From the IMG/VR virus record IMGVR_UViG_3300031758_000217, positions 1 to 37,779 of that record: DNA of 37,779 bases; one strand, written 5' to 3'. Numbering within the stretch: position 1 is the first letter of the stretch; the number at the start of each line of letters is the position of its first letter. The position numbers and the translations under genes were made by a program. This document shows positions 1-37,779 of the stretch, piece by piece. The notes beneath the pieces are model-generated. The model did no database searches and was not told where the DNA came from. It was given only the letters and a program-made list of their open reading frames with translations. Source of the stretch: a virus.

Positions 1-2
1 TA

Positions 3-392
3 TCACCACAAGATTTAGATGCAAGATTAAAATTTATTCTAGGTATTACTTTGGGATCAATTTTATTTCTTACATCAGTAGGAATTCTATACGGACTATT
101 ATTCGTGTCACAACCAATTGGAGCACAGTCAGAAAATGACAAGATGTTCTTCAATGTGCTTGGATCGGTTGCTACATTTATCACAGGAACTTTAGCTGGA
201 CTTCTAATTGGTCAATCAGGTGCTAAAGACATAATGTCAGCACAGTTGGCTAACAAAGAAATGGACGCAAAGAATACTCAGGCGGATAAAAAGTTAGAAG
301 CAGAAATTGATGCAACAATGGCACGTTTAGCTGCAAAGCCAGATGGAGCAATGCCAGAAGAGCAACCAGTAGATACTGATTGGGATAAATAA
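3..392 (+). CDS. Holin-like membrane protein, 5' end outside window
   Basis: The frame is open to the left edge (codons from base 3 read SPQDLDARLKFILG), so the real start lies outside the window and the in-frame TTG at 51 is unlikely to be used. Two hydrophobic segments are visible, one at about bases 30-115 and one at about bases 155-215, followed by a charged, Lys/Glu-rich cytoplasmic-looking tail. The size, membrane layout and position one base before a CHAP endolysin fit a holin or a lysis-associated membrane protein. The holin role is inferred from context; the sequence only shows a small membrane protein with a coiled-coil-like tail. Confidence 0.6.
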   Translation, partial: SPQDLDARLKFILGITLGSILFLTSVGILYGLLFVSQPIGAQSENDKMFFNVLGSVATFITGTLAGLLIGQSGAKDIMSAQLANKEMDAKNTQADKKLEAEIDATMARLAAKPDGAMPEEQPVDTDWDK

Positions 393-393
393 A

Positions 394-975
394 ATGGCAG
401 AACAAGGTACAGCAGCACGTCTTATTGAAATTGCTACAGCAGAAATTGGAACTATTGAAGGTCCTAAAGATAACGAAACAAAATATGGTGCTTACACAAA
501 AGCTAACTTTCAACCATGGTGCGGTTCATTTGTAAACTGGTGTGCAAATGAAGCTGGAGTAAAAATTCCTAATACTGTTTACACTCCAGGAGGAGCACAA
601 GCATTTAAAAAGGCTGGCGCATGGATTGATGGAGATTTAGCAGATCCAGAACCAGGAGATATCGTCTATTTTGATTTCCCATCAGATGGCGTCGATAGGA
701 TAAGTCACGTAGGAATTGTTGTTAAAGACAATGAAGACGGAACTGTTTGGTGTATTGAAGGAAACACTTCTTCAAAGAAAAAGGGAAGTCAAAGAAACGG
801 CGGAGAAGTTTGTAAACAACTTCGTGCATTTAAGAAAAATAAAGCAGGAGTAATGATTTCAATCGTAGGCTTTGGTCGTCCAAAGTTTGGATCTTCTGGA
901 AAACCAGCAGCATCTAATACTAAGTCTTCTTCAAAAAAGAAAACATGTGAGGCTTGCGGTCAAGAAATTAAGTAA
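394..975 (+). CDS. CHAP-domain endolysin (peptidoglycan amidase/peptidase)
   Basis: 193 aa. The N-terminal half is a CHAP (NlpC/P60-like) cysteine hydrolase that cuts peptide or amide bonds of peptidoglycan. Visible catalytic residues are Cys43 in PWCGSFVNW, His105 in SHVGIVV and Asn124 in IEGN. A Ser/Lys-rich linker follows, and the last residues CEACGQEIK look like half of a zinc ribbon. There is no signal peptide, so export would depend on the holin-like protein encoded just upstream. A second cell-wall enzyme (lytic transglycosylase) is at 30784-31329. Start ATG lies one base after the previous stop. Confidence 0.88.
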   Translation: MAEQGTAARLIEIATAEIGTIEGPKDNETKYGAYTKANFQPWCGSFVNWCANEAGVKIPNTVYTPGGAQAFKKAGAWIDGDLADPEPGDIVYFDFPSDGVDRISHVGIVVKDNEDGTVWCIEGNTSSKKKGSQRNGGEVCKQLRAFKKNKAGVMISIVGFGRPKFGSSGKPAASNTKSSSKKKTCEACGQEIK

Positions 976-1119
976 ATGAATACCTACAGAGTCAAAATAG
1001 AAGTAGATGCTGAAGTTCAAGCATTTAACGAAGATGACGCTATAGATTACGTTAATGACATATTTGGCGTAGACGAAGAAATTAAAAGCATTAAAGTAGT
1101 TAACGTAAAGGAGAAATAA
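976..1119 (+). CDS. Small acidic hypothetical protein, 47 aa
   Basis: ATG directly follows the TAA of the endolysin. The product has an alternating beta-strand pattern (TYRVKIEVDAE..) and an acidic central helix (EDDAIDYVND), like short phage proteins of the type that pair a beta strand with a helix. The end of the gene contains AAGGAG, the ribosome-binding site of the next gene. No family recognised. Confidence 0.6.
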   Translation: MNTYRVKIEVDAEVQAFNEDDAIDYVNDIFGVDEEIKSIKVVNVKEK

Positions 1120-1120
1120 A

Positions 1121-1993
1121 ATGGCTAAAGAAGGATACAAACCAACATCAGGAATGCAATCAGCAGCACGTCGTGCCATTAAATTAAAAGAGCAGGGTAA
1201 GGCCAAAGGTGCTGGGACAGCAGTTGGTTGGACTCGTGCAGGACAATTAGCTCGTGGAGAAACATTAAGTCTATCTACAGTTAAACGTATGTATTCTTAT
1301 TTCTCACGTCATGAAGTAGATAAAAAAGGTAAAGACTGGGACAATGCAGAAAGTCCTTCAAATGGAAAGATTATGTGGTTAGCATGGGGCGGGGATGCAG
1401 GATTCTCTTGGTCTCGTAAAATAGTAGAGAGAGAGAAAAATATGAAGAAGTCGCTTACAACAAATGAATTAGTAGAAGAAATTAAAGATATCCTAGACGA
1501 TGTAGTTAATCCAGTAGATACAGTAATTGAAATTCCAGATGACGCAGACGTAACAAAAGCTTTGCGACCAGAAATTACAAAAGAACAGCTTGGAATGGTT
1601 ATTGAGCATCTAATGGAAGCAATCGAAGGCATGATTGAAGTACCAGAAGAAGATTTAGAAGAAGAGGATTCAGAGGAAACATCTAATACAGCGGAAATGG
1701 AAACACAAGATGCAAATTCTTCTAACCCAGCTCCAGTTGGAGATCCTATGAAGAATGAAATTAATTGGCCAGTATCAAAATCTGTAGACGAAACAGAATA
1801 TGAGTCAGATAATGAAGACGAAGATAAATGGGACAACATGGCTAAAGCTTGTTGGTCAGGATATACTCAAAGAGGCATGAAAGAAAAAAATGGCCGAATG
1901 GTGCCAAATTGTGTACCTATTGAAAAAGCAGAAGATTTATCAGAAGCAGGTCAAGTTACAAAATCCATATGGAATGGTAAATTTATTAAATAA
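1121..1993 (+). CDS. Large acidic phage protein with XkdF-like N-terminal motif
   Basis: 290 aa, preceded by AAGGAGAAATAAA. The N-terminal ~110 residues carry the pattern RARRxxx..SLSTVKRMYSYFSRHE..NGKIMWLAWGGD.G..WSRK, which recurs in phage proteins at the prohead protease/portal region (XkdF-like fusions). The middle is strongly acidic (EEDLEEEDSEE). The C-terminal segment contains CWSGYTQRGMKEKNGRMVPNCVP, a motif also seen in phage structural-region proteins. I infer a virion- or assembly-associated protein; no catalytic site can be assigned. Next comes a strong promoter at 2000-2028, so this gene ends the lysis-side operon. Confidence 0.7.
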   Translation: MAKEGYKPTSGMQSAARRAIKLKEQGKAKGAGTAVGWTRAGQLARGETLSLSTVKRMYSYFSRHEVDKKGKDWDNAESPSNGKIMWLAWGGDAGFSWSRKIVEREKNMKKSLTTNELVEEIKDILDDVVNPVDTVIEIPDDADVTKALRPEITKEQLGMVIEHLMEAIEGMIEVPEEDLEEEDSEETSNTAEMETQDANSSNPAPVGDPMKNEINWPVSKSVDETEYESDNEDEDKWDNMAKACWSGYTQRGMKEKNGRMVPNCVPIEKAEDLSEAGQVTKSIWNGKFIK

Positions 1994-1999
1994 ATTCTA

Positions 2000-2028
2000 T
2001 TGACATAGCCGCAGCACTCCTGTATAAT
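2000..2028 (+). promoter_or_regulatory. Consensus sigma-A promoter inside an inverted repeat
   Basis: TTGACA (2000-2005), 17-bp spacer, TATAAT (2023-2028): a perfect consensus. The 8-bp arms CCGCAGCA (2009-2016) and TGCTGCGG (2041-2048) flank the -10 box; the left arm lies in the spacer, upstream of the expected transcription start near 2035. The repeat may be an operator, or a terminator of the upstream transcript. It probably drives the genes at 2068-3329. Confidence 0.8.
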
Positions 2029-2067
2029 AATACTTAGGGATGCTGCGGTTAACACATTTAGGGAAGA

Positions 2068-2301
2068 ATGTTACATTTAAATCCGCTTGGTATAGAAGTA
2101 TTAATAGATAGACTCAAGTCAACTAATTTAGATCCATATTGGGACAATTACGATTTTGTTTTATGGAAAAAAGATAATTCTGGATATTCAAATATTAAAG
2201 GCATGTTTAGAAAAAATGCTTGGGGTATTGCTGAAAAGTTTTCAGTAACAAATAACGGTACTTGGGTACTTCCAAAAAAATATGTCAGATATTTTAAATA
2301 G
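2068..2301 (+). CDS. Hypothetical protein, 77 aa
   Basis: First gene after the promoter at 2000-2028. Rich in aromatic residues (YWDNYDFVLWKK, NAWGIAEKF, TWVLPKKY), suggesting a small folded beta protein. The only upstream purine tract (GGGAAG at 2061) is unusually close to the ATG, so translation initiation may be atypical. It overlaps the WhiB gene by 20 bases. No family recognised. Confidence 0.6.
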   Translation: MLHLNPLGIEVLIDRLKSTNLDPYWDNYDFVLWKKDNSGYSNIKGMFRKNAWGIAEKFSVTNNGTWVLPKKYVRYFK

Positions 2302-2593
2302 TTTAGGCGTAGACGCAGAAGAATTTGACTGGTGGCATCTATCAGTATGTAATGGAATGGATACAAACCTATTCTATGACAAATATGAAATGGATATCAA
2401 CATTGCAAAAAGTATTGACGAGGCTTGCTTAGCTTGTCCAGTAATAGATATTTGTTTTAGATCTGGAGTTGACAACAGTGAATATGGAGTCTGGGGCGGA
2501 GTTTATTTAAATGCAGGATCTATTGATAAAACAAGAAACTTACACAAAACTCCTGAAGTATGGAAGAGGTTAAAAAAGAAAAATGTTTATTGA
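2282..2593 (+). CDS. WhiB-family Fe-S transcriptional regulator
   Basis: 103 aa. Four cysteines, Cys23, Cys49, Cys52 and Cys58, have the WhiB spacing C-x2-C-x5-C for the last three and would bind a [4Fe-4S] cluster. The diagnostic turn GVWGG follows at residues 69-73, then a basic C-terminus (KRLKKK) for DNA contact. WhiB-like (Wbl) proteins are restricted to actinobacteria and their phages and act by binding the host sigma-A region 4, so this gene is the best single indicator of the host group. It could help redirect the host polymerase to phage promoters. Start ATG overlaps the previous gene. Confidence 0.9.
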   Translation: MSDILNSLGVDAEEFDWWHLSVCNGMDTNLFYDKYEMDINIAKSIDEACLACPVIDICFRSGVDNSEYGVWGGVYLNAGSIDKTRNLHKTPEVWKRLKKKNVY

Positions 2594-2912
2594 TAAGACC
2601 GCAGAAAAGCAGGCAGAACATTTTAAATATGGAATTAACCAATGGACTGGAGAACCAAACAAGCCAGTATTCTATACAAAAGAAATGGCACTAAAGGTAA
2701 GAGAAATAAAAAAGCCAGTAGCAGATTTACTCATGGATATTGTTCAATATCCAGATTTTTTAGCAATAAGATTATATGAAGACAATTTTGTAATGTACGA
2801 TGGTATAAAAAAAGAAATGGTTATCGACTACGTATCAAAAATAAAGAAACTAATAGAGTCATATGGAGTAAGATGCGAACTGGAAGGACAACCTAGCCGT
2901 GGAATATTATGA
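2583..2912 (+). CDS. Hypothetical protein, 109 aa
   Basis: Overlaps the WhiB gene by 11 bases. The mixed alpha/beta protein has a Lys/Glu-rich C-terminal helix (YVSKIKKLIESYG). The segment PDFLAIRLYEDNFVMYDG reads as paired beta strands. No catalytic motif or known family is recognised; co-transcription with WhiB is likely. Confidence 0.65.
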   Translation: MFIDKTAEKQAEHFKYGINQWTGEPNKPVFYTKEMALKVREIKKPVADLLMDIVQYPDFLAIRLYEDNFVMYDGIKKEMVIDYVSKIKKLIESYGVRCELEGQPSRGIL

Positions 2913-3093
2913 CACAATTCATATAGTTTATATGATAGAAAAAGAAATTTATGGAACAGTTGATACTCTGGGCGCTTTTGCCTCAACTGTTAGATACACA
3001 ATAGACGGAACAGAGTACGAAGAGATAATAGAAAATGATGAATTTATGATAATGGATGAGATCACATTCTTACATGTAGAGGAAGATAAATAA
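2899..3093 (+). CDS. Small acidic hypothetical protein, 64 aa
   Basis: Best start is GTG at 2899, overlapping the previous gene; the nearby ATG at 2910 is out of frame. The product is beta-rich and acidic (EEIIENDEFMIMDEITFLHVEEDK), possibly a small OB- or SH3-like fold. It ends in TAATG overlap with the next gene. Function unknown. Confidence 0.6.
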   Translation: MEYYDTIHIVYMIEKEIYGTVDTLGAFASTVRYTIDGTEYEEIIENDEFMIMDEITFLHVEEDK

Positions 3094-3329
3094 TGGAAAA
3101 AGTACTTTGCTATTCTTGCAATAAAAGTAAAAATAAATTAAATGTAAAAAGGTCTGTCCTTTTTCCAATCAACTTATTAATGTGTGAATCCTGTGTGCTT
3201 GCAAAGTTTGAGCCAAGGTGGGTTTTAATTCTTGCTGGCAGACAAAACGGGCCAGACGTAGTAAAAGAATTCATAATTAAGAGAAAATACCTAGGCGAAG
3301 AAATATCTGCTGCTGAATTATTAGTATAA
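3093..3329 (+). CDS. Zinc-ribbon hypothetical protein, 78 aa
   Basis: Starts in a TAATG overlap with the previous gene. Two knuckles, CYSC near the N-terminus and CESC about 25 residues later, would form one four-cysteine zinc site, followed by a basic helical tail (FIIKRKYLG). Small zinc ribbons of this sort are common in actinophage accessory operons; the target is unknown. Confidence 0.65.
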   Translation: MEKVLCYSCNKSKNKLNVKRSVLFPINLLMCESCVLAKFEPRWVLILAGRQNGPDVVKEFIIKRKYLGEEISAAELLV

Positions 3330-3353
3330 TTAAACTGGTATAATTAGAACATA

Positions 3354-3683
3354 ATGGATCTAAATTATACTGCAATTATTATTGCTATTTCTGCTGCTAT
3401 TCTAAGCGGTATGGGAACAGCAATAATTGCTGGCATCAGAGAATCAAGAAGAGAAAAAGTCCGTAAAAAAGAACGGGAACAAGATCAACTAAAAATAGAG
3501 GTCAAGGATCTAAAGATAGCCCTATATAAAGTTGAAAGAGATTTAACTGAATGGAAAGATAAATACTACAATGCCATTCAAGAATTAATATCAGTAAAGT
3601 CTGAGCTTGAAGAAACTATGCTTAAACTATCATTCTTAGACCATCAAATAGATGATATGCATAGACTGGACACAGAATTTTAA
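3354..3683 (+). CDS. Membrane-anchored coiled-coil protein
   Basis: 109 aa: one N-terminal transmembrane helix (IIIAISAAILSGMGTAIIAG) followed by about 80 residues of heptad-like charged coiled coil. TATAAT at 3339-3344 lies 10 bases before the ATG, suggesting a short leader or leaderless start. The architecture would suit a spanin-like or structural scaffold role, but this is not proven. Confidence 0.65.
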   Translation: MDLNYTAIIIAISAAILSGMGTAIIAGIRESRREKVRKKEREQDQLKIEVKDLKIALYKVERDLTEWKDKYYNAIQELISVKSELEETMLKLSFLDHQIDDMHRLDTEF

Positions 3684-3695
3684 ATTTAGTATACT
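3667..3695 (+). promoter_or_regulatory. Promoter for a leaderless Ntn-hydrolase gene
   Basis: TGGACA (3667-3672), 17-bp spacer, TATACT (3690-3695). The expected start of transcription coincides with the ATG at 3702, and no ribosome-binding site is present, so the mRNA should be leaderless. Confidence 0.7.
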
Positions 3696-3701
3696 AGGAA
3701 T

Positions 3702-4271
3702 ATGACCTGTATCGTAGCCTTAATTCATGAAAATAAAGTCCTTCTTGGAGGAGATGCCGCTGCATCAGATGACAAGTCTGGATTAATTTTTCAAAGAACA
3801 GATCCTAAAGTTTTTAAAGTAGGACAGTTTGGTATAGGCTTTGTAGATAGTTTTAGAATGGGTCAAATTTTACAATACAATTGGACTCCACCAGTTTATA
3901 AACCAACTGCTGGATATAGAAACTTAGATAAGTTTATTAGAACAAAGTTTGTTGAATCAATTAAAGAAGCATTTCAAGAACAAGGCTATGGTAAGTTTGG
4001 AACTAACGCTCCAGAAGATGGAGATGAAGGCGGAATCTTTTTAATAGCAGTGCAAGGTGCTGGAAGAATTTTTACAATGGATTCAGACTTTCATATAGGG
4101 GAAGCAGACGTTCAATATATGGCTGAAGGCGCAGGACAAGAGTTAGCTTTAGGCTCACTGTTTTCTACTGGATTAATAAAAACTCCACGTAAACGTGTAA
4201 GAATGGCTCTAGATGCCGCAGCAAAATTTAACATGTCAGTCAGGCCACCCTTTACAATAATTGAAGTCTAG
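3702..4271 (+). CDS. Proteasome/HslV-like Ntn hydrolase, copy 1
   Basis: 189 aa. After Met removal the protein begins TCIVAL, giving the N-terminal threonine nucleophile of the proteasome-beta/HslV family. Counting from that Thr1, Asp17 lies in GGDAAAS and a lysine at 35 lies in DPKVFK, matching the Thr1/Asp17/Lys33-type catalytic set. A GAGQELALG segment matches the conserved Gly-Ser/Ala-Gly turn before the last helices. No ATPase partner gene is visible here, so it may use a host ATPase or act alone on small substrates. A divergent paralogue is at 9786-10319. Leaderless promoter at 3667-3695. Confidence 0.78.
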   Translation: MTCIVALIHENKVLLGGDAAASDDKSGLIFQRTDPKVFKVGQFGIGFVDSFRMGQILQYNWTPPVYKPTAGYRNLDKFIRTKFVESIKEAFQEQGYGKFGTNAPEDGDEGGIFLIAVQGAGRIFTMDSDFHIGEADVQYMAEGAGQELALGSLFSTGLIKTPRKRVRMALDAAAKFNMSVRPPFTIIEV

Positions 4272-4279
4272 AGTATAAT
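4251..4279 (+). promoter_or_regulatory. Promoter for leaderless zinc-ribbon gene
   Basis: TTTACA (4251-4256), 17-bp spacer, TATAAT (4274-4279). The ATG at 4286 is exactly 7 bases past the -10 box, so transcription should begin at the start codon. The -35 lies in the coding end of the preceding gene. Confidence 0.72.
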
Positions 4280-4285
4280 AGATTT

Positions 4286-4495
4286 ATGGATATCAATGAT
4301 CTAAAGCCAGAAGATTATACAAAAGCTATGGACTTGCGTGGAACTCCAACCCATGTATGCCCTTGCGGATGTAATATCTGGAATGTTAAGGTCATATTTT
4401 ATCGCTCAGAAATTGCACAATATTTCTTAGACATGGAATGTGCAAACTGCGGTAGTCTTGCTACCGCACCTACACCAGAGGACGAATTAGAATGA
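4286..4495 (+). CDS. Zinc-ribbon protein, 69 aa
   Basis: CPCGC at residues 25-29 and CANC at about 52-55 form a four-cysteine zinc ribbon between short flanks; the N-terminus reads as a short acidic helix. Leaderless promoter directly upstream; ATGA overlap with the following gene. Likely a nucleic-acid or protein adaptor, function unknown. Confidence 0.65.
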   Translation: MDINDLKPEDYTKAMDLRGTPTHVCPCGCNIWNVKVIFYRSEIAQYFLDMECANCGSLATAPTPEDELE

Positions 4496-4662
4496 GAAAA
4501 TCTGAAAGAATTAGATTAATTGAAATGCAACTTTTAAAGTTAGAATTTGAAGTAGACCTTTTAAGCAATATGCTAGCAACAATTATGGAGCAGAATGGCT
4601 TACAACAACCAGAGATGGACGCTGGAAAATGGTATCAAAGAAGGCTTAAAAACCTAGACTAA
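4492..4662 (+). CDS. Small coiled-coil protein, 56 aa
   Basis: Starts in an ATGA overlap with the zinc-ribbon gene. A long amphipathic N-terminal helix (RLIEMQLLKLEFEVDLLSNML) suggests dimerisation; the tail ends WYQRRLKNLD. Function unknown. The next promoter begins 4 bases after the stop. Confidence 0.6.
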   Translation: MRKSERIRLIEMQLLKLEFEVDLLSNMLATIMEQNGLQQPEMDAGKWYQRRLKNLD

Positions 4663-4665
4663 CTA

Positions 4666-4694
4666 TTGACAGACTGACCCTTATTTAGTAGAAT
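4666..4694 (+). promoter_or_regulatory. Promoter for leaderless subtilase gene
   Basis: TTGACA (4666-4671), 17-bp spacer, TAGAAT (4689-4694). ATG at 4702 is 8 bases after the -10 box; no ribosome-binding site lies between them. Confidence 0.78.
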
Positions 4695-4701
4695 TCAGGG
4701 T

Positions 4702-5670
4702 ATGAACAAAAAACTAATAATGGCTCTAGTAGCCACACTAATCGTATTACCACTTTCTGCTAAATCTGCAGAAGCTAACACCACACAGGCTCCAACCATT
4801 GCTATTATAGATACAGCGTTGGACACCTCATTGTCTTTATTTAAAGATAGAATCGCATACGAAGTATGTATTGTAGAGTTTGATGTCTGTCCAAACGGTA
4901 AGCCAATTATGGAAGGTCCAGGATCCGCTGTTATACCAGCCGATCTTATGCAAAAGTTAAAACTTGAACATGGAACTCAAATGGCTTCATTAGCTGTTAA
5001 AACTAATATGACTGTCAAAATTGTATTTATTAGAATTCAAGGTATTGACAGCAGAACAAAGTTAGCTAAGCCAAGAGGAAATAAAACAGTAGATATGGCA
5101 CTCGATTGGATTATTGCAAATCAATCTAAGTTTAATATTCAAGCAGTTTCTATGTCTCAAAGTGCATATAATGTGACTAGACCAACATTTCCTTTCTATA
5201 TGACAGCAGCAGGAACAGACTACTGTCCTAAATATCCTGCAACCGATCAAAAAGTTAATCAATTAGTTAGTATGGGAGTTCCATCATTCTTCCCTACTGG
5301 AAACAACGCAGACCAATCTAGAATCGCTTGGCCAGCATGTATTCCATCATCAATTGCAATTGGTGCAGTCTATGATTATGGGTCTGTCGCCGAATATTCA
5401 AATAGAGATAACAAATTAGTTGACTTTTATGCACAGGGAAATAACATGGCTTTGGGCCCAAACAATCAACTAACTGGAACAAATGGTACTTCAGGGGCAA
5501 CAGTTATTGCAGCAACAAGCTGGGCTACTATTAAATCAATTAAGCCAGGACTTACATATACTCAAATATATGATTTAATTGGTAGTACGTCTAAGCCATC
5601 AAATGCTTTAGTGGCTGGCAAAGTAGTATCAATTGGCAAAACAATTGATCTAGTAAAGGCTACACAATGA
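4702..5670 (+). CDS. Secreted subtilisin-like serine protease
   Basis: 322 aa with a classical Sec signal peptide (MNKK, hydrophobic core, cleavage likely after SAEA at residue 25). The subtilase triad is visible in order: Asp37 in IAIID, His90 in EHGTQMAS and Ser264 in NGTSGATVIAA. The oxyanion Asn is plausibly in PTGNNAD. There is no long propeptide between signal and catalytic Asp, so it is shorter than typical S8 enzymes. A secreted protease is unusual in a phage; it could process surface proteins of the host or the phage-encoded secreted protein at 6957-8573. Leaderless promoter upstream; ATGA overlap with the next gene. Confidence 0.85.
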   Translation: MNKKLIMALVATLIVLPLSAKSAEANTTQAPTIAIIDTALDTSLSLFKDRIAYEVCIVEFDVCPNGKPIMEGPGSAVIPADLMQKLKLEHGTQMASLAVKTNMTVKIVFIRIQGIDSRTKLAKPRGNKTVDMALDWIIANQSKFNIQAVSMSQSAYNVTRPTFPFYMTAAGTDYCPKYPATDQKVNQLVSMGVPSFFPTGNNADQSRIAWPACIPSSIAIGAVYDYGSVAEYSNRDNKLVDFYAQGNNMALGPNNQLTGTNGTSGATVIAATSWATIKSIKPGLTYTQIYDLIGSTSKPSNALVAGKVVSIGKTIDLVKATQ

Positions 5671-5876
5671 CAAAACAAGTAACAGTTCTTGAAGGCATTA
5701 TAGAAGATGTAGCGTCAGAGTTATATCAAAAACTATGGAATGCAATTCCTGCAGATGAACAAACAGAAGACTCTTCCAGGGCTATAGGATTAAATTCAAA
5801 AGAGACAACACTCTTTGTTATCCAAAGATTTATGGATAAATTTAATGCTGCAGCAGAAGAATTAAAAGATAAGTAA
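5667..5876 (+). CDS. Hypothetical protein, 69 aa
   Basis: Overlaps the subtilase stop (ATGA), so translation is probably coupled. Predicted mostly helical (VTVLEGIIEDVASELYQKLWNAI, FVIQRFMDKFNAAAEEL) and acidic. Followed by a strong hairpin at 5881-5904. Possibly a partner of the protease by position only; no family recognised. Confidence 0.6.
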   Translation: MTKQVTVLEGIIEDVASELYQKLWNAIPADEQTEDSSRAIGLNSKETTLFVIQRFMDKFNAAAEELKDK

Positions 5877-5880
5877 AACG

Positions 5881-5904
5881 GTGGGATAGTATTGACTATC
5901 CCAC
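5881..5904 (+). terminator. Perfect hairpin overlapping the next promoter
   Basis: GTGGGATAGT-ATTG-ACTATCCCAC: a 10-bp perfect stem with a 4-base loop, 4 bases after the preceding stop codon. The -35 box TTGACT of the next promoter lies in the loop and 3' arm. It probably ends the subtilase operon. Confidence 0.7.
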
Positions 5905-5920
5905 ACTTATTTAGTAGAAT
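5892..5920 (+). promoter_or_regulatory. Promoter for leaderless DNA-repair gene
   Basis: TTGACT (5892-5897), 17-bp spacer, TAGAAT (5915-5920). The ATG at 5928 is 8 bases past the -10 box. This placement rules out the upstream in-frame TTG at 5892, which is the -35 box itself. Confidence 0.78.
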
Positions 5921-5927
5921 AGGTATC

Positions 5928-6398
5928 ATGCAAACATTCCTACCAGATGCAGATTTTGCTCAAACAGCAAAGCATCTAGACCGTAAACGTTTAATGAAAC
6001 AACGTATAGAAAACCTACAAATTCTAAAGTCTCTAGCAGGACTTTATAGTAGCGGTGCATGGTCTAATCATCCAGCAGTTAAAATGTGGAGAGGCCATGA
6101 AGACTGGTTGTTTCTATACAATGAAGCAATACTAAAAGAAGTATTTTTGCGAGGATATAAAGACAATACTTCATCAGAGTTTGATCGTGTGTATGAAGAC
6201 AATTTTCTAGGCATATCTACAGATAAGCCTTGGTGGCTAGGAAAAGAAAAGCTACATTACACACACAAAGGTAGACTGTTTGAAAAAGATCCAGAACATT
6301 ACTGGTTCTACCAAGATTTTGCAGACTATCGTGATCTAGGGTATACTTGTTGCGAGTCATGCAGTTACTATTGGCCAACTCATAAGGTGAGTTCATGA
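5928..6398 (+). CDS. Pyrimidine-dimer DNA glycosylase-like protein
   Basis: 156 aa from ATG 5928. The N-terminus MQTFLPDADFAQTAKHLDRKR, the LxKQRxExLQIL-type helix and the NHPAVKMWRGHE motif match the bacterial pyrimidine dimer DNA glycosylase/endonuclease V-like family (MSMEG_6572/cytoplasmic type). Further on, WWLGKEKLHYTHKGRLFEKDPEHY is also family-typical. The C-terminus adds a CCESC cysteine cluster. Likely acts on UV-damaged DNA, useful for a phage in sunlit water (inference). It overlaps the thioredoxin gene by 4 bases. Confidence 0.8.
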   Translation: MQTFLPDADFAQTAKHLDRKRLMKQRIENLQILKSLAGLYSSGAWSNHPAVKMWRGHEDWLFLYNEAILKEVFLRGYKDNTSSEFDRVYEDNFLGISTDKPWWLGKEKLHYTHKGRLFEKDPEHYWFYQDFADYRDLGYTCCESCSYYWPTHKVSS

Positions 6399-6697
6399 TA
6401 TTAACTGATGACAATCTTCAGGAAGCAATAGATAACAACGACCTATTGTTTCTTTATTTCTGGGCTGAATGGTGTGGACCATGCAAAATGTTTTCTCCCA
6501 TCATCTCAGAATTAAAAGAAGGAAATGGATTACCAATATTTAAAATTGACTCAGACGCTAATCCAAAATCAGCAGAAAGATTTAGCGTAAGTGGAATACC
6601 AACAGTATTGGTTATTAAAAATAGCGTAGAAGTTCAAAGAGTAATCGGCGCAATGCCGAAGCATAAACTTGTTGAAAGAATAAGCCAATGGATTTAG
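6395..6697 (+). CDS. trxA: Thioredoxin
   Basis: 100 aa, single thioredoxin fold. Redox motif W26-CGPC (Cys27, Cys30), cis-proline in SGIPT (Pro69), and the buried Asp/Lys region before the active site are present. No signal peptide, so cytoplasmic. It could reduce the C-terminal cysteine pair of the class II ribonucleotide reductase at 32492-34447. Start overlaps the previous gene (ATGA); its end overlaps the next gene by 10 bases. Confidence 0.93.
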   Translation: MILTDDNLQEAIDNNDLLFLYFWAEWCGPCKMFSPIISELKEGNGLPIFKIDSDANPKSAERFSVSGIPTVLVIKNSVEVQRVIGAMPKHKLVERISQWI

Positions 6698-6909
6698 ATT
6701 TTGATGAATGGGTTTCTTTCGGTATTAAAAAAGGCTGGTGCGGACCACCAGTTTGCTATACACACGATGGACTACCATTATCAGAGGCGGAATATGATTT
6801 AGAAGATGAATGTCTTCATGTCATAAGAATGTACGAAGATAAAGAAATGAAAGAAGCTATTGAGGAGAATCACTCTCCTTCACAATGGCGTAATATATAT
6901 ACAAACTAG
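6688..6909 (+). CDS. Hypothetical protein, 73 aa
   Basis: Reads MDLDFDEWVSFGIKKGWCGPPVCYTHDG..., a pattern that recurs in small actinophage proteins. The segment WCGPPVCYTHDG resembles a thioredoxin active site in isolation but no fold supports that. Acidic and helical C-terminal part (EDECLHVIRMYEDKEM). Overlaps thioredoxin, so co-translated. Confidence 0.65.
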   Translation: MDLDFDEWVSFGIKKGWCGPPVCYTHDGLPLSEAEYDLEDECLHVIRMYEDKEMKEAIEENHSPSQWRNIYTN

Positions 6910-6910
6910 G

Positions 6911-6946
6911 TTTCTGTGCTCATCTAGAGACAGAAAGAAAAAGGAG
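6911..6946 (+). promoter_or_regulatory. Leader hairpin and strong RBS
   Basis: TTTCTGT (6911-6917) pairs with ACAGAAA (6930-6936), followed by the ribosome-binding site AAGGAG (6941-6946) ten bases before the ATG at 6957. A 5' stem of this kind could stabilise a highly expressed mRNA. No clear -35/-10 pair was found. Confidence 0.45.
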
Positions 6947-6956
6947 AAATAAATAA

Positions 6957-8573
6957 ATGAGTTCATTTAAAAAAGTCGCTTTAGTTATGGCTGCAGCCGT
7001 GGCAAGCACATTTTTGGTTGCAATTCCGCAGGCTTCTGCAGCAGTAAGTGGTGGATACGAATTATCATCAACTCTTGCTAATGGTGCCCGTGGTGTAACC
7101 GTTCTATCTTCTGATGCTGACAAGGCTGAGGCTGGAGTTAATTCTACTATTGCATTAACAACATCTGATACACTTGCTTCAACAGCAGATGATTATGTTT
7201 CGCTAGAAATTGCTGGACCAGCTATTTTTGGTGCTTATACAGCAGCAAGTAGCAATGCAGCAACACTAGCACTTACCAATTTAGGTAAGACGTTTACATT
7301 TACAGCAGCAACATCAACTGCAGTAAATCTTCCTTCACCAGTATTGGTTAACGTTACTGGAGCAGGCACAGTTACAATTACACAAAAGAAAAAGGTTGGA
7401 TCAGCCGTTTCTGTAATTGATATTAAAACAATTTATGCAGGAACAACTGCAAAGACAGATATCCTATCTGTATCAGACTCACTAGGTCGTGTCCAGGATA
7501 CATCTACACAGGGAACACTAGCATCATCAGCCGATGTTGCTGGATCAACAACTGTTGTAAATGATGGAACAGCATATGTGAATGTTTTGGCACGAGATGG
7601 ATGGGCACAGACTATGGCAACAAACGGCGTATTGCAAGCAAATGCAAGCAATGGCGCAATTGTTGCATGGGATGCATCACCATCAGTTCAGGCATCATTT
7701 GCCGCTAAAACAGGTACTGGTGGAGTTCTTTATGTTAAGCAGGGAACTGTTAATGAGAATAAGCCAGTAACAACAACTATTACAGTTTCATACAACAACA
7801 CAGTATTCGTCACAAAGACAGTGACATTTACTGGTCGTGCAGAGACTATTGCTGTATCTGGCGTAGACATCGCACAGTCAAATGGAACACGTACAGGAAC
7901 ATATGACTTTGTAGTTAAGGATGCTGCTGGTAATCAATTAGCTGGAGTTACTCCAACTGCTGATACAACAAAGTATACTTCTCAAGTTACAGCTGTTTCT
8001 GTAGCGGGAGCTTCTTCTGCAACAGCAGTACAAACTGGTGGTTGGACATGTGCTTCAACATCAGGATCTGCAACAGTACGTCTACAATTTACACGTACAG
8101 ATGCTACAACAATTTATTCAAATGATTTTGTAGCAGCATGTGCTGGTGGAGCAAACAAGTACACAGCAACACTAGACAAGGCCTCATATAAGGCAGGCGA
8201 AATTGCAACACTAACAATCTCAGCAACAGATGTAAATGGTGCTAAGGTTTATGGTGGGGCAACACTAGGTGCTGGAGTTGCAATCTCAGGTGGTCAACTA
8301 ACACCAATTACTGCACCTTCATCAGGTGACACATTTGATACTGCTGGAACAAGAGTAATTAAGTTCACAGTAGGAAACACATCTGGATCATTTAACATGA
8401 TCGTAGATCTTCCAGCATATGTAGCAACTGATTCTGCAAAGACAGTAGCATATACAATTGCTGACTCAGGCGCAGTATCTAATGCTGAAGTCCTAAAAGC
8501 AATCGTGGCCCTTATTGCTCAAATCAATAAGCAAATCGCTGCTTTGCAAAAGTTGCTTCTAGCAAAGAAGTAA
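6957..8573 (+). CDS. Large secreted surface-layer-like protein
   Basis: 538 aa with a clear Sec signal peptide (MSSFKK, hydrophobic core, cleavage near QASA-AVSGG). The mature chain is rich in Thr, Ser, Ala and Val in Ig-like beta repeats, without catalytic motifs. The last ~30 residues form a hydrophobic-basic helix, AIVALIAQINKQIAALQKLL, typical of surface-anchoring tails I associate with aquatic actinobacterial surface proteins (recollection, not checked). Base composition is richer in GC than its neighbours, suggesting acquisition from a host gene. It could coat or modify the infected cell surface, for example to block superinfection. An alternative is a virion decoration protein, but the signal peptide argues against it. 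Strong terminator follows. Confidence 0.72.
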   Translation: MSSFKKVALVMAAAVASTFLVAIPQASAAVSGGYELSSTLANGARGVTVLSSDADKAEAGVNSTIALTTSDTLASTADDYVSLEIAGPAIFGAYTAASSNAATLALTNLGKTFTFTAATSTAVNLPSPVLVNVTGAGTVTITQKKKVGSAVSVIDIKTIYAGTTAKTDILSVSDSLGRVQDTSTQGTLASSADVAGSTTVVNDGTAYVNVLARDGWAQTMATNGVLQANASNGAIVAWDASPSVQASFAAKTGTGGVLYVKQGTVNENKPVTTTITVSYNNTVFVTKTVTFTGRAETIAVSGVDIAQSNGTRTGTYDFVVKDAAGNQLAGVTPTADTTKYTSQVTAVSVAGASSATAVQTGGWTCASTSGSATVRLQFTRTDATTIYSNDFVAACAGGANKYTATLDKASYKAGEIATLTISATDVNGAKVYGGATLGAGVAISGGQLTPITAPSSGDTFDTAGTRVIKFTVGNTSGSFNMIVDLPAYVATDSAKTVAYTIADSGAVSNAEVLKAIVALIAQINKQIAALQKLLLAKK

Positions 8574-8581
8574 TTTATTAA

Positions 8582-8615
8582 ATTAATGGGGCAAGGGAGA
8601 CCTTGCCCCATTAAT
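8582..8615 (+). terminator. 15-bp perfect terminator hairpin
   Basis: ATTAATGGGGCAAGG-GAGA-CCTTGCCCCATTAAT, a perfect 15-bp stem with a purine tetraloop, 8 bases after the stop of the secreted protein. It is flanked by A/T runs, so it may work in both directions. The -35 of the next promoter lies in its 3' arm. Confidence 0.85.
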
Positions 8616-8631
8616 AATAAAATGCTAGAAT
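8603..8631 (+). promoter_or_regulatory. Promoter overlapping terminator, leaderless GTG gene
   Basis: TTGCCC (8603-8608), 17-bp spacer, TAGAAT (8626-8631); the GTG at 8638 is 7 bases past the -10 box. The weak -35 is part of the terminator stem. Confidence 0.55.
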
Positions 8632-8637
8632 AATACA

Positions 8638-8763
8638 GTGGAAGATTATATTGAAAATAAAGTTCGGCAGGAAATTATAAAAGAGCTGTCAAACCTTGAG
8701 CTACCATACGAGTGGAAGCCCAGCGAAGTAATTCGCTTCATAATTAGAAAGATAGAAAAATAA
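8638..8763 (+). CDS. Small helical protein, 41 aa
   Basis: GTG start set by the leaderless promoter. A charged amphipathic peptide (EDYIENKVRQEIIKELSNLE, VIRFIIRKIEK). It lies directly before the H1-like gene, from which it is separated by 2 bases. Function unknown. Confidence 0.55.
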   Translation: MEDYIENKVRQEIIKELSNLELPYEWKPSEVIRFIIRKIEK

Positions 8764-8765
8764 CA

Positions 8766-8978
8766 ATGTTAAAGACAATCAAATCTTGGTTATTCCCAGA
8801 AGTTAAAGTGGAATGGCCTATTCAGGAAAAGGTAGTAGTTGTAAAGAAGGCTGCAGCTAAAAAGAAGCCATCTGCTAAAAAGACAGTTGCTAAAAAGCCA
8901 GCTGCCAAAAAAACAGTAAAGAAAACTACTAAAAAGAAGCCAGTAAAGACCGTAAAGAAGGCTTCTAAAAAGCGTTAA
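8766..8978 (+). CDS. Histone H1-like lysine-rich DNA-binding protein
   Basis: 70 aa. A short N-terminal segment (LKTIKSWLFPEVKVEWP) is followed by about 45 residues of Lys/Ala/Pro/Thr repeats (KKPAAKK, KKTVKK), like the C-terminal tails of histone H1 and of mycobacterial HupB. Such tails bind DNA electrostatically. Possible roles are condensation of phage DNA or displacement of host nucleoid proteins. TAATG overlap with the next gene. Confidence 0.75.
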   Translation: MLKTIKSWLFPEVKVEWPIQEKVVVVKKAAAKKKPSAKKTVAKKPAAKKTVKKTTKKKPVKTVKKASKKR

Positions 8979-9103
8979 TGATTTCAATAGAAGACAAATG
9001 CGAGATGCCAGACTGCACAAATAAGGCAGAAAAGCTTACATCCACAGAGTCAAAGATAATTCAAATCTGTGGGGATTGCTATCAGGCTAAGTACAAGTCA
9101 TAA
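8978..9103 (+). CDS. Zinc-finger peptide, 41 aa
   Basis: Starts within the TAATG overlap of the H1-like gene. Cys8 and Cys13 (CEMPDC) with Cys31 and Cys34 (CGDC) make a four-cysteine zinc site. Co-transcribed with the H1-like protein; function unknown. Confidence 0.6.
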   Translation: MISIEDKCEMPDCTNKAEKLTSTESKIIQICGDCYQAKYKS

Positions 9104-9115
9104 GCTCAAAAATGC

Positions 9116-9171
9116 TATAATAAAGGGATAGATGGCTTTCTAGACCCATCTAAATACAACCTATAGGAGAT
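9116..9171 (+). promoter_or_regulatory. -10 box, leader hairpin and RBS
   Basis: TATAAT at 9116-9121 without a good -35, then a hairpin TAGATGG/CCATCTA (about 9129-9151) and AGGAGAT (9165-9171) before the ATG at 9178. Confidence 0.45.
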
Positions 9172-9177
9172 ATAAAA

Positions 9178-9336
9178 ATGTCAGATGGAAAAAATTTAAC
9201 AGGCTTTAATGAAGTAAAGCCAGCAGGATCTTCACCATGGCCAACAGAGTCATACACAGAGGCTCCAGCAGCAGCTTTCCCAGCATCAGATAAGTCATCA
9301 CAAGATGGCGCAGGTCTTGGAAATAGCGGTAAGTAA
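9178..9336 (+). CDS. Small Pro/Ala/Ser-rich protein, 52 aa
   Basis: Strong ribosome-binding site. Low-complexity and likely disordered (PAGSSPWPTESYTEAPAAAFPAS). Similar short proteins occur beside structural genes in actinophages, but no function is known. Followed two bases later by the next start. Confidence 0.6.
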   Translation: MSDGKNLTGFNEVKPAGSSPWPTESYTEAPAAAFPASDKSSQDGAGLGNSGK

Positions 9337-9338
9337 TA

Positions 9339-9488
9339 ATGTGCGTTGAATGTGGATGTCAATCAGTAGGTAGTGAAACAGGAATTGTTTCTGCACCTAT
9401 GTTAGATGTTACAAGAGATGGTGAAGCAGGTTTAACACTAAACATGACTTCAACACCTGAGCAGACAAGACGATTTATCAATGAGTGA
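9339..9488 (+). CDS. Small cysteine-containing protein, 49 aa
   Basis: Begins MCVECGCQS, with three N-terminal cysteines that could bind a metal, then a short beta/helix region. It overlaps the next start by 8 bases. Unknown function. Confidence 0.55.
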   Translation: MCVECGCQSVGSETGIVSAPMLDVTRDGEAGLTLNMTSTPEQTRRFINE

Positions 9489-9687
9489 AAATGGTACTGG
9501 AATGCAGACTCCACCAAACAATGAGCCTGCAGGTGCTGTAACTTCTCAGGAGGTAGGAAGAAAAAAACCTAGTCAAGGTAAGTTTAATTCAGGTTTGAGA
9601 CCACCTACTAAAATCGATAGAAATAAACACGGCATTAGAAGAGAAACAACAATTGGGCCTAAGAAAACTAGACCTAAGAAAGTTTAA
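9481..9687 (+). CDS. Basic disordered protein, 68 aa
   Basis: Rich in Pro, Lys, Arg and Gly (RKKPSQGKFNSGLRPP, GPKKTRPKKV). Probably disordered and nucleic-acid binding or virion-associated. Ends its operon: an intrinsic terminator follows. Confidence 0.6.
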   Translation: MSENGTGMQTPPNNEPAGAVTSQEVGRKKPSQGKFNSGLRPPTKIDRNKHGIRRETTIGPKKTRPKKV

Positions 9688-9705
9688 TTAAATATTAAAC
9701 TAGAT

Positions 9706-9731
9706 AACCCCCAAATTTATGGGGGTTTTCT
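9706..9731 (+). terminator. Intrinsic terminator
   Basis: AACCCCC (9706-9712), loop AAATTTAT, GGGGGTT (9721-9727), then a T-rich tail TTCTATT. A standard factor-independent terminator immediately upstream of the next promoter. Confidence 0.88.
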
Positions 9732-9732
9732 A

Positions 9733-9761
9733 TTGACGAAACTATTTATAAATACTATAAT
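9733..9761 (+). promoter_or_regulatory. Sigma-A promoter for second Ntn-hydrolase operon
   Basis: TTGACG (9733-9738), 17-bp spacer, TATAAT (9756-9761). Unlike the leaderless cases, an ~18-base leader follows with ATAGGA (9773-9778) before the TTG start at 9786. Confidence 0.8.
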
Positions 9762-9785
9762 AGTAGTAAGAGATAGGAATATAAT

Positions 9786-10319
9786 TTGACAACCATTGTG
9801 GGAATTCAAGGTGACGGTTGGACTGTCATGGCTGCAGATAGCCAAATTACAGATGAGAACTCTAAGATAATTAGTCCAGATACCCCAAAAATAATTAAGA
9901 TTAAAGACATCCTAATTGGTTTACGTGGAGACGCAAGGCCTGGAGATATTATTGCATATAACTGGGTTCCGCCAAAAATTGTTGGAGATCCACAAAAATG
10001 GGTTGTAGCCAAAATGATTCCTTCTATGATAGAGGCATTTGATAAGTTTGGATATGACTGGAAAGATAAAGAGTCTGAATTTAACTTTTTAGTTTCTGTA
10101 AAGTCACAACTGTTTGACATTGGTTCCGATATGTCAATAAGCAGATCTCAGTACAATATGTATGCAGCTGGGAGTGGTAAAGATTTAGCTTTAGGTTATA
10201 TGGCTGGACAGCCTTGGGATAGTATAGAAGAGGCAGAACAAGTTGTAATAGAGGCAATAGCAACAGCATCTATATTTGATATACATACAAGTGAACCGAT
10301 ACAAGTTGAAATAGGATGA
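9786..10319 (+). CDS. Proteasome/HslV-like Ntn hydrolase, copy 2
   Basis: 177 aa from TTG 9786, chosen because MTTIVG exposes an N-terminal Thr after Met removal, and a ribosome-binding site precedes it. Counting from Thr1: Thr1-Thr2 as in HslV, Asp17 in AADSQIT, Lys34 in DTPKIIK, and an AAGSGKDLALG turn like the proteasome GSG. The catalytic residues look intact. It is a divergent paralogue of 3702-4271 (shared YNWxPP segment, G(A/S)GxxLALG). Two such subunits could form a mixed ring or have different substrates (inference). ATGA overlap with the next gene. Confidence 0.78.
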   Translation: MTTIVGIQGDGWTVMAADSQITDENSKIISPDTPKIIKIKDILIGLRGDARPGDIIAYNWVPPKIVGDPQKWVVAKMIPSMIEAFDKFGYDWKDKESEFNFLVSVKSQLFDIGSDMSISRSQYNMYAAGSGKDLALGYMAGQPWDSIEEAEQVVIEAIATASIFDIHTSEPIQVEIG

Positions 10320-10489
10320 GAAAGTTATTAGATGGATCGGAAGTTGAAGAGTTTCAGTTTCCAGTAAAGTTAGAAATTAAAACTAAAGCTCCAGGTAAAT
10401 GGAAGCTTATAGATTTAGAAACTGGTCAAGAGTACATGGGCTCTAACGTAGTTACTAAATATGGAAAATGGATAAGGATGGACAAGTAA
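10316..10489 (+). CDS. Hypothetical protein, 57 aa
   Basis: Starts in the ATGA overlap with the Ntn hydrolase. Beta-rich small protein (FQFPVKLEIKTKAPGKWKLIDLETGQEYMG) resembling an SH3-like barrel. Unknown function; TAATG overlap with the next gene. Confidence 0.6.
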   Translation: MRKLLDGSEVEEFQFPVKLEIKTKAPGKWKLIDLETGQEYMGSNVVTKYGKWIRMDK

Positions 10490-10629
10490 TGGGAAAAAAT
10501 GGTCCTAAACCAAAAGTACCTATGAACACAACTATAATAAGAGATGGTCGTATAGTAAGAATTAGAAAAGATGGAACCGTAAAAGCCGATCTTGGCCCTT
10601 ACACTCAAAAGCCACAGAAGAGTAAATAA
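10489..10629 (+). CDS. Small basic protein, 46 aa
   Basis: TAATG-coupled on both sides. Basic, with IIRDGRIVRIRKDGTVKADLG forming a likely beta hairpin. Unknown function. Confidence 0.55.
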   Translation: MGKNGPKPKVPMNTTIIRDGRIVRIRKDGTVKADLGPYTQKPQKSK

Positions 10630-10925
10630 TGATTAAGCCAATTGGCGCAATGCTTTTAGTTAAAGAAAATCAAGTTACAGATAGGAAGACGAGTAGCGGT
10701 TTAGTAATTTCTGCTGCTTTTGCGGATGCTGGACCTAAAAATGGAATTGTAATAGACATGGGTCCAGGAGAAGTTAATTACAAAGGAGATTTAATTCCCG
10801 TATCTCAAATAAAAGTTAATGATATTGTTTATTATCAAGATCACACTGGTACTGAAATTGAAGATGATGATGGTACAAAGTATTTATTAATAAATTCTAA
10901 AAGTATTATAGGTTTAAAAATATGA
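10629..10925 (+). CDS. GroES-like co-chaperonin
   Basis: 98 aa, the normal GroES length. IKPIGAMLLVKE at the start, the mobile loop region RKTSSGLVISA, the GIVIDMGPGE strand, VNDIVYYQDHTGTEI and the last strand IIGLKI all line up with GroES (Cpn10). It would cap host GroEL and tune it to phage proteins, as gp31 does in T4. The mobile-loop hydrophobic tripeptide is Leu-Val-Ile, similar to the Ile-Val-Leu of E. coli GroES. TAATG and ATGA couplings on both sides. Confidence 0.88.
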   Translation: MIKPIGAMLLVKENQVTDRKTSSGLVISAAFADAGPKNGIVIDMGPGEVNYKGDLIPVSQIKVNDIVYYQDHTGTEIEDDDGTKYLLINSKSIIGLKI

Positions 10926-11638
10926 AGTCAAAAAAAATAATATTTAAGGCTATCAGTAAAAGAGATAAGTCTATTAAAGTTTACCCAGAGCCAAGCGTCA
11001 TGCATTTGCCAGAATGGTTTAGAGAAACAAAGCCTTTTTCAAATGGTCATTCAAACTTTTTGAGAGCAGTTAAAGATAAAGAAAATAAATTTGAAGCAAC
11101 GATGAAATTGTGTGTGCCATTTACAGACACTATGACTTCTGGATACACATTTTTATTGCCAGCAACAATATTTGTACAGCAAACTGAAGGAGGGCCTAAA
11201 ATTACATGGCACGTACCATTTGAAATTTTAGATAGTCCTAAAAATGAAACCCTAGGATCATATCCTGTACCAATAGAATACCTGCCTATTCTTTTTAGAT
11301 GGAACAGTTTATCGAAAATTATTACTCCAAAAGGTTACAGCTTGTTAGTAACACACCCAAGCCATAGACACGACCTTCCATTTCATACGTTAACTGGTTT
11401 TGTTGACACAGACCAACATCCAAATGCAATTATTTTTCCATTTTTATTGAGAAAAGGTTTTGAAGGTTTTATAGAAGAAGGAACTCCAATTGCACAAGTA
11501 TTTCCAGTAAAAAGAGAAAATTGGAAATCTGAGCAACAGGAGTACACTGATGATGAGGAATTTCATGTTGAAAGAGTAAAATCATCATTCCTAAGAACTT
11601 ATAAGAAAAAATATTGGACAAGAAAAAGATATCAATGA
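10922..11638 (+). CDS. DUF6065-like protein, copy 1
   Basis: 238 aa. Resembles the DUF6065-type family of small-molecule or surface-related proteins of unknown function. Motifs shared with the next gene are CVPFTDTMTSGY, TPKGYSLLVTHPSHRHDLPF, a VDTDQHPN strand and EEGTPIAQVFPVKR. The spacing suggests a cupin-like beta fold; His residues in HPSHRHD could bind a metal. No signal peptide. ATGA coupling to GroES upstream and to its paralogue downstream. The assignment to DUF6065 is tentative. Confidence 0.65.
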   Translation: MKSKKIIFKAISKRDKSIKVYPEPSVMHLPEWFRETKPFSNGHSNFLRAVKDKENKFEATMKLCVPFTDTMTSGYTFLLPATIFVQQTEGGPKITWHVPFEILDSPKNETLGSYPVPIEYLPILFRWNSLSKIITPKGYSLLVTHPSHRHDLPFHTLTGFVDTDQHPNAIIFPFLLRKGFEGFIEEGTPIAQVFPVKRENWKSEQQEYTDDEEFHVERVKSSFLRTYKKKYWTRKRYQ

Positions 11639-12342
11639 ATAATAAAATTAAATTTACTAATAAACTTAGCATACAAATAGATGAAAAATATTATCCTAAG
11701 CCAGCTATAAAAGAAATTCCAAAATGGTATAAAGATGCTCCAGGAAACAGAGAAGACTTGGTAGAAGTTGAAAATTATGCTCATCCAATAACTGGAACAA
11801 TTAAACAGTGTATTCCAGTTATGGACTCAATTACATCTGGATATATAATTTTTAGCCCAGTAGATTTAATAATAACTCAAATTAAAGGAGAACCATATTA
11901 TGAATGGTATGGCCCTAATAATAATTTTATAGAGTGGCATCCAAAAGAACAAGGGGCAGGACATCCTGAAGCTAATACTAATTTTATACCTAAATGGATT
12001 AACCCATGGTCAATTAAAACTCCTAAAGGATACTCATGCTTATTTATTCATCCATCACATAGAGACGATCTTCCTTTTAAAAGTATGACAGCTATTGTAG
12101 ACACAGATAAACATATTTCTCCAGTAAATTTTGTTTTTACTTTAAAAGATCCAAAATTTGAAGGATTAATACCAGCTGGAACCCCAATAATTCAAGTTTA
12201 TCCTTTTAAAAGAGATAGTTGGAAAATGGAAATCGGAAATTTAGAAGACAAAGAAGAGTCAGCTAGATTTGAATGGCGTGTTGCCAAACATTCTAGCTTG
12301 AGATATAAACATAATAGCTGGACACGAAAAGATTATGCTTAA
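11635..12342 (+). CDS. DUF6065-like protein, copy 2
   Basis: 235 aa. ATG 11635 overlaps the previous stop (ATGA); an in-frame TTG at 11614 is less likely. It shares with copy 1 CIPVMDSITSGY, TPKGYSCLFIHPSHRDDLPF, IVDTDKH and AGTPIIQVYPFKRDSW, so the pair arose by tandem duplication. The third His of the first copy's HPSHRHD is Asp here. Function unknown. Confidence 0.65.
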   Translation: MNNKIKFTNKLSIQIDEKYYPKPAIKEIPKWYKDAPGNREDLVEVENYAHPITGTIKQCIPVMDSITSGYIIFSPVDLIITQIKGEPYYEWYGPNNNFIEWHPKEQGAGHPEANTNFIPKWINPWSIKTPKGYSCLFIHPSHRDDLPFKSMTAIVDTDKHISPVNFVFTLKDPKFEGLIPAGTPIIQVYPFKRDSWKMEIGNLEDKEESARFEWRVAKHSSLRYKHNSWTRKDYA

Positions 12343-12466
12343 TAGATTGAAGTGTATGTATAAAGGTCATAGCCTAAAACAGGCTGGCACATGTCCGTAT
12401 ACAGGATCAACATATGATTTCTGCGAAAGATGTGATTATATGATACCAAGAGAAATGGCAGAGTAA
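12335..12466 (+). CDS. Zinc-finger peptide, 43 aa
   Basis: Overlaps the end of the DUF6065-like gene by 8 bases. Cys7 and His12 (CMYKGH), Cys20 and CERC at 30-33 would form a zinc finger. TAATG coupling to the next gene. Function unknown. Confidence 0.6.
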   Translation: MLNRLKCMYKGHSLKQAGTCPYTGSTYDFCERCDYMIPREMAE

Positions 12467-12918
12467 TGAAAAAAACAATAACTATAATAGTTTCTGTTGT
12501 CTTAGCAATGGGTGTTTTTACAGCCATAAATAAATCAGACGATGGATGTGCTACTGTTTATGTAGACTATGGTAAATTAAATAACGGATTAAAAGAAACA
12601 AAATGTATTGATATATATGGAAGTACAGACGCTCTGTCGCTTTTGAGAAAAGCTAACTATATAATAGAGGGTACCAGAGAGTATGGTGAGGCTGTAGTCT
12701 GTAGAGTTAATGGGTTTCCAGACAAGTCTGTTGAAAGTTGTGACGTTATGCCACCAGCAAAGGCATACTGGGCGGTCATAATAAAGAAAAATCAAACTGT
12801 TCCACTTATCCCTAATGAATGGGGATGGGCACAAAAAGGGATTAACGAAACTTATCTATCTTCAGGAGACAAGATAGGGTTAGTATTTTCCACAGACGAG
12901 GAAGTAAGATGGCCTTAA
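12466..12918 (+). CDS. Secreted/lipid-free DUF4430-like protein
   Basis: 150 aa with an N-terminal signal or anchor helix (KKTITIIVSVVLAMGVFTA). The mature part, with CRVNGFP..CDVMPPAKAYWAVIIKKN and a final YLSSGDKIGLVFS strand, resembles the DUF4430 domain, which is related to the C-terminal domain of transcobalamin/intrinsic factor. Two genes downstream is a cobalamin adenosyltransferase, so a role in B12 capture at the cell surface is a tempting but unproven idea. The DUF4430 call itself is moderate. Confidence 0.5.
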   Translation: MKKTITIIVSVVLAMGVFTAINKSDDGCATVYVDYGKLNNGLKETKCIDIYGSTDALSLLRKANYIIEGTREYGEAVVCRVNGFPDKSVESCDVMPPAKAYWAVIIKKNQTVPLIPNEWGWAQKGINETYLSSGDKIGLVFSTDEEVRWP

Positions 12919-13055
12919 GATTATTAGAACAAGAAGTTAAAACAAAAAATAAAATATCTGCTGATATTGTTTTTCAATTAGCTTTAACTTTATTTACTTT
13001 ATATGTAGCCAATAAAATTAGCATAGATGTGTGGCGATCTATTAGGGGTCACTAA
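12909..13055 (+). CDS. Small membrane protein, 48 aa
   Basis: Overlaps the DUF4430-like gene and couples by TAATG to the adenosyltransferase. One hydrophobic helix (IVFQLALTLFTLYVA) with a basic C-terminus. Unknown function; placed between a secreted protein and a B12 enzyme. Confidence 0.6.
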   Translation: MALRLLEQEVKTKNKISADIVFQLALTLFTLYVANKISIDVWRSIRGH

Positions 13056-13597
13056 TGGTCCACTTAACTCGTATTTATACTAAAACAGGTGACGACGGAA
13101 CCACAGGAATTGCCAATAATGAGAGAGTCTATAAGATATCTCCATTAATAGAGGCTATAGGTGCAGTAGATGAGGCCAATTCTGCTATTGGAATGTCTGT
13201 TGAATACTACAATGACATTATCGAAAGAATACAGAACGACCTATTTGATCTAGGGGCAGAGCTTGCTGGATCTGATAAATTCAAAATAACAGATGACAGA
13301 ATAGAATATCTGGAGAAGGTAATTGACGATTACAATGAATTTCTAGAGCCACTACGGTCATTTGTCTTACCTACTGGATCTCTACATAATGCTAGAACCG
13401 TAGTTAGAAGGGCAGAAAGAGCTGTCTGGATGGCAATTGCAATTCATAATGAAAATGATGTTCAAATAAGCAAGAACATCCCAAAGTATTTAAATAGACT
13501 GTCTGACTTATTATTTGTAATGGCCAGATACCACAATAAGGATAAAGAAAAATTGTGGGTTCAACGAAGGGAAGAAAATGATAGACAAGATAGTTAG
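13055..13597 (+). CDS. ATP:cob(I)alamin adenosyltransferase (PduO type)
   Basis: 180 aa. Converts cob(I)alamin and ATP to adenosylcobalamin. Visible family motifs: RIYTKTGDDGTTG (residues 6-18, ATP binding), AIGAVDEANSAIG, RTVVRRAERAVW (Arg114-Arg122 region, phosphate and adenosine contacts) and the C-terminal YLNRLSDLLFVMAR. The length is right for the PduO/Cob_adeno_trans family. It would supply the cofactor of the class II ribonucleotide reductase at 32492-34447. TAATG-coupled upstream, 20-base overlap downstream. Confidence 0.9.
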   Translation: MVHLTRIYTKTGDDGTTGIANNERVYKISPLIEAIGAVDEANSAIGMSVEYYNDIIERIQNDLFDLGAELAGSDKFKITDDRIEYLEKVIDDYNEFLEPLRSFVLPTGSLHNARTVVRRAERAVWMAIAIHNENDVQISKNIPKYLNRLSDLLFVMARYHNKDKEKLWVQRREENDRQDS

Positions 13598-13841
13598 TCT
13601 TATATTTAGATGGTCTGCTCTAAGAGAAGCCATATTTAATGAAGTTCGTTTCTATGATGCGTTAGACGCAGGCATTCAGGATGAAACTCCTGGGGCTAAA
13701 TTCTGGCAGGATCAGGACGGGTGGAGATGGTGGAAGTATGATGAAACCAGCAATAGATATATATTCAATGATGTACCAACACGGTCAGCATTTGAAACAA
13801 TAAATGAATTTGATTCGGAGGAAGAAAATGCTATTTCATAA
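13578..13841 (+). CDS. Hypothetical protein, 87 aa
   Basis: Preceded by AGGGAAG. The centre is Trp-rich (FWQDQDGWRWWKYDE), the C-terminus acidic. No family recognised. It overlaps both neighbours, so it belongs to the adenosyltransferase operon. Confidence 0.62.
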   Translation: MIDKIVSLIFRWSALREAIFNEVRFYDALDAGIQDETPGAKFWQDQDGWRWWKYDETSNRYIFNDVPTRSAFETINEFDSEEENAIS

Positions 13842-14244
13842 GCACCTATTAGTAAATGCCAAAGTAAATAACCCTATGAACACAGAAGAACAGGGTATAG
13901 AGTTTCTCAAGGATTTAGTAAACCAGATCGATATGAAGATCATTAAAGGTCCATTTGCCAGCTATGTAGACAAGGACGGAAACAAGGGTCTTACAGCTAT
14001 TGTAATGATAGAGACAAGCCATATAGCCTTCCATATCTGGGATGAAGTAGATCCAGGATTGGTACAATTCGATCTATACACATGTGGCCAATTAGATCTA
14101 GATAAGGTAATGTCGATATTTAAGAAATCATTTGATGTAGTTAAATTAGATTACATGTTATTTGATAGAGAGAATGGATTCGTAGAAGAAAGTTCTGGAC
14201 ATATTCCTAGTCAACTAGAATATACATTAGAAGAACTATGGTAA
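13828..14244 (+). CDS. S-adenosylmethionine decarboxylase-like protein
   Basis: 138 aa from ATG 13828, chosen because GGAGG (13817-13821) sits 6 bases upstream; an in-frame ATG at 13804 lacks this. The family signature is IETSHIAFHIWDE..FDLYTCG: Ser64 (pyruvoyl-forming), His65, His69 and Cys86 are placed as in SpeD. The residue before the self-cleaving Ser is Thr instead of the usual Glu, so autocatalytic processing may be altered. The active enzyme would decarboxylate AdoMet for polyamine synthesis, useful for packing DNA. Confidence 0.72.
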   Translation: MLFHKHLLVNAKVNNPMNTEEQGIEFLKDLVNQIDMKIIKGPFASYVDKDGNKGLTAIVMIETSHIAFHIWDEVDPGLVQFDLYTCGQLDLDKVMSIFKKSFDVVKLDYMLFDRENGFVEESSGHIPSQLEYTLEELW

Positions 14245-14305
14245 AGATATTAGCTAATATAGGTCCCAATTAGTGAAATCGAAAAGTGCGGCGGGAGAGA
14301 ACCCC

Positions 14306-14497
14306 ATGGATGATACTCATCCCCTATATACTTATAACTTCATATGCATGCAAGATAGATCAACAATGAATCTAGAGATATCAAGAGAGTTAGACTATAT
14401 TCCTAAATGTCTCAAATGTAATGGCAATATGATCATCAGATACTCTATAGACAATAATGGAGATATATGGATGAATTCAGCCATATTACATGAGTAA
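14306..14497 (+). CDS. Small zinc-ribbon protein, 63 aa
   Basis: ATG 14306 follows GGGAGAG (14293-14299); an upstream in-frame GTG at 14273 has no ribosome-binding site. CLKC plus an upstream Cys (FICMQD) could bind zinc. Last gene of the left plus-strand block; function unknown. Confidence 0.58.
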   Translation: MDDTHPLYTYNFICMQDRSTMNLEISRELDYIPKCLKCNGNMIIRYSIDNNGDIWMNSAILHE

Positions 14498-14572
14498 TCA
14501 AGGCTAGCTTTGCATCAGAGAATTTCTCCAAAATAGATCTGTATCCTAGATTCCCCCCTCCCATATACGTGT

Positions 14573-14601
14573 CTCTAATAGCCATATAAGGCTTTTTAGA
14601 G
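14573..14601. terminator. Bidirectional hairpin at convergent junction
   Basis: CTCTAA (14573-14578) pairs with TTAGAG (14596-14601) and the inner AGCC with GGCT, with T runs on one side. It lies between the rightward genes ending at 14497 and the leftward genes ending at 14760. The rest of 14498-14759 is AT-rich, with a direct repeat AAATACTACT near 14630 and 14650, and no gene was found. Confidence 0.55.
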
Positions 14602-14759
14602 CTATATCTGGAGTATGTCTACCAATATAAATACTACTAATTAGGTTCTAAATACTACTGTTTAATTAGATATAGTATATACATGTAATTAGGCGACCCT
14701 CCATTTTAAACCATAATCCTCCACTTTGACCCATATAGCAGCATATATTCCAGGATTTG

Positions 14760-15017
14760 TCAATACTTCTCGTAAATGGCATATTCTGCCCATATTGTCA
14801 AGGCTTCAGGGGCATATAATATCGTGTCGTAACGACACAAATTTGCCCCCAATTCTATTAGATTTAGCATACATTCTCTCATATTCTCTATAAGTTTAAT
14901 TAGATAATTAGAGTTATATATGAGATTTTCTCCTAAAAGTTCAGGGACATTTATATATTCTCCGTAAAGCGGTGATCTTGCCCTTATATGAATACATACA
15001 AAAGGGACATATATCAC
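14760..15017 (-). CDS. Doubtful hypothetical protein, 85 aa
   Basis: Open frame from a GTG without ribosome-binding site. It is helical (ELLGENLIYNSNYLIKLIENMRECML). TATAAT on the minus strand at 15060-15065 and the palindrome GGACATATGTCC (15043-15054) lie upstream. It may be real, as it fills the end of the minus block, but support is weak. Confidence 0.35.
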   Translation of the reverse strand: MIYVPFVCIHIRARSPLYGEYINVPELLGENLIYNSNYLIKLIENMRECMLNLIELGANLCRYDTILYAPEALTIWAEYAIYEKY

Positions 15018-15074
15018 AATCTGGGCAATTAACCCAAATCGGACATATGTCCCTATTTGATTATATCTATTTAG

Positions 15075-15182
15075 TTATAGGTTTTCTGCACATGGATCAC
15101 AGTATGGAGTAACTCCATCTTTGAAGAATACATTCTCTTCATTCTTTGATTCATTACAGGTTGTACATGTATAATTGGCCAT
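15075..15182 (-). CDS. Zinc-ribbon peptide, 35 aa
   Basis: Strong ribosome-binding site AGGAGG before the ATG and TATAAT at 15201-15206 upstream. CTTC near the N-terminus and CDPC near the C-terminus form a compact four-cysteine ribbon with FFKDGVTPYC between. Function unknown. Confidence 0.62.
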   Translation of the reverse strand: MANYTCTTCNESKNEENVFFKDGVTPYCDPCAENL

Positions 15183-15233
15183 TTTATACCTCCTAGGTAA
15201 ATTATACAGCAAAGCTTCTTATGGCCCGCCGCT

Positions 15234-15635
15234 TTAGAAGATACTTACTCGCTGCACGTTGTCGAATGGGTCACGGTATGGTTCGTGTAGCCATGAGTGT
15301 CTATGACCAGGGACGGGTTCAGGTAGGTCTGCGATTACTTTCTTAGTTTCTTTAGGTAATTTAACATTATCCCATTGGTAAGTCTTGCTTAATTTAACTA
15401 CATGACCATTTAACTCATTTGCTAGGAATAATCCTTCTGATGTTACACCTGCCTCAAAATCTGCCTTATAGCGTTTGCTATTAAATTTCAGTAGATGAGC
15501 AACAACTTCCATTATTCTATCTATTGTAAAATGTGGTTGATTAGAAAGTAGATGTGCCAATATAGCAGGATTAAACCAATGGTCTTCTACTGCATTAGCC
15601 AAATCGTCTGCTAACTTCTGTTCTTTAGTTTTCAT
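15234..15635 (-). CDS. Hypothetical protein, 133 aa
   Basis: Has its own promoter (15660-15688) and the ribosome-binding site AGGAG. Helical N-terminal half (EQKLADDLANAVEDHWF, RIMEVVAHLLKF) and a Pro/His-rich C-terminal part (PEPVPGHRHSWLHEPYRDPF). No family recognised. Confidence 0.68.
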   Translation of the reverse strand: MKTKEQKLADDLANAVEDHWFNPAILAHLLSNQPHFTIDRIMEVVAHLLKFNSKRYKADFEAGVTSEGLFLANELNGHVVKLSKTYQWDNVKLPKETKKVIADLPEPVPGHRHSWLHEPYRDPFDNVQRVSIF

Positions 15636-15659
15636 ATCCGCCTCTCCTAGTAACCTTGA

Positions 15660-15688
15660 ATTATATCAAAATATGTGGGGAAGGTCAA
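15660..15688 (-). promoter_or_regulatory. Sigma-A promoter overlapping terminator arm
   Basis: Reading the minus strand: TTGACC (plus 15683-15688), 17-bp spacer, TATAAT (plus 15660-15665). The -35 box is part of the 3' arm of the terminator of the upstream gene. Drives 15234-15635. Confidence 0.75.
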
Positions 15689-15714
15689 TAACGAAAGCAA
15701 TCGACCCTCCCCAA
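15675..15714 (-). terminator. Terminator after Lsr2-like gene
   Basis: On the minus strand GTTGGGGAGGGTC pairs with GACCTTCCCCAC (one G-T pair), followed by ATATTTTG. The 10-base stop-to-stem distance and T-rich tail support factor-independent termination. Confidence 0.72.
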
Positions 15715-15724
15715 CTTTATTTAA

Positions 15725-15871
15725 CTAAGCTTTCTTAGCCTTAGTCTCCGCCTCAAACTTTACGCCTGAGCTTTCTGCCTCTGAGAGGGCTTGCTTAGCT
15801 GCAGCTGAGAAACGGCCACGAGCTCCTACTGTGATGCCTTTTGTCTTTAGATATTCACGCTTTGTTGCCAT
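15725..15871 (-). CDS. Lsr2-like DNA-binding peptide, 48 aa
   Basis: Only the DNA-binding half of Lsr2 is present: REYLKTKGITVGARGRFSAA matches the Lsr2 C-terminal pattern (R-x-W/Y-x3-G-x2-V-x2-R-G-R-x-P/S-x2), including the RGR minor-groove hook. The N-terminal oligomerisation domain is missing. It could compete with host Lsr2 for AT-rich DNA and so act as an anti-silencer (inference). Own sigma-A promoter at 15900-15928. Confidence 0.72.
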   Translation of the reverse strand: MATKREYLKTKGITVGARGRFSAAAKQALSEAESSGVKFEAETKAKKA

Positions 15872-15899
15872 AGTAATAGATCCTTTCATGATCTTTTTT

Positions 15900-15928
15900 A
15901 TTATATCAGCTACCTACGATTCTGTAAA
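15900..15928 (-). promoter_or_regulatory. Sigma-A promoter for Lsr2-like gene
   Basis: Minus strand: TTTACA (plus 15923-15928), 17-bp spacer, TATAAT (plus 15900-15905); the leader contains GAAAGGA before the ATG. Confidence 0.72.
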
Positions 15929-15970
15929 TAGCCCTGGTTCCACCGATTTTAGTTTAGCTCCGTAAGGGAG

Positions 15971-16117
15971 TTAGTCAGCCCCTACAATTTTTTGAAATTC
16001 GAGATCATTAATTAATTTAGCAATGATGTTGTGGGCTTCGATGTTCTCTGTTTCAGATCCTCCCCACAAAAGCTGCTGAGCCTTATTTAATCTATCATTG
16101 ATGTATACACTACTCAT
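15971..16117 (-). CDS. Hypothetical helical protein, 48 aa
   Basis: Overlaps the end of the upstream gene by 8 bases. Helical (YINDRLNKAQQLLW, NIIAKLINDLEF). Function unknown; last gene of the operon that starts near 18088. Confidence 0.55.
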   Translation of the reverse strand: MSSVYINDRLNKAQQLLWGGSETENIEAHNIIAKLINDLEFQKIVGAD

Positions 16118-16478
16118 CCACGACATTTGTTTCCTCCTCATCTAGCCAGCCATCCTCTTCTAGTATGGCAATGAATTCATTATCAATCATCCAGTCAAGG
16201 ACTGCTTCGTCCATTTGTTCAGCCCCGTATTCTAACGTGAAGTCAGCAGGCGGGTTAACCCAGAGTTTTTCCCAGATATTATCTAGAGTAACTCCATTAA
16301 TAACAATATAGTCAGAGTCCTCAGTTACAAACTCATAAGATGAGTACTTGTCTCTGATTAAGTCCCATGCCCAAAGCCATACTAATGACATTCCTACATC
16401 CATGCCATTTAAAGTATTAACCATTTGGTCCAACTGCATGCGGACCTTTTGACCTCTATCATATGTAATGTCATCCAT
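16110..16478 (-). CDS. Hypothetical acidic protein, 122 aa
   Basis: ATG 16478 (MDDITYD) follows AAAGGAG; an upstream in-frame ATG at 16496 has no ribosome-binding site. Acidic and Trp-rich (SLVWLWAWDLI, DNIWEKLW, LDWMIDNEF). Own promoter at 16513-16542 inside the previous gene. Confidence 0.65.
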   Translation of the reverse strand: MDDITYDRGQKVRMQLDQMVNTLNGMDVGMSLVWLWAWDLIRDKYSSYEFVTEDSDYIVINGVTLDNIWEKLWVNPPADFTLEYGAEQMDEAVLDWMIDNEFIAILEEDGWLDEEETNVVDE

Positions 16479-16749
16479 TAGCCTTGCTCCTTTCATTTAT
16501 AGCGAATGCTAAATTATACGTTAGAGCATAGACTTCTGTCAATGCGTCCATTTGGCCCTCCCAGTATGTTCGTTCCATACTGTCCATGGCTTCTTCCGTT
16601 TCTTCCTCCTGCGCCTGTGCAAGAATCAATTGGTTCTCAGCCTCCAGCAAAAGGTTCTTTAGTTCACCGTGCAGAATGTCTGTTCCTGATTCCCCAAGGT
16701 CCACAAGTTTTTGAAGACGGGGGTGGAACTCAGTATGAATATCTCTCAT
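16471..16749 (-). CDS. Coiled-coil hypothetical protein, 92 aa
   Basis: TAATG coupling with the upstream gene and GGAAAGGAA ribosome-binding site. Long helix (LLLEAENQLILAQAQEEETEEAMDS). Has a TGTCAG-class promoter at 16771-16792. Function unknown. Confidence 0.65.
   Translation of the reverse strand: MRDIHTEFHPRLQKLVDLGESGTDILHGELKNLLLEAENQLILAQAQEEETEEAMDSMERTYWEGQMDALTEVYALTYNLAFAINERSKANG
16513..16542 (-). promoter_or_regulatory. Internal sigma-A promoter
   Basis: Minus strand: TTGACA (plus 16537-16542), 18-bp spacer, TATAAT (plus 16513-16518), inside the coding end of 16471-16749; leader of ~28 bases to the ATG at 16478. Confidence 0.68.
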
Positions 16750-16937
16750 TAGTATTCCTTTCCATTAGAGAGTATATCATTAGCCACTGACAATAAATGC
16801 CTGGTTGCCTTAATTTGTCCAGCTAGATATAAATGCTGATAATCCTCAACATTAGATACATCATCTTGGTCCTGCTTAAGACTAATTAAATGAATATTCA
16901 TATATTCGATCAGACTAGTATGATTCACCTTGGACAT
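16749..16937 (-). CDS. Hypothetical helical protein, 62 aa
   Basis: Preceded by GAAGGAT. Overlaps the upstream gene by 23 bases. Helical, with LIEYMNIHLISLKQDQDDV. Function unknown. A promoter for the next gene lies inside it. Confidence 0.58.
   Translation of the reverse strand: MSKVNHTSLIEYMNIHLISLKQDQDDVSNVEDYQHLYLAGQIKATRHLLSVANDILSNGKEY
16771..16792 (-). promoter_or_regulatory. TGTCRG-class promoter
   Basis: Minus strand: TGTCAG (plus 16787-16792), exactly 10 bp, TATACT (plus 16771-16776). Leftmost member of a promoter family that recurs to 26.9 kb. Internal to 16749-16937. Confidence 0.68.
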
Positions 16938-17088
16938 ATCCTTCCGCTAATAGACCTTCAAAGAAGTCCCATACTTTTAGTAAACCAGCTTGGACATCAG
17001 AATCTAATTTAAGTTCTGAATATAATTCAATAGCGGCAGTTAAAGGTATACCAAACTCCTGTATCTCCTTATATGTATAACCTAACAT
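16915..17088 (-). CDS. Hypothetical protein, 57 aa
   Basis: TAATG coupling with the upstream gene. Helical, with a YKEIQEFGIPLTAAIELYSEL segment like a small helix-turn-helix, though no DNA-binding family is confirmed. Confidence 0.58.
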   Translation of the reverse strand: MLGYTYKEIQEFGIPLTAAIELYSELKLDSDVQAGLLKVWDFFEGLLAEGYVQGESY

Positions 17089-17318
17089 TATTTCTCCTCA
17101 TTCCATTCAATGTAGTATTGGTCTTCGGGTTTCAAATCATAGAATAGATTAAATCTACCCTTAATATAATTATCTCCTGACATATCGGCAAAGCACCAAT
17201 CTGCATACATTTGACCCTCATCTAAATTGGAATTAGTCCAATCTTCAACAAGTTGTTCGCCTATCTCAGAATAGATAGCGTCTATAACCATTTGGTTTTC
17301 ATTCTCTAAGAAACTCAT
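17088..17318 (-). CDS. Hypothetical protein, 76 aa
   Basis: ATG 17318 overlaps the previous stop (ATGA) and follows AAAGGCGGAAGT. Acidic, with a WCFADMSGD centre and YYIEWNEEK tail. No family recognised. Confidence 0.6.
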   Translation of the reverse strand: MSFLENENQMVIDAIYSEIGEQLVEDWTNSNLDEGQMYADWCFADMSGDNYIKGRFNLFYDLKPEDQYYIEWNEEK

Positions 17319-18088
17319 ACTTCCGCCTTTTCTGTAGAAGGTAAGAATACCATATGGGTCTGACATTTTGCCATTGCCTCTTGGTCTTGCCAAGAACCTT
17401 GGTGGCAGTTAGAACAGAATTCTCCACAGTCATCCTCACAATAATCTAATGTGTCAAAAGACTGACATGCATAGCAACGATTCTCATATGAAAGAATCTC
17501 CTTTACTTCACCACGCACAATCTCATATTCCCCACCCCAGCCTGTTTCTTCTTCATACTCTAATGTGAGTAAAGAGTTAGGAACTAAGTTAGATAGTTTA
17601 GTTAGAATAGTTACAGCAGGTGACCATGCAGTCTCATATTTATATACAAGCCAGTTATCATCACCGTCTGATTTATATTCAAGTAATTCTGTTTCAGGAT
17701 ACTTGTCATCATCTGATACAGCAACATCCCATTTGGTTCCCCAATTAGAATTATTCCATGAATACCAATCCTTCTGAGTTTTAGCAAACTCAACAGACTT
17801 AGCAAACCAATCAGGGTCATCTAGATTTATGCCACCACGGTCAGGCTGTTGTGCATATTCCTCATCAGTAATTCCCTCATCCTTATATGAGTGGATATTA
17901 AAGAAAGCAAAGACAGGGTTAGAATAAGTAACCTCTTTAAATTTGGTGGGGAATCCATTAGGATTAATATCACCCATACCATGTGTCTCTATTGCTAAAG
18001 TAAACGGCTTATTAAGTCTATCCTTAATAGAATCAATTTCAGCCTTTGGACCTTGTATCGTTAATGTGTTATACACCCAATTTGGCAT
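17315..18088 (-). CDS. YubB/DUF1281-like ferredoxin-fold protein with zinc tail
   Basis: 257 aa. Start ATG 18088 (MPNWVYNTLTI) is 8 bases after AACGAAAGG; starts further upstream fall in the promoter. N-terminal MPNWVYNTLTIQG and the WGTKWDVAV region match the Api92/YubB ferredoxin-like family (DUF1281) found on plasmids and phages. The C-terminus adds a cysteine-rich zinc segment (CYAC, CEDDCGEFCSNC). Role unknown. Confidence 0.72.
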   Translation of the reverse strand: MPNWVYNTLTIQGPKAEIDSIKDRLNKPFTLAIETHGMGDINPNGFPTKFKEVTYSNPVFAFFNIHSYKDEGITDEEYAQQPDRGGINLDDPDWFAKSVEFAKTQKDWYSWNNSNWGTKWDVAVSDDDKYPETELLEYKSDGDDNWLVYKYETAWSPAVTILTKLSNLVPNSLLTLEYEEETGWGGEYEIVRGEVKEILSYENRCYACQSFDTLDYCEDDCGEFCSNCHQGSWQDQEAMAKCQTHMVFLPSTEKAEV

Positions 18089-18116
18089 ATTCATATCCTT
18101 TCGTTGATATGACCTA

Positions 18117-18138
18117 ATTATATAATGGAGCACTGACA
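18117..18138 (-). promoter_or_regulatory. TGTCRG-class promoter
   Basis: Minus strand: AAATGTCAGTG with TGTCAG at plus 18133-18138, 10 bp, TATAAT at plus 18117-18122, leader with AACGAAAGG. Drives 17315-18088. Confidence 0.72.
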
Positions 18139-18269
18139 TTTGTATATAGGATATGGGTGTGTTTCACACCACATTTACTCTATTAGATCTATTTGTCTTA
18201 TATGCTAGGATTTCAGGAAATTTATATTGACTTCCGTAAACATGATATGATACCCTCACAGCTGCGGGC

Positions 18270-18423
18270 AAATAAAGATCCCCAGCTTTCGCTGAGGATT
18301 AATTTTTAAAGATATGAAGTCAAGGCTGCTAGACAACGAAAGGAATTAAGTAACTGCCTTATTTAACGACTTGGGGAACTCCCTAATAGCCGCACCCTGA
18401 CTTATAGAATAGGCCCCTGGCCC
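18270..18423 (-). ncRNA. Candidate structured small RNA, antisense to leader motif
   Basis: The ~300 bases between 18139 and 18442 have no gene. On the minus strand TATAAT lies at 18430-18435 and a textbook terminator, ATCCTCAGC-GAAA-GCTGGGGAT then CTTTATTT, ends at about 18270. Between them AAGTCAGGGT pairs with GCCTTGACTT as a long-range stem. The RNA contains TTCCTTTCGTTGT, the exact complement of the ACAACGAAAGGAA leader found upstream of several genes of this arm. The upstream promoter element is degenerate (TGTCTG with an 8-bp gap), so expression is unproven. Confidence 0.45.
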
Positions 18424-18442
18424 ACTCTAATTATATCATATC

Positions 18443-18850
18443 TCAGACAACTAGAATTTCTTCTAATGCATACTTCTCACAGAATGAACTTAGGTCCATG
18501 GTGAAGATTGCATCATTATTCATTCCACGTACTTTGTTATCTTGGTCTGAATGTGGCGCTTCTTCGTGAAGACTAAATGTTTGTTGCGAGAAATCAACAA
18601 TAGCAATCTTGTGCTCATTGTCACCAATCTCATTTACATAGAGGCCCCATCCAGTTTCGCTAGACCATTGGTTTCCAACTAGATGACTAGTTGCGATACG
18701 TGTTGCATATGATGAATCATTCCAACGTGGACGTGCAGCAATGACAGCGTCCGCTAGTCTACCTAGCATTTGATGTCCAGCCCAGTGCCCGTATAGTACA
18801 ATTGTATTTCCGTTTGGCTGTACAAAGCCAAAGTTTGCTCTATCTCCCAT
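18443..18850 (-). CDS. Hypothetical protein, 135 aa
   Basis: Begins MGDRANFGFVQPNGNTIVLYGHWAG, a pattern I recognise as recurring in actinophage genomes without known function. One compact domain with conserved-looking Trp/Gly residues. Preceded by GGCGGAA. Last coding gene before the candidate RNA. Confidence 0.7.
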   Translation of the reverse strand: MGDRANFGFVQPNGNTIVLYGHWAGHQMLGRLADAVIAARPRWNDSSYATRIATSHLVGNQWSSETGWGLYVNEIGDNEHKIAIVDFSQQTFSLHEEAPHSDQDNKVRGMNNDAIFTMDLSSFCEKYALEEILVV

Positions 18851-18851
18851 T

Positions 18852-19043
18852 TTATTCCGCCGTTTCTAGTAGTTGTGGTGATTCTTCCTTTTTGTCTAAT
18901 TCTATAACTTCATAGGCCCATTTGTCAAGAGCCTCTGACTTTTCGTTATAGTGGTGGCCACAGAACGTTAATTCCCCGTTTGTGGAGCGGGCAAGAAACT
19001 TAGCCTGAGCTGAACAAGTATCACACTTAATCCATTCTGTCAT
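18852..19043 (-). CDS. DUF7455-like zinc-finger protein, 63 aa
   Basis: CDTCSAQAKFLARSTNGELTFCGHHY gives Cys-x2-Cys and Cys-x-His-His ligands, matching the short actinobacterial zinc proteins of the DUF7455 type. ATGA coupling to the upstream gene. Role unknown in host and phage. Confidence 0.72.
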   Translation of the reverse strand: MTEWIKCDTCSAQAKFLARSTNGELTFCGHHYNEKSEALDKWAYEVIELDKKEESPQLLETAE

Positions 19044-19186
19044 AGTTTCCCACCTTCAATCATTTCAGATAGACGATCTAAGATCCAAGAATCGATGTCA
19101 GCGATATCAATCTCTGCAAGTTTCTCCATAATTTCTTCACGGGCAAACTTGTATCCGTCTTGAAACCCATCCTTGTAATCTGACAT
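19040..19186 (-). CDS. Small acidic helical protein, 48 aa
   Basis: Ribosome-binding site AAGGAGAT. Sequence SDYKDGFQDGYKFAREEIMEKL shows the G-x2-D-G-x2-x-A-R pattern of short phage/bacterial helical proteins. Function unknown. Confidence 0.62.
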   Translation of the reverse strand: MSDYKDGFQDGYKFAREEIMEKLAEIDIADIDSWILDRLSEMIEGGKL

Positions 19187-19187
19187 C

Positions 19188-19400
19188 TTATCTCCTTACG
19201 TATCCTGTTGGTTCATATTCTGAAACATAACTTTCTACAAGATTATGTTTGTCACGAATACGACTTACTTTCTCAATACTACCAGTTCCAACATTGAAAG
19301 TCAACGGTGACATTGCTTCAGGGTCAAGTCCCATTGTTTGTGCATCCCAATAAGCCATCTCCATTGATAGCCTATCAGGAGCAGTCAACTCAAAATACAT
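19188..19400 (-). CDS. Hypothetical protein, 70 aa
   Basis: ATG 19400 overlaps the upstream stop (TAATG). Resembles small actinophage proteins; contains LTAPDRLSMEMAYWDAQTMGLDP. No function assigned. Confidence 0.6.
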   Translation of the reverse strand: MYFELTAPDRLSMEMAYWDAQTMGLDPEAMSPLTFNVGTGSIEKVSRIRDKHNLVESYVSEYEPTGYVRR

Positions 19401-20053
19401 TAGCATTCCCTAACGTATGAGATTTCAGTCTCAGTAATTTCAATGCGACCACTTTGTGAATCGACATAAAGATTATCTGTAACTTCGTCTTCAAGGTTGT
19501 CACCGTAATCAGAAAGCAAATCAATCTCCATTGTTCCAGCAACTTCGATTGTAGCAGTGAATTCAACTGTTTTAGTTAATTCAATATCAAGAGCCTCGGC
19601 GATTGCACGTAGAGTATCTTGGTCATCTGAATCAGCATATGCTTCAGTAATAATATCTTTAACTACATCAACCTTATTCTTGTACTGTACTACAACTTTA
19701 GAGTTTTGACGACCATTGTGTAGTTCGTATTCGATGCTTGTAACTTTGTCTGTTACATATTCTGCATCTGAATATCCATGGATAACTTTATAGGTTACCA
19801 ATAGATTAGGGTTATATTTTTCTGCATCAGAGAGGGGAAGATTTTCTGTAGTCATCCCGTCCATTGAAGCCTCTAGATTATCTAACATTGTATTCCTTTC
19901 GTTTGTAGTGGATGATTCTACCACATTGGTCTGACACCACACAACCTGTGAGTCATGGCAATTACATGCTGGGTCTTGGAAATGAATTCCCTTAGACACA
20001 ACCTCAATCGACGCATCGCAGTTTGTGCATACATACCAATATGATTTGAACAT
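19400..20053 (-). CDS. Zinc-ribbon protein with internal in-frame gene start
   Basis: The frame from ATG 20053 is open for 217 aa. Start 20053 lies 8 bases after TATAAT (20061-20066), so it is leaderless. Residues 1-55 hold CTNC and CNCHDSQVVWC zinc ligands. At 19888 there is a second ATG with AACGAAAGGAATACA upstream and its own TGTCAG-class promoter (19915-19936), giving a 162-aa acidic beta-rich product. The real gene could be the short form, with the zinc ribbon a fused upstream cistron, or both may be made. Confidence 0.65.
   Translation of the reverse strand: MFKSYWYVCTNCDASIEVVSKGIHFQDPACNCHDSQVVWCQTNVVESSTTNERNTMLDNLEASMDGMTTENLPLSDAEKYNPNLLVTYKVIHGYSDAEYVTDKVTSIEYELHNGRQNSKVVVQYKNKVDVVKDIITEAYADSDDQDTLRAIAEALDIELTKTVEFTATIEVAGTMEIDLLSDYGDNLEDEVTDNLYVDSQSGRIEITETEISYVREC
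19915..19936 (-). promoter_or_regulatory. Internal TGTCRG-class promoter
   Basis: Minus strand: TGTCAG (plus 19931-19936), 10 bp, TAGAAT (plus 19915-19920), then AACGAAAGG and ATG 19888. Lies wholly within the larger open frame. Confidence 0.62.
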
Positions 20054-20060
20054 GGTGAGA

Positions 20061-20082
20061 ATTATACATGTGTGCACTGACA
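20061..20082 (-). promoter_or_regulatory. TGTCRG-class promoter, leaderless start
   Basis: Minus strand: AAATGTCAGTG with TGTCAG at plus 20077-20082, 10 bp, TATAAT at plus 20061-20066; ATG 20053 is at the expected transcription start. Confidence 0.7.
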
Positions 20083-20157
20083 TTTACAAGCATTTCGGGA
20101 ACTTTTTTATGTGACCCGTAACACAAAAAGCTGGCCTTTACTGTTGGGCGCAGCCTG

Positions 20158-20231
20158 CGATCCATATCGGACTTGAACCGACGGCCTCTACCGTGACAGG
20201 GTAGCGCTCTAACCAACTGAGCTAATGGACC
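20158..20231 (-). tRNA. tRNA-Asp (GTC)
   Basis: Full cloverleaf: acceptor GGTCCAT/ATGGATC with one G-U pair, D arm AGCTCAGTTGGTTAGAGCG, anticodon stem CTACC/GGTAG with loop CTGTCAC (anticodon GTC), T arm GTCGGTTCAAGTCCGAT. Discriminator G. CCA is not encoded. Confidence 0.95.
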
Positions 20232-20236
20232 TAATG

Positions 20237-20262
20237 GTGAGCAGTTTTATTTCATGCTCAGG
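20237..20262 (-). repeat. Intercistronic GAGCA/TGCTC hairpin, copy 1
   Basis: GAGCA (20239-20243) and TGCTC (20255-20259) with an A/T-rich loop, between the DUF932 gene and tRNA-Asp. Near-identical elements occur at 23174-23199 and 23698-23724. May act as RNA-processing or attenuation site. Confidence 0.5.
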
Positions 20263-20270
20263 AAAATTTA

Positions 20271-21281
20271 TTACGCTAGGGCTTTTACCATTTTGAGAAT
20301 TTTATTTTTCTCAGCGGTAATTACAGGGTCGAATCCAGAAGCAGAAGCCATTAGAGATTCGCTATTACCCTTGCGAGCAGTACGATAATAATCAAGGCGC
20401 TCAGTTAGAGCATTGAAAGCACCCCAAGCGGTACCCTTGATGTTAGCGTTAGTTGGTGAGTTATGATAAAGGTCGTCAATTAAAACAACCTTGCTTTCCC
20501 ACTTTTTGATTGAGCCATTTTTATCCAATTCAGGCTTAGGATAGATTGTGCGAATCAAGTCTGAGAATTGCTTATCAGTAACTGATTGTGCAAACAATTC
20601 TTGTGCTTGCTTTTCGAATTCATCAAAGTATCCGAAAGTTAATCCAAGAGTTTCACGAGCAACTTGAATTCTGCCTTCAGCAGATTGTGTGTGACGAATC
20701 TTGAATGATTGCTTAGCATTACGCATTGCAAGATTCAAAGTATTTTGGCAAACAACACGAACAGGTGTAATTGCTGCTTGAACAGCAACAGAGCCATCGT
20801 GTGATGTCCATACGATAAGATACAATTTAGTTGTATCGTTAGCGCCTTGTGGGTCTAGTACCATTTCACGGGGAACAGTAAGAGAGCCAAATACTACTTT
20901 ACCCTTTTTCAAAGAGCCAGCAGATTCCCAAGAGCAACGGGTATCGCCATCTAGTAAATTATCAGCGAATGAGAATAAATCTTCATTCTGAATAACTTTA
21001 TAGCGTGAGCCTACAGTAGCCAAAACATCCGTTCCACTATTAAATGGATTTGTACGGATAACGAATTGTGCGTCTGATGTATCATTCCAATCGCTAGGAA
21101 TGTGGTCTGTAGCAGGAGATAAACGAACATCCCAATTAGAGAGTTTCGCTTCATCGAGCATTAGTTGTGTGCTAACTTCTTCATCTTGTGAGAAGATTCG
21201 ATTAGCGAGATTATGCCATGCAGGAGTTCCACGCAAAGCAAAAGCAACATCGTTGCCATTTGTTTCAAGGTTATGAGCCAT
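20271..21281 (-). CDS. DUF932 phage/plasmid-like protein
   Basis: 336 aa from ATG 21281 (MAHNLETNGND). Matches the DUF932 family: N-terminal PAWHNLANR, RTNPFNSGTDVLATVGSRYKVIQNED, the FGSLTVPREMVLDPQG strand and ITPVRVVCQNTLNLA are its core motifs. The family is widespread on phages and plasmids and its biochemical role is unknown. Longer upstream starts would run into the promoter at 21311-21332. Confidence 0.88.
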   Translation of the reverse strand: MAHNLETNGNDVAFALRGTPAWHNLANRIFSQDEEVSTQLMLDEAKLSNWDVRLSPATDHIPSDWNDTSDAQFVIRTNPFNSGTDVLATVGSRYKVIQNEDLFSFADNLLDGDTRCSWESAGSLKKGKVVFGSLTVPREMVLDPQGANDTTKLYLIVWTSHDGSVAVQAAITPVRVVCQNTLNLAMRNAKQSFKIRHTQSAEGRIQVARETLGLTFGYFDEFEKQAQELFAQSVTDKQFSDLIRTIYPKPELDKNGSIKKWESKVVLIDDLYHNSPTNANIKGTAWGAFNALTERLDYYRTARKGNSESLMASASGFDPVITAEKNKILKMVKALA

Positions 21282-21310
21282 GATTTTCCTTTCATTGTTA
21301 GTTTTGTCAA

Positions 21311-21332
21311 AGTATAACATAGTGCACTGACA
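21311..21332 (-). promoter_or_regulatory. TGTCRG-class promoter
   Basis: Minus strand: AATGTCAGTG with TGTCAG at plus 21327-21332, 10 bp, TATACT at plus 21311-21316; leader with AATGAAAGG. Confidence 0.72.
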
Positions 21333-21420
21333 TTGTCTATCTTATTTGTCTTAGCGTTTCAGGAGTTATCCACAGCTACCCGTAAGCCTGTGGAAAACCC
21401 CCCACTATTGGGCGCATCTT

Positions 21421-21549
21421 TTAAATATCGTCTACGCCATCACGATCAACATCAAATCTAATTAGCATTCCAGCTAATAGAATAACCAGTGGAGCCGCAA
21501 GGAATAAACACAATACGGCTCCAAAGATCTCCCCCAACAGGAAATCCAT
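21421..21549 (-). CDS. Small membrane protein, 42 aa
   Basis: TAATG coupling with the GP88-like gene. Hydrophobic helix LGEIFGAVLCLFLAAPLVILLAG, then FDVDRDGVDDI, which looks like a calcium-binding DxDxDG loop. Function unknown. Confidence 0.6.
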   Translation of the reverse strand: MDFLLGEIFGAVLCLFLAAPLVILLAGMLIRFDVDRDGVDDI

Positions 21550-22295
21550 TATTTTTTACTCGCAGAAAATCGAATGTCTGCTTTACCATAAACGCACAAT
21601 CCACATGAGACACATGCAGAACCAGCAGAAGAGATAAGCGGAATAGATTTCATATTTTCAGGACATTTAGCGCCAGGCTTACCCGTTAATTCTTTCATAG
21701 TACTTTCAGTAACGGCAAACGTTTTCCCTAGATAGGCCAGGCGGACACCGTCGTTAAGTTTTAAATCGTGTGCAATTTCTTTATTCTCATCATCCGTAGA
21801 GTAATAAAGAGATAAGTTAGAAATATCCTTAAGAATTAATGCTGCAGACTTAACTCGTGTGTACACCCAGAATTGAATATCTGAATTCTGATCAATCACA
21901 GTCTTCCACGCATATGCATACGTGTCATTAAAGAAATCTCCGTCCCAGTGGATACGGAATAATAACTTAGCATTGCGCTTTTCACAATCCTTGCGAAAGT
22001 CTGCAATCATAGATTCAATTAAGTTAACCATGGCAGGACCGTCGGCGTCTTTTAATAAATTCCAATTATGCATGAGCACATTGCGAACACCCTTATAAAC
22101 TTTTTCAAGCTTGCCCGCATAGCACACGCTTTCGCAAATACTAGTAGCTCCAGGGCATGAGAATTCTTTACCTGCAGGCAGGCCAAAGGTATTAGCAATT
22201 GTAGGAGTTTTACCGTTAGGGGAAACGGCATTCGTTACTTTACGGTCCATTGAGCGCTTTAACATGGGCCCAATTATAGCAGCTTGATCTGACAT
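21549..22295 (-). CDS. GP88-like cysteine-rich phage protein
   Basis: 248 aa from ATG 22295, in TAATG overlap with the upstream gene. Family-typical motifs: FSCPGATSICESVCYAGK near the N-terminus, RIHWDGDFFNDTYAYAW, FWVYTR, LYYSTDDEN and a C-terminal CVSCGLCVYG. The seven or so cysteines suggest an Fe-S or zinc protein. The family is known from mycobacteriophages (gene product 88) without established function. Its presence supports the host group. Confidence 0.75.
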   Translation of the reverse strand: MSDQAAIIGPMLKRSMDRKVTNAVSPNGKTPTIANTFGLPAGKEFSCPGATSICESVCYAGKLEKVYKGVRNVLMHNWNLLKDADGPAMVNLIESMIADFRKDCEKRNAKLLFRIHWDGDFFNDTYAYAWKTVIDQNSDIQFWVYTRVKSAALILKDISNLSLYYSTDDENKEIAHDLKLNDGVRLAYLGKTFAVTESTMKELTGKPGAKCPENMKSIPLISSAGSACVSCGLCVYGKADIRFSASKK

Positions 22296-22438
22296 TATAA
22301 ATCCCCCATTTCTGCATCCGCCATGCGTGACATCATGCGCCACATGTCTTGCTTAATAGCATCGTCGGAACCATAGAGAGATCCATCGCAATCATTCATT
22401 TCATGACCGCAGCAAGGAAAGTCTTCGCAAGTATTCAT
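22295..22438 (-). CDS. Small Cys/Met-rich protein, 47 aa
   Basis: ATG 22438 lies 7 bases after AACGAAAGG. CEDFPCCGHEMNDC provides potential zinc ligands; the C-terminus is an amphipathic Met-rich helix (DMWRMMSRMADAEM). Function unknown; coupled to the GP88-like gene. Confidence 0.62.
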   Translation of the reverse strand: MNTCEDFPCCGHEMNDCDGSLYGSDDAIKQDMWRMMSRMADAEMGDL

Positions 22439-22466
22439 TAGTTGACCTTTCGTTGGAGAGGTTGAA

Positions 22467-22488
22467 AGTATAACAGATCTAACTGACA
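22467..22488 (-). promoter_or_regulatory. TGTCRG-class promoter
   Basis: Minus strand: AAATGTCAGTT with TGTCAG at plus 22483-22488, 10 bp, TATACT at plus 22467-22472. Drives the small Cys-rich and GP88-like genes. Confidence 0.72.
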
Positions 22489-22497
22489 TTTCCAATT

Positions 22498-22575
22498 CGA
22501 CACGCCGATTCAGGGGATATTTTTAGTGTGTCTTAAATCACAAAATGCCCGCACAGCTTTGTGGGCGCATTTGTC
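22498..22575 (-). repeat. Intergenic module with terminator-like hairpin
   Basis: Contains CGACACGCCG (22498-22507) and, in the minus direction, GCCCACA...TGTGCGGGCATTTTGTG, a hairpin with T-rich tail. Related to the modules at 24801-24928 and 25950-26067. It separates the 22637-22894 gene from the next operon; no gene in 22498-22636. Confidence 0.5.
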
Positions 22576-22636
22576 GACAAAAGGGAAATGGGGCGGGGAT
22601 CTAGATGATTACACGACACAAACCCGCCCCAAGCTT

Positions 22637-22894
22637 TTAATAAAGGCTTACATTAAGTTTCTTAGGAATCATAGCCTTTACAAATTGAATTGTTTCGATT
22701 GGCAAAAATAAAGCAGTTGTTTTCTTTTTCTTTAAACTATCATAAACAAACGCTCTAACATTTCCGTCAAAGTTTTTGATGTTTGAGAATACAAGTTCAG
22801 TTAAGTATTCTTTATCCACGCCTTGTTCGGAGTAGATAGTTAAATCATTTGATTTTACTTCGTCATAGATTTCTATTCTAAATCTATTTTTCAT
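22637..22894 (-). CDS. Hypothetical protein, 85 aa
   Basis: Leader AACAAAGGAAC before the ATG. Alpha/beta protein with a basic middle (YDSLKKKKTTALFLPIE). No family recognised. Confidence 0.62.
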   Translation of the reverse strand: MKNRFRIEIYDEVKSNDLTIYSEQGVDKEYLTELVFSNIKNFDGNVRAFVYDSLKKKKTTALFLPIETIQFVKAMIPKKLNVSLY

Positions 22895-22963
22895 TTTGTT
22901 CCTTTGTTAGTAGGGATTGTAATTATAACATTGGGGGCTAGATTTTGTCTAGCCCCCTAAGAG

Positions 22964-23146
22964 TTATGCGCCGATTTTAACCATAGCCCAACGCAAACCA
23001 TTTTCTGTATTCAGCCCAAGTTTAGTTAAGTTAGGGCGAATAGAAACGATTTCGCTAATTGTGCCAGTAATACCAGACTTGCCTGTGGTGAATACATCGC
23101 CTTTGCGATAGAAACGACCCTTAGCGGTATCTAGAATTGGTGACAT
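22964..23146 (-). CDS. SGITG-motif small protein, 60 aa
   Basis: AACGAAAGGAAATAAA leader. Beta-rich, with VFTTGKSGITGTISEI and LRWAMVKIG; it is a paralogue of 23743-23898, which has YTTTQSGITGVIKAV and RWTSV. The fold is likely a small SH3/KOW-like barrel. Confidence 0.62.
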   Translation of the reverse strand: MSPILDTAKGRFYRKGDVFTTGKSGITGTISEIVSIRPNLTKLGLNTENGLRWAMVKIGA

Positions 23147-23173
23147 TTTATTTCCTTTCGTTAGTTGGTGTGT

Positions 23174-23199
23174 GTGAGCAGTTTTTAGACTTGCTCAGG
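23174..23199 (-). repeat. Intercistronic GAGCA/TGCTC hairpin, copy 2
   Basis: GAGCAG-TTTTTAGACT-TGCTCAGG between 22964-23146 and 23214-23636; same sequence type as at 20237-20262 and 23698-23724. Confidence 0.5.
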
Positions 23200-23213
23200 T
23201 CGTTGCTTGTTAT

Positions 23214-23636
23214 TTATAGATAACGAGCAATAGCGTTGTATGTAGAAGTAGAAACTACTTCCTCGTCGGTCATCTTGAGAATACGGATAGCGTTTTCCAT
23301 CTCGTCTTTCATCTCACGATAAGTGTGCTGATGGATTTGCTCAAAATCCTTTACTGGTTCAGCAGGGAAATCGCCTTCCTTAACTGTTAAATCAAAATCA
23401 ACATTAAGGGTGTTGTTCCAAGAACGATAGTTGGTGCGTAGGTTTTCAGCCTTTGAGAATTGACTAATAGCCCACTTCCCAATTTCTTTTTTCCACGCTT
23501 CTACTTTCTTGTTATACTTTGCTTCGTTCTCGTCTTGCTTTGTGTAATCAGCCTCTAGTTTGGCTAATCTTGCTTCTAAGGCTTTAATAACCTTAGTAGT
23601 TGCGATTTTTACCTGTATTGCTTTTCCTCTTGCCAT
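23214..23636 (-). CDS. Coiled-coil hypothetical protein, 140 aa
   Basis: TAACGAAAGGAAAAAC leader. N-terminal coiled coil (VIKALEARLAKLEADYTKQDENEAKYNKKVEAWKKEI appears as a long charged helix), then a helical C-terminal half. A recurrent actinophage type without function. Confidence 0.68.
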   Translation of the reverse strand: MARGKAIQVKIATTKVIKALEARLAKLEADYTKQDENEAKYNKKVEAWKKEIGKWAISQFSKAENLRTNYRSWNNTLNVDFDLTVKEGDFPAEPVKDFEQIHQHTYREMKDEMENAIRILKMTDEEVVSTSTYNAIARYL

Positions 23637-23666
23637 TTGTTTTTCCTTTCGTTAGTTGTTGGGAGT

Positions 23667-23688
23667 ATTGTATCAGTTGCCACCGACA
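23667..23688 (-). promoter_or_regulatory. TGTCRG-class promoter
   Basis: Minus strand: TGTCGGTG with TGTCGG at plus 23683-23688, 10 bp, TACAAT at plus 23667-23672. Confidence 0.7.
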
Positions 23689-23697
23689 CAAAATTGG

Positions 23698-23724
23698 TGA
23701 GCAGTTTTAGTAGTCTTGCTCAGG
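23698..23724 (-). repeat. Intercistronic GAGCA/TGCTC hairpin, copy 3
   Basis: GAGCAG (from 23699) and TGCTCAGG (from 23717) with loop TTTTAGTAGTCT. Located upstream of the promoter at 23667-23688 and after gene 23743-23898 in the direction of transcription. Confidence 0.5.
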
Positions 23725-23742
23725 ACTTCTCCCCTATGGGAA

Positions 23743-23898
23743 TTATTTAGCAGATACGCTTGTCCAGCGTTCCTTGCCCTCTACATCAAGCAGAATACGA
23801 TTTACTCCGCTAGGGTGATTATCAACGGCTTTAATAACGCCTGTGATACCGCTCTGTGTAGTTGTGTAGGTTTGACCTACTTGTAGTGTTGTGTTCAT
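23743..23898 (-). CDS. SGITG-motif small protein, 51 aa
   Basis: Leader AACGAAAGGAAAGACAA. Paralogue of 22964-23146; motifs VGQTYTTTQSGITGVI, N-x-I-L-L-D and RWTSV. Possibly a KOW-like RNA- or protein-binding domain. Confidence 0.62.
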   Translation of the reverse strand: MNTTLQVGQTYTTTQSGITGVIKAVDNHPSGVNRILLDVEGKERWTSVSAK

Positions 23899-23924
23899 TT
23901 GTCTTTCCTTTCGTTTAGGGCTTT

Positions 23925-23946
23925 ATTATACTACCTACCACCGACA
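23925..23946 (-). promoter_or_regulatory. TGTCRG-class promoter
   Basis: Minus strand: AATTGTCGGTG with TGTCGG at plus 23941-23946, 10 bp, TATAAT at plus 23925-23930. Confidence 0.73.
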
Positions 23947-23975
23947 ATTTATGGGAGGTAGCGGTGTGAGTTATC

Positions 23976-24254
23976 TCACAATTCTAATTCAGGTAGCCAA
24001 GCATCTAGGTGGTGAGCATCTACAATAGCGGAAGCAGGTGCGCTATCTTTACCTCTCCAAGTAATCGGCTCAGGTAATTTAATTAGTTTATTGTAGTCCT
24101 CCTCATAGTATGCGTCAATAGCATCTATGCAAGGCTCCACCATTGAGCGGGGTACGGGTGGATAGTGATTACTAGTTAGGTGTATAGCGATTTGAGTTTC
24201 TAGATCAAGTTCTAATAACCCATCAGCTAATTCAGTTGCGAGATTACTCCCCAT
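23976..24254 (-). CDS. Hypothetical protein of actinophage small-gene type, 92 aa
   Basis: Ribosome-binding site GAGGAGG. The motif IHLTSNHYPPVPRSMVEPCIDAI is one I associate with a conserved small actinophage family of unknown function. Has its own internal promoter at 24302-24323, and overlaps the upstream gene by 11 bases. Confidence 0.68.
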   Translation of the reverse strand: MGSNLATELADGLLELDLETQIAIHLTSNHYPPVPRSMVEPCIDAIDAYYEEDYNKLIKLPEPITWRGKDSAPASAIVDAHHLDAWLPELEL

Positions 24255-24528
24255 TATTATCCTCCTCTAAGATAGTTTCAGTTAAGTTGTCCATTTCGGC
24301 TATTGTATCGCATAGCACCGACATTTGTTCCTCAGTTAATAGGACTCTAGTTATGCCATCTGCTACTTTGCTAGATAGGGCAGCAGAATACATGAATAGA
24401 TACTTAGCGAATACATCATCAGAAAGTTCATTTCTGCGTGTGTGTAATTCACCCGCTAATCCCATAATTTCATCATCATAAACACTTTCCTTAGTTACCT
24501 CAAGTAATTCGATAGCAGTAGATAACAT
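24244..24528 (-). CDS. Helical hypothetical protein, 94 aa
   Basis: TAATG coupling with the upstream gene. All-helical appearance (STAIELLEVTKESVYDDEIMGLA, EMDNLTETILEEDNN). Function unknown; contains the promoter of the next gene. Confidence 0.63.
   Translation of the reverse strand: MLSTAIELLEVTKESVYDDEIMGLAGELHTRRNELSDDVFAKYLFMYSAALSSKVADGITRVLLTEEQMSVLCDTIAEMDNLTETILEEDNNGE
24302..24323 (-). promoter_or_regulatory. Internal TGTCRG-class promoter
   Basis: Minus strand: AAATGTCGGTG with TGTCGG at plus 24318-24323, 10 bp, TACAAT at plus 24302-24307, inside the coding frame of 24244-24528. Confidence 0.68.
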
Positions 24529-24734
24529 TATTTAACCGCCTTTAATTTTGCCCAAGAGGTACCATCATTTAATTCGTCAATAGTTGGTTGGATAGTAGGT
24601 AATAGGTGGTCTTTTAATAAACCTTCTAGAATAGCAATTTGTTCATCTTTCTCCAAGGAAAGTATGCGAATTGCGCTAGGGTGTGTTTCGTCAAACTCTG
24701 TTACGAATTTGAGATAGTGTTCTACTTTAATCAT
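24528..24734 (-). CDS. Hypothetical protein, 68 aa
   Basis: ATG 24734 (MIKVEHYLKF) follows AACGAAAGGTTACAG. A longer reading from 24785 would begin on the ATG of the promoter element itself and is rejected. Helical (SLEKDEQIAILEGLLKDHLL). Function unknown. Confidence 0.66.
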   Translation of the reverse strand: MIKVEHYLKFVTEFDETHPSAIRILSLEKDEQIAILEGLLKDHLLPTIQPTIDELNDGTSWAKLKAVK

Positions 24735-24762
24735 CTGTAACCTTTCGTTGTTGGGTGCGATT

Positions 24763-24784
24763 ATTATAGCGTAAGTCACCGACA
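24763..24784 (-). promoter_or_regulatory. TGTCRG-class promoter
   Basis: Minus strand: AATGTCGGTG with TGTCGG at plus 24779-24784, 10 bp, TATAAT at plus 24763-24768, leader ACAACGAAAGG. Confidence 0.75.
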
Positions 24785-24800
24785 TTATCTAATTTGGTTA

Positions 24801-24928
24801 CGGCGTGTCGCAGGATTTGTGAGCTTTCTCACAGAATTCGGGAAAAAGAATAAATCGGACATAAAGTACATTTTGCCCCCTCAGCTTTTGGGGGCGCAGC
24901 TGGCGATCTTGTCAAATCGCCACGCCGT
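24801..24928 (-). repeat. Intergenic module bounded by CGGCGTGTCG inverted repeat
   Basis: CGGCGTGTCG (24801-24810) and CGCCACGCCG (24919-24928, one mismatch to a perfect inverted copy) bound a gene-free block. Inside are AAATCGGACATAAAG (24852-24866) and a GCCCCC/GGGGGC hairpin. It lies between the end of 24937-25125 and the next promoter. Sister module at 25950-26067. Confidence 0.6.
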
Positions 24929-24936
24929 TTATTTAA

Positions 24937-25125
24937 TTACACACGCCCAAAAATTGTTGTGTAATTACTCGCCTCGTGAAATCTCACGACATCAAATCGC
25001 TCATTATCTTTTGCAAACATTTCAGCAAAATCATTTACCATTTTAGAAAATAAAGCGGGGTGAGTTTTTGTGCTGGCATACTTTAAAATTTCAGCCGTTG
25101 CAATGTAATCTTTTCTAGTCATCAT
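24937..25125 (-). CDS. Hypothetical small phage protein, 62 aa
   Basis: Overlaps the upstream stop by 4 bases. Begins MMTRKDYIATAEILKYA and ends DNERFDVVRFHEA, a pattern found in small proteins of many phages and of unknown function. Operon end. Confidence 0.68.
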   Translation of the reverse strand: MMTRKDYIATAEILKYASTKTHPALFSKMVNDFAEMFAKDNERFDVVRFHEASNYTTIFGRV

Positions 25126-25325
25126 CGCTTTACTACCTTTCCATTTCGGTGAAAAATCTTAGTGTAACATTTACCGCTAGGAGTAAATAAGTTAATTGTT
25201 GAGTATTCATCAGCAAAGCCCCAGTCAATAAACTTAGCAAACTCTTCGTGTGCGTTTAATTCATCTGAGTATTCTTTACTCCAATGAATTGCGTTTTCAT
25301 CATTAGCAACAGTTATTTTATACAT
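25122..25325 (-). CDS. Hypothetical protein, 67 aa
   Basis: ATG 25325 (MYKITVAND) in TAATG overlap with the upstream gene. Small alpha/beta protein with YKITVANDENAIHW and a basic C-terminus. Function unknown. Confidence 0.62.
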   Translation of the reverse strand: MYKITVANDENAIHWSKEYSDELNAHEEFAKFIDWGFADEYSTINLFTPSGKCYTKIFHRNGKVVKR

Positions 25326-25456
25326 TAGATACCCCATGCTTCCTCTGCACAGTCGCAAGACTGAACATCATAATTGTTTTCATCTCCAAAGAAAATAAAT
25401 CCAGCACCGCCACACTCATCACAAGCGACACCAATTATTTCTGCTAAGTTTCCCAT
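25325..25456 (-). CDS. DnaJ-zinc-finger-like peptide, 43 aa
   Basis: ACAACGAAAGGAAAAC leader. CDECGGAGFIFF and CDC residues mimic one DnaJ-type CxxCxGxG zinc knuckle. Possibly a zinc-binding adaptor. First gene of a three-gene operon. Confidence 0.62.
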   Translation of the reverse strand: MGNLAEIIGVACDECGGAGFIFFGDENNYDVQSCDCAEEAWGI

Positions 25457-25490
25457 TTATAGTTTTCCTTTCGTTGTTTTCTTAGTTGTA

Positions 25491-25512
25491 ATTATAGCCT
25501 AAGCCACCGACA
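25491..25512 (-). promoter_or_regulatory. TGTCRG-class promoter
   Basis: Minus strand: AATTGTCGGTG with TGTCGG at plus 25507-25512, 10 bp, TATAAT at plus 25491-25496. Confidence 0.75.
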
Positions 25513-25531
25513 ATTTCGGGAAAGACACGCC

Positions 25532-25654
25532 CTAGAGCGCACCTTCCTGAAATAAGCCGATTTCTAAATCCAGCAATTCTTGCGGGTTGGCTTCGGATAA
25601 ATCTACCCAGCCAGCACCCTCATCATTAACACGGAAAATTTCTATGTATCCCAT
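25532..25654 (-). CDS. Small acidic protein, 40 aa
   Basis: Starts two bases after the upstream stop. MGYIEIFRVNDEGAGWVDLSEANPQELLDLEIG, a likely beta-beta-alpha mini-domain. Function unknown. Confidence 0.55.
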   Translation of the reverse strand: MGYIEIFRVNDEGAGWVDLSEANPQELLDLEIGLFQEGAL

Positions 25655-25656
25655 TA

Positions 25657-25854
25657 TTATTCACCAACCTTTACTGCTATTGTTCGGTAATTGTAGCGAC
25701 CATTAGAATTAACCGCAACCAAATAGGCTTCGGTATTTTCGCCATACCAAATTCCTTTAGGGTGTTTTTCTGCGGAGATAATTTCACCACGCAAAGTTTT
25801 TGAGTTGTAAGTCTTGCCAATTAGCAAGTTTTCTATTGTGTATAAGTTAGCCAT
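25657..25854 (-). CDS. Hypothetical beta-rich protein, 65 aa
   Basis: ATG 25854 (MANLYTIENLLIGKTY) after AACGAAAGGAAG; longer starts enter the promoter. Pattern I-G-K-T-Y-x5-L-x-G-x-I and NYRTIAVKVG suggests an SH3-like barrel. Function unknown. Confidence 0.62.
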   Translation of the reverse strand: MANLYTIENLLIGKTYNSKTLRGEIISAEKHPKGIWYGENTEAYLVAVNSNGRYNYRTIAVKVGE

Positions 25855-25889
25855 TGTTAGCCACTTCCTTTCGTTTTCGTTATGCCGTA

Positions 25890-25911
25890 ATTTTACCATA
25901 ACCTACCGACA
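25890..25911 (-). promoter_or_regulatory. TGTCRG-class promoter
   Basis: Minus strand: AAATGTCGGTA with TGTCGG at plus 25906-25911, 10 bp, TAAAAT at plus 25890-25895. Confidence 0.7.
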
Positions 25912-25949
25912 TTTCCTAAACGCCACGCCGTAAGTCTTAAAGAATGAGA

Positions 25950-26067
25950 CGGCGTGTCGTGTGATTAATCTCACAGGATTCAGGGCTTTTCTTAAATCGG
26001 ACATAAAGGACAAAATGCCCGCACAAAAGCTATGGGCGAGATCGCCTTTTGTCAAGGCGACACGCCG
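25950..26067 (-). repeat. Intergenic module bounded by CGGCGTGTCG/CGACACGCCG
   Basis: Perfect 10-bp inverted repeat CGGCGTGTCG (25950-25959) and CGACACGCCG (26058-26067). Inside: a TGAG...CTCA palindrome, AAATCGGACATAAAG (25994-26008) and, in the transcribed direction, GCCC...GGGCATTTTGT as a terminator. Sister of 24801-24928. Confidence 0.62.
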
Positions 26068-26069
26068 TA

Positions 26070-26210
26070 TTATCTACCGAAAGTATAGTGAGTTAGCACA
26101 CACTCTCTGCCCTCTATAGTTTGCTTACAGTTACCATAGTGCGGGGTAGAGAATAGAGAGAATACTAGTATGCCTACTAGTAACGCTACATAACCTATTA
26201 GGGCTTTCAT
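26070..26210 (-). CDS. Small membrane/exported protein, 46 aa
   Basis: Last gene of a five-gene TAATG-coupled string. N-terminal hydrophobic helix (LIGYVALLVGILVFSLF), then an outside-looking tail with two cysteines (NCKQTIEGREC) that could form a disulphide. Function unknown. Confidence 0.6.
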   Translation of the reverse strand: MKALIGYVALLVGILVFSLFSTPHYGNCKQTIEGRECVLTHYTFGR

Positions 26211-26365
26211 TACTTATTCTTCTTTCTCTTATAAATCTTATAACCTACTACTAGTAGGGCGGTGGCAATAATAGTGTGCCAAGGTAGATAGATAGCCCCT
26301 AAGAAACTATCTAACTCTATACCATAGTCACTAGTTATATATAACTCTAGTCCGTCTGTAATCAT
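26210..26365 (-). CDS. Small membrane protein, 51 aa
   Basis: TAATG coupled on both sides. One transmembrane helix (LPWHTIIATALLVVGYKIY) followed by KRKKNK, giving a cytoplasmic C-terminus. Unknown function. Confidence 0.6.
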   Translation of the reverse strand: MITDGLELYITSDYGIELDSFLGAIYLPWHTIIATALLVVGYKIYKRKKNK

Positions 26366-26514
26366 TAGTCATTCCAATCTAGTGTTAGTTCATCTTCATC
26401 ATTATCAAAAGAGATATCGCCATTTTGGATAGCATCTTCCCACGCTAGATTTTCTTCTAGTCCTATGTATGCGTCTGATACATCTGCCTGAATAGTATCC
26501 CATTTAGTCATCAT
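26365..26514 (-). CDS. Small acidic protein, 49 aa
   Basis: TAATG coupled on both sides; two consecutive Met codons at the start. Very acidic (NDEDELTLDWND). Unknown function, possibly a DNA mimic or inhibitor by charge alone. Confidence 0.58.
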   Translation of the reverse strand: MMTKWDTIQADVSDAYIGLEENLAWEDAIQNGDISFDNDEDELTLDWND

Positions 26515-26666
26515 TACTTAGTATCTACCTTTCTTACATTGTAAGTAAATCCCTTACCTAATTTATTTAATTCTTCCATTACTTTTTGGATTTCTTCAGC
26601 AGACTTAGCGGTCTGCTCTATTGCCAATAGGTTAGAGCCTTGCCAAATTGAGTAGGTGATAGTCAT
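26514..26666 (-). CDS. Small hypothetical protein, 50 aa
   Basis: TAATG coupled. ITYSIWQGSNLLAIEQTAKSAEEIQKVMEEL suggests a beta hairpin followed by a helix. Unknown function. Confidence 0.58.
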   Translation of the reverse strand: MTITYSIWQGSNLLAIEQTAKSAEEIQKVMEELNKLGKGFTYNVRKVDTK

Positions 26667-26794
26667 TAGTTATTCTCCTCTAGGTTAAAAGTGTTAGTTA
26701 GTGTTTCGTTAGCCTGTGTTAGTGTGGCTATGGCTTGCGCTAGGCTTGCCTTGCGTTGCTCCTCTATGAGAGCCTTGTATTCATCTAGTTTCAT
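26666..26794 (-). CDS. Small helical protein, 42 aa
   Basis: First gene of the five-gene string; leader AACGAAAGGGAAACTAA. One long amphipathic helix (YKALIEEQRKASLAQAIATLTQA). Unknown function. Upstream of it the sequence TTATTTGCTAGGCTCAC is present twice in tandem (26835-26874). Confidence 0.58.
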   Translation of the reverse strand: MKLDEYKALIEEQRKASLAQAIATLTQANETLTNTFNLEENN

Positions 26795-26907
26795 TTAGTT
26801 TCCCTTTCGTTAGTTGTTAGTTGTTGAGCGGTTATTTGCTAGGCTCACCCTGTCGGGATTATTTGCTAGGCTCACGCTCTAATTCTTTATTTAATTGTTA
26901 TGCCTTA

Positions 26908-26929
26908 AGGCTATCAGATAAGACCGACA
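26908..26929 (-). promoter_or_regulatory. TGTCRG element with weak -10
   Basis: Minus strand: AATGTCGGTC with TGTCGG at plus 26924-26929, 10 bp, TAGCCT at plus 26908-26913. The upstream box fits the family, the -10 is poor, and the leader to the ATG at 26794 is long. Confidence 0.45.
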
Positions 26930-26949
26930 TTCTCAAGGCGACACACCCC

Positions 26950-27051
26950 CTAAGCGGTGTGATTGTGGACACACTCAGATTCTATCTCGTGTCCAAACTC
27001 CTCTACTAATTCCTCGTAGATTTCGTCCATATAGTCTAAGTAATCGTTCAT
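26950..27051 (-). CDS. Small acidic peptide, 33 aa
   Basis: MNDYLDYMDEIYEELVEEFGHEIESEC..., strongly acidic helix; the leader contains AAAGGCGG. First minus-strand gene after the divergent control region. Unknown function. Confidence 0.52.
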   Translation of the reverse strand: MNDYLDYMDEIYEELVEEFGHEIESECVHNHTA

Positions 27052-27099
27052 TAGATTACCGCCTTTCTTTTTAAGATTAACTATTTGTTAATTGCTTAT

Positions 27100-27129
27100 A
27101 GTATAAGCCTAGCAGGGGGGACTGACAAA
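27100..27129 (-). promoter_or_regulatory. Leftward promoter of divergent region
   Basis: Minus strand: TTGTCA (plus 27124-27129), 18-bp spacer, TATACT (plus 27100-27105). Although TGTCAG is present, the -10 spacing is that of a normal sigma-A promoter, so it is not counted in the TGTCRG class. Confidence 0.6.
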
Positions 27130-27154
27130 TATCAAGTCGCAATTCGGACATGTC

Positions 27155-27235
27155 GGACATTTTGAAAAATATTTTTCAAATATCTCGTGAGATAGGTCAC
27201 ATATATGGTCGCTCTATCCCAAATGTCCGTTTTTC
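27155..27235. promoter_or_regulatory. Cluster of palindromes at divergence point
   Basis: CGGACATTT (27155-27163) inverted with AAATGTCCG (27222-27230), followed by TTTTT. Inside are the perfect 20-bp palindrome TTTGAAAAATATTTTTCAAA (27162-27181) and TATCTC-GT-GAGATA (27182-27195). The gene-free 27130-27295 separates leftward and rightward transcription and could be a control region or replication-related site. Confidence 0.5.
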
Positions 27236-27295
27236 TACAGGTGTGTATCGTACAAATAAAACCTATATTAACATTTTATGAAATCTAAAAAACAG

Positions 27296-27324
27296 TTGAC
27301 TGAAATATTTTATATTAGTATAAT
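27296..27324 (+). promoter_or_regulatory. Promoter for leaderless C2H2 gene
   Basis: TTGACT (27296-27301), 17-bp spacer, TATAAT (27319-27324); ATG 27331 is 7 bases past the -10 box. The transcript would also carry the tRNA that overlaps the gene end. Confidence 0.78.
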
Positions 27325-27330
27325 ACAATA

Positions 27331-27444
27331 ATGGCAGATAATCGAATTGTTATATGTGAAGTATGTGGGCGGGAAATAGAAGTCAGATCAGGCTTTGCTC
27401 ATATGACACTTGTTCGCCATATGAAAGAACATAAGGGGATATAG
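27331..27444 (+). CDS. C2H2 zinc-finger peptide, 37 aa, overlapping tRNA
   Basis: A single finger: CEVC, then HMTLVRHMKEH giving two zinc-binding histidines. Leaderless promoter upstream. The last four codons overlap the first 10 bases of the tRNA at 27435-27508, and the UAG stop is made by tRNA bases TAG. C2H2 fingers are rare in bacteria; the role is unknown. Confidence 0.68.
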   Translation: MADNRIVICEVCGREIEVRSGFAHMTLVRHMKEHKGI

Positions 27445-27508
27445 CCAAGTTGGTTAAGGCACCGAACTCATAATTCGGCTATCATAGGTTCAAGTCCTAT
27501 TGTCCCTA
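27435..27508 (+). tRNA. tRNA with CAT anticodon (Met or lysidine Ile2)
   Basis: Acceptor GGGGATA/TGTCCCT (G1-U72 end pair, one inner T-G pair), D arm GCCAAGTTGGTTAAGGC, anticodon stem CCGAA/TTCGG with loop CTCATAA (anticodon CAT), T arm ATAGGTTCAAGTCCTAT, discriminator A. The loop is shared by elongator tRNA-Met and tRNA-Ile2, so identity is open; the C1-A72 mismatch typical of initiators is absent. CCA not encoded. Confidence 0.9.
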
Positions 27509-27528
27509 CAGAAATTTTTTAAAAGCTA

Positions 27529-27558
27529 TTGACCTATCAATTTTTTCCATGTTATACT
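27529..27558 (+). promoter_or_regulatory. Promoter for candidate RNA
   Basis: TTGACC (27529-27534), 18-bp spacer, TATACT (27553-27558). No gene starts within 230 bases downstream. Confidence 0.62.
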
Positions 27559-27564
27559 TAAGGC

Positions 27565-27660
27565 TGGTTTGTGGGGGCTTACACTGGGAACTCAAATGTA
27601 CTAAGTGTCTGCTTCTCTATCCTACATAATTGATTTTAAATTATGGGGGGTAGGGGGGCT
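27565..27660 (+). ncRNA. Candidate non-coding RNA between tRNA and HNH gene
   Basis: Starts about 7 bases after the promoter. ACACT (27581-27585) pairs with AGTGT (27604-27608). CCTACATAATT (27621-27631) pairs with AATTAT...GTAGG (27639-27654), interrupted by a G run; then GGGGGGCTTTCC. No open frame with a start. The rest of 27661-27796 is very AT-rich and empty. Class unknown. Confidence 0.4.
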
Positions 27661-27796
27661 TTCCTAAAAATCTAAATCCCTAAGTATCAATTTAAATAAT
27701 ATATATAATATATACATTCAAAAAAAATATTTTATTAACATTAATATATATCTAATATTCTAGTCGACTATAATTAATATCATATATAATTAAGAT

Positions 27797-28078
27797 ATGA
27801 AGTCGGAAAAGACGACGGATAGAAAACACAGAGCTTATTTGGTTAAATATATCCAAGAGCTGAAGTCAAACACTCCCTGTATGGACTGTAAGGAATCTTT
27901 TCCATACTATGTAATGGATTTTGATCATGTGCGTGGGCGGAAGCACAAGAATGTAATGGAACTTATTCCTACATTGTCCAAGAAGAAGATAGATGAAGAA
28001 ATAGCAAAGTGTGAAATCGTTTGCTCAAATTGTCATAGAGTTAGAACTCATAATCGTAAATCTAAGAAATCTGAATAA
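27797..28078 (+). CDS. HNH endonuclease-like protein, 93 aa
   Basis: Leaderless: TATAAT at 27785-27790 is 7 bases before the ATG. CMDC, then YVMDFDHV (the D-x-D-H of the ββα-metal core) and IAKCEIVCSNCHRVRT (CxxCH) give the zinc-structured HNH fold. Compact relative to homing endonucleases; close relative of 28714-29109, which lies past the next tRNA. Could be a homing or host-DNA-degrading nuclease. Confidence 0.8.
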   Translation: MKSEKTTDRKHRAYLVKYIQELKSNTPCMDCKESFPYYVMDFDHVRGRKHKNVMELIPTLSKKKIDEEIAKCEIVCSNCHRVRTHNRKSKKSE

Positions 28079-28086
28079 TATCCTAG

Positions 28087-28116
28087 TTGACTAGAATATA
28101 TATCTAATGTTATAAT
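28087..28116 (+). promoter_or_regulatory. Promoter for leaderless small membrane gene
   Basis: TTGACT (28087-28092), 18-bp spacer, TATAAT (28111-28116); ATG 28123 is 7 bases past the -10 box. Confidence 0.72.
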
Positions 28117-28122
28117 AAAATT

Positions 28123-28269
28123 ATGAAAAAGAAATTTATAGGAATAATGGTTCTTATTGCGACAGCAATAGCTTTTGGAACATTTCTAGTTAATATTATT
28201 AAAAAGGCGGGACTCGAAGACATCTTTGACTTCGACCTAAATGAAGATATAGATGAAGAACTATTCTAA
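28123..28269 (+). CDS. Small membrane protein, 48 aa
   Basis: Leaderless start. N-terminal helix (FIGIMVLIATAIAFGTFLVNI), then an acidic tail DFDLNEDIDEELF. Overlaps the next small membrane peptide by 17 bases. Unknown function; holin-like peptides and membrane inhibitors are possibilities. Confidence 0.62.
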   Translation: MKKKFIGIMVLIATAIAFGTFLVNIIKKAGLEDIFDFDLNEDIDEELF

Positions 28270-28342
28270 GCTTCTAGTTTGGTCTATATTGATCCTAATG
28301 CTTATATCTAGCTTATCTATGTTATCTGTTATATTGGAGTAA
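28253..28342 (+). CDS. Membrane micropeptide, 29 aa
   Basis: MKNYSKLLVWSILILMLISSLSMLSVILE: basic N-terminus and one hydrophobic helix. It overlaps the preceding gene and has no clear ribosome-binding site, so translation is uncertain. Confidence 0.42.
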   Translation: MKNYSKLLVWSILILMLISSLSMLSVILE

Positions 28343-28400
28343 ATTGGGAGATTGCCTTCTCCCGCCCTTTTCCGCCTTAATTGACCCCTAGGGTCATAAT

Positions 28401-28532
28401 ATGGCTAAAAGTGGCTTAGAGCCCCTACAGAGCAATTTAGAGGCATATTCTGGCAAATGGGGTAAAGGGGAAATGTCTCTCTTCCGCCGAATCACTTTTT
28501 CGGACGCACTTTTTAAATCGCACTTTATATAA
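28401..28532 (+). CDS. Doubtful small ORF, 43 aa
   Basis: Open from ATG 28401 after the palindromic TTGACCCCTAGGGTCA. Contains KSGLEPLQSNLEAYSGKWGKGE. No ribosome-binding site and no family; it may be chance. Outside it, 28343-28588 holds only the parS-like site. Confidence 0.28.
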   Translation: MAKSGLEPLQSNLEAYSGKWGKGEMSLFRRITFSDALFKSHFI

Positions 28533-28534
28533 AT

Positions 28535-28550
28535 TGTTTCATGTGAAACA
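28535..28550. promoter_or_regulatory. parS-like palindrome
   Basis: TGTTTCATGTGAAACA differs from the bacterial chromosomal parS consensus TGTTTCACGTGAAACA at one base. It is a gene-free site 39 bases before tRNA-Asn. No ParA/ParB gene is in the window, so a host ParB would have to bind it. Confidence 0.5.
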
Positions 28551-28588
28551 TTGCCAGCGGGCCCGCCAAATAGTATACTTGTAATTAT

Positions 28589-28661
28589 TGGTCTGTAGCT
28601 CAGATGGTAGAGCACCGCACTGTTAATGCGGGTGTCGCAGGATCGAGACCTGCCAGATCAG
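28589..28661 (+). tRNA. tRNA-Asn (GTT)
   Basis: Acceptor TGGTCTG/CAGATCA with one G-U pair, D arm GCTCAGATGGTAGAGC, anticodon stem CCGCA/TGCGG with loop CTGTTAA (anticodon GTT), T arm GCAGGATCGAGACCTGC, discriminator G. CCA not encoded. Confidence 0.95.
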
Positions 28662-28678
28662 CAGTATGTAATATTCTA

Positions 28679-28707
28679 TTGACATGATTCGATGCATTAT
28701 GTACAAT
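28679..28707 (+). promoter_or_regulatory. Promoter for leaderless HTH-HNH gene
   Basis: TTGACA (28679-28684), 17-bp spacer, TACAAT (28702-28707); ATG 28714 is 7 bases past the -10. Frames starting at 28684 begin inside the -35 box. Confidence 0.76.
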
Positions 28708-28713
28708 CGAACC

Positions 28714-29109
28714 ATGAGACATAAAGAAGAAATTATTAGACTTCGATCTGAAGGCAAGACATATAATCAGATAGTAGAAGCGCTGGGTTGTTCTAAAGGG
28801 ACCATAGCTTATCATTTGAGCGAAAGCGTCAAAGTTAATTACAATACACGTAAAAGAAGTTATAGGCGAGTTATTGATAAACATATTAGAGACTATAAAG
28901 AATCATTTGGCTGTGTAGATTGTGGAGAAAAGTATCCATACTATATGCTCGATCTAGACCATATTTCTGATAATAAAAAATTTAGCGTTTCAGATTATAG
29001 AAGTCACACTCAAAACATAGAAATAATAAAAGAAGAAATAGCCAAATGCGAAGTTGTTTGTGCTAACTGTCATAGAATAAGAACTTATCAAAGATCTGCA
29101 AAATCTTAA
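28714..29109 (+). CDS. HTH-HNH endonuclease, 131 aa
   Basis: Leaderless start ATG 28714. Residues ~5-40 form a resolvase/Hin-type helix-turn-helix (IIRLRSEGKTYNQIVEALGCSKGTIAYHL). The C-terminal half is an HNH domain: CVDC, YYMLDLDHI and IAKCEVVCANCHRIRT. It aligns with 27797-28078, which lacks the HTH. Located between tRNA-Asn and tRNA-Arg; a tRNA-targeting homing endonuclease is a fair guess. Confidence 0.82.
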   Translation: MRHKEEIIRLRSEGKTYNQIVEALGCSKGTIAYHLSESVKVNYNTRKRSYRRVIDKHIRDYKESFGCVDCGEKYPYYMLDLDHISDNKKFSVSDYRSHTQNIEIIKEEIAKCEVVCANCHRIRTYQRSAKS

Positions 29110-29117
29110 TACTTTAA

Positions 29118-29190
29118 ACCTCTGTAGCTCAGTGGATAGAGCGAGACTCTTCTAAGGTCTGCGTCGCAAGTTCAATTCTTGCCAGGGGTG
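29118..29190 (+). tRNA. tRNA-Arg (TCT)
   Basis: Acceptor ACCTCTG/CAGGGGT with one T-G pair, D arm GCTCAGTGGATAGAGC, anticodon stem AGACT/GGTCT with loop CTTCTAA (anticodon TCT), T arm GCAAGTTCAATTCTTGC. It reads AGA, a codon common in this phage. The 3' end abuts the convergent gene ending at 29191. Confidence 0.93.
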
Positions 29191-29808
29191 CTAAGCAATA
29201 TTTGTAATTACACCATTTGTCACTGTAATAGTTTGTGCTCCAGCAGTAAATGTTCCAGATACGCCTTTAAAATTAACCCATTTAGATCCATCCCACTTAA
29301 TCATATCCCCAGCTGTTTTACCTGTCAAAACAAGATTATGCAATTCTTCTAACTCAAAACCATTCTGAACCTTTACAAATATTTCTCCGTTGTTTTGCTG
29401 TCTACGAGTTACAATACCAATAAATACTAGATGTGCTGGTGCTACTGGTTTATTGACTAATCCATAAATTAAATTGCCATCTACTCCTAGCCATACTGGA
29501 TCTCCAGCTAATGCAGAGTTAGTGTTTAATCCTTCAAGTAAGCCTTCAGTTATAACGTAACCAATTTCATTTTTTTGAAGATCTTGTTCTAATAGCCCAA
29601 GAGTCTTAGAAGATGTTGGCTCACCTATATTGCTTGCTCTGATTACAAGCATATTGGTACCATCATTGCCAGTAGATCCAGACACATATACCGCTTGACC
29701 TTTATACATAGTACCGTTGTAGTCACTCTTTACTAAGTGTTTAACTGTTGAAACAAAAGAAGGGGATATAACTGTTTGTAAAGTATCAGTAATTCTTATA
29801 CTTGTCAT
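29191..29808 (-). CDS. Tail-fibre-type structural protein, 205 aa
   Basis: Contains the repeat-like segment GQAVYVSGSTG..SSKTLGLLEQ..GYVITEGLLEGLNTNSALAGDPVWLG..NKPVAPAHLVFIGIVTRRQQNNGEIFVKVQNGFEL, which is widespread in tail fibres of marine and freshwater phages. The C-terminus (GDMIKWDGSKWVNFKG) is also fibre-like. Convergent with tRNA-Arg. ATGA coupling to the upstream gene. Confidence 0.8.
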   Translation of the reverse strand: MTSIRITDTLQTVISPSFVSTVKHLVKSDYNGTMYKGQAVYVSGSTGNDGTNMLVIRASNIGEPTSSKTLGLLEQDLQKNEIGYVITEGLLEGLNTNSALAGDPVWLGVDGNLIYGLVNKPVAPAHLVFIGIVTRRQQNNGEIFVKVQNGFELEELHNLVLTGKTAGDMIKWDGSKWVNFKGVSGTFTAGAQTITVTNGVITNIA

Positions 29809-30077
29809 TTTCTGTCTAATTCCATGACAGCTACTTGAACCCCAGCATCGCCTATAGCATATATGTTATCGCTAGAGGAAAGTTCTATCGTAAAAGACTG
29901 TCCTGGGTATAGCTTATGTCCAAAGTTAGAAGTAGATACATTTTCATTTCCAAGATAAGCATATCCAGAATTCATTATATTTTGAATCGATAAAGTGTTA
30001 GTTGAATGAATTTCTTCTCTAGTAACCAAATTTTGAGGTGTACCGTTTAATGTAAGAATTTTATGGGATAGCTTCAT
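29805..30077 (-). CDS. Hypothetical structural protein, 90 aa
   Basis: ATG 30077 is 7 bases after TATAAT (30084-30089), so leaderless; an in-frame ATG at 30155 lies in a putative RNA. Beta-rich, with YPGQSFTIELSSSDNIYAIGDAGVQVAVMEL. Likely tail or adhesion-associated from context with 29191-29808. Confidence 0.65.
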   Translation of the reverse strand: MKLSHKILTLNGTPQNLVTREEIHSTNTLSIQNIMNSGYAYLGNENVSTSNFGHKLYPGQSFTIELSSSDNIYAIGDAGVQVAVMELDRK

Positions 30078-30083
30078 ACTCCC

Positions 30084-30113
30084 ATTATACAGCCAAACAA
30101 GGACAAAACCCAA
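30084..30113 (-). promoter_or_regulatory. Promoter with -35 in terminator arm
   Basis: Minus strand: TTGGGT (plus 30108-30113), 18-bp spacer, TATAAT (plus 30084-30089). The -35 sequence is the 3' arm of the terminator hairpin of the RNA described next. Confidence 0.52.
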
Positions 30114-30189
30114 CCAGAGGCGGATCCGATTGGGTTCTGCTGTTCTTGCGAACATGTACTGGGAGCAAGTGGGATGCTACGACCAGTAC
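30100..30189 (-). ncRNA. Candidate ~90-nt structured RNA
   Basis: Own promoter (30196-30224) and own terminator (AACCCAA...TTGGGTT then TTGTCC). Three hairpins on the minus strand: GTACTGG with CCAGTAC arms around 30156-30190, TGTTC-GCAA-GAACA (30141-30154, a GNRA tetraloop), and the terminator. No coding frame fits. Class unknown. Confidence 0.5.
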
Positions 30190-30195
30190 TTAATA

Positions 30196-30224
30196 ATTGT
30201 AAAATAGTATAAATTCTAAGTCAA
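30196..30224 (-). promoter_or_regulatory. Promoter of candidate RNA
   Basis: Minus strand: TTGACT (plus 30219-30224), 17-bp spacer, TACAAT (plus 30196-30201). Confidence 0.68.
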
Positions 30225-30244
30225 CTATTTTTTATAACTTTTTT

Positions 30245-30457
30245 TTAATCTATTGGGTCTGGACTATATGCAGGTGTTGGTCCTAGTAAATAACCCTTTT
30301 CATGATATTCAACCATTTTAGAAACTTCTTCTGCTCCAACAGTACCCTTTGCTATTAAGGTTAACATGTCATATATTCTATGAAGCATTATATAATTAAC
30401 CATAGGTAAATTTTCTTCTATGGTGCTTGTTTCTTGCGGAACATTATCTTCAGTCAT
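30245..30457 (-). CDS. Hypothetical protein, 70 aa
   Basis: Overlaps the upstream gene by 8 bases. Helical, with MVNYIMLHRIYDMLTLIAKG and an extended C-terminal PTPAYSPDPID. Probably structural, from neighbours. The stretch 30090-30244 is non-coding. Confidence 0.62.
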   Translation of the reverse strand: MTEDNVPQETSTIEENLPMVNYIMLHRIYDMLTLIAKGTVGAEEVSKMVEYHEKGYLLGPTPAYSPDPID

Positions 30458-30560
30458 TAGGTCTTCCTAAATCTTCCCAGAATTTTTCTCTACCCATAGC
30501 ATCTGTTTCTGGAATGGGGGCAGATTCATATTCAGCAGGTTGCAGAATATTATTTGTCAT
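30450..30560 (-). CDS. Small acidic peptide, 36 aa
   Basis: Overlaps both neighbours by 8-11 bases. Contains YESAPIPETDAMGREKFWEDLGRPND. Unknown function; an adaptor in the virion gene group by context. Confidence 0.58.
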   Translation of the reverse strand: MTNNILQPAEYESAPIPETDAMGREKFWEDLGRPND

Positions 30561-30765
30561 TAGCTTGCTCAACAGATTTTTTAATATCTTCATATAACTC
30601 TATTCCAATATAATTTTTATAGCTACAAGATAGGCAGTATAAATATACCTGATCTTCAAAGTCCAAGTTAGACATCAAAGGGCCCTGATCCATTGGACAT
30701 TCAAGTCTAGGAACAAGGCCCTTCTCTGCTAACAGAAGGTACTCAGACACATACTGTATCTTCAT
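30550..30765 (-). CDS. Zinc-ribbon protein, 71 aa
   Basis: GAAAGGAAGG ribosome-binding site. CPMDQGPLMSNL and YCLSCSYK give a C-x(~20)-C-x2-C zinc-like arrangement found in many small actinophage proteins. Unknown function. Confidence 0.65.
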   Translation of the reverse strand: MKIQYVSEYLLLAEKGLVPRLECPMDQGPLMSNLDFEDQVYLYCLSCSYKNYIGIELYEDIKKSVEQANDK

Positions 30766-30783
30766 GTACCTTCCTTTCTAATT

Positions 30784-31329
30784 TTAGAACTCCGTTAGGA
30801 ACTCTTTGAATCTTGCCCCATTAAGGGAAGACCATGATGACCAATCGGTTCCGCCTTTAGTCATATAATACGTTATCTCTGCGTTTATTACTGGATCAAA
30901 CAATAAAATGTTTGATTTTAAATCAAATTTTTCTTTACGATCAATGCCGAGTTCACCCAACATATTAATCTGAAAAATTCCGTAGGAACTGTCTCCAGTT
31001 TTCCTGTTACCATTGTAAGCCATAGGCCTTGCATTGGATTCTGACTTAGCAATAGCCCAAGCCATTTTAAGGGCTTTTCCTTCAAAACCAACAGCTGATA
31101 AAAGTTCTTTTAGTTCTTTGTCTGTTAGATTCTCAGAAGGCTTGTACACAGTAGTGCTGTACTTCTCTAAGGTTTCTTTCTTTAGTTGTACCGTTGATTT
31201 AGGTGTTTCCACCGTCAATGCTTGAGTTACTGTTGGACCAGGCTGGACAGTAAATAGAAATAATGTTATCATTCCTATGTATGACCAGTTATGAGCAACA
31301 TCGCTCAAACGTTGTTTGATATTCTCCAT
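30784..31329 (-). CDS. Membrane-anchored lytic transglycosylase
   Basis: 181 aa from ATG 31329, 8 bases after AGGAGG; ATG 31335 is too close to it. An N-terminal membrane helix (YIGMITLFLFTVQPG) is followed by a linker and a SLT/lysozyme-like domain: Glu98 in AIAKSESNARP is the expected catalytic acid, then GDSSYGIFQIN, the family's conserved motif. Cuts glycan strands; it may aid DNA entry or lysis. Small compared with bacterial Slt proteins. Confidence 0.82.
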   Translation of the reverse strand: MENIKQRLSDVAHNWSYIGMITLFLFTVQPGPTVTQALTVETPKSTVQLKKETLEKYSTTVYKPSENLTDKELKELLSAVGFEGKALKMAWAIAKSESNARPMAYNGNRKTGDSSYGIFQINMLGELGIDRKEKFDLKSNILLFDPVINAEITYYMTKGGTDWSSWSSLNGARFKEFLTEF

Positions 31330-31362
31330 TGGCATTTCCTCCTTTAGAGATAACGAACTATA

Positions 31363-31392
31363 ATAGTAGCATTGGCTATAAGTTACTGTCAA
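31363..31392 (-). promoter_or_regulatory. Promoter of lytic transglycosylase operon
   Basis: Minus strand: TTGACA (plus 31387-31392), 18-bp spacer, TACTAT (plus 31363-31368). Divergent from the glycosyltransferase. Confidence 0.65.
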
Positions 31393-31415
31393 GTCAGTTG
31401 ACCAGAAAGAATTAA

Positions 31416-32426
31416 GTGAATATATCTTATTATACTATTAGAGCAGGGCTTAACCCAGCGGTTGGCTTTGGATATGCTGGTCAAAATATAGTTAATTCCC
31501 TTCAAGAAATGGGACATACAGTAAAATTTGCAAACTCTAAAGCTCCAGTACAACTAAACTTTACTCAGCCACATCATTTTAAATTACATCGTGGACAATA
31601 CCAGATTGGTTACACTCCATGGGAGTCTACAAAAATTAGACCTGAATGGCGTGATAGATTTAATGAATGTGATGAAGTTTGGGCAACATCAGATTGGACG
31701 GCGGAAGTATATAAAAACAATGGTGTTACAAAACCTATATTTGTTTATCCACATGGAATTGAAAAAAGATGGAGTCCATATAAAAGAGTTTTACAAAAAG
31801 GAAAACCTTTAAAGTTTTTACATGTTGGAGAGCCGTCTCCAAGAAAAGACGGACAACTAGTAGTAGATACTTTTATTAAGCTATTTGGCAATAACCCAGA
31901 ATATCATTTAACTGTAAAATGTCATGGTTCTTCAACTATAAGAATATATAATAGTCGTAATGAATTAATCTCACCAGATGAGATGTATAGTAATATTACT
32001 ATTATTAAACAAGAGTACTCTGTTGATCAATTAGTTCAACTTCATCATATGCATCATGTACTTGTCTATCCTACTTGGGGAGAAGGTTTTGGTTTTATCC
32101 CGCTTCAAGCTTTAGCAACTGGAATGCCAGTAATATCAACTTATGATTGGGCACATTATCAAAAGTTTTTAGGTCCCCTAAAGTTAAGGTCGAGATTGAC
32201 AGATGCTGCAAAAGAAGGTGTCCCAAAAGCTGTTGGTGATGCACATCTAGGAAGCTTTTATCAACCAGATAAAGAACATTTAGAAGATCAAATGGTTGAT
32301 GCAGCAATTAATTTTAAAGCATACTCTGGATATTACTTTACTCAGTCAACTAAAATACATGAAGAGTATAATTGGATTCAGTTGACCAATAATGCATTTG
32401 ATCATATATTTAAAAAGTTCTCATAA
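31416..32426 (+). CDS. GT4-type glycosyltransferase
   Basis: 336 aa from GTG 31416. GT-B fold of family 4: N-terminal GFGYAGQNIVNSLQEMGH loop, central KFLHVGEPSPRKDG, and C-terminal YPTWGEGFGFIPLQALATGMPVI for nucleotide-sugar binding. The second Glu of the usual ExFGxxxxE motif is Gln (LQA). It may glycosylate virion proteins, phage DNA or host surface glycans. Preceded by a weak ribosome-binding site. Confidence 0.85.
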   Translation: MNISYYTIRAGLNPAVGFGYAGQNIVNSLQEMGHTVKFANSKAPVQLNFTQPHHFKLHRGQYQIGYTPWESTKIRPEWRDRFNECDEVWATSDWTAEVYKNNGVTKPIFVYPHGIEKRWSPYKRVLQKGKPLKFLHVGEPSPRKDGQLVVDTFIKLFGNNPEYHLTVKCHGSSTIRIYNSRNELISPDEMYSNITIIKQEYSVDQLVQLHHMHHVLVYPTWGEGFGFIPLQALATGMPVISTYDWAHYQKFLGPLKLRSRLTDAAKEGVPKAVGDAHLGSFYQPDKEHLEDQMVDAAINFKAYSGYYFTQSTKIHEEYNWIQLTNNAFDHIFKKFS

Positions 32427-32491
32427 CCTCTTCCCACTTGAATAAAAGTTTGGTAGAATTGGTATCTTACTAAAAAATAATTAAATCGCAT

Positions 32492-34447
32492 ATGGCGAAG
32501 AAAGAGTGTATTATGTCAAGAACTATTGAAAACCCTTACGAAAACTTTATTGCTTTATCTCGTTATGCAAGATGGATGCCTGAAGAAAATCGTCGTGAAA
32601 CTTGGGGAGAAACAGTAGATCGTTATTTTGACTTTATGCTAGATCATCTTAAAGAAAATAATAATTATGTTCCAGACGAAAAAGTTGTTAATGAATTAAA
32701 AGAAGCAGTTTACAATAGAAGCGTAATGCCATCAATGAGAGCAGTAATGACTGCAGGTGCTGCTTTAGAAAGAGATCATGTCGCAGGATATAATTGCTCA
32801 TTTGTTCCAGTAGATTCACCTCGTTCATTTGATGAGACTATGTATATCCTAATGTGCGGTACTGGAGTAGGATTTTCTGTTGAATATAAGTATGTTAATA
32901 AACTTCCTTCCGTTCCAGAAACATTTGAAAAGTCTACAACAGTAATTACGGTAGAAGATTCAAAGCAAGGCTGGGCAAAAGCATATAGAGAACTTTTAGC
33001 ATTATTATGGACTGGACAAGTTCCATCAATTGATGTAAGTAAATTGCGTCCTGCTGGTGCACGTTTAAAGACTATGGGCGGAAGATCATCTGGCCCACAA
33101 CCATTAATTAATCTTTTTGATTTTACAATTGCAAAATTTAAATCAGCATCTGGTCGTCAATTAAAGCCAATTGAAGCTCACGATATTATGTGTAAAATTG
33201 GAGAGATTGTAGTTGTTGGTGGAGTTCGTAGATCTGCAATGATTTCTCTTTCAAATATTAATGATATCGAAATGGCTGCAGCAAAATCTGGCAACTGGTG
33301 GGAAAATAATACACAAAGAGCATTGTCAAACAACTCTGTTGCATATTCACGCAAACCAGAGATGGAGCAGTTTATAGCAGAATGGAAAAATCTTTATGAC
33401 TCAAAGTCTGGCGAACGTGGAATCTATAATGTTGCAGCAGCGCAGGCGCAAGCAGCTAAATATGGCCGTAGAGACCCTGAAGTACATTATGGAACAAACC
33501 CATGTTCAGAAATTATTCTCCGTCCTTATCAGTTTTGTAATCTTTCAGAAGTCGTATTACGTGAAAAGGACACAGTTGAGGATGTATCAAATAAAGTACG
33601 CCTTGCTACAATTCTTGGGACTTGGCAATCAACGCTAACAGATTTCAAATACCTTCGTAAAATTTGGAAAGACAACACAGAAGAAGAAAGACTGCTTGGA
33701 GTTTCTTTAACTGGTCAATTTGGACATAAATTCTTTTCTGGCAAACAAGACCTTAAGAAGCTTGAATCAACACTTTCTAGCCTTAGAGAATATGCTAGAT
33801 CTATTAACTCAGAAGAGGCAGCAAAGGTAGGTATTCCAGAATCGGCAGCAATTACATGTGTTAAGCCTTCTGGAACAGTATCTCAACTAGTTGGAGTTTC
33901 TTCTGGAATGCACCCATGGCATTCAGAATATTATATTAGAACCGTTCGTGGAGATAAAAAAGATCCTCTATCTACATTTTTAAAAGAAGTTGGAATTCCA
34001 GTAGAAGATGACTTTATGAAACCAAACGATACATATGTATTTTCATTTCCAGTAAAAGCACCAGATGGTGCAATTATAAGAAATGACTTAACAGCACTAG
34101 ATCATTTAAATACCTGGCTTGTATACCAACGTGCATGGTGTGAACACAAGCCTTCAATTACAGTATCTGTTCGTGAGGAAGAATGGATGGCTGTAGGAGC
34201 TTGGGTATGGGAGCACTTTGATGAAGTATCTGGAATTTCGTTCCTACCGCATTCAGATCATTCATATAAGCAAGCGCCATATCAAGAAGTTTCCGAAACA
34301 GAGTATCTAGAACTACTTGCAAAAATGCCTTCATCTATTCGTTGGGAAGATTTATCTTTTTACGAAACAGAAGACGGAACGTCTGGAACTCAAACATTAG
34401 CATGTACTTCAGACGGCAATTGCGAAATTGTAGACATTTCTGCTTGA
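32492..34447 (+). CDS. nrdJ: Adenosylcobalamin-dependent class II ribonucleotide reductase
   Basis: 651 aa (an internal ATG at 32513 is an alternative). Reduces ribonucleotides in the cytoplasm with an AdoCbl-derived radical. Active-site residues line up with the Lactobacillus monomeric enzyme: Cys102 in NCSF, Asn336-Pro-Cys338-Ser-Glu340 and Cys349 exactly 11 residues after Cys338; C-terminal redox cysteines are Cys638 and Cys644. No small subunit gene is present, as expected for class II. Cofactor supply may come from 13055-13597 and electrons from the thioredoxin at 6395-6697. TAGAAT at 32454-32459 suggests its own promoter. Confidence 0.93.
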   Translation: MAKKECIMSRTIENPYENFIALSRYARWMPEENRRETWGETVDRYFDFMLDHLKENNNYVPDEKVVNELKEAVYNRSVMPSMRAVMTAGAALERDHVAGYNCSFVPVDSPRSFDETMYILMCGTGVGFSVEYKYVNKLPSVPETFEKSTTVITVEDSKQGWAKAYRELLALLWTGQVPSIDVSKLRPAGARLKTMGGRSSGPQPLINLFDFTIAKFKSASGRQLKPIEAHDIMCKIGEIVVVGGVRRSAMISLSNINDIEMAAAKSGNWWENNTQRALSNNSVAYSRKPEMEQFIAEWKNLYDSKSGERGIYNVAAAQAQAAKYGRRDPEVHYGTNPCSEIILRPYQFCNLSEVVLREKDTVEDVSNKVRLATILGTWQSTLTDFKYLRKIWKDNTEEERLLGVSLTGQFGHKFFSGKQDLKKLESTLSSLREYARSINSEEAAKVGIPESAAITCVKPSGTVSQLVGVSSGMHPWHSEYYIRTVRGDKKDPLSTFLKEVGIPVEDDFMKPNDTYVFSFPVKAPDGAIIRNDLTALDHLNTWLVYQRAWCEHKPSITVSVREEEWMAVGAWVWEHFDEVSGISFLPHSDHSYKQAPYQEVSETEYLELLAKMPSSIRWEDLSFYETEDGTSGTQTLACTSDGNCEIVDISA

Positions 34448-34459
34448 TAGGTATATAAT
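34431..34459 (+). promoter_or_regulatory. Promoter and hairpin leader for tail/lysis block
   Basis: TAGACA (34431-34436), 17-bp spacer, TATAAT (34454-34459). The leader (to 34519) has two hairpins, TTGGGGTAACACCCAA and CTGGGCATAGGGCCCAG, then the ribosome-binding site AGGAGGAT (34507-34514). Confidence 0.72.
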
Positions 34460-34519
34460 AGATATTGGGGTAACACCCAAAATTCCTGGGCATAGGGCCC
34501 AGAAATAGGAGGATCTAAA

Positions 34520-34750
34520 TTGGCAACAAAACAAGATCTAAACAATGATGGAAAGGTAACAATGCAGGAGAAAATTCTAGCAGCGTTAGCAAGCTATGGT
34601 CGTCACTTTCTAGGTGCCGCTATTGCTCTTTACATGACTGGAAACACTGACCCAGGAGATTTAATTAAGGGTGGTATTGCAGCATGTTTGCCAGTTATTC
34701 TTAAGGCGTTAAATCCTAACGAGAATAGCTTTGGCTTCACAAAGAAGTAA
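34520..34750 (+). CDS. Holin-like protein with EF-hand-type loop
   Basis: 76 aa from TTG 34520, with strong AGGAGGAT. The N-terminus has a calcium-loop pattern D6-x-N8-x-D10-G-K12-x-T14-x2-E17, then one or two hydrophobic segments (FLGAAIALYM, IAACLPVILKAL). Size and membrane layout suit a holin or virion-bound membrane protein. Holin role is inferred; calcium binding is unproven. Confidence 0.65.
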   Translation: MATKQDLNNDGKVTMQEKILAALASYGRHFLGAAIALYMTGNTDPGDLIKGGIAACLPVILKALNPNENSFGFTKK

Positions 34751-34781
34751 AATTTAATAATCAATTAGGACGGCTCCTGTG

Positions 34782-34813
34782 CTAAAATAGGCATAGGAGT
34801 TTTCCTATTTTAG
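34782..34813 (+). promoter_or_regulatory. Leader hairpin covering ribosome-binding site
   Basis: CTAAAATAGG (34782-34791) pairs with CCTATTTTAG (34804-34813), whose end overlaps the start of AGGAG used by the ATG at 34827; followed by ATTTTT. Either a weak terminator or a translation-control hairpin. Confidence 0.5.
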
Positions 34814-34826
34814 GAGATTTTTGTAT

Positions 34827-35174
34827 ATGGCAGCACAAAAGAATTTCGAAGTAGATCAAAATACCACATTCTCTTTTATTTTAGAATATAAAGACAGTGA
34901 GGGTAATCCCATTGATCTAGACGGTGCTACCGCAAAACTACAAGTAAGAGATACAAAAGGTGGTGCTAAATTAGCATTTACTTTAACATCTCCAAATGGC
35001 GGAATCATTATAGATGCCCCAAATGGTAAACTTACATGTAAAATGACTCCTACGCAAACAAATAAGTTATTTTTCCCAAAGTCATCATATGACCTTATGC
35101 TAACTGATTCAAATTTAAATAGAGTTAAGTTACTAGAAGGCTTTATGACTTTGAGTAGATCGGTTACAATATAA
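34827..35174 (+). CDS. Tail/baseplate structural protein, 115 aa
   Basis: ATG 34827 follows AGGAGA; the in-frame TTG at 34821 is less likely. Beta-sandwich domain common in tail modules: FILEYKDSEGNPIDLDGATAKLQVRDTKG, then YDLMLTDSNLNRVKLLEGFMTLSRSVTI. Overlaps the next gene by one base. Confidence 0.75.
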   Translation: MAAQKNFEVDQNTTFSFILEYKDSEGNPIDLDGATAKLQVRDTKGGAKLAFTLTSPNGGIIIDAPNGKLTCKMTPTQTNKLFFPKSSYDLMLTDSNLNRVKLLEGFMTLSRSVTI

Positions 35175-35611
35175 TGTCAGAGACAGTAGTAGTAACGGAA
35201 AATATCAATAAAGTAGTAATATCTACTCAAGGAACTCAAGGTCCACGAGGAAGAACAATCCTTAATGGAAATGGTGTACCAGCAGGAAACCTTGGAATAG
35301 AGGGAGACTTCTATTATGATAAGCTAACAACCAGATTTTATGGTCCTAAACTTCTTGAAACCAGTTGGGATGGGGCCACAAACTATCTACTAAGCACCAT
35401 GACCCTTACCTATCCATTTTCAATAGGACAGGTAGTCAACGCTGGCACCTATTATTATGTTGAGATTGAACACAATATGGGATACCACCCAAATATAACT
35501 GTTGTAAATAGCGCAGGAGACGTATTAGAGACAGGAATAGACTATAATAGTATTAATAAAATTACACTGTTAATGGCACAGCCATTCGGTGGGACAGCGT
35601 ACCTGTCTTAA
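35174..35611 (+). CDS. Tail-fibre protein with collagen-like linker, 145 aa
   Basis: Contains GTQGPRGR, a short collagen-type segment, then GNGVPAGNLGIEGDFYYD, which is common in phage fibres, and a C-terminal beta domain (IEHNMGYHPNITVVNSAGDVLE). It probably forms trimers. Function in adsorption inferred. Confidence 0.78.
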   Translation: MSETVVVTENINKVVISTQGTQGPRGRTILNGNGVPAGNLGIEGDFYYDKLTTRFYGPKLLETSWDGATNYLLSTMTLTYPFSIGQVVNAGTYYYVEIEHNMGYHPNITVVNSAGDVLETGIDYNSINKITLLMAQPFGGTAYLS

Positions 35612-35625
35612 GGGAGATATAGAAA

Positions 35626-37140
35626 ATGGCAAGATTATTTGTAACTGACATCAATCTGAATAAAAATGAACTTCAGAATGCCAGAATTCAAGGACTTTCA
35701 TCTGCACCACTTAACCCAGTTACTGGTCAGATTTATTACAACACATCTGAAAATAAGATGTACTACTACAATGGGTTGGCGGCACCAAATGGCCCATGGA
35801 TTACAATGTCTGGTTCAGACGAGGTCATTCAAGATGTAGTAGCAGAAGCAATTGTAGCAGGATACGGTTTATCTAAGAATTATGTTGATGATCCAGATGG
35901 CAAGCTAACACTTGAAATTGATACATCTGAGACTGCAGATCTTACAACCGCTCAAACTTTAACAAATAAAACAATTCAGGGTTCTTTAAACTTTAAAGAC
36001 TCTGGAAATACAATAACAGGATCAATAGAAGCAGCAACAGGCAACATTACAATCAATTCTGCTTCAGGAATTGACTTAACACCAACTAATGGCGGAACAG
36101 CCAAAGTAAATTCTGATGTTATTGTAACAGAGCAAGCTACACAAACATTAACAAATAAAACTTTAACTTCTCCAGTAGTAACAGATCTTCATTTAGATGA
36201 TTCTGCAATTACGTTTGAAGGATCAATAGCAAATGGATTTGAAACAACACTTCAAGTAACAAATCCTACTGATGATAGAGAAATTACTCTTCCAGATGCT
36301 ACAGGTACTGTAGCTCTTGTTGAGAATAAACTTCATGACTTTGCTCTTGCAACAGATTCTGTAAATTTAAATAGTCAAAAGATTATAAATCTTGCAGAGC
36401 CAGTAGATCCACAAGATGCAGCAACAAAGTACTATGTTGATGCCGCAGTCGCAGGTCTTACATGGAAGAGAGCAGTACATATAGCATCTACAGTAAATGT
36501 TGATTTATCTGCAGATTTAGTAGGAGTTGTAATTGATGGTCACGACCCACTTACTCTTTCAGATGTTGGATACAGAATCCTTCTTGCTGGACAAACAGAT
36601 GCATCACAAGACGGTATTTATTTATTAACAGATCAAGCTGGCGTTTTAGTAGCAGTTAGAACTACTGATGCAGATTCAGTAGCAGAACTAAAGGGTGCAG
36701 CAGTATTCGTAATGGAAGGAACCAGTCATGGTTCTACATCATGGGTACAAGCAAACCACTACCTAACAGATTTTGCTGGACAGACATGGGAGCAATTTGC
36801 TGGTGCTTCAGACTACACAGCAGGTGCTGGTCTCGTTGCAGATGGTAACGTATTCAATGTAGGACAAGGACTTGGTATTAGCGTAACAGCTAATGCTGTA
36901 GCAATTGATACAAATGTTACTGCTCGTAAATATTCAGCAACAATTGGAAATGGATCAGCTACATCATATGTTGTTAATCACGCACTAGACAACCAGTTTG
37001 TTGTAACACAAGTTTATCAAAACAGTTCACCGTTTGCTCTTGTAGAGACAGACGTAGAACTAACATCACCAACACAGGTAACAATTAGATTTGCGGTAGC
37101 GCCTACTACGGACCAGTATATAGTAAACATTATCGGTTAA
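35626..37140 (+). CDS. Tail-fibre protein, 504 aa
   Basis: Ribosome-binding site AGGGAGAT. N-terminal MARLFVTDINLNKNELQNARIQGLS and PVTGQIYYNTSENKMYYYNG; the repeat TAQTLTNKTIQGSLNF / TQTLTNKTLTSPVV in the middle; ITLPDATGTVALVENKL; a DPQDAATKYYVDAAVAGLTWKRAV trimerisation-type segment; and a C-terminal NHALDNQFVVTQVYQNSSPF domain. These are standard blocks of trimeric phage tail fibres. Confidence 0.86.
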   Translation: MARLFVTDINLNKNELQNARIQGLSSAPLNPVTGQIYYNTSENKMYYYNGLAAPNGPWITMSGSDEVIQDVVAEAIVAGYGLSKNYVDDPDGKLTLEIDTSETADLTTAQTLTNKTIQGSLNFKDSGNTITGSIEAATGNITINSASGIDLTPTNGGTAKVNSDVIVTEQATQTLTNKTLTSPVVTDLHLDDSAITFEGSIANGFETTLQVTNPTDDREITLPDATGTVALVENKLHDFALATDSVNLNSQKIINLAEPVDPQDAATKYYVDAAVAGLTWKRAVHIASTVNVDLSADLVGVVIDGHDPLTLSDVGYRILLAGQTDASQDGIYLLTDQAGVLVAVRTTDADSVAELKGAAVFVMEGTSHGSTSWVQANHYLTDFAGQTWEQFAGASDYTAGAGLVADGNVFNVGQGLGISVTANAVAIDTNVTARKYSATIGNGSATSYVVNHALDNQFVVTQVYQNSSPFALVETDVELTSPTQVTIRFAVAPTTDQYIVNIIG

Positions 37141-37151
37141 GGGGGACTTAG

Positions 37152-37403
37152 ATGTCTGTAAAAAGATTAGTTCCCTTACACGCAGTAGTACTTGATACAG
37201 ATCCAGAAACAGGACGCATAGGTGATATTTACTATAATAGCGTATCAGAAGAACTAAGATATTTTGATGGAACGGCATGGAATGCCGTTGGCGGAGCCAT
37301 AACTGGAATACTTGATCATATTCACACATATGATGGCGCAATATTCTCAGTAGATTCTATTGAAGTTCCAGCTTCTGGTGTTGTTGATGGCGGTACACCA
37401 TAA
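37152..37403 (+). CDS. Tail-fibre-associated protein, 83 aa
   Basis: MSVKRLVPLHAVVLDTDPETGRIGDIYYNS..LRYFDGTAWNAVG, the same N-terminal fibre block as in the previous gene, followed by DHIHTYDG. It overlaps the next ATG by one base. Possibly a fibre attachment piece. Confidence 0.75.
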   Translation: MSVKRLVPLHAVVLDTDPETGRIGDIYYNSVSEELRYFDGTAWNAVGGAITGILDHIHTYDGAIFSVDSIEVPASGVVDGGTP

Positions 37404-37779
37404 TGGCAGTTACAATAAGAGTAAAAAGAGGAACTGCCACACAATGGGCAGCACGTATAACACCGTTATTATCTGGTGAATTTGGCTACGACTTAACAAA
37501 TAAAATAACTAAAATAGGAGATGGAACAACCCTATGGGCTAGTCTTCCTTCTATAGGTTCTTCTGGCGGAACTAATACTGGAGACATAACATTTGATGGA
37601 GTTCAAATTATTGGTGCTGGTACAGCATCGGGAGACGGTTATGGTCTTGGCACAATAGAGCTTGTTCCAGACGGAGATATTACTTCAGATCAATATTTAA
37701 TTATTGATCCTACCGCACCAAATCATATTCACATTCGTGCAGGTGGACAGCAAGACAATTCAAGTGCTCAGGTATATCT
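37403..37779 (+). CDS. Tail-fibre/receptor-binding protein, 3' end outside window
   Basis: Open to the right edge (125 codons visible). Begins MAVTIRVKRGTATQWAARITPLLSGEFGYD then KITKIGDGTTLWASLP, matching the N-terminal domain of Mtd/receptor-binding fibres and hyaluronidase-like fibre heads. A GTIELVPDGDITSDQYLIIDPT and HIHIRAGG block follows, typical of long fibres. Continues beyond the window. Confidence 0.82.
   Translation, partial: MAVTIRVKRGTATQWAARITPLLSGEFGYDLTNKITKIGDGTTLWASLPSIGSSGGTNTGDITFDGVQIIGAGTASGDGYGLGTIELVPDGDITSDQYLIIDPTAPNHIHIRAGGQQDNSSAQVY

Follow-up and report, generated by a model that had tools for sequence, protein, structure and literature searches.

A small RNA family of uncultured phages with an invariant terminator loop and a possible role in the control of phage genes

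On the minus strand of an uncultured virus, close to genes that may encode tail proteins, a stretch of about 90 bases lies between a promoter and a terminator, and it raises the question of what is made there and what it might do. The stretch belongs to the window analysed here, a DNA of 37,779 nucleotides (positions 1 to 37,779 of IMG/VR virus record IMGVR_UViG_3300031758_000217). A sequence-only reading had described three hairpins in it, one with a GNRA loop, and had left two roles standing, namely an attenuator of the downstream gene or an independent RNA. The small RNA is a member of a previously uncatalogued family, approximately 90 nt long, carried by a clade of uncultured viruses of bacteria, and we regard it as nearly certain that this phage small RNA is real, new and widespread.

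The RNA gene and its family

The features of the locus, all of which lie on the minus strand, are the following.

30196..30224, minus strand: promoter P1 of the small RNA, TTGACT (30224-30219), a spacer of 17 and TACAAT (30201-30196)
30101..30191, minus strand: small RNA gene, matched by covariance model R1 at 99.2 bits (the window is among the 16 sequences from which R1 was built)
30156..30189, minus strand: hairpin 1, a 7-bp stem GUACUGG/CCAGUAC, a two-nucleotide UC bulge and a G-C pair; further in, an inner stem AGCA/UGCU and a C-rich loop UCCCACU
30141..30154, minus strand: hairpin 2, UGUUC-GCAA-GAACA, with a GNRA loop
30103..30140, minus strand: terminator hairpin of 16 pairs, including G-U
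30119..30124, minus strand: hexaloop UCCGCC of the terminator, closed by A30125-U30118, the proposed seed
30084..30089, minus strand: TATAAT of the downstream gene, 6 nt ahead of the ATG at 30077, a leaderless-type start
29805..30077, minus strand: downstream gene of 90 aa, phrog_30212 (unknown function)

The consensus promoter that had been claimed is present, with 10 of 12 consensus matches, and the predicted 5' end of the RNA lies near 30189. All three hairpins and the intrinsic terminator were recovered on the minus strand, the minimum free energy of the window RNA being −41 kcal/mol against a mean of −21.8 for shuffled sequences (z = −6.3; 0/200 shuffles as good). Intrinsic terminator sites were called three times in 2.5 kb, with 1.3 expected, and the window terminator is among them. 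The GNRA loop holds for the window, in which hairpin 2 carries GCAA, but it is not general, as relatives have UUCG, UUAG and others. An ATG at 30155 is in frame with the downstream gene (ORF 29805-30155). The claim that no coding frame accounts for the stretch was borne out, and a peptide gene at the locus was rejected, as any one phase is open in at most 29 of the 112 distinct copies.

Copies of the family are common in IMG/VR. A 29-base exact terminator core matched 32 contigs, a looser terminator pattern at least 119 stretches, and a hairpin-1 16-mer likewise at least 119 stretches (some of these last matches being due to chance). In the collected loci there were 186 terminator-hairpin matches, comprising 117 distinct copies with TTGAC ahead and 7 distinct ones without; these 7 were set aside, and counts over 117 refer to the TTGAC-preceded distinct copies. 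A −10-like hexamer (xAxxxT) follows at a spacer of exactly 17 in 116 of the 117. The sole exception, L191, is a scripting artefact in which the wrong TTGAC was picked, and owing to this it was left out of the element set as too short.

The 16 copies behind model R1 were picked by hand and align well; in them, 12 of 32 pairs across the three hairpins are changed on both sides and 97.8% of cells are paired. Shuffles equalled this alignment in 0/500 cases on four of five measures and in 36/500 on the fifth. A second alignment (A1) holds 54 diverse copies out of 55 representatives, L159 being left out as it runs off the contig end; here 13 of 19 pairs are double-changed, 96.6% of cells are paired, and 0/500 shuffles did as well on all five measures. 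The outer stem of hairpin 1 has changed on both sides at 7/7 pairs across the 54 sequences. Hairpins 1 and 2 are replaced wholesale between copies with pairing retained, hairpin 2 being a variable stable hairpin which, by reading, is absent in L026, L123, L162 and L177. Since the stems covary strongly, the refutation that the sequence-only reading had proposed for itself, mutations in relatives that break the stems without compensation, fails; the stems held.

At gathering score, Rfam 15 returned only four tRNAs from the window, and only tRNAs at E ≤ 1 from five other loci. Below threshold, the window RNA drew rli38 (17 bits against a gathering score of 49; E = 8) and MIR5998 (12.7 bits; E = 3.7). 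The looser terminator pattern had 0 matches in genome_contigs (84,980 species), and a host origin of the RNA was rejected on the zero matches of this one pattern. A scan of three genomes with R1 gave no match among the 150 candidates scored per genome. When two copies were compared with cultured phages by blastn, there were, among the matches listed, just short ones at E ≥ 1, and no publication on this RNA family was found in the literature searched, subscription papers lying outside its reach.

The covariance-model search in related phages that had been suggested was run on the window with 77 loci, and then 99 loci, of 235, near-duplicates and others being left out. In 36 records searched whole, R1 found the RNA in 27, with one full-scoring copy each. 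The remaining R1 matches in those records scored weakly, most of them being the same hairpin read on its reverse strand; the single one elsewhere, in G008, was without the loop. The nine RNA-less records had been recruited via a shared tail-fiber-like protein. A reductase-based set held 41 records (39 found by ribonucleotide reductase, and two Streptomyces phages), of which 26 carry the RNA. The RNA is missing from 15: both Streptomyces phages, Yaboi and Wofford, and 13 virus records, none of which exceeds 33 kb; in at least four of the 13 (G039, G040, G062 and G070) less than 2 kb is left beside the reductase, and in the window the RNA and the reductase are 2.3 kb apart.

The window phage is probably a relative of the Stanwilliamsviridae, because its gene order of glycosyltransferase and reductase is common to the Streptomyces phages and its reductase is up to 66.6% identical to theirs. 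From this kinship, the host is likely to be an actinobacterium. As a separate observation, two related small proteins of the window (27797-28078 and 28684-29109) stand beside genes for tRNA-Met, tRNA-Asn and tRNA-Arg, and resemble HNH proteins that adjoin a tRNA gene in Streptomyces phage Yaboi; Pfam gave no HNH match for either, and for the second just a helix-turn-helix below the cut-off.

The terminator loop and its complement at gene starts

The A-UCCGCC-U hexaloop is unchanged in every copy read, even where the stem around it has been replaced (e.g., L026, L385, L392 and L393). The first two terminator scans required most of the loop; other routes to copies did not, and copies reached via the tail-region protein or the ribonucleotide reductase have the loop too. 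Five records (L385-L389; two distinct sequences) keep it with hairpin 1 and the −35 box unrecognisable. A scan of all loci gathered with the hairpin-1 16-mer gave at least 91 distinct matches. The loop is present in 77 of these, each preceded by TTGAC, and the 14 loop-less ones (4 with TTGAC) gave no R1 match at E ≤ 1. The promoter is less constant than the loop, with TTGAC upstream in 10 of 16 distinct reductase-selected copies and some divergent copies having no clear −35. No loop variant with which compensation could be tested was found among the copies. Because a terminator needs no fixed loop, the loop is likely to be the working part of the RNA. A lone terminator hairpin with the same loop and no hairpin 1 also occurs in L198 (1366-1460, minus strand).

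The complement of the loop, GGCGGA, first stood out as unusually common and as present in the reductase leader. Gene starts were taken from a simple script that favours Shine-Dalgarno-like words, leaders were defined as the 30 nt before the predicted start, and 15 RNA-bearing records were used in part (37.8-100 kb each). GGCGGA occurs in the leaders of 58 of 1948 predicted genes in these 15 records vs 1 of 885 in five controls, and in 1 of 1088 leaders when six RNA-less records are pooled (p = 1e-10 for the pooled contrast, ignoring kinship between records). Six RNA-bearing records fetched after the motif had been noticed gave 22/682 (p = 9e-9 vs the pooled controls). Because the genomes are related, the excess was also counted per protein cluster, where it is 19/871 vs 0/798.

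Among 1902 hexamers, each present in at least 8 leaders, GGCGGA ranks third in separating records with the RNA from those without, as does AGGCGGA among 1467 heptamers (44 vs 0); the words ranked above them are two promoter −10 motifs. Against the two G+C-richer Streptomyces phages alone, AU-rich hexamers lead and GGCGGA is outside the best 15. When the hexamers of the RNA are ordered by the enrichment of their complements in leaders, the top two come from the loop (AGGCGG, 60 vs 10.6 expected; GGCGGA, 56 vs 16.1). The complement of the hairpin-1 stretch CUCCCA, UGGGAG, is Shine-Dalgarno-like and also enriched (30 vs 5.4 expected), which is expected because CUCCCA is C-rich. The hairpin-1 loop complement GUGGGAU gave no signal, with two leaders in records with the RNA and none in those without. 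On a separate matter, the hexamer that best separates the gene leaders of this clade from controls is GTATAA, and many clade genes have TATAAT shortly before ATG, which suggests widespread leaderless starts.

Three sites for the loop are predicted in the window.

15637..15643, minus strand: predicted site AGGCGGA(U), immediately ahead of a 133-aa gene whose ATG is at 15635; 8-bp pairing with AUCCGCCU, predicted −14.0 kcal/mol
17322..17328, minus strand: predicted site AGGCGGA, ahead of a 76-aa gene whose ATG is at 17318; predicted −12.9 kcal/mol
18856..18861, minus strand: predicted site GGCGGA, ahead of a 135-aa gene whose ATG is at 18850 (phrog_31860, unknown function); predicted −12.4 kcal/mol

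The 133-aa gene had no family match; in its own family the site stands before 9 of 10 members by listing, two of them in tandem, and before 5/10 when cutting at −3. Reductase leaders carry GGCGGA in 111 of 119 distinct cases (66/70 in an earlier set). The eight without it include the window's own, which has a mismatch (GGCGAA; predicted loop pairing −7.7 kcal/mol), and seven of the eight are in records whose RNA keeps the loop. The site is also found in 5 of 7 distinct leaders of a DnaE-type polymerase and 3 of 5 of a DnaB-like helicase (both annotated with Pfam and PHROGs from one representative each), in all 11 leaders of a gene with MGDRANFGF and in 5 of 9 of a small family with DLSFTRN, and further genes carry it in several records. 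In the reductase leader the site sits in a small hairpin, which is kept as a hairpin with other letters in the Streptomyces phages. The reductase as sole target was rejected because this hairpin exists without the RNA in those phages and because 8/119 leaders have no site.

Some related observations stand apart from the leader counts. The small hairpin just before the ribosome site of class II ribonucleotide reductase genes (upstream of window position 32513; L298-L377, L378 and L379) forms a separate cis element, which two Streptomyces phages keep as a hairpin although its letters differ there. AGTGC units, closed off by GGCGGA and purines, make up a non-coding motif that recurs (window 28470-28520, minus strand; L225 4900-4960; L149; L183), often near the small RNA or tRNA genes. 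Pairing of the RNA with 16S rRNA was considered and dropped.

A real RNA whose loop acts on the host, either on its mRNAs or on an RNA-binding protein of host or phage, would leave AGGCGGA as an unrelated, clade-specific variant of the ribosome-binding site, and we consider this unlikely, though worth weighing. AGGCGGA contains AGG, often after AA, and can serve as a weak Shine-Dalgarno sequence; the leader sites peak where ribosome sites sit, mostly at −12 to −7; and the leader of the window's reductase is mismatched although the loop of the window's RNA is intact. Ordinary ribosome binding could account for part of the signal, because AGGCGGA overlaps the Shine-Dalgarno-like AAGG. However, at the variable position of AGGNGGA (in leaders A 53, C 44, G 2 and T 9) C is preferred over T, although it breaks the Shine-Dalgarno match, with 44 to 9 in leaders vs 332 to 263 genome-wide (p = 2e-5) and, per protein cluster, 19 to 7 vs 0 to 5 (p = 0.005). 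The comparison of C with G, which could wobble-pair with the anti-Shine-Dalgarno sequence and would be the better variant if this were solely a ribosome site, was not significant (p = 0.56).

A relative without the RNA provides the best control, and it also speaks against a host-acting loop. A protein scan of genome_contigs gave seven loci. The closest of them is a phage-like contig of 110 kb that is catalogued within a cyanobacterium MAG (CAINGU010000031.1; L507-L512) and is probably a mis-binned phage related to this clade. Its reductase is 78% identical to that of the window, 75 of its 203 predicted genes have relatives in the set, and its G+C content is 35.0% vs 35-38% in RNA-bearing records. 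R1 gave no match above 10 bits on it. On this single contig GGCGGA is in 0/203 leaders, vs 58/1948 (p = 0.003), and AGGCGGA occurs 7 times in 110 kb vs 16-36 times per 79-100 kb in the larger RNA-bearing records. Four of its leaders have AGGAGGA and none AGGCGGA, and its reductase leader has an ordinary AGGAG site.

Genomic context of the RNA

The 90-aa gene that follows the RNA in the window is itself followed by one of 205 aa, which shows weak similarity to a tail fiber (E = 0.001). The leaderless start that had been ascribed to the 90-aa gene is plausible, given the TATAAT 6 nt before its ATG. The proposal of a −35 for this gene within the terminator arm fared less well: the sole candidate, TTGGGT, agrees at 3/6 positions and was not called, and the distance from the terminator stem to TATAAT varies from 8 to 35 nt among 66 copies (43 at 18-19).

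As an attenuator or late-leader RNA, the terminator would control the downstream gene in the manner of the lambda 6S leader, which stands ahead of the lambda late operon. A TATAAT and a start codon do follow the terminator in the window and in 59/117 distinct copies, and the first ORF beyond it shares its strand in 75/117 contexts. However, in 51/117 copies the 50 nt that follow the terminator contain no TATAAT (2 of these copies run off the contig end), the first ORF beyond it is encoded on the opposite strand in 33/117 contexts and absent in 9/117, and opposite-strand tRNA genes lie beyond the terminator in 14/14 loci picked by eye. The terminator is not always ahead of, and oriented toward, a gene to be controlled, as it is in a lambda 6S-type leader. 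Moreover, where a gene does follow, it is in most cases provided with a −10 of its own and a start of leaderless type, and it therefore needs no readthrough. An attenuator or late leader was rejected as a general role on this genomic context, and we hold it to be very unlikely. The 51 copies with no downstream TATAAT argue for an independent RNA rather than an attenuator, and the alternative of an independent RNA fits the covarying stems, the promoter that precedes almost every copy, the single full copy in each record searched that has the RNA, and the lack of a fixed gene downstream. That the small RNA is independent, and not an attenuator as a general role, is strongly supported.

Less credible still is that the RNA is only a strong conserved terminator for small upstream genes with incidental hairpins, since, although a same-strand ORF ends 11-54 nt before it in 98/117 contexts, L198 has the terminator hairpin and loop after another gene without the rest, and 6/16 distinct reductase-selected copies are without TTGAC upstream, TTGAC is nevertheless ahead of 117 of 124 distinct hairpin matches, hairpin 1 covaries with its bulge fixed, and an unchanging loop is nothing that a terminator requires.

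A proposed mode of action and its parallels

On balance, we lean towards a phage-encoded, trans-acting sRNA that would regulate the phage's own genes via its terminator loop. As the conserved signals suggest, an RNA of about 90 nt would be transcribed from its own sigma-70-type promoter and ended by the intrinsic terminator. The stems, as their covariation shows, are a scaffold; the working part would be the UCCGCC loop together with the A-U pair that closes it, which is the same in each copy read. This loop would pair with AGGCGGA, which is enriched at or just before start codons, in the mRNAs of ribonucleotide reductase, DnaE-type polymerase, DnaB-like helicase and several conserved small genes. 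With the ribosome-binding site covered, translation of early and replication genes would fall as the RNA accumulates, and such repression may help the shift to late functions. Because of the position of the sites, the RNA probably represses rather than activates. More tentatively, and with our own judgement tilted slightly against it, a single sRNA of this Stanwilliamsviridae-related clade might, through its terminator-loop seed, be the master post-transcriptional regulator of the phage's own early and replication genes, with sites gained gene by gene.

In the way it would work, the RNA most resembles LhrC of Listeria. In the passages of PMC4132741 that concern them, LhrC sRNAs have UCCC motifs in loop A and in the terminator loop that pair with the Shine-Dalgarno region and block translation, and LhrC is grouped with the C-rich-loop sRNAs of Gram-positive bacteria. 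Both RNAs are short, with stem-loops and a terminator, and here AUCCCAC is often found in hairpin 1 and UCCGCC in the terminator loop. C-rich motifs of the LhrC/RsaE-like kind thus occur in hairpin and terminator loops (UCCGCC invariant; UCCCAC in hairpin 1 of many copies), and complementarity to ribosome-binding regions is seen as a statistical enrichment. Unlike LhrC, which is a host gene, the present RNA is a phage gene with an invariant UCCGCC, its predicted targets are the phage's own, and it has no Rfam sequence match.

Other phage RNAs offer partial parallels. As summarised in the relevant passages of a review, c4 RNA (phages P1 and P7), sar RNA (P22) and OOP RNA (lambda) pair with phage mRNA, c4 doing so through loops around the ribosome-binding site, and in that account their targets are single genes (ant, cII) in the control of lysogeny (PMC12197685). 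The present RNA is like them in its predicted pairing to phage mRNA and unlike them in that a single loop has matches at many genes, among them several for replication and nucleotide metabolism. It is also not transcribed opposite its target in the cis-antisense fashion of OOP and sar, being intergenic with predicted window targets approximately 11-15 kb away. According to the same passages, PreS of lambda targets host dnaN, VpdS of phage VP882 has targets among the mRNAs of both phage and host, Hfq binding is described for either sRNA, and the phage RNAs covered by this 2025 review mostly act on single genes or on the host (PMC12197685). Like PreS and VpdS, the present RNA would be a phage-encoded trans-acting sRNA; unlike theirs, its predicted targets are phage genes.

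In T4, the RegA protein acts at the start codons of a set of early phage mRNAs to repress them. If the proposed regulation is true, the small RNA would be an RNA counterpart of RegA, repressing a set of early phage mRNAs with an RNA doing the job of the protein, and the target sites are absent in the relative without the RNA. A conserved phage RNA matching many of the phage's own gene starts would show that RNA can time an infection programme, and this family gives a seven-letter prediction that is checkable gene by gene.
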